From assembly GCF_000974985.2 (NCBI RefSeq), contig NZ_LAVA02000011.1, positions 147,077 to 211,076 of the forward strand: DNA of 64,000 bases, read 5' to 3'. The number at the start of each line of letters is the position of its first letter. Positions within the stretch are counted from its first letter, which is position 1. Positions 1 through 64,000 of this stretch are shown here, piece after piece. The notes below the pieces were generated by a model. That model worked only from the letters and a program-made list of their open reading frames with translations, was not told the DNA's origin and ran no database searches. A program made the position numbers and the translations under genes. The DNA comes from Streptomyces mangrovisoli (lineage in GTDB: Bacteria > Actinomycetota > Actinomycetes > Streptomycetales > Streptomycetaceae).

Positions 1-747
1 GGCGAACGTGCGCATGCTCATCCGCGCGTGCCCGGCGAGATCGGCCAGGGCGAGCGGCTCGTCGAGCCGTTCCAGCGCCCAGGTCCGGGTCGCCGCGGTG
101 CTCGCGGCCCCGCTCGCCGGAACCGGGTACTCGATGTACTGCGCCTGCCCGCCGTCGCGGAACGGCGGCACCACGCAGCGCCGGGCCACGGTGTTGGCCA
201 GCTCGCTGCCGTGGTCCTCGCGCACGATGTGCAGACACACGTCCACGCCGGAGGCCGCGCCCGCCGAGGTGAGGATGCGGCCGTCGGCGACGAACAGCAC
301 GTCGGGGTCGAGCGGGATGTGCGGGAACAGGCGGCCGAAGTGCTCGGCGAGCTGCCAGTGCGTGGTCGCCCGGCGCCCGTCCAGCAGGCCCGCCGCGGCC
401 AGCACGAAGGCGCCGGTGCAGATCGAGACGATCCGCGCGTCGGGGCGGACACGGTCGAGGGCGGCGGCGATCGGGTCCGGGAGGCCGGGGGTGATCCGGT
501 CCGGGGAGGTCGGCGCGATCACCACCGTGTCGGCCGTGGCGAGGATCTCCGGCCCGTGCTCGACGGCGACGGAGAAGTCCGCGTTGGTGCGCACCGGACG
601 TCCGTCGACCGTGCAGGTCAGCACCTCGTAGTGGCCGTCGGCCGCGCCGAGGATGCGGGCCGGGATGCCCAGCTCGAAGGGGTACACGCCGTCGAGGGCC
701 AGGACGACGACCCGCTCGGGGGCCTCAGCTCGTGGTGTTCGCCGCAT
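1..747 (-). CDS. GlxA-family transcriptional regulator (3' end outside window)
   Basis: The minus-strand frame runs off the left edge, so only the first about 249 residues are present. They form a DJ-1/PfpI-type amidotransferase-like domain (opening VVVLALDGVYPFELGIPAR; nucleophile-elbow region SICTGAFVLAAAGLL; then TTHW and AASGVDVCLHIVRED). The sequence ends just as an AraC-type helix-turn-helix begins (LADLAGHARMSMRTFA). This order is that of GlxA/FtrA-type regulators, which bind DNA as AraC proteins and use the PfpI domain for sensing or dimerisation. The ATG at 747 was chosen because a TACGAT -10 box lies 6 bases upstream, giving a probable leaderless mRNA. A 14-base perfect palindrome at 764-777 lies between this gene and the divergent oxidoreductase, so that gene is its likely target. 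Ligand unknown. Confidence 0.9.
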   Translation of the reverse strand, partial: MRRTPRAEAPERVVVLALDGVYPFELGIPARILGAADGHYEVLTCTVDGRPVRTNADFSVAVEHGPEILATADTVVIAPTSPDRITPGLPDPIAAALDRVRPDARIVSICTGAFVLAAAGLLDGRRATTHWQLAEHFGRLFPHIPLDPDVLFVADGRILTSAGAASGVDVCLHIVREDHGSELANTVARRCVVPPFRDGGQAQYIEYPVPASGAASTAATRTWALERLDEPLALADLAGHARMSMRTFA

Positions 748-753
748 GGCACG

Positions 754-759
754 ATCGTA
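754..759 (-). promoter_or_regulatory. -10 box of a leaderless promoter for the GlxA-family gene
   Basis: On the minus strand TACGAT lies 6 bases before the ATG at 747. No Shine-Dalgarno sequence is visible. Transcription would start at or next to the start codon. Confidence 0.5.
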
Positions 760-763
760 TCGA

Positions 764-777
764 ATGATGGCCATCAT
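764..777. promoter_or_regulatory. Palindromic operator candidate between GlxA-family gene and oxidoreductase
   Basis: ATGATGGCCATCAT is a perfect 14-base palindrome in the 65-base divergent spacer. It lies just upstream of the GlxA -10 box (754-759), so it would overlap the spacer/-35 zone of that promoter, and about 35 bases before the oxidoreductase start. Its position fits autoregulation and control of both genes. Inference from symmetry and position only. Confidence 0.5.
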
Positions 778-812
778 GCCATTTTCCCCGGCGGCGGCAC
801 CGGGCAGGCTGA

Positions 813-1778
813 ATGACCATGAGCACTGACGACAACACCCCCACGATGCGCGCCATCGGCCAGGACGTCCTCGGCGGACCCGAGGTCCTGAAGGAGATCC
901 GGCTGCCGAAGCCCGCGCCCCGCCCCAACGAGGTACTGGTCCGGGTCCGCGCGGCCGGCGTCAACCCCACCGACTGGAAGCACCGCGCCACCGGCGGCTT
1001 CCTCGGGCAGCCGCCCTTCGTCCTGGGCTGGGACGTCTCCGGCGTGGTCGAGGCCGTCGGGATCGGCGTGGCCGCCTTCCGCCCCGGCGACGAGGTCTTC
1101 GGCATGCTGCCCTACCCGTTCGGGCACGGCTCGCACGCCGAGTACGTCATCGCCCCGGTCCGCGCCCTCACCCGCAAGCCCGCCGCGCTCGACCACGTCG
1201 AGGCGGCCGCGCTGCCGCTCGTGTCGCTGACCGCGTGGCAGGCGCTGGTGGAGACGGCCGACCTGCGCGAGGGGCAGCGGGTGCTGATCCACGCGGCGGC
1301 CGGCGGGGTCGGGCATGTCGCCGCGCAGATCGCCAAGTCCCGCGGCGCGTACGTGATCGGCACGGCCAGCGAGTCCAAGCACGACTTCCTGCGCTCGATC
1401 GGCGTGGACGAGCCGGTCGACTACCGCGCCACCGACGTCACCGAGGCGGTGCGCGACGTCGACGTCGTCCTCGACACCCTCGGCGGCGACACCTCCACGC
1501 GGTCCCTGCGCACGCTGCGGCCCGGCGGCGTCGTCGTGTCGATCCTGCCCGTGGGCTCCGCCGAGTTCTTCGAGGAGGCGGAGCGTCTCGGGGTGCGCGC
1601 GGTGCGGATGCTGGTGGACGCCGACCGGCACGGGATGCGGGCGATCGCGGACCTCGTCGAGCGGGGCGCGCTGCGCGCCACGATCGCCGGGACCTTCCCG
1701 CTGGCCGACGCGGCCAAGGCGCACGAGGTCGGCGACACCGGGCGCACCGCTGGGAAGCTGGTCCTGGTGGTGGACTGA
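813..1778 (+). CDS. NADP-dependent quinone-type oxidoreductase (MDR superfamily)
   Basis: A 321-residue zinc-independent medium-chain dehydrogenase/reductase of the quinone oxidoreductase type. The N-terminal GroES-like half includes GVNPTDWKHR and GWDVSGVVEAVG; the Rossmann half carries the nucleotide-binding HAAAGGVGHVAAQIAKSRGA. No structural-zinc cysteine cluster is seen. Such enzymes reduce quinones, enals or related carbonyls with NAD(P)H; the substrate cannot be read from sequence. A second ATG 6 bases downstream (819) could equally be used. Divergent from the GlxA-family regulator over a 65-base spacer with a palindrome, so probably regulated by it. Confidence 0.88.
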   Translation: MTMSTDDNTPTMRAIGQDVLGGPEVLKEIRLPKPAPRPNEVLVRVRAAGVNPTDWKHRATGGFLGQPPFVLGWDVSGVVEAVGIGVAAFRPGDEVFGMLPYPFGHGSHAEYVIAPVRALTRKPAALDHVEAAALPLVSLTAWQALVETADLREGQRVLIHAAAGGVGHVAAQIAKSRGAYVIGTASESKHDFLRSIGVDEPVDYRATDVTEAVRDVDVVLDTLGGDTSTRSLRTLRPGGVVVSILPVGSAEFFEEAERLGVRAVRMLVDADRHGMRAIADLVERGALRATIAGTFPLADAAKAHEVGDTGRTAGKLVLVVD

Positions 1779-2017
1779 GCGCTCTTCCCAGGAGGACCCT
1801 GTTCCCAAACCTGACGGCTCGGCACTTCCCTGTCGCCTTCGCCACAGAAAGTGGGCCCTCGAAGGCGAAGACATATGTCAATCGAACATGCTCAAATTCA
1901 CTCCATCGAGGGTAACTTGCTGAGCGGGGACGGGAATTGGGCATCCGGGGGCCGTGAGGGCCCCAGTGGCCCCCGCCGTCCCGGGCGCACCAGAGGCAGG
2001 GTGGAGGCGATGTCGTC
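1779..2017. other. 239-base intergenic region upstream of STAS gene
   Basis: No gene seen. It holds A+T-richer DNA around 1860-1960 that probably contains the STAS promoter, but I could not assign -35/-10 boxes with confidence. The word CGAGGGTAAC at 1907-1916 recurs upstream of the VanZ gene (4466-4475). Confidence 0.4.
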
Positions 2018-2398
2018 GTGGAGCAGCAACCCGCGCCGCTGTCCCGGCACTTACGCGTCCACCAGGACCGGGGCCACACGGTGCTGGAACTCCGCGGCGA
2101 GATCGACATCGCCGCGGCCACCGAGATCATGCCCGGCCTCGACCGGGCGACGGGCCGACCCGGCGCGCGCGTGGTCCTCGACCTGCGCCGGGTCGAGTTC
2201 TTCGACTGCTCGGGACTGCGGCTGATCTACCGGGCCCGGCAGCGGGTCCTCGACCACGGCGGGCAACTGCACCTCGTCTGCGACCATCCGCTGACCCTGC
2301 GGGTCTTCCGCATCACCGGCCTGTCCCAACTGCTGCCGCCGCGGCCGACGCTGGAGGCGGCACTGGGGCAGTCGGAGACGGCGTCCGGCCGCCCGTGA
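2018..2398 (+). CDS. STAS-domain anti-sigma factor antagonist
   Basis: A 126-residue single STAS domain. The hallmark segment is VVLDLRRVEFFDCSGLRLI, in which the DCSG serine is the site normally phosphorylated by an anti-sigma kinase. Family role: in its dephosphorylated form the protein captures a partner-switching anti-sigma factor and so frees a sigma factor. GTG 2018 is used, with GGAGG at 2003-2007 ten bases upstream. No anti-sigma kinase or sigma gene lies next to it, so the partner is elsewhere. The last 15 residues are a loose polar tail. Confidence 0.85.
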   Translation: MEQQPAPLSRHLRVHQDRGHTVLELRGEIDIAAATEIMPGLDRATGRPGARVVLDLRRVEFFDCSGLRLIYRARQRVLDHGGQLHLVCDHPLTLRVFRITGLSQLLPPRPTLEAALGQSETASGRP

Positions 2399-2461
2399 CG
2401 GGGGCGGCACACCCGCCGGCTCCAGCTCACCCTCCCGCTCCCGCTGCCGCTGCCCCGACGG

Positions 2462-3415
2462 CTACTCCTTGCGCGGCGCGTCGAACAGGGCGCTGACCGA
2501 CTCGCCGTTGTGGATGCGGCGGACCGCCTCCGCGAGAGCCGGGGCGATGGACAGCACGCGCAGCTTGTCGGTGTACTCCTCGGCCGGGACCGGCACGGTG
2601 TTGGTGCAGACGATCTCCAGCACGTCGCCCTGCGCGCTCAGCCGTTTCAGGGCGCCGCCCGCGAACAGCCCGTGCGTGCAGGCGATACGGATCGAGCGCG
2701 GGCCCAACTCCCGCAGCCGGTCCAGCAGTTCGAGGACGGTGCTGCCCTTGGCGATCTCGTCGTCGAGCACGATGACATCGCGGTCGGTGACCTCGCCGAT
2801 CACCGAGTTGATGTTCACCAGGTCGTCCGCGAAACGCTGTTTGGCCCCGGCGGCCACCTGCGCGCCGATCATCCGCGCGAACGCCGCGGCCTCCTTGGCA
2901 TTGCCGAGGTCCGGCGAGACGACCGTGGTGCGGGAGAGGTCGTACTGCCGGAAGTGCGCGGCCAGTTCGCGCAGCGCGTGCAGATGGTCCACCGGCACCG
3001 AGAAGAAGCCGTGCACCTGCGGCGCGTGCAGCGTCATCGCCAGCACCCGGCCCGCGCCCGCGGCCACCATCAGGTCCGCCACCAGCCGGCCGCCCAGCGA
3101 GATGCGCGGGGCGTCCTTCTTGTCGGAGCGGGCGTAGGAGTAGTGCGGCATCACGACGGTGATGCGCCCGGCGGAGGCGCCGCGGGCCGCGTCGCACATC
3201 AGCAGCAGCTCGACCAGATGCTCCTGCACCGGTCTGACCAGCGGCTGGATCAGGAAGACGTCCCGTTCCCGGCAGTTCGCCTGGAGCTGCACCTCCAGGC
3301 AGTCGTTGGCGAAGCGGCTGACCCGGGTGGGGCTGAGCGGTACGCCGAGGTGCTGGCACACCTCCTCCGCCAGCTCGGGGTGGGCGCTCCCGCTGAACAC
3401 CGCGATGTCTCGCAC
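2462..3415 (-). CDS. Ribose-phosphate pyrophosphokinase, atypical paralogue
   Basis: A 317-residue PRPP synthetase homologue, close to the usual 310-325. It has tandem type I phosphoribosyltransferase folds: N-terminal IAVFSGSAHPELAEEVCQHL; the catalytic-loop region YARSDKKDAPRISLGGRLVA; a DLHTAQ equivalent read as TLHAPQVHGFF; and the PRPP-binding loop VIVLDDEIAKGSTV, where housekeeping enzymes have DDIIDTGGT. The changed loop and shortened flexible arm suggest a specialised paralogue rather than the main Prs. Start GTG 3415 is preceded by GAGGAG six bases away. Stands alone, convergent with the STAS gene. Expected reaction: ribose-5-phosphate plus ATP to PRPP plus AMP. Confidence 0.82.
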   Translation of the reverse strand: MRDIAVFSGSAHPELAEEVCQHLGVPLSPTRVSRFANDCLEVQLQANCRERDVFLIQPLVRPVQEHLVELLLMCDAARGASAGRITVVMPHYSYARSDKKDAPRISLGGRLVADLMVAAGAGRVLAMTLHAPQVHGFFSVPVDHLHALRELAAHFRQYDLSRTTVVSPDLGNAKEAAAFARMIGAQVAAGAKQRFADDLVNINSVIGEVTDRDVIVLDDEIAKGSTVLELLDRLRELGPRSIRIACTHGLFAGGALKRLSAQGDVLEIVCTNTVPVPAEEYTDKLRVLSIAPALAEAVRRIHNGESVSALFDAPRKE

Positions 3416-3715
3416 GTCCGGCTCCTCGCATGATCGCCTCGGGCTGCGGGGGCTCATGCTACTGACCCGCCAAGCGGCACGCGACGGTGCCACCGTCCAT
3501 GTTCCCGCACGTCAGGACGGCTCGCGCGGCGAGACCGACGCCGCACTCACCCGAACGGGTGCGGACGTGGGCCCGGCGCACACGCCTCGGCCGTCCCGCG
3601 CCGGGCGCGCGCACGGGCGCCCGCGCGCCGCGGCCAGGCCGGTGGTACGCCCAACCATGCGGTCTGGCACGGGCATTGGCGGGCATCCGGAGGGGGAGAG
3701 AAGGAGGACGGTCGC
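3416..3715. other. 300-base divergent spacer between Prs paralogue and DUF4230 gene
   Basis: No supported gene. It must hold both promoters. The middle is an extremely G+C-rich alternating tract around 3598-3640. A strong ribosome-binding site, GAAGGAGG, ends it just before the ATG at 3716. Confidence 0.5.
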
Positions 3716-4396
3716 ATGACGACTTCCACAGAGCGCCCCACCAGGCGCGAGAGCCCCGCCAAGCACATGCCCGGGTGGGCCAAGGTGCTCACCGCGGTGG
3801 TCCTGGTGCTCGCCCTGCTGTTCGCGGGCATCCGGCTCGCCGTGCTGCCCGGCCTGCGTGACCTGTTCGGCACCGAGACGCACGACCGCACCGGACCGAC
3901 CCTGCTCAAGTCGATCCAGGACATGAGCCGTTACGACGCCGCCTCCGGCAACTTCCAGGTCGTGGTGGACCTGGAGAAGGACGCGAAGTACCTGCCCAGC
4001 GCGATCCGCGGCACCCGCACGCTGTACGTCGGCGCGGGCACCGTGGAGGCCTACGTCGACCTCGGGAAGGTCGGCGACGACGACGTGAAGGTCAACGCCG
4101 ACCGCACGTCCGCCACGCTGCGGCTGCCGCACGCCGCGCTCGGCACACCCGCCCTCGACGTGAACCACTCCTACGCGGTCTCCAAGCAGCGCGGGCTGCT
4201 GGACCGGCTCGGTGACCTCTTCTCCGACAACCCCGACAGCGAGCACGCCGTGCAGAAGCTGGCCGTGAAACACATCGGGGACGCGGCGAAGGACAGCGGG
4301 CTGACCACCCGCGCGGAGAGCAACACCACGGACATGCTGGAGGGCCTGCTGCACTCCCTCGGCTTCAAGGAGGTGCACGTGTCCTACGGCTCCTGA
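3716..4396 (+). CDS. DUF4230 membrane-anchored protein
   Basis: A 226-residue protein with one N-terminal membrane helix (about residues 20-44, WAKVLTAVVLVLALLFAGIR) and an extracytoplasmic domain resembling DUF4230. Recognisable parts are the opening TLLKSIQDMSRYDAASGNF, the GTRTLYVGAGTVEAYVDLG strand pair and the ARAES-like C-terminal segment. Function unknown; the family is usually a single secreted, membrane-tethered domain. The start is supported by AGAAGGAGG eight to nine bases upstream. The VanZ-type gene follows in the same direction after 118 bases. Confidence 0.8.
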   Translation: MTTSTERPTRRESPAKHMPGWAKVLTAVVLVLALLFAGIRLAVLPGLRDLFGTETHDRTGPTLLKSIQDMSRYDAASGNFQVVVDLEKDAKYLPSAIRGTRTLYVGAGTVEAYVDLGKVGDDDVKVNADRTSATLRLPHAALGTPALDVNHSYAVSKQRGLLDRLGDLFSDNPDSEHAVQKLAVKHIGDAAKDSGLTTRAESNTTDMLEGLLHSLGFKEVHVSYGS

Positions 4397-4514
4397 GGAG
4401 CGCTCCCACCGGCCGCCCGGCGCGTGCCCCGCGAGCCCTCGCGCGCCGGGATTCCTCGCCCGATTCGAGGGTAACCGGCCTACCACGCCGGCAGGTTGAC
4501 GACTGGAGGACTTG

Positions 4515-5240
4515 ATGGCCCGGGCCGAGGTACGACCGCGAACGACCTTTCGCCTGCGCAGTACGAAGCGCGACGCCGAGAGTGACGCCGAGCGGGACAC
4601 GAAGGCCGCCGCGAAGACCGGGAGGGCGGGCCGGACCGGGTGGACGGGCCGGACCGGCAAGGCGAAGAAGGCCCCCGCGGACACCAAGGGCAAGGCGAAG
4701 AAGGCCCCGGCGGACACCAAGGGCAACACCAAGGGCAAGGGGCGGGGCAAGGCCGGCGGTGCCGACGACCGCCGCCCGCTCCCCCTCGTCGCCCGGCTCG
4801 CGGCCTGCCTGTGCGCGTTCGTCTTCATGGTCGCCTTCGCCGTCGTACTGGCCCGCATCACCCTCGAGCCCTCGCCGGCGTCCGTGTCGATCGCGCACAC
4901 GAACCTGCACCCGGGCAGCACCCTCAAGCTCTATCTGGACCAGCCGGCCCTGCGCGACGCCGTCAAGCAGGTCGGCGGCAACATCCTGCTGGGCGTGCCG
5001 TTCGGGGTGCTGGTGCCGGTCGTGGCCCCGCGCGCCCGCGGGCTGCTGCGCGTGGTCGCGCTGACCGCGATCGTCATGCTGCTGGTGGAGTTCGCGCAGG
5101 GCGCGCTGGTCGCCGGGCGGGCCTTCGACATCGACGACGTCATCCTCAACACGGCGGGCGCGCTGCTGGGATACCTGGTTTTGGGCCGGCGGCTCGGGCG
5201 GGCGGTGCACGCGCGCAAGCCGCGCCGCCAGCGGGCCTGA
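4515..5240 (+). CDS. VanZ-like membrane protein with Lys/Ala-rich N-terminal repeat
   Basis: A 241-residue protein. Residues about 1-90 are a basic, disordered, presumably cytoplasmic segment containing two exact copies of the 11-residue unit GKAKKAPADTK. After it come four membrane helices with the VanZ pattern, including GGNILLGVPFGVLVP, LLVEFAQGALVAGRAFDIDD and ILNTAGALLGYL. VanZ domains are found in teicoplanin resistance and many envelope proteins; the molecular role here is unknown. ATG 4515 lies 4 bases after GGAGGA; the overlapping TTG at 4512 is possible. The repeat segment could bind acidic polymers such as teichoic acid or nucleic acid (inference). The gene ends before a strong bidirectional hairpin at 5307-5340. 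Confidence 0.82.
   Translation: MARAEVRPRTTFRLRSTKRDAESDAERDTKAAAKTGRAGRTGWTGRTGKAKKAPADTKGKAKKAPADTKGNTKGKGRGKAGGADDRRPLPLVARLAACLCAFVFMVAFAVVLARITLEPSPASVSIAHTNLHPGSTLKLYLDQPALRDAVKQVGGNILLGVPFGVLVPVVAPRARGLLRVVALTAIVMLLVEFAQGALVAGRAFDIDDVILNTAGALLGYLVLGRRLGRAVHARKPRRQRA
4656..4721 (+). repeat. Two-copy 33-base tandem repeat inside the VanZ-like gene
   Basis: Units 4656-4688 and 4689-4721 differ by a single base and encode two identical 11-residue units (GKAKKAPADTK). A shorter third echo follows. The unit is a multiple of three, so copy number can change without a frameshift. Confidence 0.85.
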
Positions 5241-5306
5241 CCCCCGGACCCGAGACGATCCCGGCACGATCCGACACGGACCCGACCCGGGCAGGACGCC
5301 ACGGGG

Positions 5307-5340
5307 CACTGAGCCGGCGGCCGCGGCCGCCGGCTCAGTG
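5307..5340. terminator. Perfect 34-base palindrome, bidirectional terminator candidate
   Basis: The stretch from CACTGAGCCGGCGGCC to its exact complement GGCCGCCGGCTCAGTG is a fully symmetrical 34-base palindrome. It lies between the convergent VanZ-like gene and the small minus-strand gene, whose stop codon (5335-5337) lies inside the right arm. There is no U-tract, as is common for actinomycete terminators. Confidence 0.7.
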
Positions 5341-5580
5341 CAGTTGCCAGGTGTACCGGTCGCCGCCCACCCAGCAGATGACGTTGGGGTCGTCCAGGTC
5401 GTGCACGACCACGCCGTACTCCGCCGCGATCTCCAGGACGTCGGTCACGGTCCGTGCCTGCCCGACCACCTCCCCCTCCACCTCGACGATCCGGAACGGC
5501 TTGGTTCCCGGCTTGCCCGGCTGCGGTCCCAGCACCAGGACCCGTGGGTGGGAGAGGAAGGGGCTCGCGATTTCGGTCAT
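5335..5580 (-). CDS. Small conserved-type hypothetical protein (81 aa)
   Basis: An 81-residue acidic protein beginning MTEIASPFLSHPRVLVLG with a central segment VVGQARTVTDVLEIAAEYG and ending VICWVGGDRYTWQLH. It has no signal peptide or membrane helix, and I recognise no domain. The ATG at 5580 is preferred over an upstream in-frame ATG at 5607 because a TACTCT -10 box lies exactly 6 bases before it and there is no Shine-Dalgarno site, suggesting a leaderless mRNA. The length and coding pattern are convincing, but no function can be assigned. Confidence 0.75.
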   Translation of the reverse strand: MTEIASPFLSHPRVLVLGPQPGKPGTKPFRIVEVEGEVVGQARTVTDVLEIAAEYGVVVHDLDDPNVICWVGGDRYTWQLH

Positions 5581-5586
5581 GAAAAG

Positions 5587-5592
5587 AGAGTA
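5587..5592 (-). promoter_or_regulatory. -10 box of a leaderless promoter for the 81-aa protein gene
   Basis: Minus-strand TACTCT ends 6 bases before the ATG at 5580. This supports the shorter start. Confidence 0.45.
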
Positions 5593-5716
5593 GATCGCGC
5601 AGCTCATCCCGCTATGTCACGGATCACCCAGCCGGCCGTCGTGCGGGGCGGCCGGGCCTGGGGAACCCTGGTGATGGACGGAGGTGGCCCGGAAAACGCT
5701 GGTGGTGGAGGTGGCG

Positions 5717-6760
5717 ATGGATCCCGTCGAGGCCCTGGACCGGATCGCCTTCCTGCTGGAGCGGTCCCTCGCGCCGACCTACCGCGTGCGCGCGTTCCGC
5801 ACCGCGGCGGGCGTGCTCGCGGCCCTGCCGCGGGGCGAGGTGGCCGAGCGGGCCGCCGCCGGGACGCTGGAGTCGCTGAAGGGCGTGGGGCCGAAGACGG
5901 CCCAGGTGGCCCGGGAGGCGCTGGCCGGCGAGGACCCCGCCTACCTGAAACGGGTGGAGGAGGAGTGCGCCGGCCCGCTCACCGAGGGCGGCACGGCGCT
6001 GCGGGCCCTGCTGCGCGGCGACTGCCATCTGCACTCGGACTGGTCGGACGGCGGCAGCCCGATCGCGGAGATGGGCCGCACGGCGGCCCGGCTCGGCCAC
6101 GCGTGGGCCGTACTGACCGACCACTCCCCGCGGCTGACCGTGGCCCGCGGCCTGTCGCCGGAGCGGCTGCGCGAACAACTGGAGCTGGTCGAGGAGCTGA
6201 ACGCGACCTGGGCGCCGTTCCGGCTGCTCACCGGGATCGAGTGCGACATCCTCGACAATGGCTCCCTCGACCAGGAGCCGGAACTTCTCGACCGGCTCGA
6301 CGTGGTCGTCGTGTCCGTGCACTCCAAGCTGCGGATGGACGCGGGCGCGATGACCCGGCGCATGGTGGCCGCCGTACGCGATCCGCACGCGGACGTCCTC
6401 GGGCACTGCACGGGACGCCTGGTCACCGGGCGGGGGCGGCCGGAGTCGCGGTTCGACGCGGACGAGGTGTTCGCCGCGTGCGCCGAGAGCGGCACGGCCG
6501 TGGAGATCAACAGCCGCCCTGAGCGGCTGGACCCGCCGCGCCGCCTGCTGCGCCGGGCGGTCGCGGCGGGCGTGCTGTTCTCCGTCGACACCGACGCGCA
6601 CGCGCCGGGCCAGCTCGACTGGCAGATCTACGGCTGCGCACGGGCGGAGGAGTGCGGGGTGCCGCCCGAACGGGTGGTCACGACCTGGACGGCCGAGGAA
6701 CTGCTGACCTGGACACGGGAGGGACGGGTGCCGGAACGCGCGGGAGCGGGCGTCACCTGA
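5717..6760 (+). CDS. PHP-domain phosphoesterase with helix-hairpin-helix N-terminus
   Basis: A 347-residue protein with two parts. Residues about 1-85 resemble the N-terminal DNA-binding part of PolX-type polymerases, with the helix-hairpin-helix LKGVGPKTAQVARE. Residues about 95-340 are a PHP metal-dependent phosphoesterase domain with ligands in GDCHLHSDWSDGG, LTDHSPR, GIECDIL, VVSVHSKL, GHCTGR and DTDAH. The nucleotidyltransferase core of a full PolX is absent. Such proteins are usually annotated as PHP-domain or histidinol-phosphatase-like proteins; a role in DNA repair or nucleotide hydrolysis is plausible but unproven. ATG 5717 is chosen because GGAGG lies 5 bases upstream; an earlier GTG (5684) is badly spaced from its Shine-Dalgarno site. 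Confidence 0.85.
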   Translation: MDPVEALDRIAFLLERSLAPTYRVRAFRTAAGVLAALPRGEVAERAAAGTLESLKGVGPKTAQVAREALAGEDPAYLKRVEEECAGPLTEGGTALRALLRGDCHLHSDWSDGGSPIAEMGRTAARLGHAWAVLTDHSPRLTVARGLSPERLREQLELVEELNATWAPFRLLTGIECDILDNGSLDQEPELLDRLDVVVVSVHSKLRMDAGAMTRRMVAAVRDPHADVLGHCTGRLVTGRGRPESRFDADEVFAACAESGTAVEINSRPERLDPPRRLLRRAVAAGVLFSVDTDAHAPGQLDWQIYGCARAEECGVPPERVVTTWTAEELLTWTREGRVPERAGAGVT

Positions 6761-7000
6761 CCACAGTGACGCAGATCACCCGATTCGGCGCGATCCGTGC
6801 GGAACACCCGACGGTGGTTCACCGTTGAACCAGCCGTGGGTGCGGATGGGACAGTGTCCCCGGGCCTCACCATCCGCCCACAGGGACGATCGTTCGGCTG
6901 AAGCCCTGTGGAGCCTTTCGCCGAGAGGCGACCGCCATCCGTACCCACCTCAGTCCGCCCCGACCGTGATCCCCCCGTCCGGTCGGGGCGTTCCCTTGCC

Positions 7001-7047
7001 CCGGAGGCTTGCTCCAGACAGCCGGAGACTTGCTCCGGACGCCGGAG
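7001..7047 (+). repeat. 20-21 base direct repeat upstream of SDR promoter
   Basis: Units 7001-7021 and 7022-7041 both read CCGGAG-R-CTTGCTCC-R-GAC, with the first six bases of a third unit at 7042-7047. Each unit contains GGAG...CTCC half-sites, so it may bind a regulator just upstream of the -35 box. Confidence 0.6.
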
Positions 7048-7052
7048 GGAAG

Positions 7053-7083
7053 TTGACTTCGAGCGCGCTCCAATTCGTAGCGT
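7053..7083 (+). promoter_or_regulatory. MerR-type promoter (19-base spacer with dyad) for SDR gene
   Basis: A -35 TTGACT (7053-7058) and a -10 TAGCGT (7078-7083) are separated by 19 bases. Within and around the spacer lies an imperfect dyad spanning 7055-7076 with the perfect core GAGCGCGCTC (7061-7070). An over-long spacer holding a dyad is the hallmark of promoters activated by MerR-family proteins. The -10 is 7 bases from the ATG, so the mRNA should be leaderless. No MerR gene lies nearby. Confidence 0.65.
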
Positions 7084-7090
7084 GCCGACC

Positions 7091-8053
7091 ATGAGCACCG
7101 AACAGCACAAGATCGGCTCGGGCTACGGCGCCACGAGCACCGCCACCGAGGTCCTGGACGGCGTCGACCTGACCGGCAGGCTGGCGATCGTCACCGGCGG
7201 CTACTCCGGGCTCGGCCTGGAGACCACCCGCGCGCTGGCCGGAGCCGGTGCCCGGGTCGTCGTCCCCGCCCGGCGCGCCGCCGCGGCGCGCACGGCGCTG
7301 GAGGGCCTGCCCGGCGTCGAGGTGGACGAGATGGACCTCGGCGAACTGGACAGCGTGCGCGGCTTCGCCGAACGCTTCCTCGCCTCCGGCCGCACCGTGG
7401 ACATCCTGATCGGCAGTGCCGGGATCATGGCCTGCCCGGAGACCCGGGTGGGGCCCGGCTGGGAGGCCCAGTTCGCCACCAACCACCTCGGGCACTACGC
7501 CCTCGTCAACCGCCTCTGGCCGGCGATCGAGCCCGGCGGCGCCCGCGTGGTCTCGGTGTCCTCGCGCGCCCACCACTTCTCCGGCATCCGCTGGGACGAC
7601 GTCGACTGGCGCCAGGGCTACGACAAGTGGCTCGCCTACGGCCAGGCGAAGACGGCCAACGCCCTGTTCGCGGTGCATCTCGACGCGCTCGCCCGCGACA
7701 CCGGGGTGCGCGCCTTCTCGCTGCACCCGGGCGGCATCCTCACCCCGCTCCAACGGCACCTCGACCGCACGGAGATGATCGAGCGCGGCTGGATCGACGA
7801 GAGCGGCACCGTGCTCAACCCCGGGGCGTTCAAGACCCCCGAGCAGGGTGCGGCCACCCAGGTCTGGGCGGCGACCTCGCACCGGCTCGACGGGATGGGC
7901 GGGGTGTACCTGGAGGACTGCGACATCGCCGAGCCCGCCGCCGGGGAGGAGGCACCCGGCGGGGTGAAGGACTGGGCGGCCGACCCGGAGCAGGCGGCCC
8001 GGCTGTGGGAGCTGTCGGCGGAACGCACCGGCCTGGACGCGCTCTCCCGCTGA
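7091..8053 (+). CDS. Short-chain dehydrogenase/reductase
   Basis: A 320-residue classical SDR of the retinol-dehydrogenase-like type. It has a cofactor loop (TGGYSGLGLETTRAL), an NxxG-type segment (ATNHLGHYALV), a catalytic serine (VVSVSSRAHHF), the active-site YGQAK tyrosine/lysine pair, and a C-terminal HPGGILTPL. An NAD(P)-dependent oxidoreductase is certain; the substrate is unknown. The ATG at 7091 starts 7 bases after the -10 of a MerR-like promoter, so the gene is probably induced by a MerR-family sensor encoded elsewhere. It is convergent with an alpha/beta hydrolase; only 9 bases separate the two stops and a hairpin covers both. Confidence 0.9.
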   Translation: MSTEQHKIGSGYGATSTATEVLDGVDLTGRLAIVTGGYSGLGLETTRALAGAGARVVVPARRAAAARTALEGLPGVEVDEMDLGELDSVRGFAERFLASGRTVDILIGSAGIMACPETRVGPGWEAQFATNHLGHYALVNRLWPAIEPGGARVVSVSSRAHHFSGIRWDDVDWRQGYDKWLAYGQAKTANALFAVHLDALARDTGVRAFSLHPGGILTPLQRHLDRTEMIERGWIDESGTVLNPGAFKTPEQGAATQVWAATSHRLDGMGGVYLEDCDIAEPAAGEEAPGGVKDWAADPEQAARLWELSAERTGLDALSR

Positions 8054-8067
8054 CCCGCCCGGTCAGC
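8049..8067. terminator. Hairpin spanning both stop codons of convergent genes
   Basis: GCTGACC (8049-8055), a five-base loop, then GGTCAGC (8061-8067). The plus-strand TGA and the minus-strand TGA both lie in the stem, so the same hairpin could end transcription from either side. Confidence 0.55.
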
Positions 8068-8905
8068 CGGGCCCCAGGACGAACTCCCGCAGATCCGCGG
8101 TGAGCCGGGCGGCGTGGGTGACGAACAGGCCGTGCGCGGCGTTGTCGTAGACCTTGAGGGTGCCCTCCGGCGCGAGGGCGGCGGCGCGGCGGCCGGTCAG
8201 CTCCAGCGGGGCGGAGACGTCGTGCGTGCCGTGCACGACGAGCACCGGCAGTTCGGTCTTGGCCAGTTCGTCCGAGACGTCGAGTCCGGCGATCATCCGC
8301 TGCACCGCGCTCGACGCGCGGGCCGTGGCGACCATGCAACCGGCGCTGACGTGGCGGACGTAGGCCGGGGAGACCTCGTTGCCGGGCAGGTGGAGGCCGA
8401 AGAAGTCCCCCACCGCCTGGGGGTCGTCGAAGAAGGCCGCGCGGTCGCGCAGGAAGGTGTCGGTGGCGGCCCGCATGACCTCGGGGTCCCAGCCGTCGGG
8501 GTTGTTCTCGCAGCGGGCCGGTCCGGGCGCGATGCCCGCGACCAGGGCGATGCGGGCCACCCGCCCGGCGCCGTGCCGGGTCAGGCAGCGCACGATCTCC
8601 GCGCTGCCGACCGAGTGCCCGATCAGCGTGGCCGCGCGCAGGCCGAGGTGGTCGAGGAGGGCCTGCAGGTCGTCGGCGAGGGTGTCGAGGTCGTAGCCGC
8701 CCCACACGTCGTCGGAGCGGCCGTGCCCGCGCCGGTCGAGGCCGACGCAGCGGACGCCGTCCTCGGCCAGCGGGAGCATCTGGAACTCCCACATGTCGGT
8801 CGCGAGGTAGGCGCTGTTGACGAACACGGCCACGGGGCCGTCGGTGGGGCCGTAGTCGACGTAGTGCAGGCGGGTGCCGTCGACGGGGCTCGCGAAGTAC
8901 GGCAT
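8063..8905 (-). CDS. Alpha/beta hydrolase
   Basis: A 280-residue alpha/beta-fold hydrolase. Visible landmarks are DRRGHGRSD, the nucleophile elbow GHSVGS, the acid region VVHGTHDVSAP and the catalytic histidine NAAHGLF, a complete Ser-Asp-His triad. The overall pattern is that of non-haem chloroperoxidase/esterase-like enzymes; the substrate cannot be inferred. The start is fixed by a very good Shine-Dalgarno (CAGGAGGA) 6-7 bases before the ATG at 8905. A three-copy dyad-containing tandem repeat at 9059-9133 lies about 155 bases upstream and may regulate it. Confidence 0.88.
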   Translation of the reverse strand: MPYFASPVDGTRLHYVDYGPTDGPVAVFVNSAYLATDMWEFQMLPLAEDGVRCVGLDRRGHGRSDDVWGGYDLDTLADDLQALLDHLGLRAATLIGHSVGSAEIVRCLTRHGAGRVARIALVAGIAPGPARCENNPDGWDPEVMRAATDTFLRDRAAFFDDPQAVGDFFGLHLPGNEVSPAYVRHVSAGCMVATARASSAVQRMIAGLDVSDELAKTELPVLVVHGTHDVSAPLELTGRRAAALAPEGTLKVYDNAAHGLFVTHAARLTADLREFVLGPG

Positions 8906-9058
8906 GGACGTCCTCCTGAGGGCTCGGGACGACGGCGGAACGCCGGGTGACGGCGGTCTCGTGGAGCCGGTGGTCCCGCGGTGGCGGCCGGCCCCGTGAC
9001 GAGGGCCGGTCCCGCCTTGACGCCTCCCATGCTGGCGCCGGGGCGCGCCCGCGGTCGA

Positions 9059-9133
9059 TTACCTCCGAGGTAGTGGCGTGCGGTTGCCTTCGAGGAAGTG
9101 GCGTCCGGTTGCCTCCGGGGCAGTGGCGTCCGG
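9059..9133 (+). repeat. Three-copy 25-base tandem repeat with internal dyads
   Basis: Units 9059-9083, 9084-9108 and 9109-9133. Each contains a degenerate dyad around a central C (TACCTC-C-GAGGTA in unit 1, with weaker versions in units 2 and 3) followed by AGTGGCGT. Tandem half-sites of this type suggest repeated operator sites, perhaps for the hydrolase at 8905. Confidence 0.7.
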
Positions 9134-9227
9134 TGCGGCGGCTCGCGGGGGACGGGGACGGCGCCGTATCCGCGGGCGGACGGCCGGGCGGGCCGTGGGT
9201 GAGCCGGACCGGGGTGCGGGGCCCGCA

Positions 9228-9308
9228 CCCGGATGGTGTCGGTGTGGACCGGGACCACCCCCGGGTGTCGGTGTGGGCGGGGACCGCCCCCGGGTGTCGG
9301 TGTGGGCC
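9228..9308 (+). repeat. Three-copy 29-30 base tandem repeat
   Basis: The 12-base core GTGTCGGTGTGG recurs at 9236, 9266 and 9295 with a C-rich linker between copies. No open function is apparent. Confidence 0.65.
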
Positions 9309-9434
9309 GACTGCCGCGCCCCCGAGCCGCGGCACCCGGCCCACCCGGTCATGGGCCCCCGCCGCCCCACCGGGACCACCCGTCACCACGAGTCACGGCG
9401 TGGTGGCCACGGGTACGGGGCGAACCGGGGACGG

Positions 9435-10724
9435 TCAGTAGGGCGCCCGCTCCTGGAGGGCCGTGCGCCAAGCCGGTTCCGGGCTCTGCGGGGTGGGCTC
9501 CGGGCGGCGCCCGCCCCGGGCGAAGAAGTCCGCGAGGGGCAGGATCGCGGCGCCCACGGTGACCGCGTCGGGCCCGAGCCGGCCGAGCTCTATCGTCACC
9601 TTGTCCGCCGGATGGCGCAGCGCGTACGCCGTCGCGTGGCGCCGTACCGCGGGCAGGAAGCGGGAACCGAGCTGCAGGCCCGCCCAGCCGCCGATGAGGA
9701 TGCGCTCGGGCTGGAAGAGGTTGATGAGGTCGGAGAGGCCGGCGCCGAGGTACTCGGCGGTCTCCTCCAGGACGGCCAGCGCGACCGGGTCGGCGGCGGT
9801 GCCGTCGGTGGGGTAGGCGGCGGCCAGCATCGCGGTGAGCGCGGTCTCCTCGTCGGCGCCCTGCGGCGGACGTCCGCCCTCCTCGCGCCAGCGCTCCAGC
9901 AGGGACTCCGCGCCCGCGTACGCCTCCAGGCAGCCCAGCGCGCCGCAGCGGCAGCGGCGGCCGCGCACCCGCACGGTCAGATGCCCCCACTCGACGGCCC
10001 GCCCGTGCTCCACCTCCGGGGTGACCAGGCAGGCGCCGACGCCGGAGCCGAAGAGCACGACGACGGCGTTGCGGGCGCCGCGGCCCGCGCCGAACCACAT
10101 CTCGGCCTGGCCGAGCGTCTTGGCACCGTTGTCGATGAAGTACGGCACGCTGTCCGGCAGCCGGGAGTCCGAGCGCAGCAGGGACTCCAGCGGGACCGCG
10201 CCCCAGCCGATGGTCTGGCCGTGCACGACGGTGCCGCGGTCGGCGGTGTGCTCGACGATGCCGGGCACGCCCACGCCGACGCCGAGCAGCCGCTCGGCCG
10301 GGATGCGGGCGGCGGCCAGCACCTCGGCCATGCCGTCGCGGATATGGCCGGTGATGACGTCGACGTCGTAGCGCTGGTGCTCCAACGGGCGCTCGGCGCG
10401 GGCCAGTTCGGTCAGGGTGAGGTCGAACAGCTCGACCCGCACCCGGGTCTCGCCGACGTCCACGCCGATCATGTGGCCGCTGTGCGGTGCCACGCGCAGC
10501 AGGGTGCGCGGGCGCCCGCCGTCCGAGTCGACGCTGCCGGCCTCCTCGACCAGCCCGTCCGCGATCAGGTCGGCGACGACATTGCTCACCGAGCCGGAGC
10601 TCAGGCCCGTGGCCGGGCCCAGCTCGAACCGGCTGAGGGGTCCGTCGAAGTACAGCCGTTGCAGCACGGCCGTGCGATTGGCCCGCCTGAGGTCGCGTAC
10701 CGTGCGCCCGTTCCGCCCCGCCAT
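9435..10724 (-). CDS. ROK-family transcriptional repressor
   Basis: A 429-residue ROK regulator. The N-terminal winged helix-turn-helix (about 10-75; LSRFELGPATGLSSGSVSNV) is followed by the sugar-kinase-like ROK domain (IGVDVGETRVRVELFD) and a zinc cluster (RCRCGALGCLEAYAG). ROK repressors sense sugars or sugar phosphates, and no transporter lies adjacent, so the ligand is unknown. ATG 10724 follows GAAGGGAGCC; an upstream in-frame start at 10787 has no ribosome-binding site. A 21-base inverted repeat at 10799-10819, 75 bases upstream, is a likely operator for autoregulation and possibly for the divergent NACHT gene. Confidence 0.9.
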   Translation of the reverse strand: MAGRNGRTVRDLRRANRTAVLQRLYFDGPLSRFELGPATGLSSGSVSNVVADLIADGLVEEAGSVDSDGGRPRTLLRVAPHSGHMIGVDVGETRVRVELFDLTLTELARAERPLEHQRYDVDVITGHIRDGMAEVLAAARIPAERLLGVGVGVPGIVEHTADRGTVVHGQTIGWGAVPLESLLRSDSRLPDSVPYFIDNGAKTLGQAEMWFGAGRGARNAVVVLFGSGVGACLVTPEVEHGRAVEWGHLTVRVRGRRCRCGALGCLEAYAGAESLLERWREEGGRPPQGADEETALTAMLAAAYPTDGTAADPVALAVLEETAEYLGAGLSDLINLFQPERILIGGWAGLQLGSRFLPAVRRHATAYALRHPADKVTIELGRLGPDAVTVGAAILPLADFFARGGRRPEPTPQSPEPAWRTALQERAPY

Positions 10725-11077
10725 GTGGCTCCCTTCGAACCCTTTCCGACCTGCAACATACCTCTGCGGGCGGCTTCGGCGCGACATTCCTCCAACCCTT
10801 AGTTCACGTTATGAGCTAAGTAGGTGGCGGCTATGAGGCCCGCGACCGGCCCACCGCGTGCGCCGGGCCGTCCGGCGCGGCGGCCGGCTGCGGCCACCCG
10901 CGTGGAACCGCGCCCGCGGAGCCCGCTCCCGGGAGTCCTCCACCATGCCCCGCCCTCCCCTGCCGCTCCGCCGCGCGGGAGCCTACCGGGTTGTTTTGGT
11001 GAAAGAGCCACTTCAAGTGATGTGCACGGGTATGACGTTGCTGACCGAATACGGGCCGGGCCGTCGAAGGGGAGCAG
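10725..11077. other. 353-base divergent spacer between ROK and NACHT genes
   Basis: No gene is supported. It holds the ROK-type operator candidate (10799-10819), a small CACTT-C-AAGTG dyad (11009-11019), and the NACHT ribosome-binding site AAGGGGAGC just before 11078. Confidence 0.55.
10799..10819. promoter_or_regulatory. ROK operator candidate
   Basis: TTAGTTCA-CGTTA-TGAGCTAA has 8-base arms with one mismatch around a 5-base centre. AT-rich TTAG/CTAA ends stand out sharply in this G+C-rich DNA and resemble ROK-family operators. Position is 75 bases upstream of the ROK start and 259 bases upstream of the NACHT start. Confidence 0.6.
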
Positions 11078-14000
11078 ATGGCGGGCAGGGCGTTACGACT
11101 CGTGCCGCGGGCGGGGCTGCTCGCGCTCGGCACCCTGGTGCCCGGCGCGGCGGGCATCACCTACCGCTCCGCGGTGGCCCGCCACCCGGTCCTCACCGTC
11201 GGGGCCCTGCTGGTCTGGGAGGCGCTGCTGCTCGGTGCCGCGTTCACGGGCAAGGTCTTCGGGGACCTGGAGAAGCGGTGGGTCGGGCGCACCGCGGAGG
11301 CCCTCGACCGGCGCCTGCTCTGGCGTGCCTCGCACCGCGTGTACCTGCGCCAACTGCGGGCCAACGTCCAGGACATGGAGACCGTGGGCATCGCCACACA
11401 GGGCGAGTTCGTGCTCCGGATGCGCCAGGTGTACGTCGACGTCGGCCTGACCCCGCAGACGCCGCACGCGGCCGCGCGGGAGCCGTATCTGGGCACGGTC
11501 CCCGGTGGTCGCACGGCGGCCGGCGCGGGGCGCAGACGCAGCCTGGAGTCCGTGCTGGGGGACGCCGAACAGGAGGGCGCCGCGCGGCTGTTCGCCCTGA
11601 TCGGCGGACCCGGATCCGGCAAGACGACGCTCGCCCGCGGCACGGCGCTGCGGCTGTGCGAGAGACAATGGCCTTCGCGGCGAGGGCGGTTGCCGGTCCT
11701 GCTGTACCTGCGCGACCACGCCAGGGCACTGCTCGCCGAAGACCCGCCGGGGCTGGGGGCGGTGGCGTGCCAGGCGACCTGGCTGCGCGAGAAGGTCCCC
11801 CCGGGCTGGCTGGAGCGGCAGCTCGAACGGGGCCGCTGCCTGGTCCTGTTGGACGGTCTCGACGAGGTCGCCGATCCGGCCGAGCGGGGCCGCGTGGTGG
11901 CGTGGGTGGAACAGCAGCGGGCCCGGCACCCCGAGAACATCTTCCTGGTGACCTCCCGGCCGCACGGCTACCAGTCGAAGCCGCTGACCGGCGCGGAGGT
12001 GCTCCAGGTGCAGCGCTTCACCCCGGAGCAGGTCGAACGGTTCCTGCACCAGTGGTCGTACGCCGTGGAGTGCCGGGCGCGGGCCGAGACCGGCCGTGAG
12101 GTGCGGGCGATCGCGGACCGTCAGGCGGCGGACCTGATGACCCGGCTGCGGACCCGGCCCGCGCTGTACGACCTCTCGGCGAACCCCCTGCTGCTGACGA
12201 TGACGGCGAACGTGCACCGCTACCGCGGCGCGCTGCCGGGCAGCCGCGCGGAGCTGTACGCCGAGATGTGCGACGTACTGCTGCACCGGCGGGCGGAGGC
12301 GCGCGGGCTGAGCGACGCGACCGGTCTGGAGGGGCGGCACAAGCGGCACGTGGTGCAGCGGCTCGCGCTCGCGATGATGAAGGGCCGGGCCCGGGACTGG
12401 CCGCTGGCCAGGGCGGCTCGCGCGATACAGACGGCGCTGCGGGAGGTGCCCGGCGCCGTGACCCCCGAGGTGTTCCTCGACGAGGCCCGAAAGAGCGGGC
12501 TGCTCGTGGAGCGGGAACAGGGCGTGTACGGCTTCGCCCACCTGACCCTTCAGGAGTACCTCGCGGCCGCCCAGTTGGGGACCTCCCGGACCGGGAAGCG
12601 GTCGCTGGCGGCGACCGTGGACGACCCGTGGTGGCGGGAGACCATCCTGCTGTGGGCCGCCGACAACGACGCGACGGCGATCGTCGACGCCTGCTACCGG
12701 TCGGGCTCCATCCAGACCCTGGCGCTGGCCTTCGACTGCGTCGACCAGGCCAGGACCGTCGCGCCCGAGACCCGCGAGCGGCTGGAGTCCCTGCTGACAC
12801 CGTCCGGCTCCGCCACGGACCCGGCCCTGCGGGCGCTCACGGCGGGCATCCTGGCGACCCGGTCGCTGCGGGAGGTCGTGACGCTGGACGAGAACACGGT
12901 GCTGTGCGCGAATCCGGTGTCCGCGACGCTGTACGAGCTGTTCGTCCGGACGGAGGAGGCGCGCGGCCTGCATCACCCGCCCGCCGCCCGGCGGACCTCG
13001 GACGGTGACGGACCCGCGGTGGGGATGGAGGGCGAGGACGCGGAACGGTTCGTGGAGTGGCTTCGTGGGGTGACGGGCGACTCTTCCCATCGCCTGCCGA
13101 CTACGGCGGAGTTGACGGGCTACGCCCATCCCGCCGCCGGGTCCCACACCGTGTGGACGAGCGACGACGGGGGCGTGCGGCTGCACCGAACCCCGGGGGT
13201 GGCCTGGCCGTACGCTGCCGACAGCAGCCTGGAGGTGCGGATCCCCGCCGAACTCGCGGAACACGACCTCTATCTGTGTCTGCTGAGCATGCAGCAGAGG
13301 TACCGCGTGGTGATCGGCGACTGGGCGCACGCCTTCTCGCGGGCCTTGGCCCCCGACCGGCCTTCCCCACCCGTGGCCCAGCTCGTACCCGTCGTCGCCC
13401 TGGCACGGGAACTCGCCCGCGCGCAGGAGTGGATCACCGACTCCAGGCCCCAGGACGCCACCTGGTCGGTCCTCGCGGATCGCATCGCCCGACTCCAGAA
13501 GTGCATGGGCCCCGACGTCGACTACCTTCCCACCGTCCACCTCATGCAGGACGCCGGCGGCCCTCGGGACGCGTCCTTCCGGCTCAACCTGGAAGAGCTG
13601 CTGGACGACCACCTCGGACAGGTCGTCGTCGAGGCTCAAGAACTCGGGCTCGATCCGGCTGCCGACACATCGGTCGTGCAGCTGACCTCCGTGCTCACCG
13701 ATTGCCTCGCGCAGATCCCTGCCCCCACCGAGTGGCAGTTCCTCCGACCGTCCGAGGAGTCGCGGTCACTCGTCCAGGCTCTGGTCATGAACGGCCTCGT
13801 GTCCGACGCCCCGGCTCCGAGATCCGCCTCCGAGCAGCTCGACTTCGCCCTCGATCTGGGCCTGCGCTACAGCCCCACACATATGCGCATCCTGCCCACG
13901 GCCCTCGATGCGCTGTTCGCCGGCTGGTCCCCTCCCGCCAAGCCCATGGACGTCCTGCCGGACCTCACCCGCGTCGCGGCACGAGCCCGTCAGGCTCACT

Positions 14001-14341
14001 CCGGGACGGGCCTTGTCCCCGTCCCCGAGAACGCTGCGGCGGCCTTGCGGGGCGCTCGTTACGCGATGCCGGGCACGTCCCGGCTGGGCCTCCTCATGGG
14101 CGACCTGACCGAGGTGCTCACCGACCTGTCCGAGCGCCGCTCACCGATGGACCGGCGGTCCCTTGCGCTGGTCCGGTTCGCACTGATCGCGGCCTTGATC
14201 GAGATCCACGAGGAACAGCCGCTCGGCACGGCGGGCGTTCTCGTCCACATGGCGTTGCAGCACGTCGCCGCCCACCACCCCGTCACCGCGACACTGCCCC
14301 AGGCCAACCAGATCCTCCTGATCGCCCGCTCCGAACCCTAG
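11078..14341 (+). CDS. Membrane-anchored NACHT NTPase with degenerate FGE-like region
   Basis: A 1087-residue STAND/NACHT-type NTPase. Residues about 14-58 form two hydrophobic helices, predicting a membrane anchor. A linker follows to about 165, then the NTPase: Walker A GGPGSGKTT (176-184), Walker B CLVLLDGLDEVAD (254-266), sensor-like LVTSRPHGY (290-298) and the NACHT-associated winged-helix signature FAHLTLQEYLAA. About residues 600-700 resemble a decayed formylglycine-generating-enzyme (SUMF1) fold, with AVGMEGEDAERFVEWL and HRLPTTAEL. Residues 700-1087 are helical and unrecognised. Bacterial NACHT proteins include anti-phage NLR-like sensors and regulators, so a defence or signalling role is inferred, not shown. 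RBS AAGGGGAGC supports ATG 11078. It stands alone, with no adjacent toxin or nuclease. Confidence 0.88.
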   Translation: MAGRALRLVPRAGLLALGTLVPGAAGITYRSAVARHPVLTVGALLVWEALLLGAAFTGKVFGDLEKRWVGRTAEALDRRLLWRASHRVYLRQLRANVQDMETVGIATQGEFVLRMRQVYVDVGLTPQTPHAAAREPYLGTVPGGRTAAGAGRRRSLESVLGDAEQEGAARLFALIGGPGSGKTTLARGTALRLCERQWPSRRGRLPVLLYLRDHARALLAEDPPGLGAVACQATWLREKVPPGWLERQLERGRCLVLLDGLDEVADPAERGRVVAWVEQQRARHPENIFLVTSRPHGYQSKPLTGAEVLQVQRFTPEQVERFLHQWSYAVECRARAETGREVRAIADRQAADLMTRLRTRPALYDLSANPLLLTMTANVHRYRGALPGSRAELYAEMCDVLLHRRAEARGLSDATGLEGRHKRHVVQRLALAMMKGRARDWPLARAARAIQTALREVPGAVTPEVFLDEARKSGLLVEREQGVYGFAHLTLQEYLAAAQLGTSRTGKRSLAATVDDPWWRETILLWAADNDATAIVDACYRSGSIQTLALAFDCVDQARTVAPETRERLESLLTPSGSATDPALRALTAGILATRSLREVVTLDENTVLCANPVSATLYELFVRTEEARGLHHPPAARRTSDGDGPAVGMEGEDAERFVEWLRGVTGDSSHRLPTTAELTGYAHPAAGSHTVWTSDDGGVRLHRTPGVAWPYAADSSLEVRIPAELAEHDLYLCLLSMQQRYRVVIGDWAHAFSRALAPDRPSPPVAQLVPVVALARELARAQEWITDSRPQDATWSVLADRIARLQKCMGPDVDYLPTVHLMQDAGGPRDASFRLNLEELLDDHLGQVVVEAQELGLDPAADTSVVQLTSVLTDCLAQIPAPTEWQFLRPSEESRSLVQALVMNGLVSDAPAPRSASEQLDFALDLGLRYSPTHMRILPTALDALFAGWSPPAKPMDVLPDLTRVAARARQAHSGTGLVPVPENAAAALRGARYAMPGTSRLGLLMGDLTEVLTDLSERRSPMDRRSLALVRFALIAALIEIHEEQPLGTAGVLVHMALQHVAAHHPVTATLPQANQILLIARSEP

Positions 14342-14362
14342 AACCCGCCCGGCAGGGCCCCG

Positions 14363-14788
14363 TCACCGGTTGGGATCCGCCCCGCTGATGTCCGACAGCA
14401 CCGTGTGCTCCTCGTGCAGGGTCGCCAGGTCGCCGAGGCTGATCACGCCGACGGGGGCGCCGCCGTGTTCCACCACCGGCAGGCGCCGTACGGCGTACTG
14501 GCGCATCAACTCGACGGCGTGGTCGGTCGTGTCGTCCGGGGTCACCGTCACCACCGGCGGCCGGGTGCACAGCGAGCCGACCGGCGTGGTGTGCGGGTCG
14601 CGGCCCTCGGCGATGCCGCGGACCACGATGTCCCGGTCGGTGAGGACGCCGAAGAGGTCGACGTCGTACGCCACCAGCACGTCGCCGACGTCGTGTTCGC
14701 GCATCACGCGTGCCGCCCGTTCCAGCGAGGTCATCGGCTCGACGGCCTCCGCGCCGGGGGTCATCACGTCACGTATCAGCCGGGTCAT
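14363..14788 (-). CDS. CBS-domain pair protein
   Basis: A 141-residue protein made of two CBS motifs. The first carries VMTPGAEAVEPMTSLERAAR...FGVLTDRDIVVR, the second PVVTVTPDDTTDHAVELMR...VGVISLGDLA. Bateman modules bind adenosine nucleotides or S-adenosyl compounds and act as energy or redox sensors. Free-standing CBS proteins of this size are common in actinomycetes, where they interact with dehydrogenases or kinases; the partner here is unknown. ATG 14788 follows GGGAGGTG at good spacing. It is convergent with the NACHT gene (21 bases apart) and lies downstream of the hydrolase gene on the same strand. Confidence 0.88.
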   Translation of the reverse strand: MTRLIRDVMTPGAEAVEPMTSLERAARVMREHDVGDVLVAYDVDLFGVLTDRDIVVRGIAEGRDPHTTPVGSLCTRPPVVTVTPDDTTDHAVELMRQYAVRRLPVVEHGGAPVGVISLGDLATLHEEHTVLSDISGADPNR

Positions 14789-14857
14789 GGGGCACCTCCC
14801 GCATCGCAACCTTGGCTCTGTCCGGGTCCGGTCGGGTCCGGTTCGTCCGGTCACCGC

Positions 14858-15535
14858 TCAGGGCGACTCGCGCCCCGCGTCCAGGCGTTCGTCGCACCAC
14901 CGGACGGTCATCGCCACCGCCCGGTTCACCACCTCCGGCTCGTCGAAGTGATGGGTGGCGCCGGGCACGACCTGCACGGCGTGCGGCGCGCCGAGGTGCT
15001 GCGCCGCGTCCTCGGTCAGCTTCTGCGCCTGCGGGTCCCGGTCGCCCGCGATCAGCAGCACCGGCACCCGCACCCGGCGCAGCGCCTCGGTCGCGAGGTC
15101 CGGGCGGCCGCCCCAGGTCACGGCGGTGAGCACCAGGTCGGGCAGTTCGGCGGCGGCCTCCAGCACGGCCGCGGCCTCGCTTCCGGCGCCGAGCAGGACG
15201 AGCGGCAGCGACCGTACGCCCGGCTGGATGTTCAGCCAGTCCACCCCGGCGACCGTGCGGCGGCCCAGCCGGTAGACGTCGAAGCGCTGTTCGCCGGCGG
15301 CCGTCAGGACGTCGTCGCGGTCCTCCCGCTCGCTGAGCAGATCGAGGGCGAGCGTCGCGAAGCCCGCGCCGTTGAGCTCGGCGGCCATGGCCCGGCTGCG
15401 CGCCCCGTGCCGGGTGTCGCTGATTCCGTGCGCGCACAGGACGACCGCGCGCGCTCCGTCCGGGACGACGAGATCGCCGCCGAGCGTCACGTGGTCCGCG
15501 GGCACCGACACCATCTCGGAGATCATGCGCTTCAC
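14858..15535 (-). CDS. Dienelactone-hydrolase-like alpha/beta hydrolase
   Basis: A 225-residue alpha/beta hydrolase starting with a GGDLVVPDGARAVVLCAHGI strand and oxyanion region. The elbow VLLGAGSEAAAV has serine in a GxGS-E context that is not a clean GxSxG, and the late segment LIAGDRDPQAQ and ATHHFDE supply acid and histidine. Such proteins occur next to universal-stress or phosphoribosyltransferase modules in Streptomyces; catalytic activity needs testing because the elbow is unusual. GTG 15535 follows GAGGGAACAG; an ATG nine bases downstream (15526) is the alternative. It runs towards the CBS gene, 69 bases away, and the two may be co-transcribed. Confidence 0.8.
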   Translation of the reverse strand: MKRMISEMVSVPADHVTLGGDLVVPDGARAVVLCAHGISDTRHGARSRAMAAELNGAGFATLALDLLSEREDRDDVLTAAGEQRFDVYRLGRRTVAGVDWLNIQPGVRSLPLVLLGAGSEAAAVLEAAAELPDLVLTAVTWGGRPDLATEALRRVRVPVLLIAGDRDPQAQKLTEDAAQHLGAPHAVQVVPGATHHFDEPEVVNRAVAMTVRWCDERLDAGRESP

Positions 15536-15766
15536 CTGTTCCCTCGGGCTGGTCGGCCCGGTCCGGGTGGGCCCGGCCGGGCATCACGTCGGGACCGGGT
15601 ACCCATTCGGGCGCGGAGTTCGCACGATGTGTCGCGAGAGCTCCGGGCGAGGGCGGCTCGGACGGGACGGTACGGCGCGCACCTCCAAGTCTCTGCCGTA
15701 CGCGTCGGACCGGCAAACGCCGGGGACGGCGCCGCCGGCGGCGGATCGGCGGCGCCGTCGACGCGG

Positions 15767-16699
15767 TCAGGACGTTTCGGACGACGGCGCGGCGCGGGCC
15801 GTGCCCGCCCCCTCGGGTGCGCCGAAGCGGGCCAGGGTGTGCCACACCTTCTTGAGGTCCTGGAGGTCGTGGCGTCCGGTCCGGGCGGCGTCACCGATGG
15901 CCCGTGGGTCGAGCAGGCCGTTCCGGGCGATCCGGGCGCCGAGGTCGGCGTACTCCTGACCGCGGTAGTCGCCATGGCGGCGCAGCGCGGCCACGGTGAG
16001 GCGGTAGCCGGGATGCCATTCGACCGGGCAGGGCAGCGCGCGGGCCGCGGCCTCGACCTCGGTGCCGTGGTAGCAGGCGTCCAGGACGAGCGCCTCGACG
16101 TCCCGGGCCAGATCGACGCCGCCGTGCACCTGCGCCTCGATGTAGTCGTCGAGCGCGTCCCGCTCGTCGGACTCGGCGAGGTCGATCAGGGTCATGCCCG
16201 CCGCCACCCCGAAGTCGGTGGGCTCGGCCGCGCTGTCCGGGTAGCAGAAGGTGGTGCGGTGCAGCGGGCCGGGCGCGAGCCGGAAGTGGGCGGAGCCGAA
16301 GCGGGGCGCCGCGCCGACGACTTGGCGGCGGAAGTCGAGGGCGCCGTAGACCGGGCGCTCGACGGCGGGCGCGTCGTCGTAGGCCCCGCCGAAGATCCTG
16401 CTCTCCCAGCGCCAGCGGTCACCGCCCGGGCGCGCGGTGAGCCCGCCGTTGCTGGTGCCGGTCACGAACTGGGAGCGGTAGGCGCCGTCCCTGGCCAGCG
16501 CGTCGAGGATCGGCATCCCGCCGATGAGGCGGTCGGGATGGAAGTTGAGCGTGAGGCGCAGGTCCTCGCCGACGGGCCGTCCGGCGGAGCGCGCCGCGAC
16601 ATGGGCGAGCGCGGCACGGGCCCGCCCTTCGAGCCCGCCATGAACCCGTCCGTCGAGCCCGGCGCGGGTCGGCCGAGGTCCTGCCTCCGGGAAAAACAA
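15767..16699 (-). CDS. DUF3626 domain protein
   Basis: A 310-residue protein filled by a DUF3626-type domain. Conserved-looking blocks are LTLNFHPDRLIGG, YRSQFVTGTSNGGL, RWRWESRIFGGAYDD, RPVYGALDFR, FGSAHFRLAPGPLHRTTFCY and VEWHPGYRLT. It has no signal peptide or membrane helix. Function is unknown; many fixed His, Arg, Tyr and Ser/Thr residues suggest an enzyme. The start is TTG 16699 with GGGGAG five bases upstream; no ATG or GTG with a Shine-Dalgarno site lies nearby. It is divergent from the FBP zinc-finger gene over 96 bases that hold two overlapping inverted repeats. Confidence 0.78.
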   Translation of the reverse strand: MFFPEAGPRPTRAGLDGRVHGGLEGRARAALAHVAARSAGRPVGEDLRLTLNFHPDRLIGGMPILDALARDGAYRSQFVTGTSNGGLTARPGGDRWRWESRIFGGAYDDAPAVERPVYGALDFRRQVVGAAPRFGSAHFRLAPGPLHRTTFCYPDSAAEPTDFGVAAGMTLIDLAESDERDALDDYIEAQVHGGVDLARDVEALVLDACYHGTEVEAAARALPCPVEWHPGYRLTVAALRRHGDYRGQEYADLGARIARNGLLDPRAIGDAARTGRHDLQDLKKVWHTLARFGAPEGAGTARAAPSSETS

Positions 16700-16718
16700 G
16701 TGGCTCCCCTCCCCCCAG

Positions 16719-16744
16719 GCTGCCTACCCTAGGCAGCAGCCTAG
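16719..16744. promoter_or_regulatory. Two overlapping, mutually exclusive inverted repeats
   Basis: Repeat A is GCTGCCTA (16719-16726), loop CCC, TAGGCAGC (16730-16737). Repeat B is CTAGGC (16729-16734), loop AGCA, GCCTAG (16739-16744). They share the strand 16729-16737, so only one hairpin can form at a time, or they are staggered operator half-sites. Position: between the divergent DUF3626 and FBP genes. Confidence 0.55.
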
Positions 16745-16795
16745 ACCTATTAGGTTTGGTTTTCCGGTCACCGTACGACGTCCAGGAGTCCCCCA

Positions 16796-17290
16796 ATGAA
16801 ACCCCTCACCGAGCAGGACATCCGCGCCTCCTTCGTCAACTGTTCCAAGGGCGAGGCCAAGCGGTTGCCGGTGCCCAGGGATCTGGAGCAGCGGCCGTGG
16901 CCCGATCTCGACTTCCTGGGCTGGCGGGACTCCGGGGCCCCCGACCGCAGCTGTCTGGTGACCGAGCGGGAGGGCCGGACCGTCGGCGTCACGCTCCGCT
17001 TCCCGACCTCGCGGCGCGGCTTCCTGCACCGCAGCATGTGCTCGCTGTGCCTGACCACCCACCCGGGCGGCGGCGTCTCGCTGATGACGGCGCGCAAGGC
17101 GGGCACGGCGGGCCGCGAGGGCAACTCGGTCGGCCTCTACATGTGCACGGACCTCGCCTGCTCCCTCTACGTACGGGGGAAGAAGATCCCCGAGTCCGGT
17201 CTGCGGATCGAGGAGAGCCTCACCGTGGAGGAGCAGATCGCCCGCACGACGGGCAACCTGTCCGCCTTCCTCGACAAGCTCTACGACTGA
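16796..17290 (+). CDS. FBP-type treble-clef zinc-finger protein
   Basis: A 164-residue protein of the FBP (FusB/EF-G-binding C-terminal) zinc-finger family. Four cysteines are arranged as CSLC (about residue 83) and CTDLAC (about 118), flanked by RRGFLHRSMC and GLYMCTDLACSLYVRG. In FusB-type proteins this fold binds elongation factor G and rescues it from fusidic acid; actinomycete members keep the zinc finger but not the rest of FusB. A role in translation is inferred by family only. ATG 16796 is preceded by CAGGAG at 9 bases. The N-terminal half begins MKPLTEQDIRASFVNCSKGE. Confidence 0.85.
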   Translation: MKPLTEQDIRASFVNCSKGEAKRLPVPRDLEQRPWPDLDFLGWRDSGAPDRSCLVTEREGRTVGVTLRFPTSRRGFLHRSMCSLCLTTHPGGGVSLMTARKAGTAGREGNSVGLYMCTDLACSLYVRGKKIPESGLRIEESLTVEEQIARTTGNLSAFLDKLYD

Positions 17291-17373
17291 TCGGGTTGCG
17301 CGGCTGATCGGACAGCCCCCGTCCTCGGTGAATGACCGTTCGTTGTGGCCGCCGAGGGGGAACAGAGCTAGAG

Positions 17374-18633
17374 ATGCACGTCGTACAGAAGGGGACGGAG
17401 TCCCTCGCCCAGCTCCGCAAGCGCTCCCGGAACCCCGTGGTCCTCACGGCTCTGCGCTCGACCGTCGCGGCGACGATCTCCTACGTCATCGCGCTGCACA
17501 TGACGCTGGAGTCCCGTCCGCTGACCGCGCCCCTGACCGCCCTGCTCGTCGTCCAGGTCACCCTCTACGCCACGCTGAAGACCGCCGTCCGCCGGGTGAA
17601 CTCCGTGATCGCGGGTGTCCTGGTCGCCGTCGGCTTCAGCCTGCTGGTCGGGCTGACCTGGTGGAGCCTCGCCCTGGTGATCGTCGCCTCGCTGGCCGTG
17701 GGGCACCTGGTGCGGGTGGACGAGTTCGTGCCCGAGGTGGCGATCAGCGCCATGCTGGTGCTCGGCGTCACCACCGTCTCCACCACCGCCTGGTCGCGGG
17801 TGCTGGAGACCGTGATCGGCGCGACCGTCGGCATGGCCTGCAACCTCCTGTTCGCGCCACCCGTCTGGGTGGACGAGGCAGGCGCGTCGATCGAGGAACT
17901 GGCCCGCCGGGTGCGGCGGCTGATGCTGCGGGTGGGCGAGGAGGCGGCGGGGCGCACCCCGGTCGAGCGGGCCGCCGCCCGGCTGCACGAGGCGCGCCGG
18001 CTCGACCACGACATCGTCCAGGTGGACGCGGAGCTGCGCCAGGCCGAGGACAGCCTGCGGCTCAACCCGCGGGTGCAGGAGGGCCTGCTGCACCGGGTCG
18101 TGCTGCGCACCGGGCTGGACACGCTGGAGATCTGCACGGTCGTGCTGCGGGTGCTCACCCGCACCTTCACCGACCTCGCCAAGGAACGCGAGCCGGAGCC
18201 GCTGTTCGCGCCGGCGACCGGCGCCATGGTCGAGCAGCTGCTGTCCGAGATCGCCGACGCCGTGGTGAGCTTCTCGGTCCTGGTCACCACGGACGTGAGC
18301 GTGAGCGCCGAGTCGGCCGAGTCCCGGCTCACCGGCGAGCTGCGCCAGGCCGCGGCCACCCGCGACAAGCTGGCCCAGCTCCTGCTGGAAGAGGTCCAGC
18401 GGGACGCCACGCAGTGGCAGCTGCTCGGCGCGGTCCTCACCGAGGTGAACCGCATCATCGACGAGCTCGACACGGAGCACCGCTCACGGCGGCTGCTGGA
18501 GGAGCTGGACCGGGTGGCCGCTCTGCAGCGCAACAGCTCGATGGCGCGGATCCGGGAACGGTTCACCCGGCGCACGCGCAAGATCGTGCGCCGGAGCCGG
18601 AACCGGAAGCGCGTCGGCCGACGTTCTCAGTGA
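17374..18633 (+). CDS. FUSC-family (aromatic acid exporter-like) membrane protein
   Basis: A 419-residue protein with five or six N-terminal membrane helices (about residues 30-170; TALRSTVAATISYVIALH, LIVGLTWWSLALVIV-type stretches) followed by a long cytoplasmic helical half ending in a strongly basic tail (RRTRKIVRRSRNRKR). This is the half-size FUSC/DUF939 layout, whose relatives export aromatic acids or small organics. Substrate unknown. ATG 17374 is preferred; an upstream in-frame start at 17332 would add a poorly coding extension, but no clear Shine-Dalgarno supports either. It is followed after 73 bases by the 350-residue unknown protein in the same direction. Confidence 0.82.
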   Translation: MHVVQKGTESLAQLRKRSRNPVVLTALRSTVAATISYVIALHMTLESRPLTAPLTALLVVQVTLYATLKTAVRRVNSVIAGVLVAVGFSLLVGLTWWSLALVIVASLAVGHLVRVDEFVPEVAISAMLVLGVTTVSTTAWSRVLETVIGATVGMACNLLFAPPVWVDEAGASIEELARRVRRLMLRVGEEAAGRTPVERAAARLHEARRLDHDIVQVDAELRQAEDSLRLNPRVQEGLLHRVVLRTGLDTLEICTVVLRVLTRTFTDLAKEREPEPLFAPATGAMVEQLLSEIADAVVSFSVLVTTDVSVSAESAESRLTGELRQAAATRDKLAQLLLEEVQRDATQWQLLGAVLTEVNRIIDELDTEHRSRRLLEELDRVAALQRNSSMARIRERFTRRTRKIVRRSRNRKRVGRRSQ

Positions 18634-18706
18634 GGAAGTCCGCGGGCGCGGGGCGCGTCCGGGGGCGGCGCGACGCACGTCGGCACTTCGGAGGGGGAAC
18701 CTGCGC

Positions 18707-19759
18707 ATGACGGACACGGCCGTACGGATCGACGGGAACACGCTGCGGCTGCCGGGCGGTGTGGCGGTGCGGTTCGTGCGCACGCTGCGGCTGCCCGAGA
18801 CGGGCACGCATCCGCTGCCGCCGGGGCTCGGTGACTTCCCCCTGCGCAGGGTCGAGGACTACGCGGACACGGTGCCCGAGCAGTGGCGGGCCCGCGGCGG
18901 CGTGATGCTGCCGGTGTATCTGCGCGAGGCGATGTGGCTGAGCTTCGCGGGCAGCAGCGAGCCCGCGGCGCTCCAGGTCGGCGTGGGAAAGGTGTGCGCG
19001 GTCTCGGGCAAGCCGTGGAGCGACCGCCTTGCCCGCAAGCCGCAGAACTACCTCGTGATACCGAGGCAGCCATGGCTCGACGGCATCAACTCCGGCAAGG
19101 GCACGGTCCGCCAGTTCGTCGCGGTCCCGCTGGGCCTCGGCGCGACCGTGGAGGGCCAGGTCACCGGCGAGGAGGTCTGGGGCGGCGTACAGCTCCAGAG
19201 CTTCGCGCTGAACGACGCGGAGCTGGCGAAGTGGCGTGAGCAGGAGCGGGCGCGGGCCGCCGCGCGCCCGCTCCCCGGGGGCTTCGCGGGGGCGGCGATG
19301 CCCATGGCGGCGGCCGCGCCGGGAGCCCCGCCCGCCCCCGCCATGGCCCGTCCCGGCGGCGGACCCCGCCCGGCGGCCGCCGCGATGGGTCTCGGCGTCG
19401 GCGGCTCGATGCGCCAGGAGGTGTACCAGGACGACCGGCCCCTCACGTCCTGGGCGGAGTCCCCGTCCGGGCGCGTGTTCGTGCACCTGGTGACGCCTCC
19501 CGAGTGGCGCCGCATCACGGGCGAGGAGCCCCCGCCGTCGCCGGTGGACCGGGCCGCGTACACCCGGGCCGGACTGCCCTGGTTCGACTACTACGACGAG
19601 GAGGCGCAGGACCTCGCCCCCACCGACACGCTCGCCGACGTGAAGCCGGTCGGCGACTGGCTCGGCGACGACCACGAGCCCTGGCAGCAGCCGACGCCGG
19701 GCCAGGTGAAGCCGCTGGGCGACGCACCGGGCAAGGCGGTGGCGGACGGGGAGTGGTGA
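18707..19759 (+). CDS. Hypothetical protein with Ala/Pro/Gly-rich linker
   Basis: A 350-residue soluble protein without a domain I recognise. Residues 1-180 form a compact globular part (DGNTLRLPGGVAVRFVRTLR, VMLPVYLREAMWLSFAG, NYLVIPRQPWLDGINSGKGT). Residues about 190-230 are low complexity (AAAAPGAPPAPAMARPGGG). The C-terminal part (VFVHLVTPPEWRRITGEEPP; LPWFDYYDEEAQDLAPTDTL) is acidic. The N-terminal half suggests an integral beta-fold unit. The start is well supported by CGGAGGGGGAAC upstream of ATG 18707. It could be co-transcribed with the FUSC gene 73 bases upstream. Function unknown. Confidence 0.8.
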   Translation: MTDTAVRIDGNTLRLPGGVAVRFVRTLRLPETGTHPLPPGLGDFPLRRVEDYADTVPEQWRARGGVMLPVYLREAMWLSFAGSSEPAALQVGVGKVCAVSGKPWSDRLARKPQNYLVIPRQPWLDGINSGKGTVRQFVAVPLGLGATVEGQVTGEEVWGGVQLQSFALNDAELAKWREQERARAAARPLPGGFAGAAMPMAAAAPGAPPAPAMARPGGGPRPAAAAMGLGVGGSMRQEVYQDDRPLTSWAESPSGRVFVHLVTPPEWRRITGEEPPPSPVDRAAYTRAGLPWFDYYDEEAQDLAPTDTLADVKPVGDWLGDDHEPWQQPTPGQVKPLGDAPGKAVADGEW

Positions 19760-19786
19760 GGGCACCCACCCCTCAAGAAAACCCGC

Positions 19787-20689
19787 TCAGGCCGTCGGTA
19801 CGGCGAAGTAGTGGTCCTGGTCGAAATCGGCCAGCAGGCCGGGGCGGGTGGGCCGCCAGTCGAGGAGTGCGCGGGTCCGCGTGCTGGAGACCGGGTTGTC
19901 CATGGTGGCGAAGTGCCCGAGCCAGCCGAAGTGCGCGTCGACGTCCTCGATCGCCACGCCGGTCACCGGCAGGTCCAGCCGGCGCCCGACGACCGCCGCG
20001 ATCTCGCGCATGGGCACGCCCTCGTCGGCGACCGCGTGCAGCACCGAACCGGCCGGGGCCTGCTCCAGCGCCAGGCGGTAGAGCCGGGCCGCGTCGGTCA
20101 CGTGCACGGCGGGCCAGAGGTTGGCGCCGTCCCCGGCATGTCCGCAGACGCCCTTGTCCCGGGCGATGCCGACGAGGACGGTCAGGAAGCCGTGGTCGCC
20201 CGGCCCGTGCACCAGCGGCAGCCGTACCACCGAGGCGCGCACGCCGCGCGCGGCCGTGGCGAGCGCGGCCTCCTCGGCGGCCAGGCGCGCCGAACCCGGC
20301 GCCCCCGGCACCCCGCGGTCCTCCTCGGTGCCCGGCCGGGAGGGCGCGAGCAGCCCGGTGACCGAGGTGCTGACGAAGGGGCGGCCGGAGCCGGCGAGCG
20401 CGTGGCCCAGCGTCTCGACGGCCCGCAGGTCCTTGCGTACGGAGGCGCGGAAGTCGGCGAAGTCGTGCACGAACCCGGTGTGGACCACGCCGTCGGCGGC
20501 GGCCGCCCCGGCGCGCAGCGCGTCGAGGTCCTCCAGGTCGCCGCGGTGCACGTCGGCGCCCGCCGAGGTCAGCGCCGCGGCGGCCGTGTCCGAACGGGCG
20601 AGGCCGAGCACCTCGTGCCCCGCGTCGAGCAGGTCGCGGACGAGGGCGCGGCCCACGAATCCGGTCGCACCGGTGACGAAAACGCGCAT
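19787..20689 (-). CDS. NAD-dependent epimerase/dehydratase-like SDR, catalytic Tyr/Lys missing
   Basis: A 300-residue extended SDR. The Rossmann motif FVTGATGFVGRALV opens the protein, and STSVTGLLAPS and VVRLPLVHGPGDHG match the family. The position where YxxxK should lie reads GSARLAAEEAAL, so the usual catalytic tyrosine and lysine are absent; atypical SDRs of this kind may be NAD(P)-binding regulators or act without the tyrosine. ATG 20689 follows AGGAGAG; a longer in-frame extension to 20932 would read through the control region and is rejected. Divergent from the LysR gene across 233 bases containing a four-copy 17-base repeat, so the LysR protein probably controls it. Confidence 0.85.
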   Translation of the reverse strand: MRVFVTGATGFVGRALVRDLLDAGHEVLGLARSDTAAAALTSAGADVHRGDLEDLDALRAGAAAADGVVHTGFVHDFADFRASVRKDLRAVETLGHALAGSGRPFVSTSVTGLLAPSRPGTEEDRGVPGAPGSARLAAEEAALATAARGVRASVVRLPLVHGPGDHGFLTVLVGIARDKGVCGHAGDGANLWPAVHVTDAARLYRLALEQAPAGSVLHAVADEGVPMREIAAVVGRRLDLPVTGVAIEDVDAHFGWLGHFATMDNPVSSTRTRALLDWRPTRPGLLADFDQDHYFAVPTA

Positions 20690-20836
20690 GGCACATCTCT
20701 CCTCGAGGAGTGGGAAGGGGGAGTCGGCCGCGTCGGCGGACCGCTTTCCCCACCCTGCGCGCCGACGGCAGCCCCGGTCCAAGACCCGTTCCGCACCGGC
20801 CGATTCACCTGGAGCATGACCGCAGCTCGGCGCGGG

Positions 20837-20903
20837 CGGGTCCATCCGACGCAGGGGTCCATCGGACGCAGGGGCCCATCGGACGCAGGGGTCCCTCGGG
20901 CGC
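20837..20903 (+). repeat. Four-copy 17-base tandem repeat in epimerase/LysR spacer
   Basis: Units begin at 20837, 20854, 20871 and 20888, each close to GGGGTCCATCGGACGCA, with the fourth more diverged. The CC...GG symmetry in each copy and the position directly upstream of the LysR -10 box (20911-20916) suggest reiterated regulator sites. Confidence 0.7.
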
Positions 20904-20910
20904 CGGGGGT

Positions 20911-20916
20911 TAGAGT
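20911..20916 (+). promoter_or_regulatory. -10 box of a leaderless promoter for the LysR gene
   Basis: TAGAGT lies 6 bases before GTG 20923. No Shine-Dalgarno is present. The -35 position falls inside the last 17-base repeat unit. Confidence 0.5.
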
Positions 20917-20922
20917 CGACGG

Positions 20923-21867
20923 GTGCCCGCATCCTCCGATCCGCCGCCTGACCTGGACCTGCGCCTGGTGCGGTACTTCATCGTCGTCGCCGAGCAGCTG
21001 CACTTCGGCAGGGCCGCGGACGCGCTGCACCTGGCCCAGCCGTCGCTGAGCCGCCAGATCCGGCGGCTGGAGACCCTGATCGGCGCGCGGCTGCTGGACC
21101 GCACCCCGCGCGGTACCCGGCTCACACCCGCCGGGGAGGCGTTCCTGCCGGAGGCCCGGGCGCTGCTGGAGGCGGCGGCGCGGGCCGCGGCCCGCGCGCA
21201 GGGAGCCGCCCGGCCCAGTCGGCTCACCCTCGGCTACACGACCGGCATCATCGTGACGCCCGCCGTACGGGAGCTGCGCCACCGTTTCCCGCAGGCCGAG
21301 GTGACCGCGCTGCACCTGCAGTACCACGAGCCGCGCGCGGCCCTGCTGGACCACCGGGTGGACGCGGTGGTGAGCCGACTGGCCTTCGCCACCGACGGGT
21401 TGGCGGTCGTCCCGCTCTACGAGGAGCCCCGGGTCCTGGTGGTCCCGCTCACGCACCGGCTGGCGGGGAAGGGGTCGGTGACGCTCGACGACATCTCCGG
21501 CGAGCCGGTGCCGAGGCTGCCGGAGATCGGGGCAGGTCCGTCGCCGCGGGGCGCGGGCCCGGACCGGGCGGACCCCTGCCGCGACGGGCACGGCGCCGAA
21601 GGACGCGACGACGAGGGACCGTTCGTCACCGTCACCACCTACGAGGACAAGATCGAGGTCGTCGCGGCGGGACAGGCCGTGGCCGTGGCGCCCGCCTCCG
21701 CCCGGTCCGGGCTGCGCGCCGATCTCACCACCGTCCCGATCGCGGACGTCGAGCCGTTCCGGGTGGTCCTCGTGACGCGCGAAGGGGACGGCGGCCCACT
21801 CCTGGACGCCCTCCGCCGGATCGCCCCGTCGTCCCTGACCGGCGAGCGGCAGCGGACGGCCGAGTGA
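20923..21867 (+). CDS. LysR-family transcriptional regulator
   Basis: A 314-residue LTTR. The N-terminal helix-turn-helix (about residues 10-70) carries the standard FGRAADALHLAQPSLSRQIRRL. The periplasmic-binding-like effector domain starts near RLTLGYTTGIIVTPAV. The middle of the effector domain has an unusually polar, Asp/Arg/Gly-rich insertion (about 205-230, ending GAEGRDDEGPF). GTG 20923 has a TAGAGT -10 box 6 bases upstream, so the mRNA is probably leaderless. It should regulate the divergent epimerase and itself through the 17-base repeats. The stop codon lies in the first copy of a 30-base tandem repeat. Confidence 0.9.
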   Translation: MPASSDPPPDLDLRLVRYFIVVAEQLHFGRAADALHLAQPSLSRQIRRLETLIGARLLDRTPRGTRLTPAGEAFLPEARALLEAAARAAARAQGAARPSRLTLGYTTGIIVTPAVRELRHRFPQAEVTALHLQYHEPRAALLDHRVDAVVSRLAFATDGLAVVPLYEEPRVLVVPLTHRLAGKGSVTLDDISGEPVPRLPEIGAGPSPRGAGPDRADPCRDGHGAEGRDDEGPFVTVTTYEDKIEVVAAGQAVAVAPASARSGLRADLTTVPIADVEPFRVVLVTREGDGGPLLDALRRIAPSSLTGERQRTAE

Positions 21868-21972
21868 GCGGGACGAGCCGGGCGGACGGCCGAGTGAGCG
21901 GGACGAGCCAGGCGGACGGCCGAGTGAGCGCGACGACCCGGGCGGGCAGCCGAGCGGGCGCGACGCCCCGGG
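21853..21972 (+). repeat. Four-copy 30-base tandem repeat starting on the LysR 3' end
   Basis: Units of 30 bases begin at 21853, 21883, 21913 and 21943. The first contains the last LysR codons and its TGA stop; AGTGAGCG recurs at 21863, 21893 and 21923. Copies decay towards the right. The unit length keeps frame, and every intact copy repeats the in-frame stop. Confidence 0.75.
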
Positions 21973-22069
21973 CGGCCGTCCCACGGTCCGGATCGCCGAC
22001 CGTACGGCGGCCAGGCACGGGACACGGACGGCGACACGAACGGCGAGACGAACGGCGAGGCGACCTGAG

Positions 22070-23359
22070 GTGCGGACGGTGAACGGCGCGACGGGCGGGC
22101 GGCAGGGCGACTGGAACAGGCGCCGGTTCGCCGGGGCCGCGATGGGAGTGGCCGCGCTGACCGTGCTGCCGTCACCGGCGGCCCCGCCCACAGCCCCGTC
22201 CCGTGAGCCGTCCCCGGCGTCGGGCGCGGCGGCGTCGCCGGAGCCCTCGGCCGCCGGCTCCCCGCCCGGGACACCGGGCGCGCCCCAGCCCTCGGGGTCG
22301 TCGGGCTCGCCCGAGCCGTCCGGCGCCCGGCCCCTGTTCCTCGGCACCTACACCTCCGTCGACGGCGGCGGCAGTGGCATCGGTCTCGCTTCGTACGACC
22401 CCGGCACGGGCCGGATCACCCGCACCGGGGTCCTCGGCGGCGTCGCCGACCCGTCGTTCCTCGCCGTGCACCCCGACGGCCGCACCCTCTACGCGGTGGA
22501 CGAGCGCAGCAGCGGCGCGGTGACCGCGATCCGCCTCGCGGACCGGGCGATCCTGGGCCGCCGTGCCACGGGCGGCGCGGGCCCCTGCCATGTCTCCGTG
22601 CATCCGACGGGGCGCTGGCTGCTGAGCGCGAACTACGGCTCGGGCAGCGTGGCCGTGCACCCGATCGACGCGAAGGGCCGGCTCGGGGAGCGCACGGATC
22701 TGGTCACGCACACCAGCCCCGCCCCCGGTCCTGGCCAACAGGGGCCGCACGCCCACCAGTTCGTCACCAGTCCGGACGGTGGGCACGTGCTCGCGGTGGA
22801 CCTCGGCACCGACACGGTCTACAGCTACCGGCTGGACGGCGCGGCGGGCACGCTCACCGAGGTGGCGCGGGCACGGACCCGGGCGGGCGCCGGGCCGCGC
22901 CATCTCGCCTTCCATCCGGGCGGCCGGTACGCCTACCTGGCCGACGAGGTGGACGACACGTTCGCCGTCTGCGCGTACGACCCGGACGGCGGGCGCCTGA
23001 CGATCGGGGCGCCCCAGCCGACGGGAACGGGCGGCGGGGGCGGGGTCACCAACTACCCCGCCCAGTTCCTGGTCTCGTCCGACGGCGCCCACGCCTATCT
23101 CGCCGGGCGGGGCCGCAACACCCTCACGCGGTTCGCGGTCGAAGCGGCCGGGGCCCGGCTGCGGGCCGCCGAATCGGTGCCGGTGCAGGGGGACTTCCCG
23201 CGGCACATCGCGTTCTCGCCGGACGAACGGCTGCTGTTCGCGGCGAATCAGCGCTCGGGCACGGTGAGCGTCTTCCACGTGGACCGGGCCACCGGCGAAC
23301 TGGAGCTCGCGGGCGAGCCGTTCGCGTCACCCGTCGCCGTCTGCGCGCTGCCGCTGTAG
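22070..23359 (+). CDS. Tat-exported lactonase-family beta-propeller
   Basis: A 429-residue protein. Residues about 15-40 hold a twin-arginine signal (NRRRFAGAAMGVAALTV); residues about 40-85 are a Pro/Ser/Ala-rich linker; the rest is a seven-bladed propeller of the 6-phosphogluconolactonase-like (YbhE/lactonase) family, with repeats such as DPSFLAVHPDGRTLYAVDE, GPCHVSVHPTGRWLLSANYG and FPRHIAFSPDERLLFAAN. Export argues against a role in the cytosolic pentose phosphate pathway; an extracellular lactone or muconate-type substrate is possible. Start GTG 22070, or GTG 22079, which is better spaced from GAGG at 22066. Its last 33 bases overlap the convergent DUF2470 gene. Confidence 0.85.
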   Translation: MRTVNGATGGRQGDWNRRRFAGAAMGVAALTVLPSPAAPPTAPSREPSPASGAAASPEPSAAGSPPGTPGAPQPSGSSGSPEPSGARPLFLGTYTSVDGGGSGIGLASYDPGTGRITRTGVLGGVADPSFLAVHPDGRTLYAVDERSSGAVTAIRLADRAILGRRATGGAGPCHVSVHPTGRWLLSANYGSGSVAVHPIDAKGRLGERTDLVTHTSPAPGPGQQGPHAHQFVTSPDGGHVLAVDLGTDTVYSYRLDGAAGTLTEVARARTRAGAGPRHLAFHPGGRYAYLADEVDDTFAVCAYDPDGGRLTIGAPQPTGTGGGGGVTNYPAQFLVSSDGAHAYLAGRGRNTLTRFAVEAAGARLRAAESVPVQGDFPRHIAFSPDERLLFAANQRSGTVSVFHVDRATGELELAGEPFASPVAVCALPL

Positions 23360-24061
23360 GGCGTTCGACCCGCGCGGGCAGGCACCCGCCTGGGTGAGCA
23401 GCACGTGGATGCGCTCGGTCAACTGGGCGACGTCGTCGGCAGGCGCGTGGAACGGCAGCCGTACGTCGCCGTGGGCGCGGACGCGTTCGATGCGCAGCGT
23501 CAGCCCGTGCCGGTCCACGGCGAGCGGCCGTACGCGTACGGCGCCCTGGAGGCCCGCGGGTTCGACGAGCCGGGTGAGCCGCTCGACGGCCTCGGGGTGG
23601 GCGTCGGCGAGATGCGTGAGCAGGTGGGCCTCGGCCGTGGCGAGCGGGTCGGGGCGGGCCTCGGCGAACTCGTCGAGGTCGATCAGCTCGACGCCGGGCG
23701 GGCGGCGCAGCACGATGCGCGTGGGCCGGAAGGCGAGCCGGCCGCCGTCCTCGGGGGTGAACCAGCCCGCCATCCACAGCCGGGCGCGCACCCGGTGCCG
23801 TACCGGGACGGGTGCGACGTCGGCGAACTCCAGGACGGCGGAGGGCTCTCCTCGGGGTGCGAGGATCGCGGTGGCGAGCAGGGTGCTGTCCGTCGGCGGG
23901 TGCACCAGCACGCGGCCGTCGTCGGCCACGCTGTGCGCGCCGACCAGTTCCTCGCGTCCGCCTTCCGCGGTGACCTCGCACGACCAGGCGGCGGCGAGCA
24001 CCGAGCGGGCCTGTTCCGCCGCGCCGGGCACGGCCGTCCAGCTCCGGCTGCTGACACCCAT
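23327..24061 (-). CDS. Iron-regulated DUF2470 protein
   Basis: A 244-residue protein with a C-terminal DUF2470 domain (about 150-225; ATAEAHLLTHLADAHPEAVERL, then RHGLTLRIER). DUF2470 forms the C-terminal part of HugZ-like haem-iron utilisation proteins, and the N-terminal half looks like a shortened split-barrel (VLEFADVAPVPVRHRVRARLW). ATG 24061 follows AAGGAGG. A 19-base iron box covers the promoter, so expression should rise when iron is scarce. A role in haem or siderophore-iron handling is inferred from domain and box together. The start and ribosome-binding site are strong, while an upstream in-frame start at 24118 would lie upstream of the promoter. Confidence 0.85.
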   Translation of the reverse strand: MGVSSRSWTAVPGAAEQARSVLAAAWSCEVTAEGGREELVGAHSVADDGRVLVHPPTDSTLLATAILAPRGEPSAVLEFADVAPVPVRHRVRARLWMAGWFTPEDGGRLAFRPTRIVLRRPPGVELIDLDEFAEARPDPLATAEAHLLTHLADAHPEAVERLTRLVEPAGLQGAVRVRPLAVDRHGLTLRIERVRAHGDVRLPFHAPADDVAQLTERIHVLLTQAGACPRGSNALQRQRADGDG

Positions 24062-24072
24062 CCCAGACCTCC

Positions 24073-24091
24073 TTAGGTAAGCCTTGCCTAA
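24073..24091. promoter_or_regulatory. Iron box (DmdR/IdeR-type operator)
   Basis: TTAGGTAAGCCTTGCCTAA agrees with the actinomycete iron-box consensus TTAGGTTAGGCTAACCTAA at 15 of 19 positions, including both outer arms. It overlaps the end of the -10 box (24090-24095) and the Shine-Dalgarno region of the DUF2470 gene, as expected for repression by an iron-loaded DtxR-family protein. Confidence 0.85.
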
Positions 24092-24118
24092 CCTATCGAA
24101 GATCGGGGCGCACGCCAA
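24090..24118 (-). promoter_or_regulatory. Promoter of the DUF2470 gene
   Basis: On the minus strand TTGGCG (24118-24113) is followed after 17 bases by TAGGTT (24095-24090). The -10 merges into the iron box. Confidence 0.55.
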
Positions 24119-24158
24119 CCTCGCCGCGCCGCCCTGCCCCGGCGTCCGCTCACCTTCC

Positions 24159-24764
24159 TCAGGTCAGCACACCCAGCAGCGCCCGCGCGCACAGGTCCCG
24201 CACCTGTTCCCGCGACAGGTCCGAGCCCCGCAGCCACTCCAGGCAGACGGCGGTCGTGAACGCCAGCCAGCCGCGCACCGCGAGCCGGACGTCGTCCCGC
24301 TCCCCCGGGCCGGGCCCGAACTCGGGGTCCGCCGCCAGCGCGTCGAGGATCTGGCGCTCCTGCGCCGCCAGCGCGCGCCGGTAGACCCGGCGCACGGTCA
24401 GGTCGCCGGCCGCGTCCGCGCGGTGGAAGGCCCGGTAGCCGTGGGCATGGGCCTGGACGTACTCCAGATAGGTGTCCAGGCCCGCGCCCAGCTGCTCGCG
24501 GACCGGCATCCCGGGCACCGCGGCGGTCATCCGCAGCATCCGCTCGCTCTCGCGCTCCACCACGGCCGCGAAGAAGTCCCGCTTGGTCGGGAAGTAGTGG
24601 TACAGCAGCCCCCGGGAGACCCCGGCGATCTCGGCGACCTGCTCGATCCACACGTCGTCGTACGGGCTCTCGGAGAACAGGCGGGCCCCGACCGACAGGA
24701 GCTGCTCGCGCCGCTCCGCGGTGCTGAGCCGCCGCCGGGTGCGCTCCTCCTGATTCGCGGCCAT
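24159..24764 (-). CDS. TetR-family regulator
   Basis: A 201-residue TetR protein. The N-terminal DNA-binding part reads REQLLSVGARLFSESPYDDVWIEQVA followed by the recognition helix region AGVSRGLLYHYFPTKRDFF. The C-terminal ligand domain is helical (LGAGLDTYLEYVQAHAHGYRAF). ATG 24764 lies 6 bases after a TAGAGT -10 box, predicting a leaderless transcript; the dyad GCACTCTAGTGC overlaps that box, giving a likely autoregulatory site. It is divergent from the CYP102-like P450 over 177 bases, an arrangement like the Bm3R1/P450-BM3 pair of Bacillus, so it probably represses the P450 in response to a fatty or amphipathic ligand. Confidence 0.9.
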   Translation of the reverse strand: MAANQEERTRRRLSTAERREQLLSVGARLFSESPYDDVWIEQVAEIAGVSRGLLYHYFPTKRDFFAAVVERESERMLRMTAAVPGMPVREQLGAGLDTYLEYVQAHAHGYRAFHRADAAGDLTVRRVYRRALAAQERQILDALAADPEFGPGPGERDDVRLAVRGWLAFTTAVCLEWLRGSDLSREQVRDLCARALLGVLT

Positions 24765-24768
24765 GCCC

Positions 24769-24780
24769 GCACTCTAGTGC
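24769..24780. promoter_or_regulatory. TetR autoregulatory dyad over its -10 box
   Basis: GCACT-CT-AGTGC is a symmetrical 12-base dyad. Minus-strand TAGAGT (24776-24771), 6 bases from ATG 24764, lies inside it. Confidence 0.5.
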
Positions 24781-24847
24781 CGCGGCGGGCGAGGGCCCGT
24801 GCGGGAATCGCCACACAGGCCCCAGGCCACCTTCACCACTCCTTCCC

Positions 24848-24877
24848 TTGACGCGACTTCGGCGGCGGGACCAGACT
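24848..24877 (+). promoter_or_regulatory. Candidate P450 promoter
   Basis: TTGACG (24848-24853), 18-base spacer, CAGACT (24872-24877). A direct repeat of TGAACC (24877 and 24890) follows and could be the regulator site. The P450 ATG is 64 bases downstream of the -10 and has GAGGGAG as its ribosome-binding site. Confidence 0.45.
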
Positions 24878-24941
24878 GAACCGCGTTATTGAACCCACGT
24901 ACAACACGCCAACCTGCCGCAGTACCGAGGGAGTTCGCGTC

Positions 24942-26501
24942 ATGGCGGAGACGACGGCCGGGGCCGTGCCACCGAAGGGGTTCCGCGGCGCCCGGCAAGG
25001 CTGGCCGGAACTGGACCGCATCCCGCACCCACCGCACCGGCTGCCGCTGCTCGGCGACGTGCTCGGCGCGAGTCGGCGCACCCCGCTCCAGGACTCGATG
25101 CGCATCGCCCGGCGGCTCGGGCCGATCTTCCGCCGCAAGGCGTTCGGCAACGAGTTCGTCTTCACCTGGGGCGCGCCGCTGGTGGCCGACCTGTCGGACG
25201 AGTCGCGGTTCGCCAAGCATGTCGGCCTCGGCATCGCCAATCTGCGGCCGGTCGTCGGGGACGCCCTGTTCACCGCCTACAACCACGAGCCCAACTGGCA
25301 ACTGGCGCACGACGTGTTGGCCCCGGGCTTCAGCCGGGAGGCGATGGAGGCCTACCACCCGATGATGCTGGCGGCAGCCGGCCTGCTGACCGATCACTGG
25401 GACCGGCAGGCGGCGGCCGGCCGTAGGGTGGACGTGCCCGGCGACATGACGAAGCTGACCCTGGAGACCATCGCGCGCACCGGGTTCGGCCACGACTTCG
25501 GCTCGTTCGAACGCGACCGCCCGCACCCCTTCGTGACCGCGATGGTCGGCACGCTCGCCTACGCGCAGCGCCAGAACACCGTGCCGCTCCCCCTCGCCCC
25601 GCTGGTGCTGCGTGGGGCGAGCCGGCGGAACGCGGCCGACATCGACCACCTCAACGGCACCGTCGACGCCCTCGTGCGCGACCGGCGTGCGGGGCGGTCG
25701 ACCGGCTCCGGGGACCTGCTGGACCGGATGCTGCGCACCGCGCACCCGGAGACCGGCGAGCGGCTGTCCGCGCAGAACGTCCGGCGCCAGGTCATCACCT
25801 TCCTGGTGGCGGGCCACGAGACCACCTCGGGCGCGCTGTCCTTCGCCCTGCACTACCTGGCGCGCCATCCCGAGATCGCGGCCCGCGCCCGCGCCGAGGT
25901 CGACCGCGTCTGGGGCGACGCGCCGGCCCCCGGATACGACCAGGTCGCCAAGTTGCGTTACGTCCGCCGGGTGCTCGACGAGACGCTGCGGCTGTGGCCG
26001 ACGGCGCCCGCCTACGCCCGAGAGGCGCGTGCGGACACGGTGCTCGCCGGCGAACACCCGATGCGGCGGGGCGCGTGGACGCTGGTGCTGACGTCGATGC
26101 TGCACCGGGACCCCGAGGTGTGGGGCGCGGACGCGGAGCGCTTCGACCCGGACCGGTTCGACGCCCAGGCCGTACGGGGCCGCCCGCCGCACACCTTCAA
26201 GCCGTTCGGAACCGGCGCGCGGGCCTGCATCGGCCGCCAGTTCGCCCTGCACGAGGCCACGTTGGTGCTCGGCCTGCTGCTGCGCCGCTACGACCTGCGC
26301 GCCGACCCGGCCTACCGGTTGCGGGTGGCCGAACGGCTGACCCTGATGCCGGTGGGCCTGCGGCTGGGCCTGGACGGACGTACGGCGCCGCCTGCGGACG
26401 CGACCGGACGCGAGCCCGGCGCCGACGCGGCCGTCGCCCCCGAGGCCGGGACGGACCCGCGGACCGGCGGTGGCTTGTCGCGCAGTTCCCCGCGCCCCTG
26501 A
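24942..26501 (+). CDS. Cytochrome P450 resembling the haem domain of CYP102 (P450-BM3)
   Basis: A 519-residue P450. The I-helix oxygen site VAGHETTSGALSFALHYL, the ExxR motif DETLRLWPTAPAY and the haem loop FKPFGTGARACIGRQFALHE match, segment by segment as remembered, the haem domain of BM3-type fatty-acid hydroxylases, and the N-terminal DSMRIARRLGPIFRRKAFG also fits. No FMN/FAD reductase follows; after about residue 470 there is only an Ala/Pro/Gly-rich tail. So it is a stand-alone relative (CYP102- or CYP147-like), needing external redox partners. The last codons and TGA fall within a dispersed 21-base Streptomyces repeat, so the C-terminal tail may be the result of a rearrangement. Probable regulator: the divergent TetR protein. 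Confidence 0.88.
   Translation: MAETTAGAVPPKGFRGARQGWPELDRIPHPPHRLPLLGDVLGASRRTPLQDSMRIARRLGPIFRRKAFGNEFVFTWGAPLVADLSDESRFAKHVGLGIANLRPVVGDALFTAYNHEPNWQLAHDVLAPGFSREAMEAYHPMMLAAAGLLTDHWDRQAAAGRRVDVPGDMTKLTLETIARTGFGHDFGSFERDRPHPFVTAMVGTLAYAQRQNTVPLPLAPLVLRGASRRNAADIDHLNGTVDALVRDRRAGRSTGSGDLLDRMLRTAHPETGERLSAQNVRRQVITFLVAGHETTSGALSFALHYLARHPEIAARARAEVDRVWGDAPAPGYDQVAKLRYVRRVLDETLRLWPTAPAYAREARADTVLAGEHPMRRGAWTLVLTSMLHRDPEVWGADAERFDPDRFDAQAVRGRPPHTFKPFGTGARACIGRQFALHEATLVLGLLLRRYDLRADPAYRLRVAERLTLMPVGLRLGLDGRTAPPADATGREPGADAAVAPEAGTDPRTGGGLSRSSPRP
26479..26499 (+). repeat. Dispersed 21-base repeat, copy 1, at the P450 3' end
   Basis: Begins CGCGCAGTTCCCCGCGCC and runs 21 bases into the P450 stop codon. 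Identical copies are at 26555-26575 and 40400-40420, with an inverted copy at 40311-40331. Confidence 0.85.
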
Positions 26502-26554
26502 GGGAGTTCCAGCTCGCGCATCCCAGTCGCGCACCCGGAACCACCGTGGCCGAA

Positions 26555-26575
26555 CGCGCAGTTCCCCGCGCCCCT
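26555..26575 (+). repeat. Dispersed 21-base repeat, copy 2
   Basis: Same sequence and orientation as copy 1, 76 bases downstream, in the 87-base gap between the convergent P450 and pentapeptide-repeat genes. This element is familiar from Streptomyces intergenic DNA (recollection, not a search). Confidence 0.85.
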
Positions 26576-26588
26576 TTGGGGGGCGGGG

Positions 26589-27440
26589 TCAGGGCCCGGT
26601 TGCCCAGTGGACCGGGCGGGTGACCGACTCCGGCAGCCGGGTCCGGGCGTCGCCGCGGGCCGCGTTCAGCTGGGGCTGGGTGACGAAGAGGGCGCCGGTC
26701 AGATCGGCGTCCGTGAGATCGGCGTCACGCAGGTCCGCGCCGGTCAGATCCGCGCCCCGCAGATCGGCGGCGGTCAGGTCGGCCGCGACGAGGCAGGCCC
26801 CGCGCAGGCTCACTCCGCGCAGGTCGGCGCCCTTCAGCCGGGCACCCAGCAGATCGGCACCCCGCCGGTCCCGGCGCTTGCCGCGGAAATCGGCACGCGT
26901 CAACTCACTCACACGCAACAGTAGTTCGTTCACCGAGGCGCGGTGCGCGGCGACGTCGAGGCTCTCCAGCTCCCCCGGCGGGAGGTGGACCAGGCGTCGC
27001 GTCTCGGCGTCGGCGCGGCGCAGGTCCGCACGGACGGCGCCGGCCGCGGGCAGGGCGACGGCCTCCGCCAGATACCAGAGCAGCTCGTGCAACTGCCGTA
27101 CGACCGGGAAGACTTCGAACATCTGCCGGGCCCGCTCACGTGAACCGCCGCGCCAGCCCTGGCCGTCGAAGGTCACCTGCGAGACGTGCTGGCCCGCGCC
27201 GAAGCAGTCGTAGACCGTGCAGCCGCCGAAACCCAGCGGCCGCAGCCTGTCGTGGACCCCGCAGCGGTGGTCCTCGCGCAGCTGGGCACAGGCCTTCCCG
27301 GCGGGCTTGTCGACGGCGAAGTCCGCGGAGCGGGCGAACGGCAGGGCCACGCAGCACAGTCCGAAGCAGCGGGCGCAGTCACCGCGCAACACCTGCCGCG
27401 CTTGGACCAGTTCGTCGGCGTCGTCGGCTTCCTCACCCAT
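26589..27440 (-). CDS. Pentapeptide-repeat protein with N-terminal cysteine cluster
   Basis: A 283-residue protein. The N-terminal about 90 residues have a cysteine cluster beginning GDCARCFGLCCVALPF, a CxxCxxxCC arrangement like YkgJ-type metal (Zn/Fe) binding domains, plus CAQL, RCGVHDRL and CTVYDCFGAG. A helical middle follows. The C-terminal about 80 residues are pentapeptide repeats (A[D/N]LxG pattern: ADLRGADLTGADLRDADL), forming a right-handed beta-helix. Related pentapeptide proteins can mimic DNA and protect gyrase, but here the metal domain suggests another role. ATG 27440 lies 7 bases after a TAGGGT -10 box without Shine-Dalgarno, so it is a leaderless candidate. Confidence 0.85.
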   Translation of the reverse strand: MGEEADDADELVQARQVLRGDCARCFGLCCVALPFARSADFAVDKPAGKACAQLREDHRCGVHDRLRPLGFGGCTVYDCFGAGQHVSQVTFDGQGWRGGSRERARQMFEVFPVVRQLHELLWYLAEAVALPAAGAVRADLRRADAETRRLVHLPPGELESLDVAAHRASVNELLLRVSELTRADFRGKRRDRRGADLLGARLKGADLRGVSLRGACLVAADLTAADLRGADLTGADLRDADLTDADLTGALFVTQPQLNAARGDARTRLPESVTRPVHWATGP

Positions 27441-27447
27441 CCGGCCC

Positions 27448-27453
27448 ACCCTA
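27448..27453 (-). promoter_or_regulatory. -10 box of a leaderless promoter for the pentapeptide-repeat gene
   Basis: Minus-strand TAGGGT ends 7 bases before ATG 27440. No Shine-Dalgarno sequence is seen. Confidence 0.45.
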
Positions 27454-27625
27454 CAGAGCCCCGCCGAGCCACTCCGCCGGAGCTCGCCGCCGGGCTCCGT
27501 GGAACACCACCTCACCGTCGAGTTTCCACCACCGTGGGCGTCCTCTCATCCGGCGGAAAACAAGCCCTGCTACCCATGAGGAATCAGCCTGAGTGGCAGG
27601 AGCCGTCCGCGTCGAGGAGACCGTC

Positions 27626-27826
27626 ATGTGCAGTCACCAGCCCCCGTGCCCGACCGCCGACAGCCCCGTCCATCTGGCCGCCGCGACCGTGACGACCCAT
27701 CCGGAACAGGGCTGGCGCCTGCTGTGCAACGGCACGATCGTCTTCGACGACACCGGTGAACTCCTGCCCGACGGGCGGATCGTGGCCCCGCGGCGCGCCC
27801 CGTACGCGACCACGGCCGTCGCCTGA
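27626..27826 (+). CDS. DUF5999 family small protein
   Basis: A 66-residue protein beginning MCSHQPPCPTADSPVHLAA and ending in GELLPDGRIVAPRRAP, the pattern I associate with actinomycete DUF5999 proteins. The CxxxxxxC pair and His near the N-terminus could bind metal. ATG 27626 follows GAGGAG at good spacing; an upstream in-frame start at 27593 would add residues unlike the family. Function unknown. It is divergent from the pentapeptide-repeat gene and nearly abuts (19 bases) the convergent sigma-factor gene. Confidence 0.8.
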   Translation: MCSHQPPCPTADSPVHLAAATVTTHPEQGWRLLCNGTIVFDDTGELLPDGRIVAPRRAPYATTAVA

Positions 27827-27845
27827 CCGACGCGGGGCCCGTCGC

Positions 27846-28748
27846 CTACGCCAGGCCGGACACGTCGAGGCGGGCGAGGCGTTCGGGGTCGGCCAGGATG
27901 TACATGCCGGTGATGCGGCCGCCGGACACGGTGAGGCCCATGACCCCGACGGCCTTGCCGTCGACGACGTTGACCAGGCCCGGCTCGCCGTTGACCAGTG
28001 CGACACGCGAGAGCGGCGCGAACTCCCGGAAGAAAAGGGCCTGTTCGGCGACGGCGCGGGCGCCGTGCACCACCTTGGACGCGGCCGGGCCGCTGATCCG
28101 CGCACCGGAGTCGGCGCGCAGCACGACATCGGGGTCGAGGACCGCGAGCAGGGCGTCGAAGTCCCCGGCGCGGGCCGCGGCCATGAACGCCTCGACGGCC
28201 TCGCGCTGCCGCCCCGGGTCGGGATCGGCCGACGGGGTGGCGCCCTTGACCCGGCGGCGCGCGCGGCTGGCGAGCTGCCGGGTGGCGGCCGAGCTGCGTT
28301 CCACGACGGGCGCGATGTCGTCGAACGGCACGGCGAACATGTCGTGCAGCACGAACGCGAGCCGCTCCGCGGGGTCGAGGGTCTCCAGCACGACCAGCAG
28401 GGCGAGCCCCACCGAGTCGGCCTGGAGCACCTCCTGTTCGGGGTCGATCCGCGACAGCGGCCGGAGCACCGGGTCGGGCACGAAGGTGTCCGTGAAGACG
28501 TCGTCGATGGGCTGTTCGCGTCGCGAGGTGCGGGTGCGCAGCAGGTCGAGGCAGACCCGGCCCACGACGGTGGTCAGCCAGCCGGAGAGGTTGCGGATCT
28601 CCGCCGCGTCCGTACGGCTCAGCTTCAGCCAGGTCTCCTGGACGGCGTCCTCGGCCTCGGCGAGCGACCCCAGCATCCGGTAGGCCACCGCGCGCAGCCG
28701 CCCCCGCTCCTGTTCGAACCGCCCGGCCAGCACATCCTCCGCGTCCAT
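27846..28748 (-). CDS. ECF41/SigJ-type sigma factor with SnoaL-like C-terminus
   Basis: A 300-residue ECF sigma factor. Region 2 reads AYRMLGSLAEAEDAVQETWLKL; region 4 reads LDPAERLAFVLHDMFAVPFDDIA; a C-terminal SnoaL-like domain of about 115 residues follows. Two ECF41 hallmarks can be seen in altered form: the linker motif as FVPDP (usual WLPEP) and the C-terminal motif as ADPERL (usual NPDKL). In this group the fused C-terminal domain replaces a separate anti-sigma factor. The usual partner (a carboxymuconolactone decarboxylase or small oxidoreductase gene) is not adjacent. ATG 28748 is used; an in-frame GTG 63 bases upstream is possible but overlaps promoter-like DNA. Confidence 0.88.
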   Translation of the reverse strand: MDAEDVLAGRFEQERGRLRAVAYRMLGSLAEAEDAVQETWLKLSRTDAAEIRNLSGWLTTVVGRVCLDLLRTRTSRREQPIDDVFTDTFVPDPVLRPLSRIDPEQEVLQADSVGLALLVVLETLDPAERLAFVLHDMFAVPFDDIAPVVERSSAATRQLASRARRRVKGATPSADPDPGRQREAVEAFMAAARAGDFDALLAVLDPDVVLRADSGARISGPAASKVVHGARAVAEQALFFREFAPLSRVALVNGEPGLVNVVDGKAVGVMGLTVSGGRITGMYILADPERLARLDVSGLA

Positions 28749-28871
28749 CCCGTCCCCGTTCGGCTCGGCACCCCGTGATGATCCGACAGGAACAGTCTTA
28801 TCAGGGGGCACATCGGCGTCGCATACTTGAGCCCCTTGCGGCGGTGCCGCCGCCCGGGCGGTCGACTTCCG

Positions 28872-29615
28872 CTAGCGGGCGAAGAGTTCGAAGGCGACGG
28901 CCGGCTTGCCGTCGAAGCGTGGGCTGAGGCTCTGGGCGGTGCCGGTCAGGAAGGTGCGGACGTACGTCTCGGGGTCCTCGTCGGTCAACACCTCGATGTA
29001 CGTGCGGTGTTCGAGGAGGGAGTGGATCGCACGCTCCAGGCCGGGGGTGGCGTCGACCGCGTGGGTGGGGGTGCTGGAACCGGCCACCGCGACCCAGCGC
29101 ACCCCGTTCCACGGCTGAAGGCCCTGCGCGGCGAGTTCCGGGAAGATCCAGCGGTTGCCGGCGTCCCCGGCCGCGTCCAGGGTGGCGCGGCCCACGGCGA
29201 CGTGGTCGGGGGTGTTCCACGCGACGCCGCCCCACGTGTCGCGGTGGTTCAGGGTGATCACCAGCTCGGGGCGGTGGCGGCGGATCGCGGCGGCGATGTC
29301 GCGGCGCAGCGGGACGCCGTATTCGATGACGCCGTCCTGGTGGTTCAGGAACTCCACCGTGGAGACACCGACGACGGCCGCACTGGCCTGCTGCTCCTGC
29401 TCGCGCAGGGGGCCGCAGCGGGCCGGGTCCAGGGTGTCGATGCCGGCCTCGCCGCGCGTGGCCAGCACATAGGTGACCTCGCGGCCGCCGTCGGTCCAGG
29501 CGGCGATCGCGGCGGAGCAGCCGTACTCGAGGTCGTCCGGGTGCGCGACGACGGCGAGGGCGCGCCGCCAGTCGTCGGGCATGGGTTCGAGCGGGGAAAC
29601 CTGCGGCTCGGTCAT
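28872..29615 (-). CDS. PIG-L family deacetylase
   Basis: A 247-residue protein of the PIG-L/LmbE zinc-deacetylase family. The metal-binding motif AHPDDLEYGCSAAIAAW (about residue 24), the following TRGEAGIDTLDP, and the distal TPDHVAVGRA histidine are all present. Family members deacetylate GlcNAc-type substrates, including mycothiol precursors; this one lacks signs of being MshB or Mca specifically. ATG 29615 lies 7 bases after a TAGGCT -10 box and has no Shine-Dalgarno, so it is probably leaderless and has its own promoter despite lying 53 bases downstream of the S33 peptidase gene. Confidence 0.87.
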   Translation of the reverse strand: MTEPQVSPLEPMPDDWRRALAVVAHPDDLEYGCSAAIAAWTDGGREVTYVLATRGEAGIDTLDPARCGPLREQEQQASAAVVGVSTVEFLNHQDGVIEYGVPLRRDIAAAIRRHRPELVITLNHRDTWGGVAWNTPDHVAVGRATLDAAGDAGNRWIFPELAAQGLQPWNGVRWVAVAGSSTPTHAVDATPGLERAIHSLLEHRTYIEVLTDEDPETYVRTFLTGTAQSLSPRFDGKPAVAFELFAR

Positions 29616-29622
29616 GAGCCGC

Positions 29623-29628
29623 AGCCTA
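29623..29628 (-). promoter_or_regulatory. -10 box of a leaderless promoter for the PIG-L gene
   Basis: Minus-strand TAGGCT, 7 bases before ATG 29615, within the 53-base gap after the S33 gene. Confidence 0.45.
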
Positions 29629-29668
29629 CGGCTCCGCGCGGACGGTCACCCCTCGACGGCGCGGAGGC

Positions 29669-30970
29669 TCACACCTCGTCCCGTGCGAGCGCGAGCAGGC
29701 GGTCCAGGACGCGGGGGCCGCCGGCCCGGACGCCGTCGTGCTCGAACTCGTCGGTGACCCAGGTGCGCAGCCCGCGGATGGCGCGCGCGGTGGCGAGGGA
29801 GTGGGCGGTGTCGACGTACATGTCGTCGTGGTAGACGGCGGCGGCCACCGGCACCTCGTTGGCGGCGAGGCGGGCGGGGTCGTACAGGGGGCGCCAGTCG
29901 GTGCGCGCGGCGAGGGCGTCGGCGGTCTCGCGCAGCGGGCGCAGCGCGGGGTCGCAGTCGAAGGTCCACGGGTGGACGGTCTCGCCGGTGAACAGCAGCG
30001 GGCCGTCGCCGGTGAGCGTCTTGGCCGCGTCGAACTGGGGGAACTCCGCGCGTACGCGCTCCGCCGACCAGGCGGTGGGGCGCTCGTCCCGGCCGTAGAT
30101 CGACTCGTGGACGACGGCGTAGAGGGGGTGGCTCGCGTACGACAGCTGGCCCTGGACCTGCTCCAGGAAGGCGTCGGAGAGGGCCGGGCCGCCGGGGGTG
30201 GGCACGAAGGCGTCCTCCAGCAGGAAGTGCAGCTGGTGGCTGCCGTCGCCGCCGCCGAGGAGGATGCCGAGGGACTGGAACGCCTCGACGGTCAGGCGGT
30301 AGCCGTTGGGGAGGGTCACCTCGTGCTGGAGGAGGTGGTCGGCGATGCGGCGGGCGCGTTCGACGTCCTGCGGGTAGCGGGCGTAGTGCGCGGCGACCTT
30401 GCGTTCGATGCGCGGGTAGGCGGCCCGGTAGACGTCGTCGGCGTGGGCGTCGAGGGACGGCAGCCCGCCGGTGATCAGGGCGGCGGCCAGGCCCTCGGGG
30501 GCCAGCGAGAGGTAGCTGACCGTGCAGAAGCCGCCGAAGCTCTGGCCGAGGACCGTCCACGGGTCGCCGCCGGTGATCTGCGGGCGGATCGCCTCGCAGT
30601 CGCGGACGATGGAGTCGGCGCGGAAGTGCGTGAGGTAGTCGGCCTGCTCGGCGGGGCCGCCGCGCAGCGGCAGGGTCTGCCGGTTGGCGGGGGTGGAGGC
30701 GCCGGTGCCGCGCTGGTCCAGAAGGAGGACGCGGTACTCCTTCAGCGCGCGGCCGAGCCAGGCCGGCCGGCCGACGAAGCGGTTCGCGCCGAAGCCGGGG
30801 CCGCCCTGGAGGTAGACCAGCCACGGCAGGCCCTGGCCCGCCTTGTCGCGCGCGACGACCTCACGGGCGTAGAGCTCGATCGTCTCGCCACCCGGTTCGT
30901 CGTGGTCGAGGGGCACGGTGAAGCGGCGGTCGGTGAGGACGACGCCGGGCTGGCGGTAGCTGACGGTCAA
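29669..30970 (-). CDS. S33-type prolyl aminopeptidase / alpha-beta hydrolase
   Basis: A 433-residue alpha/beta hydrolase of the proline iminopeptidase group. Visible are the oxyanion segment YLQGGPGFGANR, LLLDQRGTGAST, the nucleophile elbow GQSFGGFCTVSYL, a large helical lid (about 180-300), and the late VYHDDMYVDTAHSL bearing acid and histidine. It has no signal peptide, so it acts in the cytosol on N-terminal proline peptides or related amides. The start is TTG 30970 with GGGAGA upstream; no ATG is available nearby. It lies between the rhamnose LacI gene and the PIG-L gene, all on the minus strand, but a functional link to rhamnose use is not apparent. Confidence 0.87.
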   Translation of the reverse strand: MTVSYRQPGVVLTDRRFTVPLDHDEPGGETIELYAREVVARDKAGQGLPWLVYLQGGPGFGANRFVGRPAWLGRALKEYRVLLLDQRGTGASTPANRQTLPLRGGPAEQADYLTHFRADSIVRDCEAIRPQITGGDPWTVLGQSFGGFCTVSYLSLAPEGLAAALITGGLPSLDAHADDVYRAAYPRIERKVAAHYARYPQDVERARRIADHLLQHEVTLPNGYRLTVEAFQSLGILLGGGDGSHQLHFLLEDAFVPTPGGPALSDAFLEQVQGQLSYASHPLYAVVHESIYGRDERPTAWSAERVRAEFPQFDAAKTLTGDGPLLFTGETVHPWTFDCDPALRPLRETADALAARTDWRPLYDPARLAANEVPVAAAVYHDDMYVDTAHSLATARAIRGLRTWVTDEFEHDGVRAGGPRVLDRLLALARDEV

Positions 30971-31090
30971 CAGGTCTCCCGGGACGGACGTACAAAACGG
31001 TCGTGGCCGGCGTGCGGGCCGCGTCCCAGTTCAGCACATGCCCCTGCCCCGGGCCGACCCCGGGATCATGAAATCGTACTGCACACCCGA

Positions 31091-32113
31091 TCAGCGCGCG
31101 ATCAGGCTGGAATGACGTACCACCAGCTCGGGTTGGAGAACCACCCGCCGGTGCTGGTGCGGCGCCTCTCCCGCGGACTCGGTCTCCTCCAGCAGCAGCT
31201 CGGCGGCGAGCGCGCCCATGGTGACCGCGGGCTGCCGTACGGAGGTCAGCGGCACCGCGGCCGCTGCGGCGAACTCGATGTCGTCGTAGCCGACGATGGC
31301 GAGGTCGCGGGGGACGGAGACGCCGGCCGCGTACAGCGCCTGGAGCACGCCGAGGGCGAGCAGGTCGTTGGCGCAGAAGACGGCGGTCGGGCGGTCGGCG
31401 AGGCCGAGCAGGCGGGCGCCCGCGTCCCGGCCGGCGGCCACGTCGAGCCGTTCGGTGGGCAGCTCGCGCAGGCACTCGGGGCCGAGGCCGGCCTCGGCGA
31501 GCGCGTTCAGGGCGCCGATGCGCCGGTCGCGGACCTGGTTCAGGCCAGGGGGGCCGCTGACGTAGGCGATCGAGCGGTGCCCGGCGTCCACGAGATGCCG
31601 TACGGCGAGCGCGCCGCCCGCCACGTCGTCCACCGACACGGAGCACTCGGTGGTGCCCTCCGCGACCCGGTCGACGAGCACGAACGGGATGCCGTGGCGG
31701 CGGAACGCGGCGATGTTGCGGCCCGTCGCGTCGGCCGGGGTGAGCAGCACGCCCCGCACCCGCTGCTCGGCGAAGAGGGACAGGTAGTCGGCCTCCTCGC
31801 CCGCGCTCTGCGCGCTGTTGCAGACCATCACGCCGAGCCCGGCGTCGCGGGCGGCGCGCTCGGCTCCGCGGGCGACGTCGACGAAGAAGGGGTTGCCCAT
31901 GTCGAGCACGAGCAGCCCCATGATCCGGGACCGGCCGGCGCGCAGCTGGCGCGCGGACTCGCTGCGCACGTACCCGAGCCGGTCGATCGCGGACTGCACG
32001 CGCGCCCGGGTCTCGCTGGCGACGCTGTCCGGGCGGTTGATGACGTTCGAGACCGTGCCGACGGAGACTCCGGCGGCGCGGGCGACGTCCTTGATACCCA
32101 CCGACTGGGCCAT
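31091..32113 (-). CDS. LacI-family regulator of rhamnose genes
   Basis: A 340-residue LacI repressor. The N-terminal helix-turn-helix and hinge read GIKDVARAAGVSVGTVSNVI...GYVRSESARQLRAG, then a periplasmic-binding-like sugar domain (IMGLLVLDMGNPFFVDVARG; VDRVAEGTTECSVSVDDVAG). ATG 32113 follows GGAGGTC. It sits at the end of the rhamnose transport operon, separated by a hairpin, and is the only regulator within the cluster. So it most likely binds the two TGAAA..TTTCA-type operators at 38796 and 38961, with L-rhamnose or a catabolite as inducer (inference from context). Confidence 0.87.
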   Translation of the reverse strand: MAQSVGIKDVARAAGVSVGTVSNVINRPDSVASETRARVQSAIDRLGYVRSESARQLRAGRSRIMGLLVLDMGNPFFVDVARGAERAARDAGLGVMVCNSAQSAGEEADYLSLFAEQRVRGVLLTPADATGRNIAAFRRHGIPFVLVDRVAEGTTECSVSVDDVAGGALAVRHLVDAGHRSIAYVSGPPGLNQVRDRRIGALNALAEAGLGPECLRELPTERLDVAAGRDAGARLLGLADRPTAVFCANDLLALGVLQALYAAGVSVPRDLAIVGYDDIEFAAAAAVPLTSVRQPAVTMGALAAELLLEETESAGEAPHQHRRVVLQPELVVRHSSLIAR

Positions 32114-32182
32114 CGGGCGGAGACCTCCACGTGAACAGGGGGCGGCGGGGCCCCACACATTAGCGTCATCGAACCACGGAAA

Positions 32183-32198
32183 CCGCCCGGTCAGGCGG
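32183..32198 (-). terminator. Hairpin at end of the rhamnose transport operon
   Basis: On the minus strand CCGCC, a six-base loop containing the BNR stop codon, and GGCGG are followed by TTT. It separates the BNR gene from the LacI gene 77 bases on. Weak but well placed. Confidence 0.4.
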
Positions 32199-33633
32199 GC
32201 AGCGCGTAGTCCGCGACATGCAGCGCCGAGGGGGTGGTCCCGCTCGACGCCTCCTGGTACAGGAACGACAGGGTGTGGTCCTCGGCGACGCGTGTCCGGT
32301 CGATCACGACCTCGCCGAACGCGTTCAGTCCGCCGCCGTCGTCGAGCAGCGTCCAGTCGGTGTGGCCGGAGGACCTGGACGCGGCGGCGATCCGTCCCCG
32401 GGGGAGGATCGCGTAGGCGTTGTCGTACCGGTCGAGGACCAGGGCGGTGCGCTGGCTGGAGTGCAGCGCGAAGGGCAGTTCGGTCTTGTGCCAGCGGCCG
32501 TCGGCGTCCTTGCGCAGGTGGTGCGCGCGGGCGCGGGCGGCCCGGTCGGCGGCGTACGGCCCGGTGCAGGGGCCGTGGCGCTCGGGCACGTGACTGATGA
32601 TCGCGTGCGGCAGCCCGGCCGAGTCGACGGCCTGGCTCTCCTGGTTCATCAGGGCGTGGTCCGGGCCGAGCGGGTCGACGACGAGCCCGGGGTCGGTGAC
32701 GGTCACCGTGTCCGGGGTGCCGGTGATGGCGACGAGGGTCCCCGCGTCGGTGTGCCAGGTGCGCCCGCGGTCGGCGGAGCGCACGTAGCCGGTGTCGTGG
32801 TTGGTGAGGCCGCCCGGGTGGCGCAGGACGGCGGGGTCGCGTTCGCGCCAGGTGAAGAAGGCGTGCAGCAGGCCGTCGCCGCCGTAGCCGATGCCGTGCA
32901 GATACATGTTGCGGGCGGTGCTGGAGCCGTGGGCGGTGGTGTAGGTGCCGGTGGAGCCGGTCCACTCCCCCAGCTCGGTCCAGGCCGAACCGTCGTACTC
33001 CGCGAGGGCGTTGCGCCCGTCGCCGGACTCGCCGGTGCGGTAGCCGAGTTGGAGGCGGCCCTCGGGGGTGGGGAGGAACTGCGGATAGGTGAAGCGGGTC
33101 GTGAGCGCGAGCCCGTCGAGCGTCGACCGCACGGGGCCGAGGACGTCCGGCGTCCATGCGGTGCCGGCCGGGTCGTCGAGGAGCCCGGCGGCGGACTTCA
33201 CGTAGAAGTAGCCGTCGCTGTGGGCGTCCATGACGAGGTGCAGCCGGCCGTCGAGCGGGGAGTGGCCGAGCGAGATGACGTTGTGCGAGTCGTCGCTCTT
33301 GAGGCGGTGGGCGAGGGTGATCGTGGACCAGCCGCCGGATCCGCCCGCCCCGCCAGTGCCGCCCGCGCGGTCCGCCCGGTCCGCGCCGAGCGCTCGGCGG
33401 GCGACGACGGCGTGCCGGGTGGCGGTCCACCAGGCCGCGTACTGATGGCCGCGGTGGGTGAACAGTCCGTTCTGCTGGAAGGAGTTGTTGTTGACGAGTC
33501 CGTCGTAGGAGACGAAGTAGAGCGCCCGCGGGTCGAGTTCGGTGATACGACGGCGAGTCACGGAGGGGGTGGGTGGCGCCGCGCGCCGGTCGGACGGCGG
33601 CGCCCCGGTGCGGGGGGTGTGGTGGGGTGGCAT
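32191..33633 (-). CDS. BNR_4 repeat propeller, candidate rhamnosyl-glucuronate lyase
   Basis: A 480-residue protein resembling the BNR_4 family: RALYFVSYDGLVNNNSFQQN, RHAVVARRALG, LGHSPLDGRLHLVMDAHSDG, RFTYPQFLPTPEGRLQLGYR and DTGYVRSADRGRTWHTDAG are propeller blades rich in aromatic and acidic residues. It has no clear signal peptide in the first 30 residues. Its place at the end of the rhamnose importer operon, 17 bases after rhaM, implies it feeds that pathway. Some BNR_4-like propellers (polysaccharide lyase group PL42) cleave L-rhamnose from glucuronate in gum arabic; that activity is my best inference, not a demonstrated match. ATG 33633 follows GGGAGAG. Confidence 0.75.
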   Translation of the reverse strand: MPPHHTPRTGAPPSDRRAAPPTPSVTRRRITELDPRALYFVSYDGLVNNNSFQQNGLFTHRGHQYAAWWTATRHAVVARRALGADRADRAGGTGGAGGSGGWSTITLAHRLKSDDSHNVISLGHSPLDGRLHLVMDAHSDGYFYVKSAAGLLDDPAGTAWTPDVLGPVRSTLDGLALTTRFTYPQFLPTPEGRLQLGYRTGESGDGRNALAEYDGSAWTELGEWTGSTGTYTTAHGSSTARNMYLHGIGYGGDGLLHAFFTWRERDPAVLRHPGGLTNHDTGYVRSADRGRTWHTDAGTLVAITGTPDTVTVTDPGLVVDPLGPDHALMNQESQAVDSAGLPHAIISHVPERHGPCTGPYAADRAARARAHHLRKDADGRWHKTELPFALHSSQRTALVLDRYDNAYAILPRGRIAAASRSSGHTDWTLLDDGGGLNAFGEVVIDRTRVAEDHTLSFLYQEASSGTTPSALHVADYALPA

Positions 33634-33650
33634 GGCCGGTCTCTCCCGCG

Positions 33651-33971
33651 TCAGGCGAGGTGGAACACTTCGCTGAGGGGCTTCATGGCCTCGTCGGGCC
33701 GGGCGCCGTCCAGCGACTCGAAGAACGGCGCCATCTCCGCCTGCCAGCGGGCGTTGACGTCGGTGGCCTCCATGGCGGCCTGGGCGGCAGCGAAGTCCTC
33801 GGTCTCCAGATAGCCGACGAGCAGTCCGTCGTCCCGCAGGAAGAGCGAGTAGTTGTGCCAGCCGGTCGCGCCGAGCGCCTCGAGCATCTCCGGCCACACG
33901 GCCGCGTGACGCTCGCGGTACTCGGCCAGCCGGTCCGCCCTGACCTTCAGCAGGAAGCACACGCGCTGCAT
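33651..33971 (-). CDS. rhaM: L-rhamnose mutarotase
   Basis: A 106-residue RhaM/RhaU-family protein: MQRVCFLLKVRADRLAEYRE with HAAVWPEMLEALG and the catalytic-region GWHNYSLFLRDDGLLVGYLE. The family interconverts alpha and beta anomers of L-rhamnose, supplying the form used by the isomerase. ATG 33971 has GAGGGGG six bases upstream; a GTG/ATG 18 bases earlier overlaps the end of rhaS and lacks spacing. The gene sits in the importer operon between rhaS and the BNR gene. Confidence 0.92.
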   Translation of the reverse strand: MQRVCFLLKVRADRLAEYRERHAAVWPEMLEALGATGWHNYSLFLRDDGLLVGYLETEDFAAAQAAMEATDVNARWQAEMAPFFESLDGARPDEAMKPLSEVFHLA

Positions 33972-33988
33972 CAACGCCCCCTCGGACA

Positions 33989-35068
33989 TCAGAAGTTGAA
34001 CTGGTCGATGTTGTCCTTCGTGAACACCGTGGGCTTGCCCAGGTTGATCACGCCGTCCTTGCCGATGGTGTAGGTGGTGTCGCCGGCCTTGAAGGTCTCG
34101 CCCTCCTTGCCGGTGATCTGGCCGGAGGACAGCGCGACCGCGGTGCGGGCGGCGAGGTCACCGAGCTTCGCCGGGTCCCACAGCTCGAAGCCCTCGACGG
34201 TGCCGTTCTTGACGTACTTGCGCATGTCGTTGGGCGTGCCGAGGCCGGTCAGCTTCACCTTGCCCTTGTACTTGGAGCCGGACAGGTACTGCGCGGCCGC
34301 CTTGATGCCGACCGTGGTCGGGGAGATGATCCCCTTCAGGTTCGGGTACTGCTGGAGCAGGCCCTGGGTCTGCTGGAAGGACTGCTGGGCGTCGTCGTTG
34401 CCGTACGCGACCTTGACCAGCTTGATGTTCTTGTACTTGGGGTCCTTCAGCTCGTCCTTCATGTAGCCGATCCAGGTGTTCTGGTTCGTCGCGGTCTGCG
34501 CGGCGGACAGGATCGCGATCTGGCCCTTGTAGCCGATCTGCTCGGCGAGCAGCTGCACCTCGGTACGGCCGAGGTCCTCGGCGGACGCCTGGGAGACGAA
34601 GGCGTTGCGGCAGTCCGTCTTGGTGTCGGAGTCGTAGGTGACGACCTTGATGCCGTTCTTCATGGCCTGCTTGAGGGCGGTGCACAGCGCGCCCGGGTCC
34701 TGCGCGGACACGGCCATCGCGTCGACCTGCTGCTGGGTCAGGGTGTTGACGTAGGAGACCTGGCCGGAGGTGTCGGTGGCGCTGCTCGGGCCGACCTCCT
34801 TGTACGACTCGCCGAGCTCCTCCAGCGCCTTCTTGCCGCCGTTGTCGGAGGAGGTGAAGTACGGGTTGTTGACCGCCTTGGGCAGGAAGCCGACGGTCAG
34901 CCCCTTCTTGAGGGCCGCGTTCGGGTTCGCCTTGCCGGAGGTGGCGGCGCCGGCGGAGTCGTCCTTGACGTCGTTCTTGGTGGTGCCGCCGCAGGCGGTG
35001 AGGCCCAGGGCGAGGGAGGTGACGGCGGCGAGCGCCGCGCAGCTGCGGCGGATGGCTGACTTGCGCAT
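33989..35068 (-). CDS. rhaS: Rhamnose ABC transporter substrate-binding lipoprotein
   Basis: A 359-residue periplasmic-binding-type lipoprotein. The signal peptide ends in a lipobox (LGLTAC, Cys about residue 26). The mature part is a type I sugar-binding protein (LTVGFLPKAVNNPYFTSSDN; QQQVDAMAVSAQDPGALC; SPTTVGIKAAAQYL), the CUT2 class that pairs with a double-ATPase subunit. Specificity for L-rhamnose comes from the neighbours rhaM, rhaI, rhaEW and rhaB. It is the fourth gene of the minus-strand operon; 65 bases separate it from the permease upstream. Confidence 0.92.
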   Translation of the reverse strand: MRKSAIRRSCAALAAVTSLALGLTACGGTTKNDVKDDSAGAATSGKANPNAALKKGLTVGFLPKAVNNPYFTSSDNGGKKALEELGESYKEVGPSSATDTSGQVSYVNTLTQQQVDAMAVSAQDPGALCTALKQAMKNGIKVVTYDSDTKTDCRNAFVSQASAEDLGRTEVQLLAEQIGYKGQIAILSAAQTATNQNTWIGYMKDELKDPKYKNIKLVKVAYGNDDAQQSFQQTQGLLQQYPNLKGIISPTTVGIKAAAQYLSGSKYKGKVKLTGLGTPNDMRKYVKNGTVEGFELWDPAKLGDLAARTAVALSSGQITGKEGETFKAGDTTYTIGKDGVINLGKPTVFTKDNIDQFNF

Positions 35069-35133
35069 GGCGGATTGTCCTTCTGACGAGGTGTGACGAA
35101 GGTGAGAGAAAGAAAGAGGGCGAGGCGAGCGGT

Positions 35134-36108
35134 CTAGCCGGGGGACCCGGCGGCCCGTGCGATCGCGATCTGCCGGGCCACCCGCGGCCCGAGCACGGAG
35201 ATCACGAGCAGCACGCCCGTGACGACGATCTGCGACTGCGCGGAGACGTTGAGCAGGCTCATCACGTTCTGGAGCGCGCCGAGCAGGAACACTCCGGCGA
35301 CCGCGCCGCCGAGCGTGCCCTTGCCGCCGTCGAAGTCGATACCGCCCAGCAACACGGCGGCGACGACGGAGAGTTCGAGTCCGGTGGCGTTGTCGTACCG
35401 GGCGCTGGCGTAGTGCAGGGCCCAGAACACGCCGGTGAGGGAGGCCATCACGCCGGTCACCGTGAACAGGAGCAGCTTGGCCCGCTTGACGCGGATGCCG
35501 GCGAACCGGGCGGCCTCCTCGCTCGCGCCGATCGCGAACAGCGACCGTCCGAACGGGGTGGCGTGCAGCACGACCACGGCGATCGCGAGCAGGACGAGGA
35601 AGGGCAGGAAGGCCTGCGGCAGGAAGCTGTCGCCGAACCGTCCGGCGGCGAAGTCCAGGTACTGGGTGGGGAAGTCGGTGACCGCGTTCGAGCCGAGCAC
35701 GATCTGTGCGATGCCCCGGTAGGCGGCGAGCGTGCCGATGGTGACGGCGAGGGAGGGCAGTCCGAGCCGGGTCACGAGCAGGCCGTTGACCAGGCCGCAC
35801 ACCACGCCGAGCAGCAGGCAGATCGGGATGATCGTCTCGATCGCCATGCCGTCGTTCCACAGCTTGCCCATCACCGCGCCGGAGAGACCGGCGGTGGACG
35901 CGACGGACAGGTCGATCTCGCCGGAGACGACCAGCAGGGTCATCGGCAGCGCGATCAGCGCGATCGGCAGGGTGTTGCCGAGGAAGAACGACAGGTTCAG
36001 GGCGTTGCCGAAGCCGTCCACGAAGCCGAAGGAGAACAGCAGCAGGACGATCAGGAGGGCGCCGACGACCGTGTCCCAGCGGATCGCGCGCGTCAAGGAC
36101 TCAGGCAT
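35134..36108 (-). CDS. rhaQ: Rhamnose ABC transporter permease
   Basis: A 324-residue CUT2-type permease with about eight to ten membrane helices and the conserved cytoplasmic motif GATP-like region HATPFGRSLFAIGASEEAARFAGI that contacts the ATPase. N-terminal [19 protein letters not shown] 36108 overlaps the end of the other permease gene by 8 bases (ATGCCTGA), which with AGAAGGGG upstream supports this start and translational coupling. Together with rhaP it forms the heterodimeric channel for L-rhamnose. Confidence 0.92.
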   Translation of the reverse strand: MPESLTRAIRWDTVVGALLIVLLLFSFGFVDGFGNALNLSFFLGNTLPIALIALPMTLLVVSGEIDLSVASTAGLSGAVMGKLWNDGMAIETIIPICLLLGVVCGLVNGLLVTRLGLPSLAVTIGTLAAYRGIAQIVLGSNAVTDFPTQYLDFAAGRFGDSFLPQAFLPFLVLLAIAVVVLHATPFGRSLFAIGASEEAARFAGIRVKRAKLLLFTVTGVMASLTGVFWALHYASARYDNATGLELSVVAAVLLGGIDFDGGKGTLGGAVAGVFLLGALQNVMSLLNVSAQSQIVVTGVLLVISVLGPRVARQIAIARAAGSPG

Positions 36109-37237
36109 GGGTGTTCCCCTTCTCCGCACCGGACGGGTCCGACGGCGAGTTGTCCTGCTGCGGCAGGCTCGCGGCCGGCCCCGACGTGGCCGCCGTCCCC
36201 TTCCGCAGCGCCGACTTCTTCTTCAGCGCCGTCGCGACCCGCACGGCGACGACCCGGTCGACCGCGATGGCGAGCAGCAGCAGTACGCCGTTGATGGCGA
36301 GCACCCACACGGAGCTGACGCCGAGGGCGGGCAGCACGCTGTTGATGGAGGTCAGCAGCAGCGCGCCGAGAGCCGCGCCGTAGACGCTGCCGGAGCCGCC
36401 GGTGAAGACCACGCCGCCGACCACCACCGCGCTGACGACGGTGAGTTCGTAGCCGTTGCCGGTGCTGGAGTCGACGTTGCCGAACCGGGCGAGGTACATG
36501 GCGCCGGCCAGGCCCGCGAGGCCGCCGCAGACGGTGTACGCGGCGAGGATGCGCTTGCGCACGGGGATGCCCGCGAGCCGGGCCGCCTCCGGGTTGGAGC
36601 CGAGCGCGTACAGTTCGCGGCCGCTGCCGAACTGCTTGAGGTAGTACGCCACCACGACCAGCACGGCGAGGGCGATCAGCGCGAGCCACGGCACCGCGGA
36701 GATGCCGCCGGAGCCGAAGTCGACGAATCCGCCGGGGAGATCGGCCGCGGTGATCTGCCGGGAGCCGACCCAGATGGAGTCGGCGCCGCGGATGATGTAG
36801 AGCGTGCCGAGCGTGACGACGAGGGCGGGTACCTGGCCGAGGCTCACCAGCAGGCCGTTGACGAGGCCGCAGCCGATGCCGAGCAGGATCGCGAACACGA
36901 TCGCCAGAACGGGGTTCCCGCCGCCCTGGAGGTAGGTGCCGGCCGCGAACGCGGTGATGCCGAGCGTGGAGCCGACGGACAGGTCGACGTTGCGGGTGAT
37001 CACGACGAGGGACTGGCCGGTGGCGACCAGCACCAGGATCGTGGCGTTCAGCAGCAGGTCCTTGATGCCCTGCTCGGACAGGAACTGGCTGTTGCCCGCC
37101 TCGGTGACGGCGATCATCACCAGGAACACGACGAGGATGGCGAGTTCGCGCATCTTGAAGACGCGGTCGGCGAGCCGGGTGCCGCTGGACTTCGGTACGC
37201 CGGCGACGGTGGTCTCGTGCGGGGTGGTCACCGTCAT
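36101..37237 (-). CDS. rhaP: Rhamnose ABC transporter permease
   Basis: A 378-residue CUT2-type permease. The membrane core opens [20 protein letters not shown] and includes the EAA-like loop [22 protein letters not shown]. The C-terminal about 45 residues are a hydrophilic tail ([17 protein letters not shown] onward) longer than in most permeases. ATG 37237 overlaps the rhaT stop (ATGA), so the two are translationally coupled. It pairs with rhaQ, whose start it overlaps at its 3' end. Confidence 0.92.
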
Positions 37238-38751
37238 GCGGCGGCCCTCCCGGTGGCTGCGGCCATCACGGTTTCCTCGGTGGCTTCGGAGCGGGGGATC
37301 TCGGCGGTCAGCCGGCCCTCGTGCATCACGAGCACGCGGTCGGCCATGCCGAGGATCTCGGGCAGGTCGGAGGAGATCATCAGCACCGCCACGCCGTCGG
37401 CGGCGAGCTGGGACAGCAGCCGGTGCACCTCGGCCTTGGTGCCGACGTCGATACCGCGGGTGGGCTCGTCGACGATCAGCACCCGGGGGCCGGTGGCCAG
37501 CCACTTGGCGAGGACCACCTTCTGCTGGTTGCCGCCGGACAGCGTGGAGACGGTGTCGGCGATCCGGGCGTACTTCACCTGGAGCTTGACGGCCCAGTCC
37601 AGGGAGCGGCTGCGTTCGGCGCCGCGGTCCATCAGACCGGCCCTGACGGTGGTGCGCAGGCCGGTGAGGCCGATGTTGCGCTCGATGGACATGTCCATCA
37701 CCAGACCCTGGGCCCGTCGGTCCTCGGGGACCAGGGCGAGTCCGGCGGCCATCGCGGTGGAGGGTGCGCCGCTGGTCAACTGCTTTCCGTCGACCTCGAC
37801 TTCGCCGGCGTCCCAGCGGTCCACGCCGAACACCGCGCGGGCCACCTCGGTACGGCCGGCGCCGACGAGCCCGGCGAGGCCGACGATCTCGCCGCGCCGC
37901 ACGTCGAAGGAGATGTCGGTGAACACGCCCTCGCGGGTCAACCGCCGCACGCTGAGCGCGACATCGCCCGGCGTAACGTCCTGCTTGGGGTAGAGCTCGT
38001 CGAGGTCGCGGCCGACCATGCGGCGCACGAGGTCGTCCTCGGTCATGCCGTCCAGCGGTTCGCTGGCGATCCAGGCGCCGTCGCGCAGGGTGGTGACGCG
38101 CCGGCAGATCTGGAAGATCTCCTCCAGGCGGTGGGAGATGAACAGCACGGCGGCGCCCTGGTCGCGCAGGGTGCGCACGACGCCGAAGAGGCGGGCGACC
38201 TCGCTGCCGGTGAGGGCGGCGGTCGGCTCGTCCATGATCAGGACGCGGGCGTCGAAGGAGAGCGCCTTGGCGATCTCCACGATCTGCTGGTCGGCGATGG
38301 ACAGGCCGCTGGCTGGACGGTCCGGGTCGAGCTCGACGCCGAGCCGCTTCATCAGGGCGAGGGTGGCCGCGTGGGTGGCCTTGTGGTCGATGCGGCCGAG
38401 GGCCCGCTTGGGCTGGCGGCCCATGAAGATGTTCTCGGCGATCGACAGGTCGGGAAAGAGGGTCGGTTCCTGGTAGATCACGGCGATGCCGGCGTCGCGG
38501 GCGTCGCCGGGTCCGTGGAAGACGACGGGTTCGCCCGCGAGCAGCACCCGGCCGGCGTCCGGCCGGTGCACCCCGGCGAGCGTCTTGATCAGGGTCGACT
38601 TGCCCGCGCCGTTCTCCCCGGCGAGGGCGTGCACCTCACCGGCGTACAGCTCGAGCGACACGTTCCGCAGGGCGCGCACGGCTCCGAAGGACTTCGAGAC
38701 GTCCTCGAGCGCCAGCACCGGGGCGGTCCCCGTGTCGGACGGGTGGGTCAT
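37234..38751 (-). CDS. rhaT: Rhamnose ABC transporter ATP-binding protein (two ABC domains)
   Basis: A 505-residue double-ABC ATPase of the CUT2 sugar-importer class. The first domain has Walker [10 protein letters not shown], the signature LSIADQQ and Walker [11 protein letters not shown]. The second has the typically degenerate Walker [10 protein letters not shown], a full signature LSGGNQQK and [14 protein letters not shown] 38751 follows GAGGAG and is the first gene of the minus-strand operon. Its promoter (TTGACG-18-TAACTT) and a LacI-type operator lie 45-100 bases upstream. It energises uptake of L-rhamnose through RhaPQ. Confidence 0.93.
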
Positions 38752-38795
38752 GGGGGCTCCTCGACGACACCGGCCGGAAGGCCCGCACCGCGTCG

Positions 38796-38807
38796 TGAAA
38801 GGTTTCA
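38796..38807. promoter_or_regulatory. LacI-type operator 1, rhaT side
   Basis: TGAAAGGTTTCA: symmetrical TGAAA/TTTCA arms around GG. It lies 15 bases downstream of the rhaT -10 box, overlapping the transcription start region, as for classical repression. Confidence 0.65.
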
Positions 38808-38821
38808 ACTGGGTTGCCGGG

Positions 38822-38851
38822 AAGTTAGACACTTCAGCCATGTCACGTCAA
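38822..38851 (-). promoter_or_regulatory. Promoter of the rhamnose transport operon
   Basis: Minus-strand TTGACG (38851-38846), 18-base spacer, TAACTT (38827-38822). Confidence 0.6.
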
Positions 38852-38924
38852 TGGTGCGAGTCGAAAAACTTCTGAGACCCGAAGGTCACGGCGGAGTTAC
38901 GGAGAACCGGGTGCACCGGAACGC

Positions 38925-38953
38925 TTGACACCTCTCCCGAGGGCTCATAGCTT
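38925..38953 (+). promoter_or_regulatory. Promoter of the rhaI-rhaEW-rhaB arm
   Basis: TTGACA (38925-38930), 17-base spacer, TAGCTT (38948-38953). The -35 matches the consensus exactly. Confidence 0.65.
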
Positions 38954-38960
38954 GCCGTTC

Positions 38961-38972
38961 TGAATCGTTTCA
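38961..38972. promoter_or_regulatory. LacI-type operator 2, rhaI side
   Basis: TGAATCGTTTCA: TGAA/TTCA arms with a CG centre, starting 8 bases after the -10 box, so it covers the expected start of transcription. Its centre is 165 bases from operator 1. Confidence 0.6.
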
Positions 38973-39058
38973 CCAGTTCAGTCAGTCGACGCACCCGGTC
39001 GACTCATCACCTCGACTTTTGAAGTCGCTGTCGCGACCGATGCCACAGGAGCCCTGCT

Positions 39059-40219
39059 GTGACCGACCTCGCCGCGGTGAAGGCCGCGCTCAAGTCCCAG
39101 GCCATCGAGACGCCGTCGTGGGCGTACGGGAACTCGGGGACCCGTTTCAAGGTGTTCGCCCAGCAGGGCGTGCCCCGCACTCCGCAGGAGAAGCTGGACG
39201 ACGCGGCCCAGGTGCACGCGTTCACCAGGGTGGCGCCGACCGTCTCCCTGCACATCCCGTGGGACAAGGTCGAGGACTACGCCGCCCTCGCCAAGCACGC
39301 CGAGGACCGCGGCGTGCGGCTCGGCGCCATCAACTCCAACACCTTCCAGGACGACGACTACAAGCTCGGCAGCATCTGCCACCCGGACGCCGCGGTCCGC
39401 CGCAAGGCCGTGGACCACCTGCTGGAGTGCGTCGACATCATGGACGCCACCGGCTCGCGCGATCTGAAGCTGTGGTTCGCCGACGGCACCAACTACCCCG
39501 GCCAGGACGACCTCCGCGGCCGCCAGGACCGCCTCGCCGAGGGTCTCGCCGAGGTGTACGGGCGGCTCGGCGAGCACCAGCGGATGCTGCTGGAGTACAA
39601 GTTCTTCGAGCCGGCCTTCTACTCGACCGACGTGCCGGACTGGGGCACCGCCTACGCGCACTGCCTCAAGCTCGGCCCGAAGGCGCAGGTCGTCGTCGAC
39701 ACCGGGCACCACGCGCCGGGCACCAACATCGAGTTCATCGTGGCGACCCTGCTGCGCGAGGACAAGCTCGGCGGGTTCGACTTCAACTCCCGCTTCTACG
39801 CCGACGACGACCTGATGGTCGGCGCCGCGGACCCCTTCCAGCTGTTCCGGATCATGTACGAGGTGGTGCGCGGCGGGGGCCTCGGCTCGGACGTCGCCTT
39901 CATGCTCGACCAGTGCCACAACATCGAGGCGAAGATCCCGGCGATCATCCGCTCGGTCATGAACGTCCAGGAGGCCACCGCCAAGGCCCTCCTCGTCGAC
40001 CGGGACGCGCTGACGGACGCGCAGCGCTCGGGTGACGTACTCGAGGCGAACGCGGTGCTGATGGACGCGTACAACACGGACGTACGTCCGCTGCTGCGCG
40101 AGGTGCGCGAGGAGCTGGGCATCGACCCCGACCCGATCGCGGCGTACCGCCGGTCCGGCTGGGGTGAGCGGATCGTCTCCGAGCGGGTGGGCGGGGAGCA
40201 GGCCGGTTGGGGGGCCTGA
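39059..40219 (+). CDS. rhaI: L-rhamnose isomerase (RhaI type)
   Basis: A 386-residue TIM-barrel sugar isomerase of the RhaI type found in Gram-positive bacteria, not the E. coli RhaA type. Recognisable segments are [63 protein letters not shown] and [14 protein letters not shown], which hold the metal and substrate ligands. It converts L-rhamnose to L-rhamnulose. The start is GTG 39059 with CAGGAG upstream. It is the first gene of the plus-strand arm, with a consensus promoter and operator just ahead. Confidence 0.93.
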
Positions 40220-40310
40220 CCCCTGCGGGGGCGCGCCGGCTGACGGTGGGCGGGGCAACGGGGTGTCCCGGCCCCCGCCCCTTCCGGGCCCCGGGCCCCT
40301 GTGCCCCGTC

Positions 40311-40420
40311 AGGGGCGCGGGGAACTGCGCGACCAGCCACGACGGACCCGCACGGGGGCACCACCCGGATCGCCCGCCCGCGGGCCTGCGGGGGCTGAGC
40401 GCGCAGTTCCCCGCGCCCCT
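40311..40420. repeat. Inverted pair of the dispersed 21-base repeat
   Basis: A perfect 21-base arm at 40311-40331 (AGGGGCGCGGGGAACTGC and on) is the exact complement of 40400-40420, with 68 bases between. It could form a long stem-loop in the 248-base rhaI-rhaEW gap and attenuate or stabilise the transcript. The same 21-base word is present twice at 26.5 kb. Confidence 0.8.
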
Positions 40421-40467
40421 GGAAGGGGCACCCACAGAACGCTTTCCGACGAACTTAAGGAATCCGC

Positions 40468-42507
40468 ATGGCCAGCCATCCCGAAGCCGCCGCGTTGATC
40501 GCCCGGTCGCACCGGCTCGGTGCCGATCCGCGCAATACCAACTACGCCGGCGGCAACACCTCCGCCAAGGGCACCGACACCGACCCCGTCACCGGTGGAG
40601 ACGTCGAGCTGATGTGGGTCAAGGGCTCGGGCGGCGACCTCGGCACGCTCACCGAGGCCGGTCTCGCCGTCCTGCGCCTGGACCGGCTGCGCGCGCTCGC
40701 CGGCGTCTACCCGGGCGTCGAGCGCGAGGACGAGATGGTCGCCGCCTTCGACTACTGCCTGCACGGCAAGGGCGGCGCGGCCCCCTCCATCGACACCGCG
40801 ATGCACGGCCTCGTCGACGCCGCCCACGTGGACCACCTGCACCCCGACTCCGGCATCGCGCTGGCCTGCGCCGCCGACGGGGAGAAGCTGACCGCCGAGT
40901 GCTTCGGGGACACCGTGGCCTGGGTGCCGTGGCGCCGGCCCGGCTTCCAGCTGGGCCTGGACATCGCGGCCATCAAGGCGGCCAACCCGCAGGCGATCGG
41001 TGTCGTGCTCGGCGGGCACGGCATCACCGCGTGGGGCGCCACCGCCGAGGAGTGCGAGCGCAACTCGCTGCACATGATCCGCACCGCCGAGGCGTTCCTC
41101 GCGGACAGGGGGAAGGCCGAGCCCTTCGGCCCGGTCGTCGAGGGCTACGGCGCCCTGCCCGACGCCGAGCGCCACGCGCGGGCCGCCGCGCTCGCGCCGT
41201 ACATCCGCGGTATCGCCTCCCAGGACCGGCCGCAGGTCGGGCACTTCACCGACTCCGACGTGGTGCTGGACTTCACCGCCCGCGCCGAGCACCCGCGGCT
41301 CGCCGCCCTCGGCACGTCCTGCCCCGACCACTTCCTGCGCACCAAGGTCCGCCCGCTCGTCCTCGACCTGCCGCCGACCGCGCCGCTCGAGGAGGCGATC
41401 GCCCGGCTGAACGAACTGCACGCCGAGTACCGCGAGGAGTACGCCGCCTACTACGCGCGGCACGCCGAGCCCGACTCCCCCGCGATGCGCGGCGCCGATC
41501 CGGCGATCGTGCTGGTGCCGGGCGTGGGCATGTTCTCCTTCGGCAAGGACAAGCAGACCGCGCGCGTCGCGGGCGAGTTCTACGTCAACGCGATCAACGT
41601 GATGCGCGGCGCCGAGGCGGTGTCGTCGTACGCGCCGATCGAGGAGTCGGAGAAGTTCCGCATCGAGTACTGGGCGTTGGAGGAGGCCAAGCTCCAGCGG
41701 ATGCCGAAGCCCAAGCCGCTCGCGACCCGGGTGGCGCTGGTGACCGGCGCGGGCAGCGGGATCGGCAGGGCCATCGCGGCGCGGCTGGTCGCCGAGGGCG
41801 CGTGCGTCGTGATCGCCGACCTCGACGCGGAGAACGCCGCGGCCGTCGCGGAGGAACTGGGCGGTCCCGACAAGGCCGTCGCCGTCACCGTGGACGTGAC
41901 GTCCGAGGAGCAGATCGCGGCCGCGCTGGACGCGGCGGCGCTCGCGTTCGGCGGTGTGGACCTGGTCGTCAACAACGCGGGCATCTCCATCTCCAAGCCG
42001 CTCCTGGAGACTTCGGCGAAGGACTGGGACCTCCAGCACGACATCATGGCCCGTGGCTCGTTCCTCGTCGCGCGGGAAGCCGCGCGGGTGATGATCGCGC
42101 AGCGGCTCGGCGGCGACATCGTCTACATCGCGTCCAAGAACGCCGTGTTCGCCGGCCCCAACAACATCGCCTACTCCGCGACCAAGGCCGACCAGGCGCA
42201 CCAGGTGCGGCTGCTCGCGGCCGAGCTCGGTGAGCACGGCATCCGTGTCAACGGCGTCAACCCTGATGGCGTGGTGCGCGGTTCGGGCATCTTCGCGGGC
42301 GGCTGGGGCGCGCAGCGCGCGGCCGTGTACGGCGTGCCGGAGGAGAAGCTCGGCGAGTTCTACGCCCAGCGCACCCTGCTCAAGCGGGAGGTGCTGCCCG
42401 AGCACGTCGCCAACGCCGTGTTCGCCCTGACGGGCGGGGAGTTGACGCATACCACCGGGCTGCACGTCCCGGTCGACGCCGGCGTCGCCGCCGCCTTCCT
42501 GCGATGA
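40468..42507 (+). CDS. rhaEW: Bifunctional rhamnulose-1-phosphate aldolase / L-lactaldehyde dehydrogenase
   Basis: A 679-residue fusion. Residues 1 to about 415 are a class II aldolase (YAGGNTSAKG; HVDHLHPDSGIAL with metal histidines; VVLGGHGITAWG). Residues about 420-679 are a short-chain dehydrogenase (ALVTGAGSGIGRAIAARL; NNAGISISKPL; YSATKADQ). The RhaEW family splits L-rhamnulose-1-phosphate into DHAP and L-lactaldehyde and oxidises the latter to L-lactate. ATG 40468 follows AAGGAATC. Its stop overlaps the rhaB start (ATGA), so the two are translationally coupled. The 248-base gap to rhaI holds a large inverted repeat. Confidence 0.92.
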   Translation: MASHPEAAALIARSHRLGADPRNTNYAGGNTSAKGTDTDPVTGGDVELMWVKGSGGDLGTLTEAGLAVLRLDRLRALAGVYPGVEREDEMVAAFDYCLHGKGGAAPSIDTAMHGLVDAAHVDHLHPDSGIALACAADGEKLTAECFGDTVAWVPWRRPGFQLGLDIAAIKAANPQAIGVVLGGHGITAWGATAEECERNSLHMIRTAEAFLADRGKAEPFGPVVEGYGALPDAERHARAAALAPYIRGIASQDRPQVGHFTDSDVVLDFTARAEHPRLAALGTSCPDHFLRTKVRPLVLDLPPTAPLEEAIARLNELHAEYREEYAAYYARHAEPDSPAMRGADPAIVLVPGVGMFSFGKDKQTARVAGEFYVNAINVMRGAEAVSSYAPIEESEKFRIEYWALEEAKLQRMPKPKPLATRVALVTGAGSGIGRAIAARLVAEGACVVIADLDAENAAAVAEELGGPDKAVAVTVDVTSEEQIAAALDAAALAFGGVDLVVNNAGISISKPLLETSAKDWDLQHDIMARGSFLVAREAARVMIAQRLGGDIVYIASKNAVFAGPNNIAYSATKADQAHQVRLLAAELGEHGIRVNGVNPDGVVRGSGIFAGGWGAQRAAVYGVPEEKLGEFYAQRTLLKREVLPEHVANAVFALTGGELTHTTGLHVPVDAGVAAAFLR

Positions 42508-43949
42508 CGGCCCGGGGGACCTTCGCCGCGGTCGACCTCGGGGCGTCCAGCGGACGCGTCATGGTCGGCCGGGTGGGGCCGGACACCCTGGAGCTCGCCG
42601 AGGCGCACCGGTTCGCCAACCGGCCCGTGCGCACACCGGAGGGGCTGCGCTGGGACATCCTCGCGCTGTACGCGGGTGTGCTCGACGGGCTGCGGGCGGC
42701 CGGGCAGGTCGACTCCGTCGGCGTGGACAGCTGGGCCGTCGACCACGGCCTGCTCGACGCCGACGGCGCGCTGCTCGGCAACCCCGTGCACTACCGCGAC
42801 GCCCGTACCGAGGGCGTCGCCGAGAAAGTGTGGGCGACCGTGCCGGCGGCCGAGCTGTACGCGGCGACCGGCCTCCAGTACGCGCCCTTCAACACCCTGT
42901 ACCAGCTGGCCGCGGCCCGCTCCACGACGCAATTCGCGCACGCGCGAAGGCTGTTGCTGATCCCGGACCTGCTGACGTACTGGCTGACCGGCGAGCAGGG
43001 CACCGAACTCACCAACGCCTCGACCACCCAGCTGATCGACCCGCGCACCCGCGACTGGTCCTACGACCTCGCCGCGCGGCTCGACATCGACCTCTCACTG
43101 TTCCCGCCGCTGCGGCAACCCGGTGATCCAGCGGGCCTGTTGCGGTCCGAGGTGCTCGACGAGACCGGGCTGAGCGGGCCGGTGCCGGTGACGGCGGTCG
43201 GCTCGCACGACACCGCCTCCGCGGTGGCGGCGGTCCCCGCGACCGGCGAGCGATTCGCCTACATCTGCACCGGCACCTGGTCGTTGGCCGGGCTCGAACT
43301 GGAGACGCCGGTGCTCAGCGAGGAGAGCCGCGCCGCCAACTTCACCAACGAGCTGGGCCTCGACGGCACGGTCCGCTATCTGCGCAACATCATGGGCCTG
43401 TGGCTGCTGCAGGAGTGCGTACGCGCCTGGGGCGACCCGGACCTCGGGGAGCTGCTGCGGGAGGCCGCCGCCGTGCCCGCGCTGCGGTCCGTGGTGGACG
43501 CGGGCGACGCGTCCTTCCTCGCGCCGGGCCACATGCCGGAGCGGATCGCCGAGGCGTGCCGCGCGTCCGGGCAGCCCGTGCCGGGCACGCCCGCCGAGAT
43601 CACGCGCTGCATCCTCGACTCCCTCGCGCTGGCCCACCGCAAGGCGATCGAGGACGCGCAGCGGCTGGCCGGTCATTCCGTGGACGTGGTGCACATCGTC
43701 GGCGGGGGCACCCGCAACGAGCTGCTGTGTCGGCTGACCGCCGACGCCTGCGGGCTGCCGGTGGTGGCGGGTCCGGCGGAGGCGGCCGCGCTCGGCAACG
43801 TCCTGGTCCAGGCGCGGGCGCACGGGCTGGTCGGCGACCGCGCGGGGATGCGGGACCTGGTGGCCCGCACCCAGCCGCTCACCCGGTACGAGCCGAGCGG
43901 CGACACCGCGCGCTGGCGGGCCGCGGCGGAACGGCTCGCCACGCGGTGA
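42504..43949 (+). CDS. rhaB: Rhamnulokinase
   Basis: A 481-residue FGGY-family kinase. The N-terminal phosphate loop VDLGASSGRVMVG, VGVDSWAVDHGLL, GSHDTASAVAAVP, YICTGTWSLAGLE and the adenosine-site HIVGGGTRNELLC are all present. It phosphorylates L-rhamnulose at C1. Coupled to rhaEW by a 4-base ATGA overlap. The TGA stop (43947-43949) begins a four-copy 33-base tandem repeat that fills the gap to lutA. Confidence 0.92.
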   Translation: MTARGTFAAVDLGASSGRVMVGRVGPDTLELAEAHRFANRPVRTPEGLRWDILALYAGVLDGLRAAGQVDSVGVDSWAVDHGLLDADGALLGNPVHYRDARTEGVAEKVWATVPAAELYAATGLQYAPFNTLYQLAAARSTTQFAHARRLLLIPDLLTYWLTGEQGTELTNASTTQLIDPRTRDWSYDLAARLDIDLSLFPPLRQPGDPAGLLRSEVLDETGLSGPVPVTAVGSHDTASAVAAVPATGERFAYICTGTWSLAGLELETPVLSEESRAANFTNELGLDGTVRYLRNIMGLWLLQECVRAWGDPDLGELLREAAAVPALRSVVDAGDASFLAPGHMPERIAEACRASGQPVPGTPAEITRCILDSLALAHRKAIEDAQRLAGHSVDVVHIVGGGTRNELLCRLTADACGLPVVAGPAEAAALGNVLVQARAHGLVGDRAGMRDLVARTQPLTRYEPSGDTARWRAAAERLATR

Positions 43950-44076
43950 ACGACCTGCCTCGGAGGACGCGCCACTCGGTGCATCACCCGCCCCGGCGGA
44001 CCCGCGACGCGGCGAATCACCCACCCCGGCGGACCCGCGGCGCGGTGCATCACCCGCCCCGGCGGACGCGAGCCCA
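43945..44076 (+). repeat. Four-copy 33-base tandem repeat starting on the rhaB stop
   Basis: Units begin at 43945, 43978, 44011 and 44044. Each starts GGTG or GGCG followed by a variant of CATCACCCGCCCCGGCGGAC. The first, most diverged, unit contains the rhaB TGA. It lies between two halves of a functional pathway (rhaB and lutA). Confidence 0.75.
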
Positions 44077-44156
44077 CGCGGTGCGCGCGTCCGTCCTCCG
44101 TGGCACGACCGCCCACTACCCTGCCCCCATCCGATGACCGACCCCGAGGAGCCGCG

Positions 44157-44912
44157 ATGCGTGTCGCACTGTTCCTGACCTGTGTCAACGACACGCTCTA
44201 TCCGGACACCGGCCGCGCCGTGGTGAAGCTGCTGAACAGGCTGGGCGTCGACGTCGACTTCCCGATGGCGCAGACCTGCTGCGGGCAGGCGCACTACAAC
44301 ACCGGCTACCGCCACGAGGCGGAGCCGCTGGCCCGGCAGTTCTCCGATGTCTTCGGGGAGTACGACGCGATCGTCACGCCGTCGGGGTCCTGCGGGGCGA
44401 TGGTGCGCGAGCTGTACCCGCGGATGGGTGAACGGGCCCGCGCCGAGGGCCGCGGCGACTCGCTCGCCCGGACGCTGGCGCCGGTGGTGACCAAGACGTA
44501 CGAGCTGACGGAGTTCCTGGTGGACGTGGTGGGGGTGACGGACGTGGGGGCGTACTACCCGCGCACCGTCACCTACCACCCCACCTGCCACGGGCTGCGC
44601 GGCCTCGGTCTCGGCGACCGCCCGCGGCGGCTGCTCCGGGCGGTGAAGGGGCTCGAACTCGTCGAGCTGCCGGGGGCGGAGGAGTGCTGCGGCTTCGGCG
44701 GCACGTTCGCGCTGAAGAACTCCGACGTCTCGGCCGCCATGGGCACCGACAAGGTACGCAACGCCGAGTCGACCGGGGCCGACGTGCTCTGCGCGGCCGA
44801 CAACTCCTGCCTGATGCACATCGGCGGCACGATGTCGCGGCTGAAGGTCGGCATGCGGCCCGTGCACATCGCGGAGATCCTGGCGAGCACGGAGGAGGAA
44901 CCGGCCGTATGA
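44157..44912 (+). CDS. lutA: L-lactate utilisation protein LutA (Fe-S subunit)
   Basis: A 251-residue (Fe-S)-binding protein with two cysteine-rich CCG domains: TCCGQAHYNTGYRH (about residue 40) and EECCGFGGTFALKN (about 180), typical of LutA/LldE and heterodisulfide-reductase-like subunits. LutABC oxidises L-lactate to pyruvate. Here it would consume the L-lactate made by RhaEW, which makes the placement meaningful. ATG 44157 follows GAGGAG. Its stop overlaps the lutB start (ATGA). It is separated from rhaB by a tandem repeat, so read-through or a separate promoter are both possible. Confidence 0.92.
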   Translation: MRVALFLTCVNDTLYPDTGRAVVKLLNRLGVDVDFPMAQTCCGQAHYNTGYRHEAEPLARQFSDVFGEYDAIVTPSGSCGAMVRELYPRMGERARAEGRGDSLARTLAPVVTKTYELTEFLVDVVGVTDVGAYYPRTVTYHPTCHGLRGLGLGDRPRRLLRAVKGLELVELPGAEECCGFGGTFALKNSDVSAAMGTDKVRNAESTGADVLCAADNSCLMHIGGTMSRLKVGMRPVHIAEILASTEEEPAV

Positions 44913-46396
44913 GCGGGACGTTCATGGGGATGCCCGCCTTCCCAGAGGCGGCGCGCGAGGCGGTGGACAACCCCACCCTGCGCGGCAATCTGCGGCATGC
45001 GACGCACACCATCCGCGCCAAGCGCGCCAAGGCGGTCGCCGAGGTGTCCGACTGGGCGGAGCTGCGCGAGGCGGGCAAGCGGATCAAGGACCACACGCTG
45101 CGCCATCTCGACCACTACCTCGTGCAGTTGGAGGAGGCGGTCACCGCGGCGGGCGGCATCGTGCACTGGGCCGCGGACGCCGACGAGGCCAACGCGATCG
45201 TGACCCGGCTGGTCCAGGAGACCGGCGAGTCGGAGGTCGTCAAGGTCAAGTCGATGGCCACACAGGAGATCGGGCTCAACGAGGCACTCGAGGCGGCCGG
45301 CATCCGCGCCTACGAGACCGATCTCGCCGAGCTGATCGTGCAGTTGGGCAAGGACCGCCCCTCGCACATCCTCGTGCCCGCCATCCACCGCAACCGCGGC
45401 GAGATCCGCGACATCTTCGAGAAGGAGATGGGCGAGTGGGGCCGCCCGGCGCCCGAGGGGCTCACCGACACGCCCGCCGAACTCGCCGAGGCGGCGCGGC
45501 TGCACCTGCGGGAGAAGTTCCTGCGCGCCAAGGTCGGCGTCTCCGGCGCCAACTTCATGGTCGCCGAGACCGGCACGCTGGTCGTGGTGGAGTCGGAGGG
45601 CAACGGGCGGATGTGCCTGACCCTGCCCGAGACGCTGATCTCCGTCGTCGGCATCGAGAAGATCGTGCCGACCTGGCGCGACCTGGAGGTCTTCCTGCAG
45701 ACCCTGCCGCGCTCCTCGACGGCCGAGCGGATGAACCCGTACACCTCGATGTGGACCGGCACCACCGACTCCCGGGCGGCGGACGGGCCGCGCGTCTTCC
45801 ATCTGGTGCTGCTCGACAACGGCCGCACCGACACCCTCGCCGACGAGGTCGGCCGTCAGGCGCTGCGCTGCATCCGCTGCTCGGCCTGCCTGAACGTCTG
45901 CCCGGTGTACGAGCGGGCCGGCGGCCACGCCTACGGCTCGGTCTACCCGGGCCCGATCGGCGCCATCCTCAGCCCCCAACTACGCGGCACCGCGAGCGAG
46001 ATCGACGCCTCGCTGCCGTACGCCTCGTCGTTGTGCGGGGCCTGCTACGAAGTGTGCCCGGTCGCCATCGACATCCCCGAGGTGCTGGTGCACCTGCGCG
46101 AGCGGGTCGTGCAGGGCGGGCCGGCGGTCCGCGAGGGCAACAAGGTGGTGCTGCGGCCGGCGAAGGGACACGCGGCGGAGCGGGCGGCCATGCGGGCGGC
46201 GCGCTGGGCGTTCAGCCACCCGGGCGCGCTGCGCGCCGGGCAGCGGCTCGCCTCCCGGACCCGCCGCGCCCATCCGCGGCACCTGCCCGGCCCGGGCAAG
46301 GCGTGGACCGGCAGCCGGGATCTGCCCCCGCTGCCCGCGGAGCCGTTCCGCGACTGGTGGCAGCGCACCCACGGCGGAAAGGACGGCGTCCAGTGA
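44909..46396 (+). CDS. lutB: L-lactate utilisation protein LutB (ferredoxin-type subunit)
   Basis: A 495-residue iron-sulphur protein. The N-terminal LUD domain includes VVKVKSMATQEIGLNEAL and FLRAKVGVSGANFMVAETGT. Two 4Fe-4S sites follow: CIRCSACLNVCPVY (about residue 320) and CGACYEVCPVAI (about 375). The C-terminal about 100 residues are basic and Pro-rich. It is the central subunit of the LutABC lactate oxidase. Coupled at both ends by 4-base overlaps, with lutA (ATGA) and lutC (GTGA). Confidence 0.92.
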   Translation: MSGTFMGMPAFPEAAREAVDNPTLRGNLRHATHTIRAKRAKAVAEVSDWAELREAGKRIKDHTLRHLDHYLVQLEEAVTAAGGIVHWAADADEANAIVTRLVQETGESEVVKVKSMATQEIGLNEALEAAGIRAYETDLAELIVQLGKDRPSHILVPAIHRNRGEIRDIFEKEMGEWGRPAPEGLTDTPAELAEAARLHLREKFLRAKVGVSGANFMVAETGTLVVVESEGNGRMCLTLPETLISVVGIEKIVPTWRDLEVFLQTLPRSSTAERMNPYTSMWTGTTDSRAADGPRVFHLVLLDNGRTDTLADEVGRQALRCIRCSACLNVCPVYERAGGHAYGSVYPGPIGAILSPQLRGTASEIDASLPYASSLCGACYEVCPVAIDIPEVLVHLRERVVQGGPAVREGNKVVLRPAKGHAAERAAMRAARWAFSHPGALRAGQRLASRTRRAHPRHLPGPGKAWTGSRDLPPLPAEPFRDWWQRTHGGKDGVQ

Positions 46397-47067
46397 GCGG
46401 CCCCGAAGTCAGCAGCAGGGAACGGATCCTGGGGCGGGTGCGACGCGCGCTGGCCGACGTACCGGGCGACGGCGCTCCCCCCGCCGGGCCCGCGTACGAG
46501 CAGGAGGTCGAGCGCGGCTACCTCCGCCGCCACGGGGACCTCGATGCCGCCGGGACCGTCGAACTGCTGGCGGAGAACCTGGCCGACTACCGCGCCTTGG
46601 TGCACCGCTGCTCGGAGGCCGAACTGCCTTCCCTCATCGGCCGGTTGCTGGCCGCGCGCGGCGCGCGGACGGTCGTCGTACCGCCGGGTCTCGACCCGGA
46701 CTGGCTGTCGGGGACCGGGGCCGAGCGGGTCGAGGACACGGCCACCGACTCGCCGGAGCGGCTGGACGCGGTGGACAGTGTGGTCACCGCGTGCGCGGTG
46801 GCGATCGCCGAGACCGGCACGATCGTCCTGGACGGCGGTCCCGACCAGGGCCGCCGCCGGATCACCCTCGTGCCCGACCACCACGTGTGCGTGGTACGGG
46901 TGCCCGAGCAGGTCGTCTCCTCGGTGCCGGAGGCGCTCGAACGGCTCGACCCCGTACGCCCGTCGACGTGGATCTCCGGCCCGTCCGCGACCAGCGACAT
47001 CGAACTGGACCGGGTCGAGGGCGTGCACGGGCCGCGCACGCTGGAGGTCGTGCTCGTGAGCGCGTAG
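46393..47067 (+). CDS. lutC: L-lactate utilisation protein LutC
   Basis: A 224-residue LUD-domain protein: SRERILGRVRRALADVPGDG at the N-terminus, then VTACAVAIAETGTIVLDGGP, RRITLVPDHHVCVVR and TWISGPSATSDIELDRVEGVHGPR-type end (shown here in part), the LutC/YkgG pattern. It completes LutABC. GTG 46393 overlaps the lutB stop (GTGA). The gene is the last of the plus-strand rhamnose/lactate arm and is convergent with an unknown gene 22 bases on. Confidence 0.92.
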   Translation: MSGPEVSSRERILGRVRRALADVPGDGAPPAGPAYEQEVERGYLRRHGDLDAAGTVELLAENLADYRALVHRCSEAELPSLIGRLLAARGARTVVVPPGLDPDWLSGTGAERVEDTATDSPERLDAVDSVVTACAVAIAETGTIVLDGGPDQGRRRITLVPDHHVCVVRVPEQVVSSVPEALERLDPVRPSTWISGPSATSDIELDRVEGVHGPRTLEVVLVSA

Positions 47068-47089
47068 GGGTTCCGGGCCGGGTTCCCGT

Positions 47090-47677
47090 TCAGGACCAGA
47101 CGATCGGGCAGCCGCGGCGAATGGAGTGCTGGGCCGCGCGGAGGTACAGTGCGACGTAGAAGGCCGCGTCGAGGTCCTCGCTCCACGGACCGGGGCGCTT
47201 CGCGGCGAGCGCCTCGGCCTCTCCTTCCCGGAACCAGAAGGTGAGGTCGAGGTTGTCGCACATCTCGGGTACCTCCGCGGGCAGTTCGATCGCCGCCGCC
47301 AGGCGCTCCGCGAGGGCGAGGACCTGCGGGGCGCCGGCCGCCATCGCGTTGTCGGTGTAGCCGTCGCCGACCTCCAGCCATATCTCCTCGTCGAGGGAGA
47401 ACGGCACCAGCACCGACCAGCCGCAGAACTCGTCCTGCTGCTCGGGCGTCAGATGCGCGGCGCACAGCGCGCTGAACCCGTCCATCGGCGGGATGAGCTT
47501 CTCCTCGAACTGCGTGCCCGAGCCGTGCCGGAACTCCGCCGCCGCCGGCACGGACTCGTACGCCGGCAGGCCGCGCTCGCGCAGCCGTTCGTTCAGCGCG
47601 GCGGCGAGTTCCCCGCGCCCGTCCTCGCTGTCGTCGAACCACTCCTGCGCGTCGACGCTCACCAGATAGACACCCAT
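47090..47677 (-). CDS. Hypothetical protein (195 aa)
   Basis: A 195-residue acidic soluble protein: MGVYLVSVDAQEWFDDSEDG, PPMDGFSALCAAHLTPEQQD, WSVLVPFSLDEEIWLEVGDG and a C-terminal AFYVALYLRAAQHSIRRGC. The pattern looks like a conserved actinomycete family but I cannot name it. ATG 47677 lies 7 bases after a TACTGT -10 box without a Shine-Dalgarno site. It is divergent, across 73 bases, from another unknown protein (47751), so the pair may be co-regulated. Confidence 0.78.
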   Translation of the reverse strand: MGVYLVSVDAQEWFDDSEDGRGELAAALNERLRERGLPAYESVPAAAEFRHGSGTQFEEKLIPPMDGFSALCAAHLTPEQQDEFCGWSVLVPFSLDEEIWLEVGDGYTDNAMAAGAPQVLALAERLAAAIELPAEVPEMCDNLDLTFWFREGEAEALAAKRPGPWSEDLDAAFYVALYLRAAQHSIRRGCPIVWS

Positions 47678-47684
47678 GCGCCGC

Positions 47685-47690
47685 ACAGTA
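47685..47690 (-). promoter_or_regulatory. -10 box of a leaderless promoter for the 195-aa protein gene
   Basis: Minus-strand TACTGT, 7 bases from ATG 47677. Confidence 0.45.
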
Positions 47691-47750
47691 GAGGGCGCCA
47701 CTGACAACGGCCGCCGCGGCGGCTCGGACCGCGGCTGGGAGGATGCACGG

Positions 47751-48362
47751 GTGAACCACTTCTCGTACCGCCCGATCGGACCGGGTGACGACCGGCCCCG
47801 TCTCCCCGAACCGCGACCCGCCGAGCCCGGTCGCTGGCCGATGCTGGAGGCCGCGCTCGCGGTGGTCAACCGCGATGTGACGGCGACCCTGCCGGGCCAG
47901 GAGCCGCTGATCCTGATGGCCGTCCCGTCCCACGAGCCCACGCCGCAGGGCGGGTTCGACGGGGAGCAGGTCCATGTGGCGCTGCCCGACGGCCGTTGGC
48001 ACGGCAATCAGGTCAACGCGTACGACCCGGAGGAGGGCGACCCGGAGGAGCCGGACGACGAGGAGACGGCCCTGAGCGTGGTCGCGGACGCCGCGCAGTC
48101 GACCCTCATGGAGCTGCTCTGGCAGACGTGGCCGATCTGCCCGGAGCACAAGCTCGGCACCCACCCGCGCCCGGCCGGGAGCACCGAGGACTGGTACGAG
48201 ACCACGACGCAAGCGGACGGGCCGACGGTGTGGTGGTGCCGGGGCGACCAGGACAGCCACGGCCACGACCTCTGCCGGGTGGGCGAGTTGGCGGGCACGC
48301 TCCCGGGGAAGGAACGGCGCGCGCTGCGGCGCGCCGAACGCGCACGCGGCGAGCGGCCCTAG
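47751..48362 (+). CDS. Hypothetical protein (203 aa)
   Basis: A 203-residue protein. N-terminal NHFSYRPIGPGDDRPRLP; a central strand-rich part LILMAVPSHEPTPQGGFDGE and VALPDGRWHGNQVNAYDPEE; then a conserved-looking CPEH...WWCRGDQDSHGHDLCRVG segment whose Cys and His residues might bind a metal; a basic C-terminus. No known domain recognised. GTG 47751 is preferred because GGAGG lies 8 bases upstream and the earlier in-frame start at 47676 would overlap the divergent gene. Function unknown. Confidence 0.75.
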   Translation: MNHFSYRPIGPGDDRPRLPEPRPAEPGRWPMLEAALAVVNRDVTATLPGQEPLILMAVPSHEPTPQGGFDGEQVHVALPDGRWHGNQVNAYDPEEGDPEEPDDEETALSVVADAAQSTLMELLWQTWPICPEHKLGTHPRPAGSTEDWYETTTQADGPTVWWCRGDQDSHGHDLCRVGELAGTLPGKERRALRRAERARGERP

Positions 48363-48393
48363 GACCGGACAGCCGACCAGGGCCGGTCAGGCC

Positions 48394-48969
48394 CTAGTCG
48401 ACGACGCCCGCCGCGTCCAGCAGGGCCGTCGCCGTCGCCACCGCGAGGCCGTCGTCGAGGTGTTCGACGCCCGAGCCGGCGCGGGCGCTCGCGCCGTCGA
48501 AGACCAGCATCAGCTGGCGGGCGAGGAGGTGCGGGTCGCGGGCGCCGCCGCGTTCGGCGGCTGCGCGGAAGGACGCCTCCAGGCGCTGCTTCGCGCCGCT
48601 CGCGACCACGCTCGCCGGATGTTCGGGGTCCTTGAGCTCGACGAGCACCGCGAGGTAGGGGCAGCCGTGGTAACCGGGGTCCGTGGCCGTCTTCTGGATC
48701 TGCTCGAAGGTGTACAGGATCACCGCGCGGGAGGTGGGGGCGTCCTCGGGGGCAGGGGTGAGCAGCGCCTCGTACCGCGGCAGGCCGCGGCGCAGGCTCT
48801 CGGCGAGGACCTCGTCCTTGCTGTCGAAGAGCTGGTACATGGACCGCTTGGAGACGCCGGCCGCGCGGCAGAGCGCCTCGACGCCGATGGAGACGCCGTC
48901 GCGGTAGAACAGGTCGGCCGCCGCGTCGAGCAGCCGGTCCCGGGTGGGTGCCTTGTCCGTGGTGGCCAT
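48394..48969 (-). CDS. TetR-family regulator
   Basis: A 191-residue TetR protein. DNA-binding part: RDRLLDAAADLFYRDGVSIGVEALCRAAGVSKRSMYQLFDSK (helices 1-4). The C-terminal ligand domain has HGCPYLAVLVELKDPEHPAS, reminiscent of regulators that sense small reactive compounds. ATG 48969 lies 7 bases after a TACCCT -10 box, so the mRNA is probably leaderless. It is divergent from the MoxR/VWA operon over 120 bases with a symmetrical AAACTGATCGGTTT site between, so this operon is its likely target. Confidence 0.88.
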   Translation of the reverse strand: MATTDKAPTRDRLLDAAADLFYRDGVSIGVEALCRAAGVSKRSMYQLFDSKDEVLAESLRRGLPRYEALLTPAPEDAPTSRAVILYTFEQIQKTATDPGYHGCPYLAVLVELKDPEHPASVVASGAKQRLEASFRAAAERGGARDPHLLARQLMLVFDGASARAGSGVEHLDDGLAVATATALLDAAGVVD

Positions 48970-48976
48970 AGAGGTG

Positions 48977-48982
48977 AGGGTA
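48977..48982 (-). promoter_or_regulatory. -10 box of a leaderless promoter for the TetR gene
   Basis: Minus-strand TACCCT, 7 bases before ATG 48969. Confidence 0.45.
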
Positions 48983-49002
48983 CCGCGCCGGACCGCGAAC
49001 GG

Positions 49003-49016
49003 AAACTGATCGGTTT
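49003..49016. promoter_or_regulatory. TetR operator candidate
   Basis: AAACTGATCGGTTT: a 14-base palindrome with one mismatched pair, A+T-rich against the background, in the 120-base TetR/MoxR divergent spacer. It lies where the TetR -35 should be. Confidence 0.5.
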
Positions 49017-49089
49017 TCGGCGTGTACAGCAAGGTGAACAAGCGCTTAGATAGGAGCGCGCCCGATCGCCGAACCGCACGGAGGCCCCG

Positions 49090-49947
49090 TTGTTCACGTC
49101 CGTCGACGATGTCTCCGCCCGCCTCGCCGAGACCGGGTATCTCGCCTCGCCCGCCGTCGCCACCACCGTCTTCCTGGCCGACCGGCTCGGCAAGCCGCTC
49201 CTGGTGGAGGGCCCCGCCGGGGTGGGCAAGACCGAACTGGCCAAGGCCGTCGCCGCCGTCGCGGACGCCCGCCTCGTACGGCTCCAGTGCTACGAGGGCG
49301 TCGACGAGTCGCGCGCCCTGTACGAGTGGAACCACGCCAAGCAGCTGCTGCGCATCAGCGCGGGCCGCGACGAGAGCTGGGACGAGGCGCGCACGGACAT
49401 CTTCAGCGAGGAGTTCCTGCTCACCCGCCCCCTGCTCACGGCCATCCGCGGCGACGAACCCACCGTCCTGCTGATCGACGAGACCGACAAGGCCGACGTC
49501 GAGATGGAGGGGCTGCTCCTGGAGGTGCTGAGCGACTTCCAGGTGACCGTGCCCGAACTCGGCACCATCACCGCGACCCGCCGCCCGTTCGTCGTGCTCA
49601 CCTCCAACGCCGGACGCGAGCTGTCCGAGGCCCTGCGCCGCCGCTGCCTGTTCCTGCACATCGGCTTCCCCGACGAGGAGCTGGAGCGCCGCATCGTGCG
49701 CCTGAAGGTTCCGGGGCTGTCCGAGGCGCTGACGGCGTCGGTGGTGCGGGTGATCGGCGCGCTGCGCGCGATGGACCTGCGCAAGGTGCCGTCGGTCGCC
49801 GAGACCGTCGACTGGGCGCGCACCCTGCTGGCGCTCGGCGCCGACACCCTCGACGAGCAGGTCGTACGCGACAGCCTGGGCGTGATCCTCAAGCATCAGG
49901 ACGACATCCTGAAGGCGGCCGCCAAGCTCGACCTGGACGCCCTGTGA
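49090..49947 (+). CDS. MoxR-type AAA+ ATPase
   Basis: A 285-residue MoxR ATPase. Walker A GPAGVGKTELAKAVA, Walker B VLLIDETDKAD (a DETD variant of DExx), a sensor-like LTSNAGREL and arginine-rich EALRRRCLFLHIGFPD are present. MoxR proteins act as chaperones with VWA partners, often in maturation of cofactor enzymes (CoxD-like). The start is TTG 49090 with GGAGG upstream. Its stop overlaps the VWA gene start (GTGA), so the two proteins are coupled and probably form a complex. Target enzyme not adjacent. Confidence 0.9.
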   Translation: MFTSVDDVSARLAETGYLASPAVATTVFLADRLGKPLLVEGPAGVGKTELAKAVAAVADARLVRLQCYEGVDESRALYEWNHAKQLLRISAGRDESWDEARTDIFSEEFLLTRPLLTAIRGDEPTVLLIDETDKADVEMEGLLLEVLSDFQVTVPELGTITATRRPFVVLTSNAGRELSEALRRRCLFLHIGFPDEELERRIVRLKVPGLSEALTASVVRVIGALRAMDLRKVPSVAETVDWARTLLALGADTLDEQVVRDSLGVILKHQDDILKAAAKLDLDAL

Positions 49948-51431
49948 CCACCCCGCCCACGCCGGCCACCCCGAGCACCGCGGACACGGCGGGCGCGGCG
50001 GACACGGCGGACTTGGCCGATTCGGCGGACTTGGCGGACACGGCGGGCGCGGCGGACACGGCGGGAGTCGCCGAGCGGCTGACCTCCCTGGTCGCGGCGC
50101 TGCGCGCGCACGGCCTGCGGATCGGCACGGGCGAGACCGTGGACGCCGCCCGCGCCGTGGAGGCGCTCGGCCTCGCGGACCGGGAGCTGCTGCGCGAGGG
50201 CCTCGCCGCCACGCTGCTGCACGACCTGGGCCGGCGCAGGGTGTTCGACCAGGTCTTCGATCTGTACTTCCCGCGCCGGGTCGGCGGCCCCGAGGACGCG
50301 TCGAGCGACCGCGACGACCTGCGCGACCGGCTCGCCGAGGCGCTCGCCGCCGGGGACCGCGCACTGCTGGCGATGCTGGCCGCGGAGGCGGTCGACGCGC
50401 TGGGCCGCTACGGCACCGGCGCGCAGGGCGGCGACGGCGGCGGTCCGGGCGGCGACGGCTGGTCGTCGTACCAGACGCTCGACCGACTGCGCCCGCAGAC
50501 GCTGCTCGCCCGCGTGCGCACGAGCGTGCGGGAGCGGGACGGGGCCACCGGGTTCGCCGACCGGCTGCTCGACGACGAGATCCGGCGGCGCATCGAGGCG
50601 TTCCGGACGCTCGTGGCCGCCGAGGCACGGCGCCGGGTCGCAGAGCGGCGGGGCGCCGAGGAGATCGCCCGGCGGGCCGTCGCCCCGAGCGCCGACCGGG
50701 TCGACTTCCTCTACGCGGGCCGCGACCGTCTCGCCGAGCTGCGCCGGACCGTGCAGCCGCTGGCCCGCAAGCTGGCCACCCGGCTCGCGGCGCGCCGCCG
50801 TCGGGCCGCCCGCGGCAGCATCGACCTGCGCCGCACCCTGCGCGGCTCACTGTCGACCGGCGGCGTCCCGATGAAGCCGGTGCTGCGCCGACGCCGCCCC
50901 GCCCGGCCCGAACTGGTGCTGCTGTGCGACGTGTCGGGGTCGGTGGCGGGCTTCTCGGACTTCACCATGCTGCTGGTGCAGGCCCTGCACGACCAGTTCT
51001 CCAAGGTACGGGTGTTCGCCTTCGTCAACCGGCTCGACGAGATCACCCCGCTCCTGGTGCACGGCACGGCCGACCCGGAGGGGCTGGGCGCGCGGATCCG
51101 CTCCGAGGCGACGCTCACCGCCTGGCACGGCAGCAGCGACTACGGCGTGGCGCTGGGCGAGTTCGCGGAGCGCCACGCCGACTCGGTGGGCCCGCGCGCC
51201 ACGGTGTTCGTCCTCGGCGACGCCCGCACGAACATGGCCGACCCGAACCTGCCCGCCGTACGCCGGATCGCCGCGCGGGCGCGCCGCGTGTACTGGCTCA
51301 ACCCCGAGCCGCGCGCCCAGTGGGGCACAGGGGACTCGGCGGCACCCGCGTACGCCGGCCTGGTCGAGATGCACGAGTGCCGCACCGCCCACCAGCTCAG
51401 CGCCCTGGTGGCCCGCCTGCTGCCGGTGTGA
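49944..51431 (+). CDS. CoxE-like VWA-domain protein
   Basis: A 495-residue protein. Residues about 1-45 are a degenerate Ala/Asp/Thr repeat (ADTAGAADTADLADSADL); about 45-330 are helical and Arg-rich; the C-terminal about 165 residues form a von Willebrand factor A domain with the metal-ion site DVSGSVAGFS (about 315), WHGSSDYGVALGEF and FVLGDARTNM. This CoxE/MoxR-VWA pairing is known to insert metals or assemble enzymes. GTG 49944 overlaps the MoxR stop. The N-terminal repeats are encoded by repetitive DNA and may vary in length. Confidence 0.87.
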   Translation: MTTPPTPATPSTADTAGAADTADLADSADLADTAGAADTAGVAERLTSLVAALRAHGLRIGTGETVDAARAVEALGLADRELLREGLAATLLHDLGRRRVFDQVFDLYFPRRVGGPEDASSDRDDLRDRLAEALAAGDRALLAMLAAEAVDALGRYGTGAQGGDGGGPGGDGWSSYQTLDRLRPQTLLARVRTSVRERDGATGFADRLLDDEIRRRIEAFRTLVAAEARRRVAERRGAEEIARRAVAPSADRVDFLYAGRDRLAELRRTVQPLARKLATRLAARRRRAARGSIDLRRTLRGSLSTGGVPMKPVLRRRRPARPELVLLCDVSGSVAGFSDFTMLLVQALHDQFSKVRVFAFVNRLDEITPLLVHGTADPEGLGARIRSEATLTAWHGSSDYGVALGEFAERHADSVGPRATVFVLGDARTNMADPNLPAVRRIAARARRVYWLNPEPRAQWGTGDSAAPAYAGLVEMHECRTAHQLSALVARLLPV

Positions 51432-51578
51432 CCGCCGGACGGCCGCCCGCACCCCTCGGCGCGACCCTGGCGGCCGTACCGGCGGCCAGGGCACCCGCAC
51501 CAGTCGGCCCGCCCGCGGCGGCCGTGCCCGTCGCCTGCACCACGCCGCCGAGGTGTCCGTCGGACGACGGGGCGGTTC

Positions 51579-51944
51579 TCAGGTGTCGTCCGCCTTGGCG
51601 TACTCGTTGGCCATGGTGCCCGCGAAGTCGTACACGATGGCCTGCTCGTCCCCCACCACCCAGGCGTCGTGTCCCGGGGGCAGGACGAAGACGTCGCCGG
51701 GCCCGACCTCGCCCTCGCCGCCGTCGTCCATGACCACGTGCATACGGCCCTGGACCATGTAGCCGTTGTGGTGGATCTGGCAGGTCTTGGTGCCCGCGAT
51801 CGGGCCCACGGACTCCGACCAGCGCCAGCCCGGTTCGAAGGTGCCCACGGCGAAGTCCAGCCCGGTGAGGTGGACGGCCTCGAGGTGACCACGCGGAAAG
51901 TCGCGCCGCTCGTCGGCTTTGTCGACCGTCTTCACTTCCAGCAT
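51579..51944 (-). CDS. Cupin-domain protein
   Basis: A 121-residue single cupin barrel. Motif 1 is IHHNGYMVQGRMHVVMDDG and motif 2 is GPGDVFVLPPGHDAWVVG, both with histidine and glutamate or glutamine ligands for a metal. No other domain. Single cupins of this kind may act as small enzymes or sensors. ATG 51944 follows GGGAGG; an in-frame start 27 bases upstream (51971) is less well placed. It lies convergent to the VWA gene and 76 bases upstream of the dehydratase on the same strand. Confidence 0.85.
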   Translation of the reverse strand: MLEVKTVDKADERRDFPRGHLEAVHLTGLDFAVGTFEPGWRWSESVGPIAGTKTCQIHHNGYMVQGRMHVVMDDGGEGEVGPGDVFVLPPGHDAWVVGDEQAIVYDFAGTMANEYAKADDT

Positions 51945-52020
51945 GACGGGCCTCCCTTCCGTCCACTCCATGGTCCGCCTGTCAAACGGGCGGTGCCAAC
52001 CTGGTGCCGTACGCGGACGA

Positions 52021-52995
52021 TCAGTGGGCGGGGCCCAGCAGTTCCGCGAAGCGTGCCGCGTCGACGTTGCCGCCGGAGAGGATCACCCCGACCCGCTTCG
52101 GCAGCCGCCCCGCGCGCCCGGCGAGGAGGGCCGCGAGCCCGCTGGCACCGCTCGGCTCCAGCACGGTCTTCAGCCGCTCGAAGGCGAAGCGCATCGCGTC
52201 GCGGATCTCGTCGTCGCCGACCAGCACGATCTCGTCGACCAGCCGCCGGGTCACCGAGAACGTCAACTCTCCGGGCGTGTGCACGGCTTGGCCGTCGGCT
52301 ATGGTCCGCGGCACCGGTACGGCGACCCGGTGGCCCGCCGCCAGGGACCGCTTGGTGTCGTCGCCCGCCTCCGGCTCTACACCCATCACCCGCAGGCCGG
52401 GGTGCAGCCCCTTCGCGGCCGTGGCGCAGCCCGCGATCAGCCCACCGCCGCCGACGGGCACCAGCAGGACGTCCAGTTCGCCCGTCTCCTCCAGCAGTTC
52501 GAGGGCGGCGGTGCCCTGCCCCGCCATCACGTGCGGGTGCTCGTACGGCGGGATGAGGGTCAGGCCCCGCTCGGCTGCCAGGGCCTCGGCGATGGCGACG
52601 CGGTCGCCGGTGTAGCGGTCGTAGGTGACGATCTCGGCGCCGTAGGCGGCGGTCGCCTCGCGCTTCGACCGGGGGGCGTCCTCCGGCATCACGATCACCG
52701 CGGTGGTGCCGAGCTCCCGGGCGGCGAGGGCGACGGCCTGGGCGTGGTTGCCGGAGGAGTAGGCCGCTACGCCGCGGGCGAGCTGCTCGGGGCCGAGCCG
52801 GGAGGCCGCGTTGTAGGCGCCGCGGAACTTGAAGGCGCCGACCCGCTGGAGGTTCTCGCTCTTGAGGTGGACCTCTGCGCCCACGAGTGCGTCGAGGGTG
52901 CGCGAGCGCAGCACGGGGGTGCGGTGGGCGACGCCCTTGATCTGATCGGCGGCCTCGCGGATGTCGTCCAGGGTCACCGGCGGGTGGATGGTCAC
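52021..52995 (-). CDS. Threonine/serine dehydratase (PLP-dependent)
   Basis: A 324-residue fold-type II PLP enzyme. The lysine that binds PLP lies in VGAFKFRGAYNAASRL, SSGNHAQAVALAAREL follows, and GGGGLIAG is the phosphate loop. It lacks the C-terminal ACT regulatory domain of biosynthetic IlvA, so it is the catabolic/serine-threonine type. It deaminates L-threonine or L-serine to 2-oxo acids, or acts as a related racemase. GTG 52995 overlaps the stop of the upstream YheO-like regulator gene (GTGA), so the pair is coupled and probably co-regulated. Confidence 0.9.
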   Translation of the reverse strand: MTIHPPVTLDDIREAADQIKGVAHRTPVLRSRTLDALVGAEVHLKSENLQRVGAFKFRGAYNAASRLGPEQLARGVAAYSSGNHAQAVALAARELGTTAVIVMPEDAPRSKREATAAYGAEIVTYDRYTGDRVAIAEALAAERGLTLIPPYEHPHVMAGQGTAALELLEETGELDVLLVPVGGGGLIAGCATAAKGLHPGLRVMGVEPEAGDDTKRSLAAGHRVAVPVPRTIADGQAVHTPGELTFSVTRRLVDEIVLVGDDEIRDAMRFAFERLKTVLEPSGASGLAALLAGRAGRLPKRVGVILSGGNVDAARFAELLGPAH

Positions 52996-53774
52996 GCGTG
53001 ATCTCCCTCGGGGTTCGGTACGAGGTTCGGGGCGGGCTCCGGGACGTTGCCCTGGGCGAGGTCAGGGATGTTGTCCGGGCTGGGGTCCTGGACGTTGTCC
53101 GGGGTGGGCGGCCGGGCGGCTCTCGCCTGGGCCAGGTAGCTGTAGGCGGAGGCGCGGGAGATGCCGAGCCGGCGGGCCACCTGCTCGACCGAGCGACGGA
53201 CCGCGAACACGCCCCTGCGGTCGAGGCCGCGGAAGAGGTCCAGGCGCTGGTCGCGGTCGAGTCCGGACCAGTCCGCATGCCGGTGCAGCTGGTCGGCGTC
53301 GACGATCGCGTCGATCACCGAGTCGAGGTCGTCGCCGAAGAAGGTGGTCGGCGGCTCCGCGGGGGCGGCGCCCAGCCCGGCGAGCGCGCCGAGCAGGGCG
53401 TGGGCCTGGTCGACGGCGGTCACGTCCACGTTCACACACAGGGCGCCGAAGACCGCGCCGGTCGAGTCCCGCAGGGGCAGCGTCGAGGACTTGAGCAGCT
53501 TCCCGGACGGGGTGCGGGTGCGGTAGCCGACCTCGTCCCGTGCCGCGTCGCCCAGGGCGGCCATCCGGAGGCCGATCTCGCTCATCGTGGCGCCGACGGC
53601 CCGCCCGGTGACGTCTCCGCCGACGGCGACGACGGAGTGCTCGGGGTCGCGGTAGTCGTGCAGGACCACTTCGCAGACGGGCCCGAACGTGGCCGCGAGC
53701 CCGCCGACGATCCGGGCCAGCGCGCCGAGAACGGCGTCACGCTCATGGCGCAGCGCGGTGTCGGTAGCTCCCAC
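52992..53774 (-). CDS. YheO/DauR-like transcriptional regulator
   Basis: A 260-residue regulator. The N-terminal YheO-like PAS domain (about 10-130; ALARIVGGLAATFGPVCEVVLHDYRD; GKLLKSSTLPLRD; FGALCVNVDVTAV) is followed by a C-terminal helix-turn-helix (QVARRLGISRASAYSYLAQAR). The last 40 residues are a Pro/Asn/Asp-rich tail with repeats (DNVQDPSPDNIPDL). GTG 53774 has GAAGGGGG upstream. Members such as DauR control amino-acid catabolism, so the coupled dehydratase is a natural target and an amino-acid ligand is likely. A symmetrical TGGAC-N5-GTCCA site lies 46 bases upstream. Confidence 0.83.
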   Translation of the reverse strand: MGATDTALRHERDAVLGALARIVGGLAATFGPVCEVVLHDYRDPEHSVVAVGGDVTGRAVGATMSEIGLRMAALGDAARDEVGYRTRTPSGKLLKSSTLPLRDSTGAVFGALCVNVDVTAVDQAHALLGALAGLGAAPAEPPTTFFGDDLDSVIDAIVDADQLHRHADWSGLDRDQRLDLFRGLDRRGVFAVRRSVEQVARRLGISRASAYSYLAQARAARPPTPDNVQDPSPDNIPDLAQGNVPEPAPNLVPNPEGDHA

Positions 53775-53819
53775 GCGCCCCACCCCCTTCCCACTCCTCT
53801 GTTCTGGGTCATCCGCCTC

Positions 53820-53834
53820 TGGACCATCTGTCCA
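53820..53834. promoter_or_regulatory. Operator candidate upstream of the YheO-like regulator
   Basis: TGGAC-CATCT-GTCCA, perfect 5-base arms, inside a wider imperfect dyad (CTCTGGA at 53816 and TCCAGAG at 53851). It lies near a minus-strand TACAGT -10 candidate. Probably autoregulation of the regulator-dehydratase pair. Confidence 0.4.
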
Positions 53835-53951
53835 ATCACTGTACAGAATTTCCAGAGACCACCCAAGGGGGCGCGGGAGCGCGGGGTGGTGAAGGGGGGG
53901 CGCGCGGGAGCGCAAGGTGCCAGGGAGCCGTGTGAAAGAGAGAGGGGACCG

Positions 53952-54854
53952 TCAGGACGGGGTCAGCGGCAGGTCGTCCGTGAACGCGTTGACCGGCTGG
54001 GCCATGGGCCGGGTGCCGCGCACGTCGAGGGCCGCCTCCGCGGACCTCGTGCCGAGGGCACCCCGGGGGTGCCAGGTGCCGGTGACCGCGAGCCAGGTGT
54101 CGGCGGCCGGCGCCCCGCCGCCGTACATGCGGATCTTGACGGTCTGCGCGTCCGCCGCGCAGCACGTGAAGATGATCCGGGTCAGATACCAGCCGCCGCC
54201 CCGCGCGGCCGGGGTGACGAAGCCGGTGAGCCGCACCGCGCGGCCCTCGATGGCGTGGGCGTGGTCCTGTTGGACCCGGGTGGTGAAGTCGGTGAGGGTC
54301 ATCGGCAGCGGAGAGGTCGCGGGCAGGGGCGCGAACTGCTGGTGCCGGGCGACGGGTTTCCCGCCGGCCCGGGCCGCCGTGTACGCGCCGAGGGCGGACG
54401 GGGCGTAGACCAGCAGGCTCAGCGCGGGCAGGAACAGCAGCCAGGCGACTCGGGGGGCGGCGGCGTGGTCGTGGCCGTGGTCGTGACCGTGGTCATGGGT
54501 GTGCTCGCGCTGGTGCTCGTCGCCGTGGTCGTGGTCATGGGTGTGCTCGCGCTGGTGCTCGTCGCCGTGGTCATGGGCGTGCTGGTGCTGGTGCTGGTGC
54601 TCGTGGTCACGGGTGCAGGCGTGACCGTCCGCGGAGCAGTCGGCCGCACCGCCCCCGGCCCGCTCCCGCTTCCGTTCCCGCCACCCCAGCACCCCCGACA
54701 CCGCCCCCAGCAGCGTCAACAGCACCCCGGAGGCGATCAGCAGCGGGCGCAGCCCCTCCTTGACGTAGCGCAGGTACAGATCGGTGAACAGCGCGGAGTG
54801 CAGCAGTCCGGCTCCGATGAGGAGCAGCAGGACCACCTGGACGGGGCGCTTCAC
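53952..54854 (-). CDS. TIGR03943-family protein with histidine-rich loop
   Basis: A 300-residue protein. Two N-terminal membrane helices (about 6-55) are followed by a His/Asp/Glu-rich hydrophilic segment (about 80-130) in which HD/EH pairs dominate (for example DHEHQHQHQHAHDHGDEH), then a helix (about 135-160) and a C-terminal domain carrying TCCAADAQTVKIRMYGG. The TIGR03943 partner-of-permease family is paired with UPF0718 permeases. The His-rich loop is typical of zinc-, nickel- or cobalt-handling proteins. GTG 54854 overlaps the permease stop (GTGA). Metal transport or chaperoning is inferred. Confidence 0.83.
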   Translation of the reverse strand: MKRPVQVVLLLLIGAGLLHSALFTDLYLRYVKEGLRPLLIASGVLLTLLGAVSGVLGWRERKRERAGGGAADCSADGHACTRDHEHQHQHQHAHDHGDEHQREHTHDHDHGDEHQREHTHDHGHDHGHDHAAAPRVAWLLFLPALSLLVYAPSALGAYTAARAGGKPVARHQQFAPLPATSPLPMTLTDFTTRVQQDHAHAIEGRAVRLTGFVTPAARGGGWYLTRIIFTCCAADAQTVKIRMYGGGAPAADTWLAVTGTWHPRGALGTRSAEAALDVRGTRPMAQPVNAFTDDLPLTPS

Positions 54855-55984
54855 AGCAGCGTGCCTCCGATCAGAACGCTGGCGGCGACCGCGACGACCG
54901 TCGTCGCCGTGGAGAAGCGGACGGCGAAGGCGCGGCCGAACGTGCCGGCCTGAAGGGCGATCAGTTTCAGATCGACCATCGGCCCCACGACCATGAACGC
55001 CAGCCGGGCCGTCGGCGAGAACCCGGTCAGGGACGCGGCGACGAACGCGTCCGCCTCCGAGCAGACCGCCAGCAGCACGGCCAGCCCGGCGAGGAACAGC
55101 ACCGACAGCCAGGGTGAACCGGAGAAGGTGTCGAGGACCGAACGGGGAACGGCCACGTTGAACGTCGCCGCCGCCATCGCGCCCAGCACGAGGAACCCGC
55201 CCGCGTGCAGGAAGTCGTGCTGGAAACCCTCGCGGAACTCCCGCCACCGGTTGCCGCCGTGCCGGTGCCCGGTGTGCCGCACGACGGGCCGCAGCCATTC
55301 CTCCTTGCCGAGCCAGAGCCACAGCCATCCCATGACCGCGGCCGTCGCGAGCGACGCGAGCAACCGGGCCGCGACCATCGCGGGGTTGCCGGGGAACGCG
55401 ACCGCCGTCGCGGTGAGCACGACCGGGTTGATCGCGGGCGCGGAGAGCAGGAACGCGAACGCCGCGGCCGGGGTGACACCCCGCCGGATGAGGCTGTTCG
55501 CGACGGGCACGGAGGCGCACTCGCAGCCCGGCAGCACCGCGCCGGCCATCCCCGCGACCGGGACCGCGAGCGCGGGCCGCCGGGGCAGCACCCGGGTGAA
55601 CAGGTCGGCCGGGACGAAGGCGTTGATCGCCCCGGACAGCAGGGTGCCCAGCAGCAGGAAGGGCAGCGCCTGCACGGTGATGGCCAGACAGACCGTGCGC
55701 CACGCCTGGACGGCCGGCCGGTCCGGCCACGCGGTGCCCGCCAAGAGAACGAGAGCGGAGACGGCCGCGGCCAGGACGAGGGCGGCCCACGGAGGGCGCA
55801 CGCGGCGTCGGCGCCGGACGGCGGGGCCCGGTGCCGGTGTCGCGATCGCCGTCGCCGTCACCGCCGTCGTCGCCGTGCCGGTCACCGCCGTCGTCGCCGT
55901 GGCCGTCACTGCCGCCGTCGCCGTCGCCGTCGGTACCGGTGTCGCCCCGGCCGCACCCTCGGCCATTTCATCCGCTTTTGACAT
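54851..55984 (-). CDS. UPF0718-type membrane permease
   Basis: A 377-residue membrane protein with about eight helices after a 60-residue Thr/Ala-rich low-complexity N-terminus. The conserved core has AGAVLPGCECASVPVANSLIRRG with two cysteines and FLLSAPAINPVVLTATAVAF, as in UPF0718/DUF318 permeases. Together with the TIGR03943 protein it forms a two-component unit; related pairs are thought to export or import small solutes or metal complexes. ATG 55984 has GGAG 5-6 bases upstream; a longer start at 56026 is possible. Its promoter should lie in the 189-base gap after the ArsR gene, or be shared with it. Confidence 0.85.
   Translation of the reverse strand: MSKADEMAEGAAGATPVPTATATAAVTATATTAVTGTATTAVTATAIATPAPGPAVRRRRRVRPPWAALVLAAAVSALVLLAGTAWPDRPAVQAWRTVCLAITVQALPFLLLGTLLSGAINAFVPADLFTRVLPRRPALAVPVAGMAGAVLPGCECASVPVANSLIRRGVTPAAAFAFLLSAPAINPVVLTATAVAFPGNPAMVAARLLASLATAAVMGWLWLWLGKEEWLRPVVRHTGHRHGGNRWREFREGFQHDFLHAGGFLVLGAMAAATFNVAVPRSVLDTFSGSPWLSVLFLAGLAVLLAVCSEADAFVAASLTGFSPTARLAFMVVGPMVDLKLIALQAGTFGRAFAVRFSTATTVVAVAASVLIGGTLL
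55845..55950 (-). repeat. Degenerate GCC/GTC repeat in the permease N-terminus
   Basis: A reiterated ~30-base unit built from GCCGTC and GTCACC words encodes the Thr/Ala/Val run at the N-terminus of the permease (TATATT, AVTATA). It is probably variable between strains. Confidence 0.6.
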
Positions 55985-56173
55985 TTTCACTCCGGATGTC
56001 AGTGTCTGGCCGAACATAAGCGACACCCGGAGTCAGGTCAGCGCGCACACGCCGCCGCGCGCGAATGCCCCCCTGTCAGTCGTGCGGCACCCGGCCCCGA
56101 ACCCGCGGCACCCGGCCCCGCGGCACCCGCCCCAGCCACGCGACACCCGACTGCGGCCCCGCCGCACCGGACC

Positions 56174-56533
56174 TCAGTCGTGCGGCGCCTGGCCGCTCAC
56201 CCGGTGGTCGGCGTGGCTGAGCGCCTCCATCACCAGTCGGCGCAGATGCCCGTCGCGGAGGCTGTAGTACACGTGCCGGCCCGCGCGCCGCGTCTCGACC
56301 AGCCCCGCCAGCCGCAGCTTGGCCAGGTGCTGGCTGACCGCCGTACGGGACGCGCCGCACCGCTCGGCGAGCGAGCCGACGTCCGACTCGGCCTGCGCGA
56401 GCAGCCACAGCAGATGGAGCCGGGTCGCGTCCGAGAGCAGCGCGAACACCTCCGCCGCCTCCGCGAGCCGGACACCGTCCGGCGGCCGCAGATGCGCACC
56501 GGGTGCAGCTGACAGGGGCTCGCGAGCAGACAT
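56174..56533 (-). CDS. ArsR/SmtB-family metal sensor with CzrA-like alpha-5 site
   Basis: A 119-residue ArsR repressor. Helix-turn-helix: LAERCGASRTAVSQHLAKLRLAGLVETRRAGRHV (seen in part). The C-terminal helix reads DGHLRRLVMEALSHADH; its D-x-H-x10-H-x2-H spacing exactly matches the alpha-5 zinc site of CzrA-type sensors. No alpha-3 cysteine pair is present. So the protein should sense Zn(II), or possibly Ni/Co. ATG 56533 lies 6 bases after a TACGCT -10 box, hence a leaderless candidate. A 26-base palindrome (56616-56641) in front of the divergent MFS gene is the likely operator, so MFS is a metal exporter candidate. Confidence 0.9.
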   Translation of the reverse strand: MSAREPLSAAPGAHLRPPDGVRLAEAAEVFALLSDATRLHLLWLLAQAESDVGSLAERCGASRTAVSQHLAKLRLAGLVETRRAGRHVYYSLRDGHLRRLVMEALSHADHRVSGQAPHD

Positions 56534-56539
56534 GGACAC

Positions 56540-56545
56540 AGCGTA
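56540..56545 (-). promoter_or_regulatory. -10 box of a leaderless promoter for the ArsR gene
   Basis: Minus-strand TACGCT, 6 bases before ATG 56533. Confidence 0.5.
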
Positions 56546-56615
56546 GAGCGCCCCGAGTCGGCACAGAGCGCCAGGAGTCGGCCGCGGAGCGGGCGCCGGG
56601 ACCGATTCCGTACCC

Positions 56616-56641
56616 GACAGGTGCGCATCTGCGCACCTGTC
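56616..56641. promoter_or_regulatory. ArsR-type operator upstream of the MFS gene
   Basis: GACAGGTGCGCA-TC-TGCGCACCTGTC has perfect 12-base arms. Its TGCGCA-N2-TGCGCA core resembles SmtB/CzrA operators. It directly abuts a TACAGT -10 box (56644-56649), so a bound repressor would block the MFS promoter. Confidence 0.8.
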
Positions 56642-56694
56642 GATACAGTGAGGACAGACCCTGGCACCGCTCCCCGTCCGGCCGAGGGACCCGC

Positions 56695-58140
56695 ATGATC
56701 TCCGTGCTGCGCAACCCCGTCTACCGCCGTCTGCTCGTCGCCCAGGTGGTGGCCCTGGTCGGCACCGGTCTCGCCACGGTCGCGCTCGGACTGCTCGCCT
56801 ACGACCTCGCGGGCGCGGACGCCGGTTCGGTGCTCGGCACCGCGCTGGCCGTGAAGATGGCGGCGTACGTGACGATCGCCCCGGCAGCCGGCGCACTCGC
56901 CCGCCGGCTGCCGCGCCGGGCGCTCCTGGTGAGCGCGGACCTCGTCCGGGCCGCGGCAGCGCTCACCCTGCCGTTCGTGGACCAGGTGTGGCAGGTCTAC
57001 GTCCTGATCTTCCTGCTCCAGTCGGCGTCGGCCGTGTTCACGCCGGTCTTCCAGTCGGTCGTACCCGACGTGCTGCCCGCCGAGCGCGACTACACGCGGG
57101 CGCTGTCCCTGTCGCGTCTCGCCTACGACCTGGAGAGCCTGTTCAGCCCGGCGCTCGCCGCCGCCCTGCTCTCACTGATCGCCTACAACTGGCTCTTCCT
57201 CGGCACGGTCGCGGGGTTCCTCGGCTCGGCGGCGCTGGTGGTCTCGGCGGTACTGCCGAAACGGGTCGCGGGGGCGGACGACGCGGTCCGGGCCGACTCA
57301 CGTCGGTCGCCACGTACAGCAACGGGCCGCGGCACCCACGCGGAGGCCGCGTCCGGCGTCCGCCTCTTCCTCTCCACCCCCCGGCTGCGCGCCCTGCTCG
57401 CGCTCGATCTCGCGGTGGCCGCGGCCGGCGCGGTGGTCACGGTCAACTCCGTGGTCTACGTCCGCGACGCGCTGGGCCGGAGCGCGGGCGACGTGCCGCT
57501 CGCGCTCGGCGCCTACGGCGGCGGGTCCATGGCCGTGGCGCTGCTGCTGCCGCGCGTTCTGGAGCGGGTGCCGGACCGGACGGTGATGCTGCGCGGCGCA
57601 CTGGTCCTGTCCGTCGTCTTCGCCGGACTGGCCGCGCTCACGGCGGCCCGCGACGGCGACTGGCGCTGGCCCGCACTGCTGCTGACGTGGGCCGCGTTCG
57701 GGGCCGGCTGCTCGATGGTGCTCACACCGACCGGGCGCCTGATCCGCGACGCGGCGCCGCCCGAGCTGCGCGCATCGGCGTTCGCGGCGCAGTTCTCGCT
57801 GTCGCACGGCTGCTGGCTGCTGACGTATCCGCTGGCCGGCTGGCTCGGTGCGGCCGGCGGGCTGGAGTCGGCGGTGGTGGTGCTCGGCGCGGTGGCCGCG
57901 GCGGCGGGCCGGCGCGCGGCACGGCTGTGGCCTGCGGAGCCGGCCCGCGTCCCGGCCGTGCCGGACACCCGCCCGGCGCCGGGCGGCGGCCAAGCCCCGG
58001 ACACCCGCCCAGCGCCGTACACCCGCCCGGCGCCGGGCGGCGGTCGGAGGGATGTCGCGCCGGCCGGTCCTGGTTCGCGCGGCGGCCGGAGGGATGCCGC
58101 GCCTGCCGACCCTGGTTCGGGGGCTCCGGGCGCACACTGA
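56695..58140 (+). CDS. MFS transporter, candidate metal exporter
   Basis: A 481-residue major-facilitator protein with about 12 helices (VYRRLLVAQVVALVGTGLATVALGLL; YVLIFLLQSASAVFTPVFQS; WPALLLTWAAFGAGCSM). The loop around residues 195-215 is Arg/Thr-rich. The final about 70 residues form a Pro/Arg/Gly repeat tail (TRPAPGGG units). The substrate is not obvious from sequence. Because a zinc-type ArsR sensor gene is divergent and its operator abuts this promoter, the best inference is metal or metal-complex efflux. ATG 56695 follows GAGGGAC. The small gene at 58160 follows 19 bases on and may be in the same operon. Confidence 0.85.
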   Translation: MISVLRNPVYRRLLVAQVVALVGTGLATVALGLLAYDLAGADAGSVLGTALAVKMAAYVTIAPAAGALARRLPRRALLVSADLVRAAAALTLPFVDQVWQVYVLIFLLQSASAVFTPVFQSVVPDVLPAERDYTRALSLSRLAYDLESLFSPALAAALLSLIAYNWLFLGTVAGFLGSAALVVSAVLPKRVAGADDAVRADSRRSPRTATGRGTHAEAASGVRLFLSTPRLRALLALDLAVAAAGAVVTVNSVVYVRDALGRSAGDVPLALGAYGGGSMAVALLLPRVLERVPDRTVMLRGALVLSVVFAGLAALTAARDGDWRWPALLLTWAAFGAGCSMVLTPTGRLIRDAAPPELRASAFAAQFSLSHGCWLLTYPLAGWLGAAGGLESAVVVLGAVAAAAGRRAARLWPAEPARVPAVPDTRPAPGGGQAPDTRPAPYTRPAPGGGRRDVAPAGPGSRGGRRDAAPADPGSGAPGAH

Positions 58141-58159
58141 AAGGACCGGGAGGAGCCCT

Positions 58160-58705
58160 ATGCACACAGCCGGAACCCCCGCCCCCTCCGCCACCGGCGC
58201 CTGGTACCGCCGTCTTCTCCTGCTGCTGGTACGGCGGCTGCGCGGCCCCCGGCCCGCCGCTCCCCCGCGCATGTCCCGCCCGGCACAGGTGCTGGCGCTG
58301 CTCGGCGTCCTCGACGAGGCTGTCGGCGCGCAGCGGTCCACCGACGCCGCGGTGGCCGCGTGCGGCGACCCTGGCCCGCTGCCCGCTTCCGCCGCACAGG
58401 ACTGCGGCCGGGTCAGCTCGACCGTGCACCGGCTGCGCACCCGGCTGCGCGAACTGCCCCTCACCGAGGGCGACCTGAGGGAGATCCGGACGCGCGCGGA
58501 ACGGCTGCTCGCCTACGACCAGTGGATGGTGCGCCAGTCCCTGGACCTGGCCTTCGCCGTGCAGCGCAGCTCCCGGATCGAGGCGGCCCGGCTCCAGCTC
58601 AACGGCCTCGGACGCCCGGCGGACGAACTGCGCCGCCTGCGGGACGCCCTGCGCGAGGGCGTCCTGCGGGAGTACGACGAGGCCGCCTCACCGTCGTCCT
58701 CGTGA
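58160..58705 (+). CDS. Hypothetical helical protein (181 aa)
   Basis: A 181-residue protein. After a Arg/Pro-rich N-terminus with one hydrophobic stretch (WYRRLLLLLVRRLRG), the remainder is alpha-helical and Arg/Leu/Asp-rich (QVLALLGVLDEAVGAQRSTD; RVSSTVHRLRTRLRELPLTE; MVRQSLDLAFAVQRSSRIEA). No domain recognised; a role in binding another protein or regulating the MFS transporter is conceivable. ATG 58160 follows GGAGGAG. It lies 19 bases after the MFS stop, so an operon with it is likely. Confidence 0.72.
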   Translation: MHTAGTPAPSATGAWYRRLLLLLVRRLRGPRPAAPPRMSRPAQVLALLGVLDEAVGAQRSTDAAVAACGDPGPLPASAAQDCGRVSSTVHRLRTRLRELPLTEGDLREIRTRAERLLAYDQWMVRQSLDLAFAVQRSSRIEAARLQLNGLGRPADELRRLRDALREGVLREYDEAASPSSS

Positions 58706-58727
58706 ACCGGTCCTCCGCCGCGCCTGA

Positions 58728-58742
58728 TACCCCCCAGGGGTA
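58728..58742. promoter_or_regulatory. CsoR/CstR-like G-tract operator
   Basis: TACCCC-CCA-GGGGTA, 6-base arms rich in G-tracts, overlaps the -10 box TACACT (58741-58746) upstream of the permease gene. CsoR-superfamily repressors bind this kind of TA-CCCC...GGGG-TA site. No CsoR-family gene is in the window. Confidence 0.65.
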
Positions 58743-58799
58743 CACTCGCGACTCACGGCCCCTGGTCGGTGACGGACCCACGGCGAAAGGCACGCGACG

Positions 58800-60017
58800 A
58801 TGGACGCGATCAGGCACGCCCTCTCCCTCACCGGATCGATGACATGGGAGATCACCTGGGCGCTCATCCTCGGCTTCACGCTCTCCGCGGTGGTGCAGGC
58901 CGTGGTCCGCCGGTCGACGGTCGTACGCCTGCTCGGCGACCACCGGCCGAAGACGCTCACGCTGTCGGCGGGCCTCGGCGCGGCCTCCTCGTCCTGCTCC
59001 TACGCCGCCGTCGCGCTGGCCCGCTCGCTGTTCCGCAAGGGCGCCGACTTCACGGCGGCGATGGCCTTCGAGATCGCCTCCACCAACCTGGTGATCGAAC
59101 TCGGCGTGATCCTCGCGCTGTTGATGGGCTGGCAGTTCACCGCGGCCGAGTTCATCGGCGGGCCGATCATGATCGTCGTACTGGCGCTGCTGTTCCGCCT
59201 CTTCCTGCGGGCTCGGCTGCTGCGGGAGGCGCGGGCGCAGGCCGAGCGCGGTCTCGCCGGGTCGATGGAGGGCCACGCGGCGATGGACATGTCGGTCGGC
59301 GGCGAAGGAGGCTTCGCGCGGCGCCTGTTCTCGCGCGACGGGTACACGTCCGTGTCGCACATCTTCGTCATGGAGTGGGCGGCGATCCTGCGTGACCTGG
59401 TGGCGGGCCTGCTCATCGCGGGCGCGATCGCGGCCTGGGTGCCGGACGACTTCTGGCACACGTTCTTCCTCGTCGACCACCCCACCGCCGCGAAGGTGGT
59501 GGGGCCGCTCGTGGGACCGCTGGTGGCGATCGCGACGTTCGTCTGCTCGATCGGCAACGTGCCGATGGCGGTGGTCCTCTGGAAGGGCGGCATCAGCTTC
59601 GGCGGGGTGATCGCCTTCATCTACGCGGACCTGCTGATCCTGCCGATCCTCAACATCTACCGGAAGTACTACGGCGCCCTTATGGCGCGGTTCCTGCTGG
59701 TCACGTTCTTCGCCGCGATCGCGGTGGCGGGGTACGCGGTGGAGCTGCTCTTCGGCGGCCTCGGCCTGGTGCCCGACCAGGCCGACGCGACGGTTCCCGA
59801 CGCGGGCGTCTCCTGGAACTACACGACCTGGCTCAACATCGCGTTCCTGCTGCTGGCGGCGGCGCTGGTCGTCCGCTTCCTGCGCACCGGCGGCCCGGCG
59901 ATGCTCCGGATGATGGGCGGTTCACCGGAAGGCGACCACGGGCACGCGGGCCCCCCGCCCGGACCGGGGCACGGCCGGACGGCCCAGCGCCGGGTGGCAC
60001 CCCGGCCGGCCCCGTGA
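58800..60017 (+). CDS. UPF0718-type permease under a G-tract operator
   Basis: A 405-residue membrane permease with about ten helices. Core motifs are LGAASSSCSYAAVALARSLF (single Cys), AFEIASTNLVIELGVILALLM, FVCSIGNVPMAVVLWKGGIS and AFIYADLLILPILNIYRKYY. The C-terminus is His/Gly/Pro-rich. Related UPF0718 proteins occur in copper or thiosulfate/sulfane-sulfur operons, consistent with the CsoR/CstR-like box over its promoter; a metal or sulphur transport role is inferred. ATG 58800 is used. It lies near a second UPF0718 gene (54851), but the two are diverged (CEC versus SSSCSY). Confidence 0.85.
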   Translation: MDAIRHALSLTGSMTWEITWALILGFTLSAVVQAVVRRSTVVRLLGDHRPKTLTLSAGLGAASSSCSYAAVALARSLFRKGADFTAAMAFEIASTNLVIELGVILALLMGWQFTAAEFIGGPIMIVVLALLFRLFLRARLLREARAQAERGLAGSMEGHAAMDMSVGGEGGFARRLFSRDGYTSVSHIFVMEWAAILRDLVAGLLIAGAIAAWVPDDFWHTFFLVDHPTAAKVVGPLVGPLVAIATFVCSIGNVPMAVVLWKGGISFGGVIAFIYADLLILPILNIYRKYYGALMARFLLVTFFAAIAVAGYAVELLFGGLGLVPDQADATVPDAGVSWNYTTWLNIAFLLLAAALVVRFLRTGGPAMLRMMGGSPEGDHGHAGPPPGPGHGRTAQRRVAPRPAP

Positions 60018-60042
60018 TCGCCTTGGACGACAGACCGCAGTG

Positions 60043-60180
60043 ACGGCGGACCGCGATGTTACGGACCACCGTGACAGCGGACCACCACGACAACGGACCA
60101 CTGTGACGGCGGACCACCACGACAACGGACCGCCATGACGACACACCGAGATGACGGCGCACCGCCATGACGACGGACCC
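60043..60180 (+). repeat. Four-copy 31-32 base tandem repeat
   Basis: Units begin at 60043 (31 bases), 60074, 60106 and 60138 (32 bases each), with a fragment from 60170. Units 2 and 3 share ACAACGGACC and GACCACCACG. The array lies in the 199-base gap between the permease and the 201-residue protein gene. No operator dyad was recognised. Confidence 0.7.
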
Positions 60181-60216
60181 CGGACGGCACGAACGACGAC
60201 GAGGAGGAGGCCGAGG

Positions 60217-60822
60217 ATGAGCGCGCGCCCCCGCCTCCGCTTCACCGGCTGGATCGCCGGACTCGGCACCTCGTCCGGCACCCGGCTGGTACTCGGTCAC
60301 TGGACCCGGACACCGTTCGGGCCGTTCAGCGACGTCATGGTCGAACGACCCGACGGACACCGACTGTTGCTGGCGCCAAGTCGGCAGGCCGCCACGTTCG
60401 TCGCCGACACCTACACGTTCGACGACGTACGCGTCGAACCGGTCGGGGTGACCGTCGCGGCGGGCACCTGGACCGTCCGGGCGCCGTCGCTGGACCTGTC
60501 GTTCACCACCGGCCGCCGCACCGCGCTGGGCCTGCTGCTGCGTGCCGTGCCCCGCCGGCTGTCCGCCCGCCCGGCCTGGACCCTCGTGACGGACCTGCCC
60601 GCCCGGCTGCTGCTCGGCATCCGCACCCGCGGCAGCACGCGCGGCGGCCGGCGCGAGTGGTACGGCGCCCACGACGTCCGCCGCATCACCGCGGCCTCGG
60701 CCGTCTGCGAGGGCGCCCCGCTCGGCGGGCTCGCTCCGGTCGAGCCGCCGGTACGGTTCGGGTTCGCCTCCACCCCGCGCACCCCCAGCGTCGTACGGGT
60801 CACCACCACGGTGGCGACGTAG
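60217..60822 (+). CDS. Hypothetical protein (201 aa)
   Basis: A 201-residue soluble protein: RLRFTGWIAGLGTSSGTRLV, PFGPFSDVMVERPDGHRLLL, then DTYTFDDVRVEPVGVTVAAG. Beta-rich by pattern; the C-terminal half is Arg-rich. No signal peptide. I do not recognise a domain. ATG 60217 follows GGAGGAGG, a convincing ribosome-binding site, after a tandem repeat region. It lies 30 bases upstream of the FUSC gene and probably shares its transcript. Confidence 0.72.
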   Translation: MSARPRLRFTGWIAGLGTSSGTRLVLGHWTRTPFGPFSDVMVERPDGHRLLLAPSRQAATFVADTYTFDDVRVEPVGVTVAAGTWTVRAPSLDLSFTTGRRTALGLLLRAVPRRLSARPAWTLVTDLPARLLLGIRTRGSTRGGRREWYGAHDVRRITAASAVCEGAPLGGLAPVEPPVRFGFASTPRTPSVVRVTTTVAT

Positions 60823-60852
60823 CGGCCGGCGGATCCGGGCGGCGGTCGCACG

Positions 60853-62442
60853 ATGGCCAAGGACACCGGCACAGAGACCGGCACCGGCACCGGCACCGGG
60901 CGCCGAGCCCTGTGGCCACGGCTTCGGCCGGCCGACGCCTTCGTGTGGGGCAAGGGCTCCCCGATGCGGTACGAGTTCGCGTGGTCGGTGGTGATCGCGG
61001 TCGGCGTGCCGCTGTTCCTGCTCCTCGCCGTCGACCGGCTGGCCCTCGGCCTGTACACGGTGGCCGGCTCGAAGCAGGCGCTGTTCGGGCACGACCGGCC
61101 CTACGGCGCCCGCGCCCGGCTCCACCTGGGGCTGACCGCCGGTCAGACGGTGGCGGTGGCGGGCTCGGTGGCGGTGGCGTCGGCCGCGCTCCCCACGGCC
61201 GTACTGGTCGCGCTGGGCGCGCTGGTGGTGACGGCGCAGAAGGTGATGTGCGACGCGGTCCGCACCGGGCCGCCCGCGCAGGCGGTGCTCTCCTTCATCA
61301 CCCTCGGGATCCTCTTCGGTCCCCAGGGCGGCCCGCTGTCCGAGCTGCCGCGCGACGTCCTGCTCTTTCTCGGCGCCGCGGCGTTCGCGGCGCTGGTGTG
61401 CCTGGTCCCGGCGCTGTGGAAGCCGCACGGCCCGGAGGCGGCGGCGGTCGCCGAGGCCGAACGGGCCGCCGCCGCGCACGTACCCCACCGGGCGTTGCCC
61501 GCGCTGACCACGGCCTGGGACGCGCTGGTGGCCGCGGGCCGGCCTCCCCCGGCCCTGATCCGGCGCCTGCTCGCTGCCGAGAACGCCTTCAGCGGCCGCC
61601 CGGCCCCGGCGCGGACCGGCCCCGAGGAGCTGAGCGGGGAGCTGCTCGAGGAGCTGCGCAGGGAGCTGGAGGTGCGCCGGGCGCAGCGGCCCCGGCATCC
61701 GGTGCTCGGCCGGCTCCGCCCCACGTCCCCGCTGTGGGGATCCGCGCTGCTCTGCCTGATCGGCTGCCTGGTCGCCGGATACGCCGCGTACGGGCTCGGT
61801 CTGGGCCGCCCCTACTGGGCCATCGTCACCGCCTGCGCCCTGTACCGGGGCAACACCGTCGTCGTGTGGCAGCGGGCGCTGCTGCGCACGGCGGGCACCC
61901 TCGGCGGCGTGCTGCTGTACGCGGCCGTCGCGCCGCTCGCCCGTGTCAGCGACGTCTGGCTGATCGTGCTCGTCCTGCTCATGACGATCGGCATCGAGAC
62001 GTTCGTCAGCCGCAACTACGCGGCGGGCAACCTGTTCATCGCCCCGATGGCGCTGCTCATGACCAACCTCGCGGAACCGCAGAGCACCGGCACGCTGATC
62101 GGGACGCGCGCCGTCGACACGGTCGTCGGCGCGGTCGTCGGCGTCGCGGCCGCGTTCCTGGTCACGGACCGGCGCAACGCCCATCACGTCGTACGGACCC
62201 GGGAGCGCGCGCTGGCGGCGATCGCGGACGCCCGCGCGGCCCTCGACCGCGGGGCCCGGGGCGCCGACCTGATCGCCGTGCGCGACCGCCTCGGGCACGC
62301 CCTGACCGCCCTCGCCACGGCGGCGGACGACGCGGCGGGAGAGTGGCACGCGCCCGCCCTGCCCCCGGAGGAGGTCGCGGCGACTCTGCACGAAGGCCAC
62401 GAGGTCGTCGTGCGGACGCTGCTGCAGACGGAAACCCGGTGA
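60853..62442 (+). CDS. FUSC-family membrane transporter
   Basis: A 529-residue FUSC protein. After a Thr/Gly-rich start there are two blocks of membrane helices (about 40-200 and 300-430): EFAWSVVIAVGVPLFLLLAV, AVLVALGALVVTAQKVM, then LGRPYWAIVTACALYRGNTV, IVLVLLMTIGIETFVSRNYA and FIAPMALLMTNL. The middle and end are cytoplasmic helical segments. This full-length FUSC layout is associated with export of aromatic or small organic acids and drug-like compounds. Its stop (62440-62442) begins a three-copy 59-base repeat. It lies in the same direction as the 201-residue gene 30 bases upstream. Confidence 0.85.
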   Translation: MAKDTGTETGTGTGTGRRALWPRLRPADAFVWGKGSPMRYEFAWSVVIAVGVPLFLLLAVDRLALGLYTVAGSKQALFGHDRPYGARARLHLGLTAGQTVAVAGSVAVASAALPTAVLVALGALVVTAQKVMCDAVRTGPPAQAVLSFITLGILFGPQGGPLSELPRDVLLFLGAAAFAALVCLVPALWKPHGPEAAAVAEAERAAAAHVPHRALPALTTAWDALVAAGRPPPALIRRLLAAENAFSGRPAPARTGPEELSGELLEELRRELEVRRAQRPRHPVLGRLRPTSPLWGSALLCLIGCLVAGYAAYGLGLGRPYWAIVTACALYRGNTVVVWQRALLRTAGTLGGVLLYAAVAPLARVSDVWLIVLVLLMTIGIETFVSRNYAAGNLFIAPMALLMTNLAEPQSTGTLIGTRAVDTVVGAVVGVAAAFLVTDRRNAHHVVRTRERALAAIADARAALDRGARGADLIAVRDRLGHALTALATAADDAAGEWHAPALPPEEVAATLHEGHEVVVRTLLQTETR

Positions 62443-62614
62443 GCCACACCTGACGGCAGCTCCTGCGCGCCGAGCTCCCTCAGGCCGAGGAACCCTGGTG
62501 AACCACACCTGACGGCAGCCCCCGCGCGCCGAGCTCCCTCAGGCCGAGGAACCCTGGTGAACCACACCTGACGGCAGCCCCCGCGCGCCGAGCTCCCTCA
62601 GGCCGAGGAACCCT
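62438..62614 (+). repeat. Three-copy 59-base tandem repeat starting on the FUSC stop
   Basis: Units 62438-62496, 62497-62555 and 62556-62614. Units 2 and 3 are identical; unit 1, which holds the FUSC TGA, differs at three positions. A partial fourth copy follows. Each unit contains two small stems (GGTG...CACC and CCTC...GAGG). The near identity implies a recent expansion. Confidence 0.9.
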
Positions 62615-62656
62615 GGTGAGCCGGACTCGACAGCCGCCTCTCCGCACCAGCCCCCC

Positions 62657-63679
62657 TCAGCTCGACTCCCGCACCACCAGCCGGCACGGCACCGTGTACA
62701 CCCCCGGCGCCGGCTCCGTGTCGATCGCCTCCAGCAGGCGCAGCGCGGCGATGCGGCCGATCTCGGTGAGGTTCATGTCGATGGTGGTCAGCGGCGGGCG
62801 GCAGGCGAGCGCCATGGTGTCCCAGTTGTCGTAGCCGACGACCGCGACGTCCCCGGGCACGCCGATGCCGCGTTCCCGCAGGGTGTCCGCGACGCCGCGG
62901 GCGATCTGGTCGTTGCCGCAGAAGAACGCGTCGGTGAGCGGCGCGGTGCGCAGTACGGCGTCGGCGGCGCGGCGGCCCCACGCCTCGCTCCACTCGCCGA
63001 AGTGGACGCGCCCGGTGGCCGGTTCGAGGCCGGCGGCGGCGAGGTGCTCGCGGGCGTGCCGCGCCCGTTCGCGGGCGGCCTGGTGGTGTTCGGGTCCGGT
63101 GACGTGCGCGACGGTGGTGCGCCCGGTGGCGAGCAGATGCTCCATGGCGAGGCGGGCGCCGCCCCGGTCGTCGGTGACGACGGAGGTGTCGGTCGGGTCG
63201 GTGGACGGCGAAAGCGCGTAGACGACCGGGATGCGCGGGTCGATGCCGACCAGCGGGGGCCGGGGGTCGGTGCGGCGGCCGGTGACGATGATGCCGTCGA
63301 CCCGGCGGTCGGTGAGGTTGCGCAGGTGGTGCTGCTCGCGGATGGCGTCGCCGCGGGTGTCGCACAGCAGCACGGAGATCTTCCCGGCGCCGAGCGCGTC
63401 CTCCGCGCCCAGCAGCACCGGGGTGCTGAAGCGGCCGATGCCGTCGGTGGTCATCAGGCCGACGGTCCAGCTGCGGCCGCTGTGCAGGCTCTGCGCGTGC
63501 TGGTTGGGCCGGAACCCCAGCTCGGCCACCGCGTCCAGGACCCGCTGCCGGGTCTCGGGGCGCATCCGGCCGCCGCCGTTGAGCGCCTTGGAAGCGGTGC
63601 CGACGCTGACGCCGGCGAGGGCCGCGACGTCGGCGAGCCGGGCCCGGCCGGTGGGGGGAGAGCCTGGAGCAGAAGTCAC
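62657..63679 (-). CDS. LacI-family regulator
   Basis: A 340-residue LacI repressor. Helix-turn-helix and hinge: RLADVAALAGVSVGTASKAL...ELGFRPNQHAQSLHSG; sugar-binding domain with VGLMTTDGIGRFSTPVLLGA, RVDGIIVTGRRTD, AFFCGNDQIARGVADTL and VPGDVAVVGYDNWDTMA. GTG 63679 follows AAAAGG at 7 bases; a TTG 6 bases upstream is possible. Its target is unknown; a possible operator at 63819-63830 lies in front of it and of a + strand promoter, so its target gene may start beyond the right edge. Confidence 0.88.
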   Translation of the reverse strand: MTSAPGSPPTGRARLADVAALAGVSVGTASKALNGGGRMRPETRQRVLDAVAELGFRPNQHAQSLHSGRSWTVGLMTTDGIGRFSTPVLLGAEDALGAGKISVLLCDTRGDAIREQHHLRNLTDRRVDGIIVTGRRTDPRPPLVGIDPRIPVVYALSPSTDPTDTSVVTDDRGGARLAMEHLLATGRTTVAHVTGPEHHQAARERARHAREHLAAAGLEPATGRVHFGEWSEAWGRRAADAVLRTAPLTDAFFCGNDQIARGVADTLRERGIGVPGDVAVVGYDNWDTMALACRPPLTTIDMNLTEIGRIAALRLLEAIDTEPAPGVYTVPCRLVVRESS

Positions 63680-63780
63680 GGGCAAACCTTTTCCTGAAGA
63701 CGGAGATGCCTTTCATCGTGGCAGCGGCGGAGCGGAAGTTCCAGGGCGTGCGCACGGTGAAAAAAGCTTTGCCGCGACCC

Positions 63781-63809
63781 TTGACCGTCCTGCCCGGCTG
63801 CCCTGTACT
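63781..63809 (+). promoter_or_regulatory. Candidate promoter for a gene beyond the right edge
   Basis: TTGACC (63781-63786), 17-base spacer, TGTACT (63804-63809). Confidence 0.35.
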
Positions 63810-63818
63810 GCTCGTCGA

Positions 63819-63830
63819 GAAAACGATTGC
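63819..63830. promoter_or_regulatory. LacI-like operator candidate
   Basis: GAAAACGATTGC has a central CG and A/T-rich flanks of the LacI type but only partial symmetry. It sits 140 bases upstream of the LacI gene and just downstream of the + strand promoter candidate. Confidence 0.35.
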
Positions 63831-63937
63831 GCACAGCGGTACCCGCCCGCCCCATCCGGTCGCGGTCGGCGCCTCCCGAACTTCGACCAACGTTCGAGAT
63901 ATCGGACACCGAATCCCGGGCCGGAGACCCGAACGCC

Positions 63938-64000
63938 GGACCCGAGCCCCAGACCCGCCCGACGGACCCGAGCCCCAGACCCGCCCGACGGACCCGAGCC
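63938..64000 (+). repeat. 26-base tandem repeat running off the window
   Basis: Units begin at 63938, 63964 and 63990 (GGACCCGAGCCCCAGACCCG plus six bases). The array continues past the edge, so copy number is unknown. Confidence 0.75.

Follow-up and report, generated by a model that had tools for sequence, protein, structure and literature searches.

The genome of Streptomyces mangrovisoli carries a lone gene for a NACHT protein of more than a thousand residues, which raises the question of what the parts of this protein are and what the whole may do for the cell. The gene lies in a stretch of 64,000 nucleotides of contig NZ_LAVA02000011.1, referred to here as the window. An earlier note, made from the letters of the window alone, described a membrane-anchored sensor with a decayed segment and a long C-terminal region of its own. 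We present here a computational analysis of the gene, its relatives, and its surroundings, together with a proposal for its function.

Results

The gene occupies positions 11078 to 14341 of the window on the + strand as an uninterrupted open reading frame of 1,087 amino acids (aa), as had been reported before, and AAGGGGAG stands upstream of its ATG (11067 to 11074, +). The features of the protein described below lie on the same strand. The database copy of the protein is 1,079 aa long and starts at a GTG 24 bases downstream of the ATG. Since an antisense frame of up to 848 aa occupies the same place in this GC-rich DNA, the length of the frame alone is no evidence for a gene; the frame is accepted as real because of homology, namely 989 relatives and a conserved core. 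The relatives were found in a protein search at E ≤ 1e-3 in which the 7,992 best candidates were scored, and those named among the best 120 of the 989 are actinobacteria, chiefly Streptomyces. Cyanobacteria, Ktedonobacterales, and a magnetotactic metagenome-assembled genome are also represented among the 80 of 184 loci kept from a contig search that used the alignment. Judged from these searches, the family is large and, among the named matches listed, mainly actinobacterial. Conservation across the alignment spans residues ~80 to 720. For the whole protein, Pfam gave nothing above cut-off besides NACHT, PADLOC and NCBIfam scans gave weak matches only, and phmmer found no relative among solved structures at E ≤ 1.

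The Pfam NACHT profile (PF05729) matches residues 171 to 326 (11588 to 12055) with an E value of 2.4e-13 and 50.7 bits, against a curated cut-off of 26.7. The Walker A (GGPGSGKTT, residues 176 to 184, 11603 to 11629) and Walker B (LLDGLDE, residues 257 to 263, 11846 to 11866) motifs within it are intact, and by profile and motif the protein is a member of the NACHT family. The NTPase is followed by a helical part of the core (residues 327 to 595, 12056 to 12862), defined by the model and by the FxHLTxQEYLAA element FAHLTLQEYLAA (residues 486 to 497, 12533 to 12568); all three motifs are found where the earlier note had placed them. In a 79-row alignment, G176, G179, G181, K182, T183, D259, G260, D262, and E263 are invariant, and strict patterns recovered Walker A in 102, Walker B in 86, RLPT in 85, and F.H.[TS].QEY in all of 115 relatives. 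The linker ahead of the domain (residues 83 to 170, 11324 to 11587) bears the conserved stretch YLRQLRANVQDMETVG. In the predicted structure, the NTPase and the helical part (~175 to 613 of the model) superpose on NLR chains, and on this basis a likeness of the core to the NOD-like immune receptors of animals is predicted.

In the predicted structure, residues 596 to 720 (12863 to 13237) correspond to the first half of a fold of the formylglycine-generating enzyme (FGE) or C-type lectin kind, and the strand NQILLIAR near the C terminus (residues 1077 to 1084, 14306 to 14329), identified from the model and the alignment, closes it. The predicted model matches FGE structures with both segments as a single fold, which strongly suggests one FGE/C-type-lectin-like fold split by an insert. 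W661, R672, P674, E678, and W693 are invariant in the 79 rows, and the closing strand keeps its N in 100, L1080 in 97, and its R in 105 of 114 sequences. Since the segment is conserved across the family, it is not decayed in the window copy, and the earlier view that it had decayed was rejected. A catalytic cysteine pair in the C-terminal half defines FGE activity. That the catalytic cysteines are missing, as had also been proposed, was borne out: C610 (kept in 105 of 114) is the sole conserved cysteine of the first half, and residues 717 to 1087 contain one column with at least 30% Cys, at 1031 (64 of 114; Leu in the window protein). C336 appears in the title of structure 2aft. An active FGE enzyme was rejected on the grounds that the second half has no conserved cysteine pair and that the model shows helices in its place.

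Profile searches bear on the FGE assignment through relatives. FGE-sulfatase (PF03781) is absent from the Pfam matches of the window protein at E ≤ 1. Among seven relatives, it scored above the cut-off of 23.3 in two (Moorena L147, 23.7 bits, and Ktedonobacteraceae L145, 24.1 bits), below it in one (L143), and was unlisted in four; in a separate set, it fell below the cut-off in 3 of 8 relatives. L147 and L145 match profile positions 36 to 156 of 255, which make up the leading portion of the FGE profile, and a profile of the segment matches ToxD in the PDB at an E value of 0.0023. Sequence support for the assignment is indirect but consistent. The FGE-like label given earlier stands as a predicted fold, with PF03781 present in some relatives, and does not extend to a listed PF03781 match in the window protein.

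Between the two parts of the fold lies an insertion of about 355 residues (721 to 1076, 13238 to 14305), which is predicted to be all-helical, diverges fast in identity comparisons, and in the model occupies the place where a true FGE has its catalytic half. The last ~390 residues had been read as a separate, unrecognized region; since the model places the last strand inside the FGE-like fold, most of this region would instead be the helical insertion. Over 6,441 pairs, the median identity was 0.63 for the core, 0.45 for the FGE half, 0.50 for the closing strand, and 0.24 for the insert, and for the 903 pairs with cores 75 to 90% identical, insert identity was 0.31. Such divergence is consistent with a recognition cassette that is driven to change, and relaxed constraint would leave much the same picture. 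Variation driven by repeats was rejected as too weak, as the longest alternating run in 171 inserts averaged 1.2 residues versus 0.3 in shuffles, and none reached 24. Alternating runs of 12 to 16 are present in a few inserts (L137, P0117, P0088, P0081, and others); in L137, a Candidatus Magnetomicrobium relative, a LDLDLDLDLDLALDLD run lies inside the insert at protein residue ~772. A match of the C terminus to a housekeeping output domain, which had been named as a finding that would speak against a defense role, did not appear in the searches made with Pfam, NCBIfam, phmmer, and Foldseek. Foldseek matches of the C-terminal model were mostly membrane transporters with E values of 0.04 and worse, and this likeness was taken to reflect generic helical matches.

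The N-terminal module (residues 1 to 82, 11078 to 11323), designated type A, was delimited by hydrophobicity and by the N termini of relatives, and Pfam found no domain in it. Two hydrophobic helices had been described here; the claim holds for residues 38 to 56, with a strong mean Kyte-Doolittle value of 2.08, and is marginal for residues 9 to 27, with 1.33. The module is predicted to be a two-helix membrane hairpin with a marginal first helix. Of 203 N termini in the family, a number that includes duplicates between two sets, 147 are type B, 31 are type A, and 25 are other, several of these last having truncated starts. None of the 203 matched both the type A and type B models, which had themselves been made with 10 and 16 of the rows classified; as far as these models tell, the two modules are unrelated and occupy the same N-terminal place. 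Swapping of this position between relatives is the behavior that would be expected of an output module.

A protein search with residues 1 to 98 matched solely the window's own copy, and a module common to unrelated proteins was rejected on that result. The type A profile gave matches in 4 of 246 genomes of the genus, namely, the window genome (twice), G066, G052, and, weakly, G464. The G052 match is a lone type A module without NACHT in a 169-aa frame (L033, 2226 to 2735, −), perhaps a remnant. A member in G012 (L036, 5263 to 8256, −) has a glycine/glutamine-rich N terminus with a VQAG core in place of the hairpin and of either module type, and this stretch is, by eye, reminiscent of RHIM-like amyloid motifs.

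In a sample of 151 genomes of the genus, with at most 5 candidates scored per genome, matches at E ≤ 1e-3 occurred in 98, and matches above 200 bits occurred in 5: the window genome (G000), G114, G066, G012, and G062, the last a partial match. Matches outside these five scored 24 to 122 bits and fell mostly in the NACHT region of other proteins. In a sample of the class, 4 of 296 genomes, including the window genome, gave a match at E ≤ 1e-60. The gene is part of an accessory block (10823 to 15786) with a CBS-domain gene (14363 to 14854, −) and a dienelactone-hydrolase gene (14858 to 15535, −), both named from Pfam. The ROK and DUF3626 genes on either side are collinear in the relative G002, where ~56 bases stand in place of the block. 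No NACHT relative was found by tblastn at 1e-8 in any of nine stretches around the best ROK matches (ROK 75 to 88% identical; two stretches on short contigs). In 4 of the 9 relatives, the DNA alignment around the ROK gene stops at 10820 to 10822 and the content beyond differs, as at a variable site at window position 10820. By these comparisons, the NACHT gene is accessory and rare in the sampled genomes; presence as a core gene throughout Streptomyces, which the earlier note had said would make an accessory defense role unlikely, was not found.

The earlier statement that no separate effector gene lies nearby agrees with the neighborhoods of relatives: among 69 loci, at most 6 share any one neighboring gene family. 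Genes were called there by a crude script based on codon composition, and the 69 are those left of the 80 loci once L145, L146, L149, L152, and L154 to L160 had been set aside as truncated or distant. A conserved operon partner was rejected on this count. Mobile carriage was likewise rejected, as searches of plasmids (E ≤ 1e-30) and phages (E ≤ 1e-5) gave no match. RVT_1 gave 0 matches in the 199-contig window genome, with matches in 3 of 14 genomes in a control search, and diversification driven by a diversity-generating retroelement (DGR) was rejected on this basis.

The window genome also encodes a paralogue (L034, 9403 to 12861, +, contig G000:C112) that is 40% identical over 6 to 794 and whose chain, after NACHT and the FGE-like fold, runs on into a C-terminal bacterial sugar transferase (PF02397, E value of 6e-61). 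This domain is a polyprenyl-phosphate sugar-1-phosphate transferase, which primes exopolysaccharide. Modestobacter (L142) and Solihabitans (L143) share this plan, Saccharothrix deserti (L146) has a trace of it, and three pairs of fused members are 41 to 44% identical over 1,149 to 1,213 aligned positions. PF05729 and PF02397 occur together in 24 of 26 matches that span 97 to 100% of the query region, the paralogue itself among them; the other 2 are shorter and have no NACHT match. FGE-sulfatase is precomputed for 7 of the 26. KFRTM is present in all 26, a DELxQLxN-type motif in 20, and, by a strict pattern, an ESLIFVRE-type strand just upstream of the transferase in 13. The neighborhoods of the fused genes are, by eye, not obvious polysaccharide clusters. 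The transferase domain alone matched in 73 of 100 genomes at E ≤ 1e-40, and such enzymes are common.

Further arrangements were seen around this branch. P0161 and P0170, from Kribbella and another source, combine NACHT, TPR-type domains, and PF02397 and apparently represent a second type of link between STAND NTPases and the priming of polysaccharides. The fused member P0126 has IIQVGGDQHVH ahead of its helices. Upstream of the fused paralogue, L034 (4733 to 7651, +) encodes another NACHT protein, which has an HTH at its N terminus and, at its C terminus, LRR matches that are weak and fall below the cut-off. Among the titles and abstract starts that came up in searches of open-access papers, a set outside which most subscription papers fall, none concerned a split FGE in NACHT proteins or a NACHT-sugar-transferase fusion.

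Discussion

The anatomy of the window protein is well supported. We infer that the insert binds a ligand, that the protein assembles into a ring, that its output is at the membrane, and that it serves in phage defense; membrane insertion, the NLR-like fold, and the split-FGE fold are predictions. We give roughly even credence to the reading that the protein is a membrane-tethered, self-contained NLR-like receptor acting against invaders such as phages. Binding of an invader or stress ligand would fall to the C-terminal lectin-type fold, which is predicted to be split by the helical insert, and in the ligand-bound state the NACHT core would assemble into a ring. The ring would cluster the membrane hairpins, which would then damage the membrane or signal there; the output is probably the membrane module. 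The membrane-anchored sensor of the earlier note survives as an architecture, with a predicted membrane module, a core modeled as NLR-like, a fast-diverging C terminus of a kind suited to sensing, and a lone accessory gene; its decayed FGE and its separate domain of ~390 residues do not. As one gene seemingly holds sensor, switch, and membrane output, it could be tested by itself in Streptomyces.

Three other readings were weighed against this receptor. The protein may instead sense or control the envelope (surface polysaccharide, wall stress, or development) without killing, the hairpin being an anchor; this seems rather improbable and is kept as a serious rival because one branch of the family, including the window genome's own paralogue, L142, and L143, bears a C-terminal transferase. 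The joint presence of PF05729 and PF02397 in 24 of 26 fused matches and the conserved KFRTM and DELxQLxN-type motifs also favor it. The window protein itself, however, has no transferase, and the fused genes inspected lie outside polysaccharide clusters as judged by eye rather than by domain scan; a patchy distribution and an insert that diverges very fast speak more for conflict than for housekeeping at the envelope. We consider it unlikely that the hairpin merely tethers the protein and that a separate effector encoded elsewhere is recruited in trans, for example, through BASS/BELL-like amyloid motifs. BASS motifs at NLR N termini are described in the accessible part of PMC7889193, and the VQAG N terminus in G012 and IIQVGGDQHVH in P0126 are similar by eye. 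Against this, no partner gene recurs near the 69 family loci, and inspection of residues 1 to 82 of the window protein by eye revealed no amyloid-type signaling motif. The third reading, that the gene is an ordinary accessory NACHT gene that drifts in the source strain and has no strong function, would agree with the literature read, which gives no member a function, and with the lone N-terminal module in G052. It is very unlikely given the full-length frame, the intact P-loop, Walker B, and closing strand of the window copy, and the constraint on the core across the family.

The receptor reading can be extended, tentatively and with some doubt, to a new class of bacterial NLRs that reside at the envelope. 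In such proteins, a rapidly evolving helical "ligand cassette" would open a C-type-lectin/FGE fold, the final strand of the receptor part would close it, and this fold would drive a NACHT ring on the membrane. In the branch fused to an exopolysaccharide-starting enzyme, sensing of an invader might switch the cell surface besides or instead of killing, which would tie NLR-type sensing to surface polysaccharide.

Among known systems, FGE, PvdO, and ToxD share the modeled fold of residues 596 to 720 and the last strand; they differ in that the window model has helices in place of the catalytic half, with no conserved cysteine pair there. Avs4 (8dgf), an Avs antiviral STAND protein, matches the window model far more weakly than NLR chains do. 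It has another NTPase clade and another sensor. The three-part layout of N-terminal module, NACHT, and C-terminal part resembles that of bNACHT anti-phage proteins such as bNACHT25, as described in the accessible part of PMC12169576, and on that plan, the first part of the window protein would be the effector and the third the sensor. According to the same text, bNACHT25 has a nuclease effector and NCH1, whereas for the window protein a membrane module and a split FGE-like fold are predicted. Antigen sensors of the DGR-diversified NACHT/CLec group (PMC10907252, in part) also join NACHT to a CLec/FGE-type fold bearing a variable part. Unlike the genomes of those sensors, the window genome has no reverse transcriptase match, and where they have a mutagenized repeat, the window family varies between members in a long helical insertion. 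The accessible parts of two metacaspase papers (PMC3501461 and PMC7475262) report FGE-sulfatase and NACHT attached to caspase homologues and describe no NACHT-FGE protein of this kind; partial texts of PMC7159879 and PMC9612521 supply further context.

The closest likeness is to STAND-FGS proteins, a predicted class of bacterial immune receptor. In the accessible text of Kaur et al. (2021, eLife, PMC8195603), these proteins, NACHT proteins included, are predicted to act in conflict, with the FGS domain as proposed invader sensor, often linked to DGRs, and with N-terminal modules such as effector-associated domains (EADs), TIR, peptidases, and kinases. A NACHT-clade STAND NTPase followed by an FGS domain (PF03781, C-type-lectin type) and a variable N-terminal module are common to both, and by motif and predicted structure, the window protein has the STAND NTPase and the FGS-fold domain in one chain. 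Set against that text, the window protein differs in its predicted two-helix membrane module, in the helical insertion that would split its FGS-like fold, and in the lack of an RVT_1 match in its genome. Its sensor is apparently built differently, as a lectin-type scaffold presenting a variable helical cassette in a genome in which no reverse transcriptase was found. The best reading is that the window protein is a variant of the predicted STAND-FGS conflict proteins.
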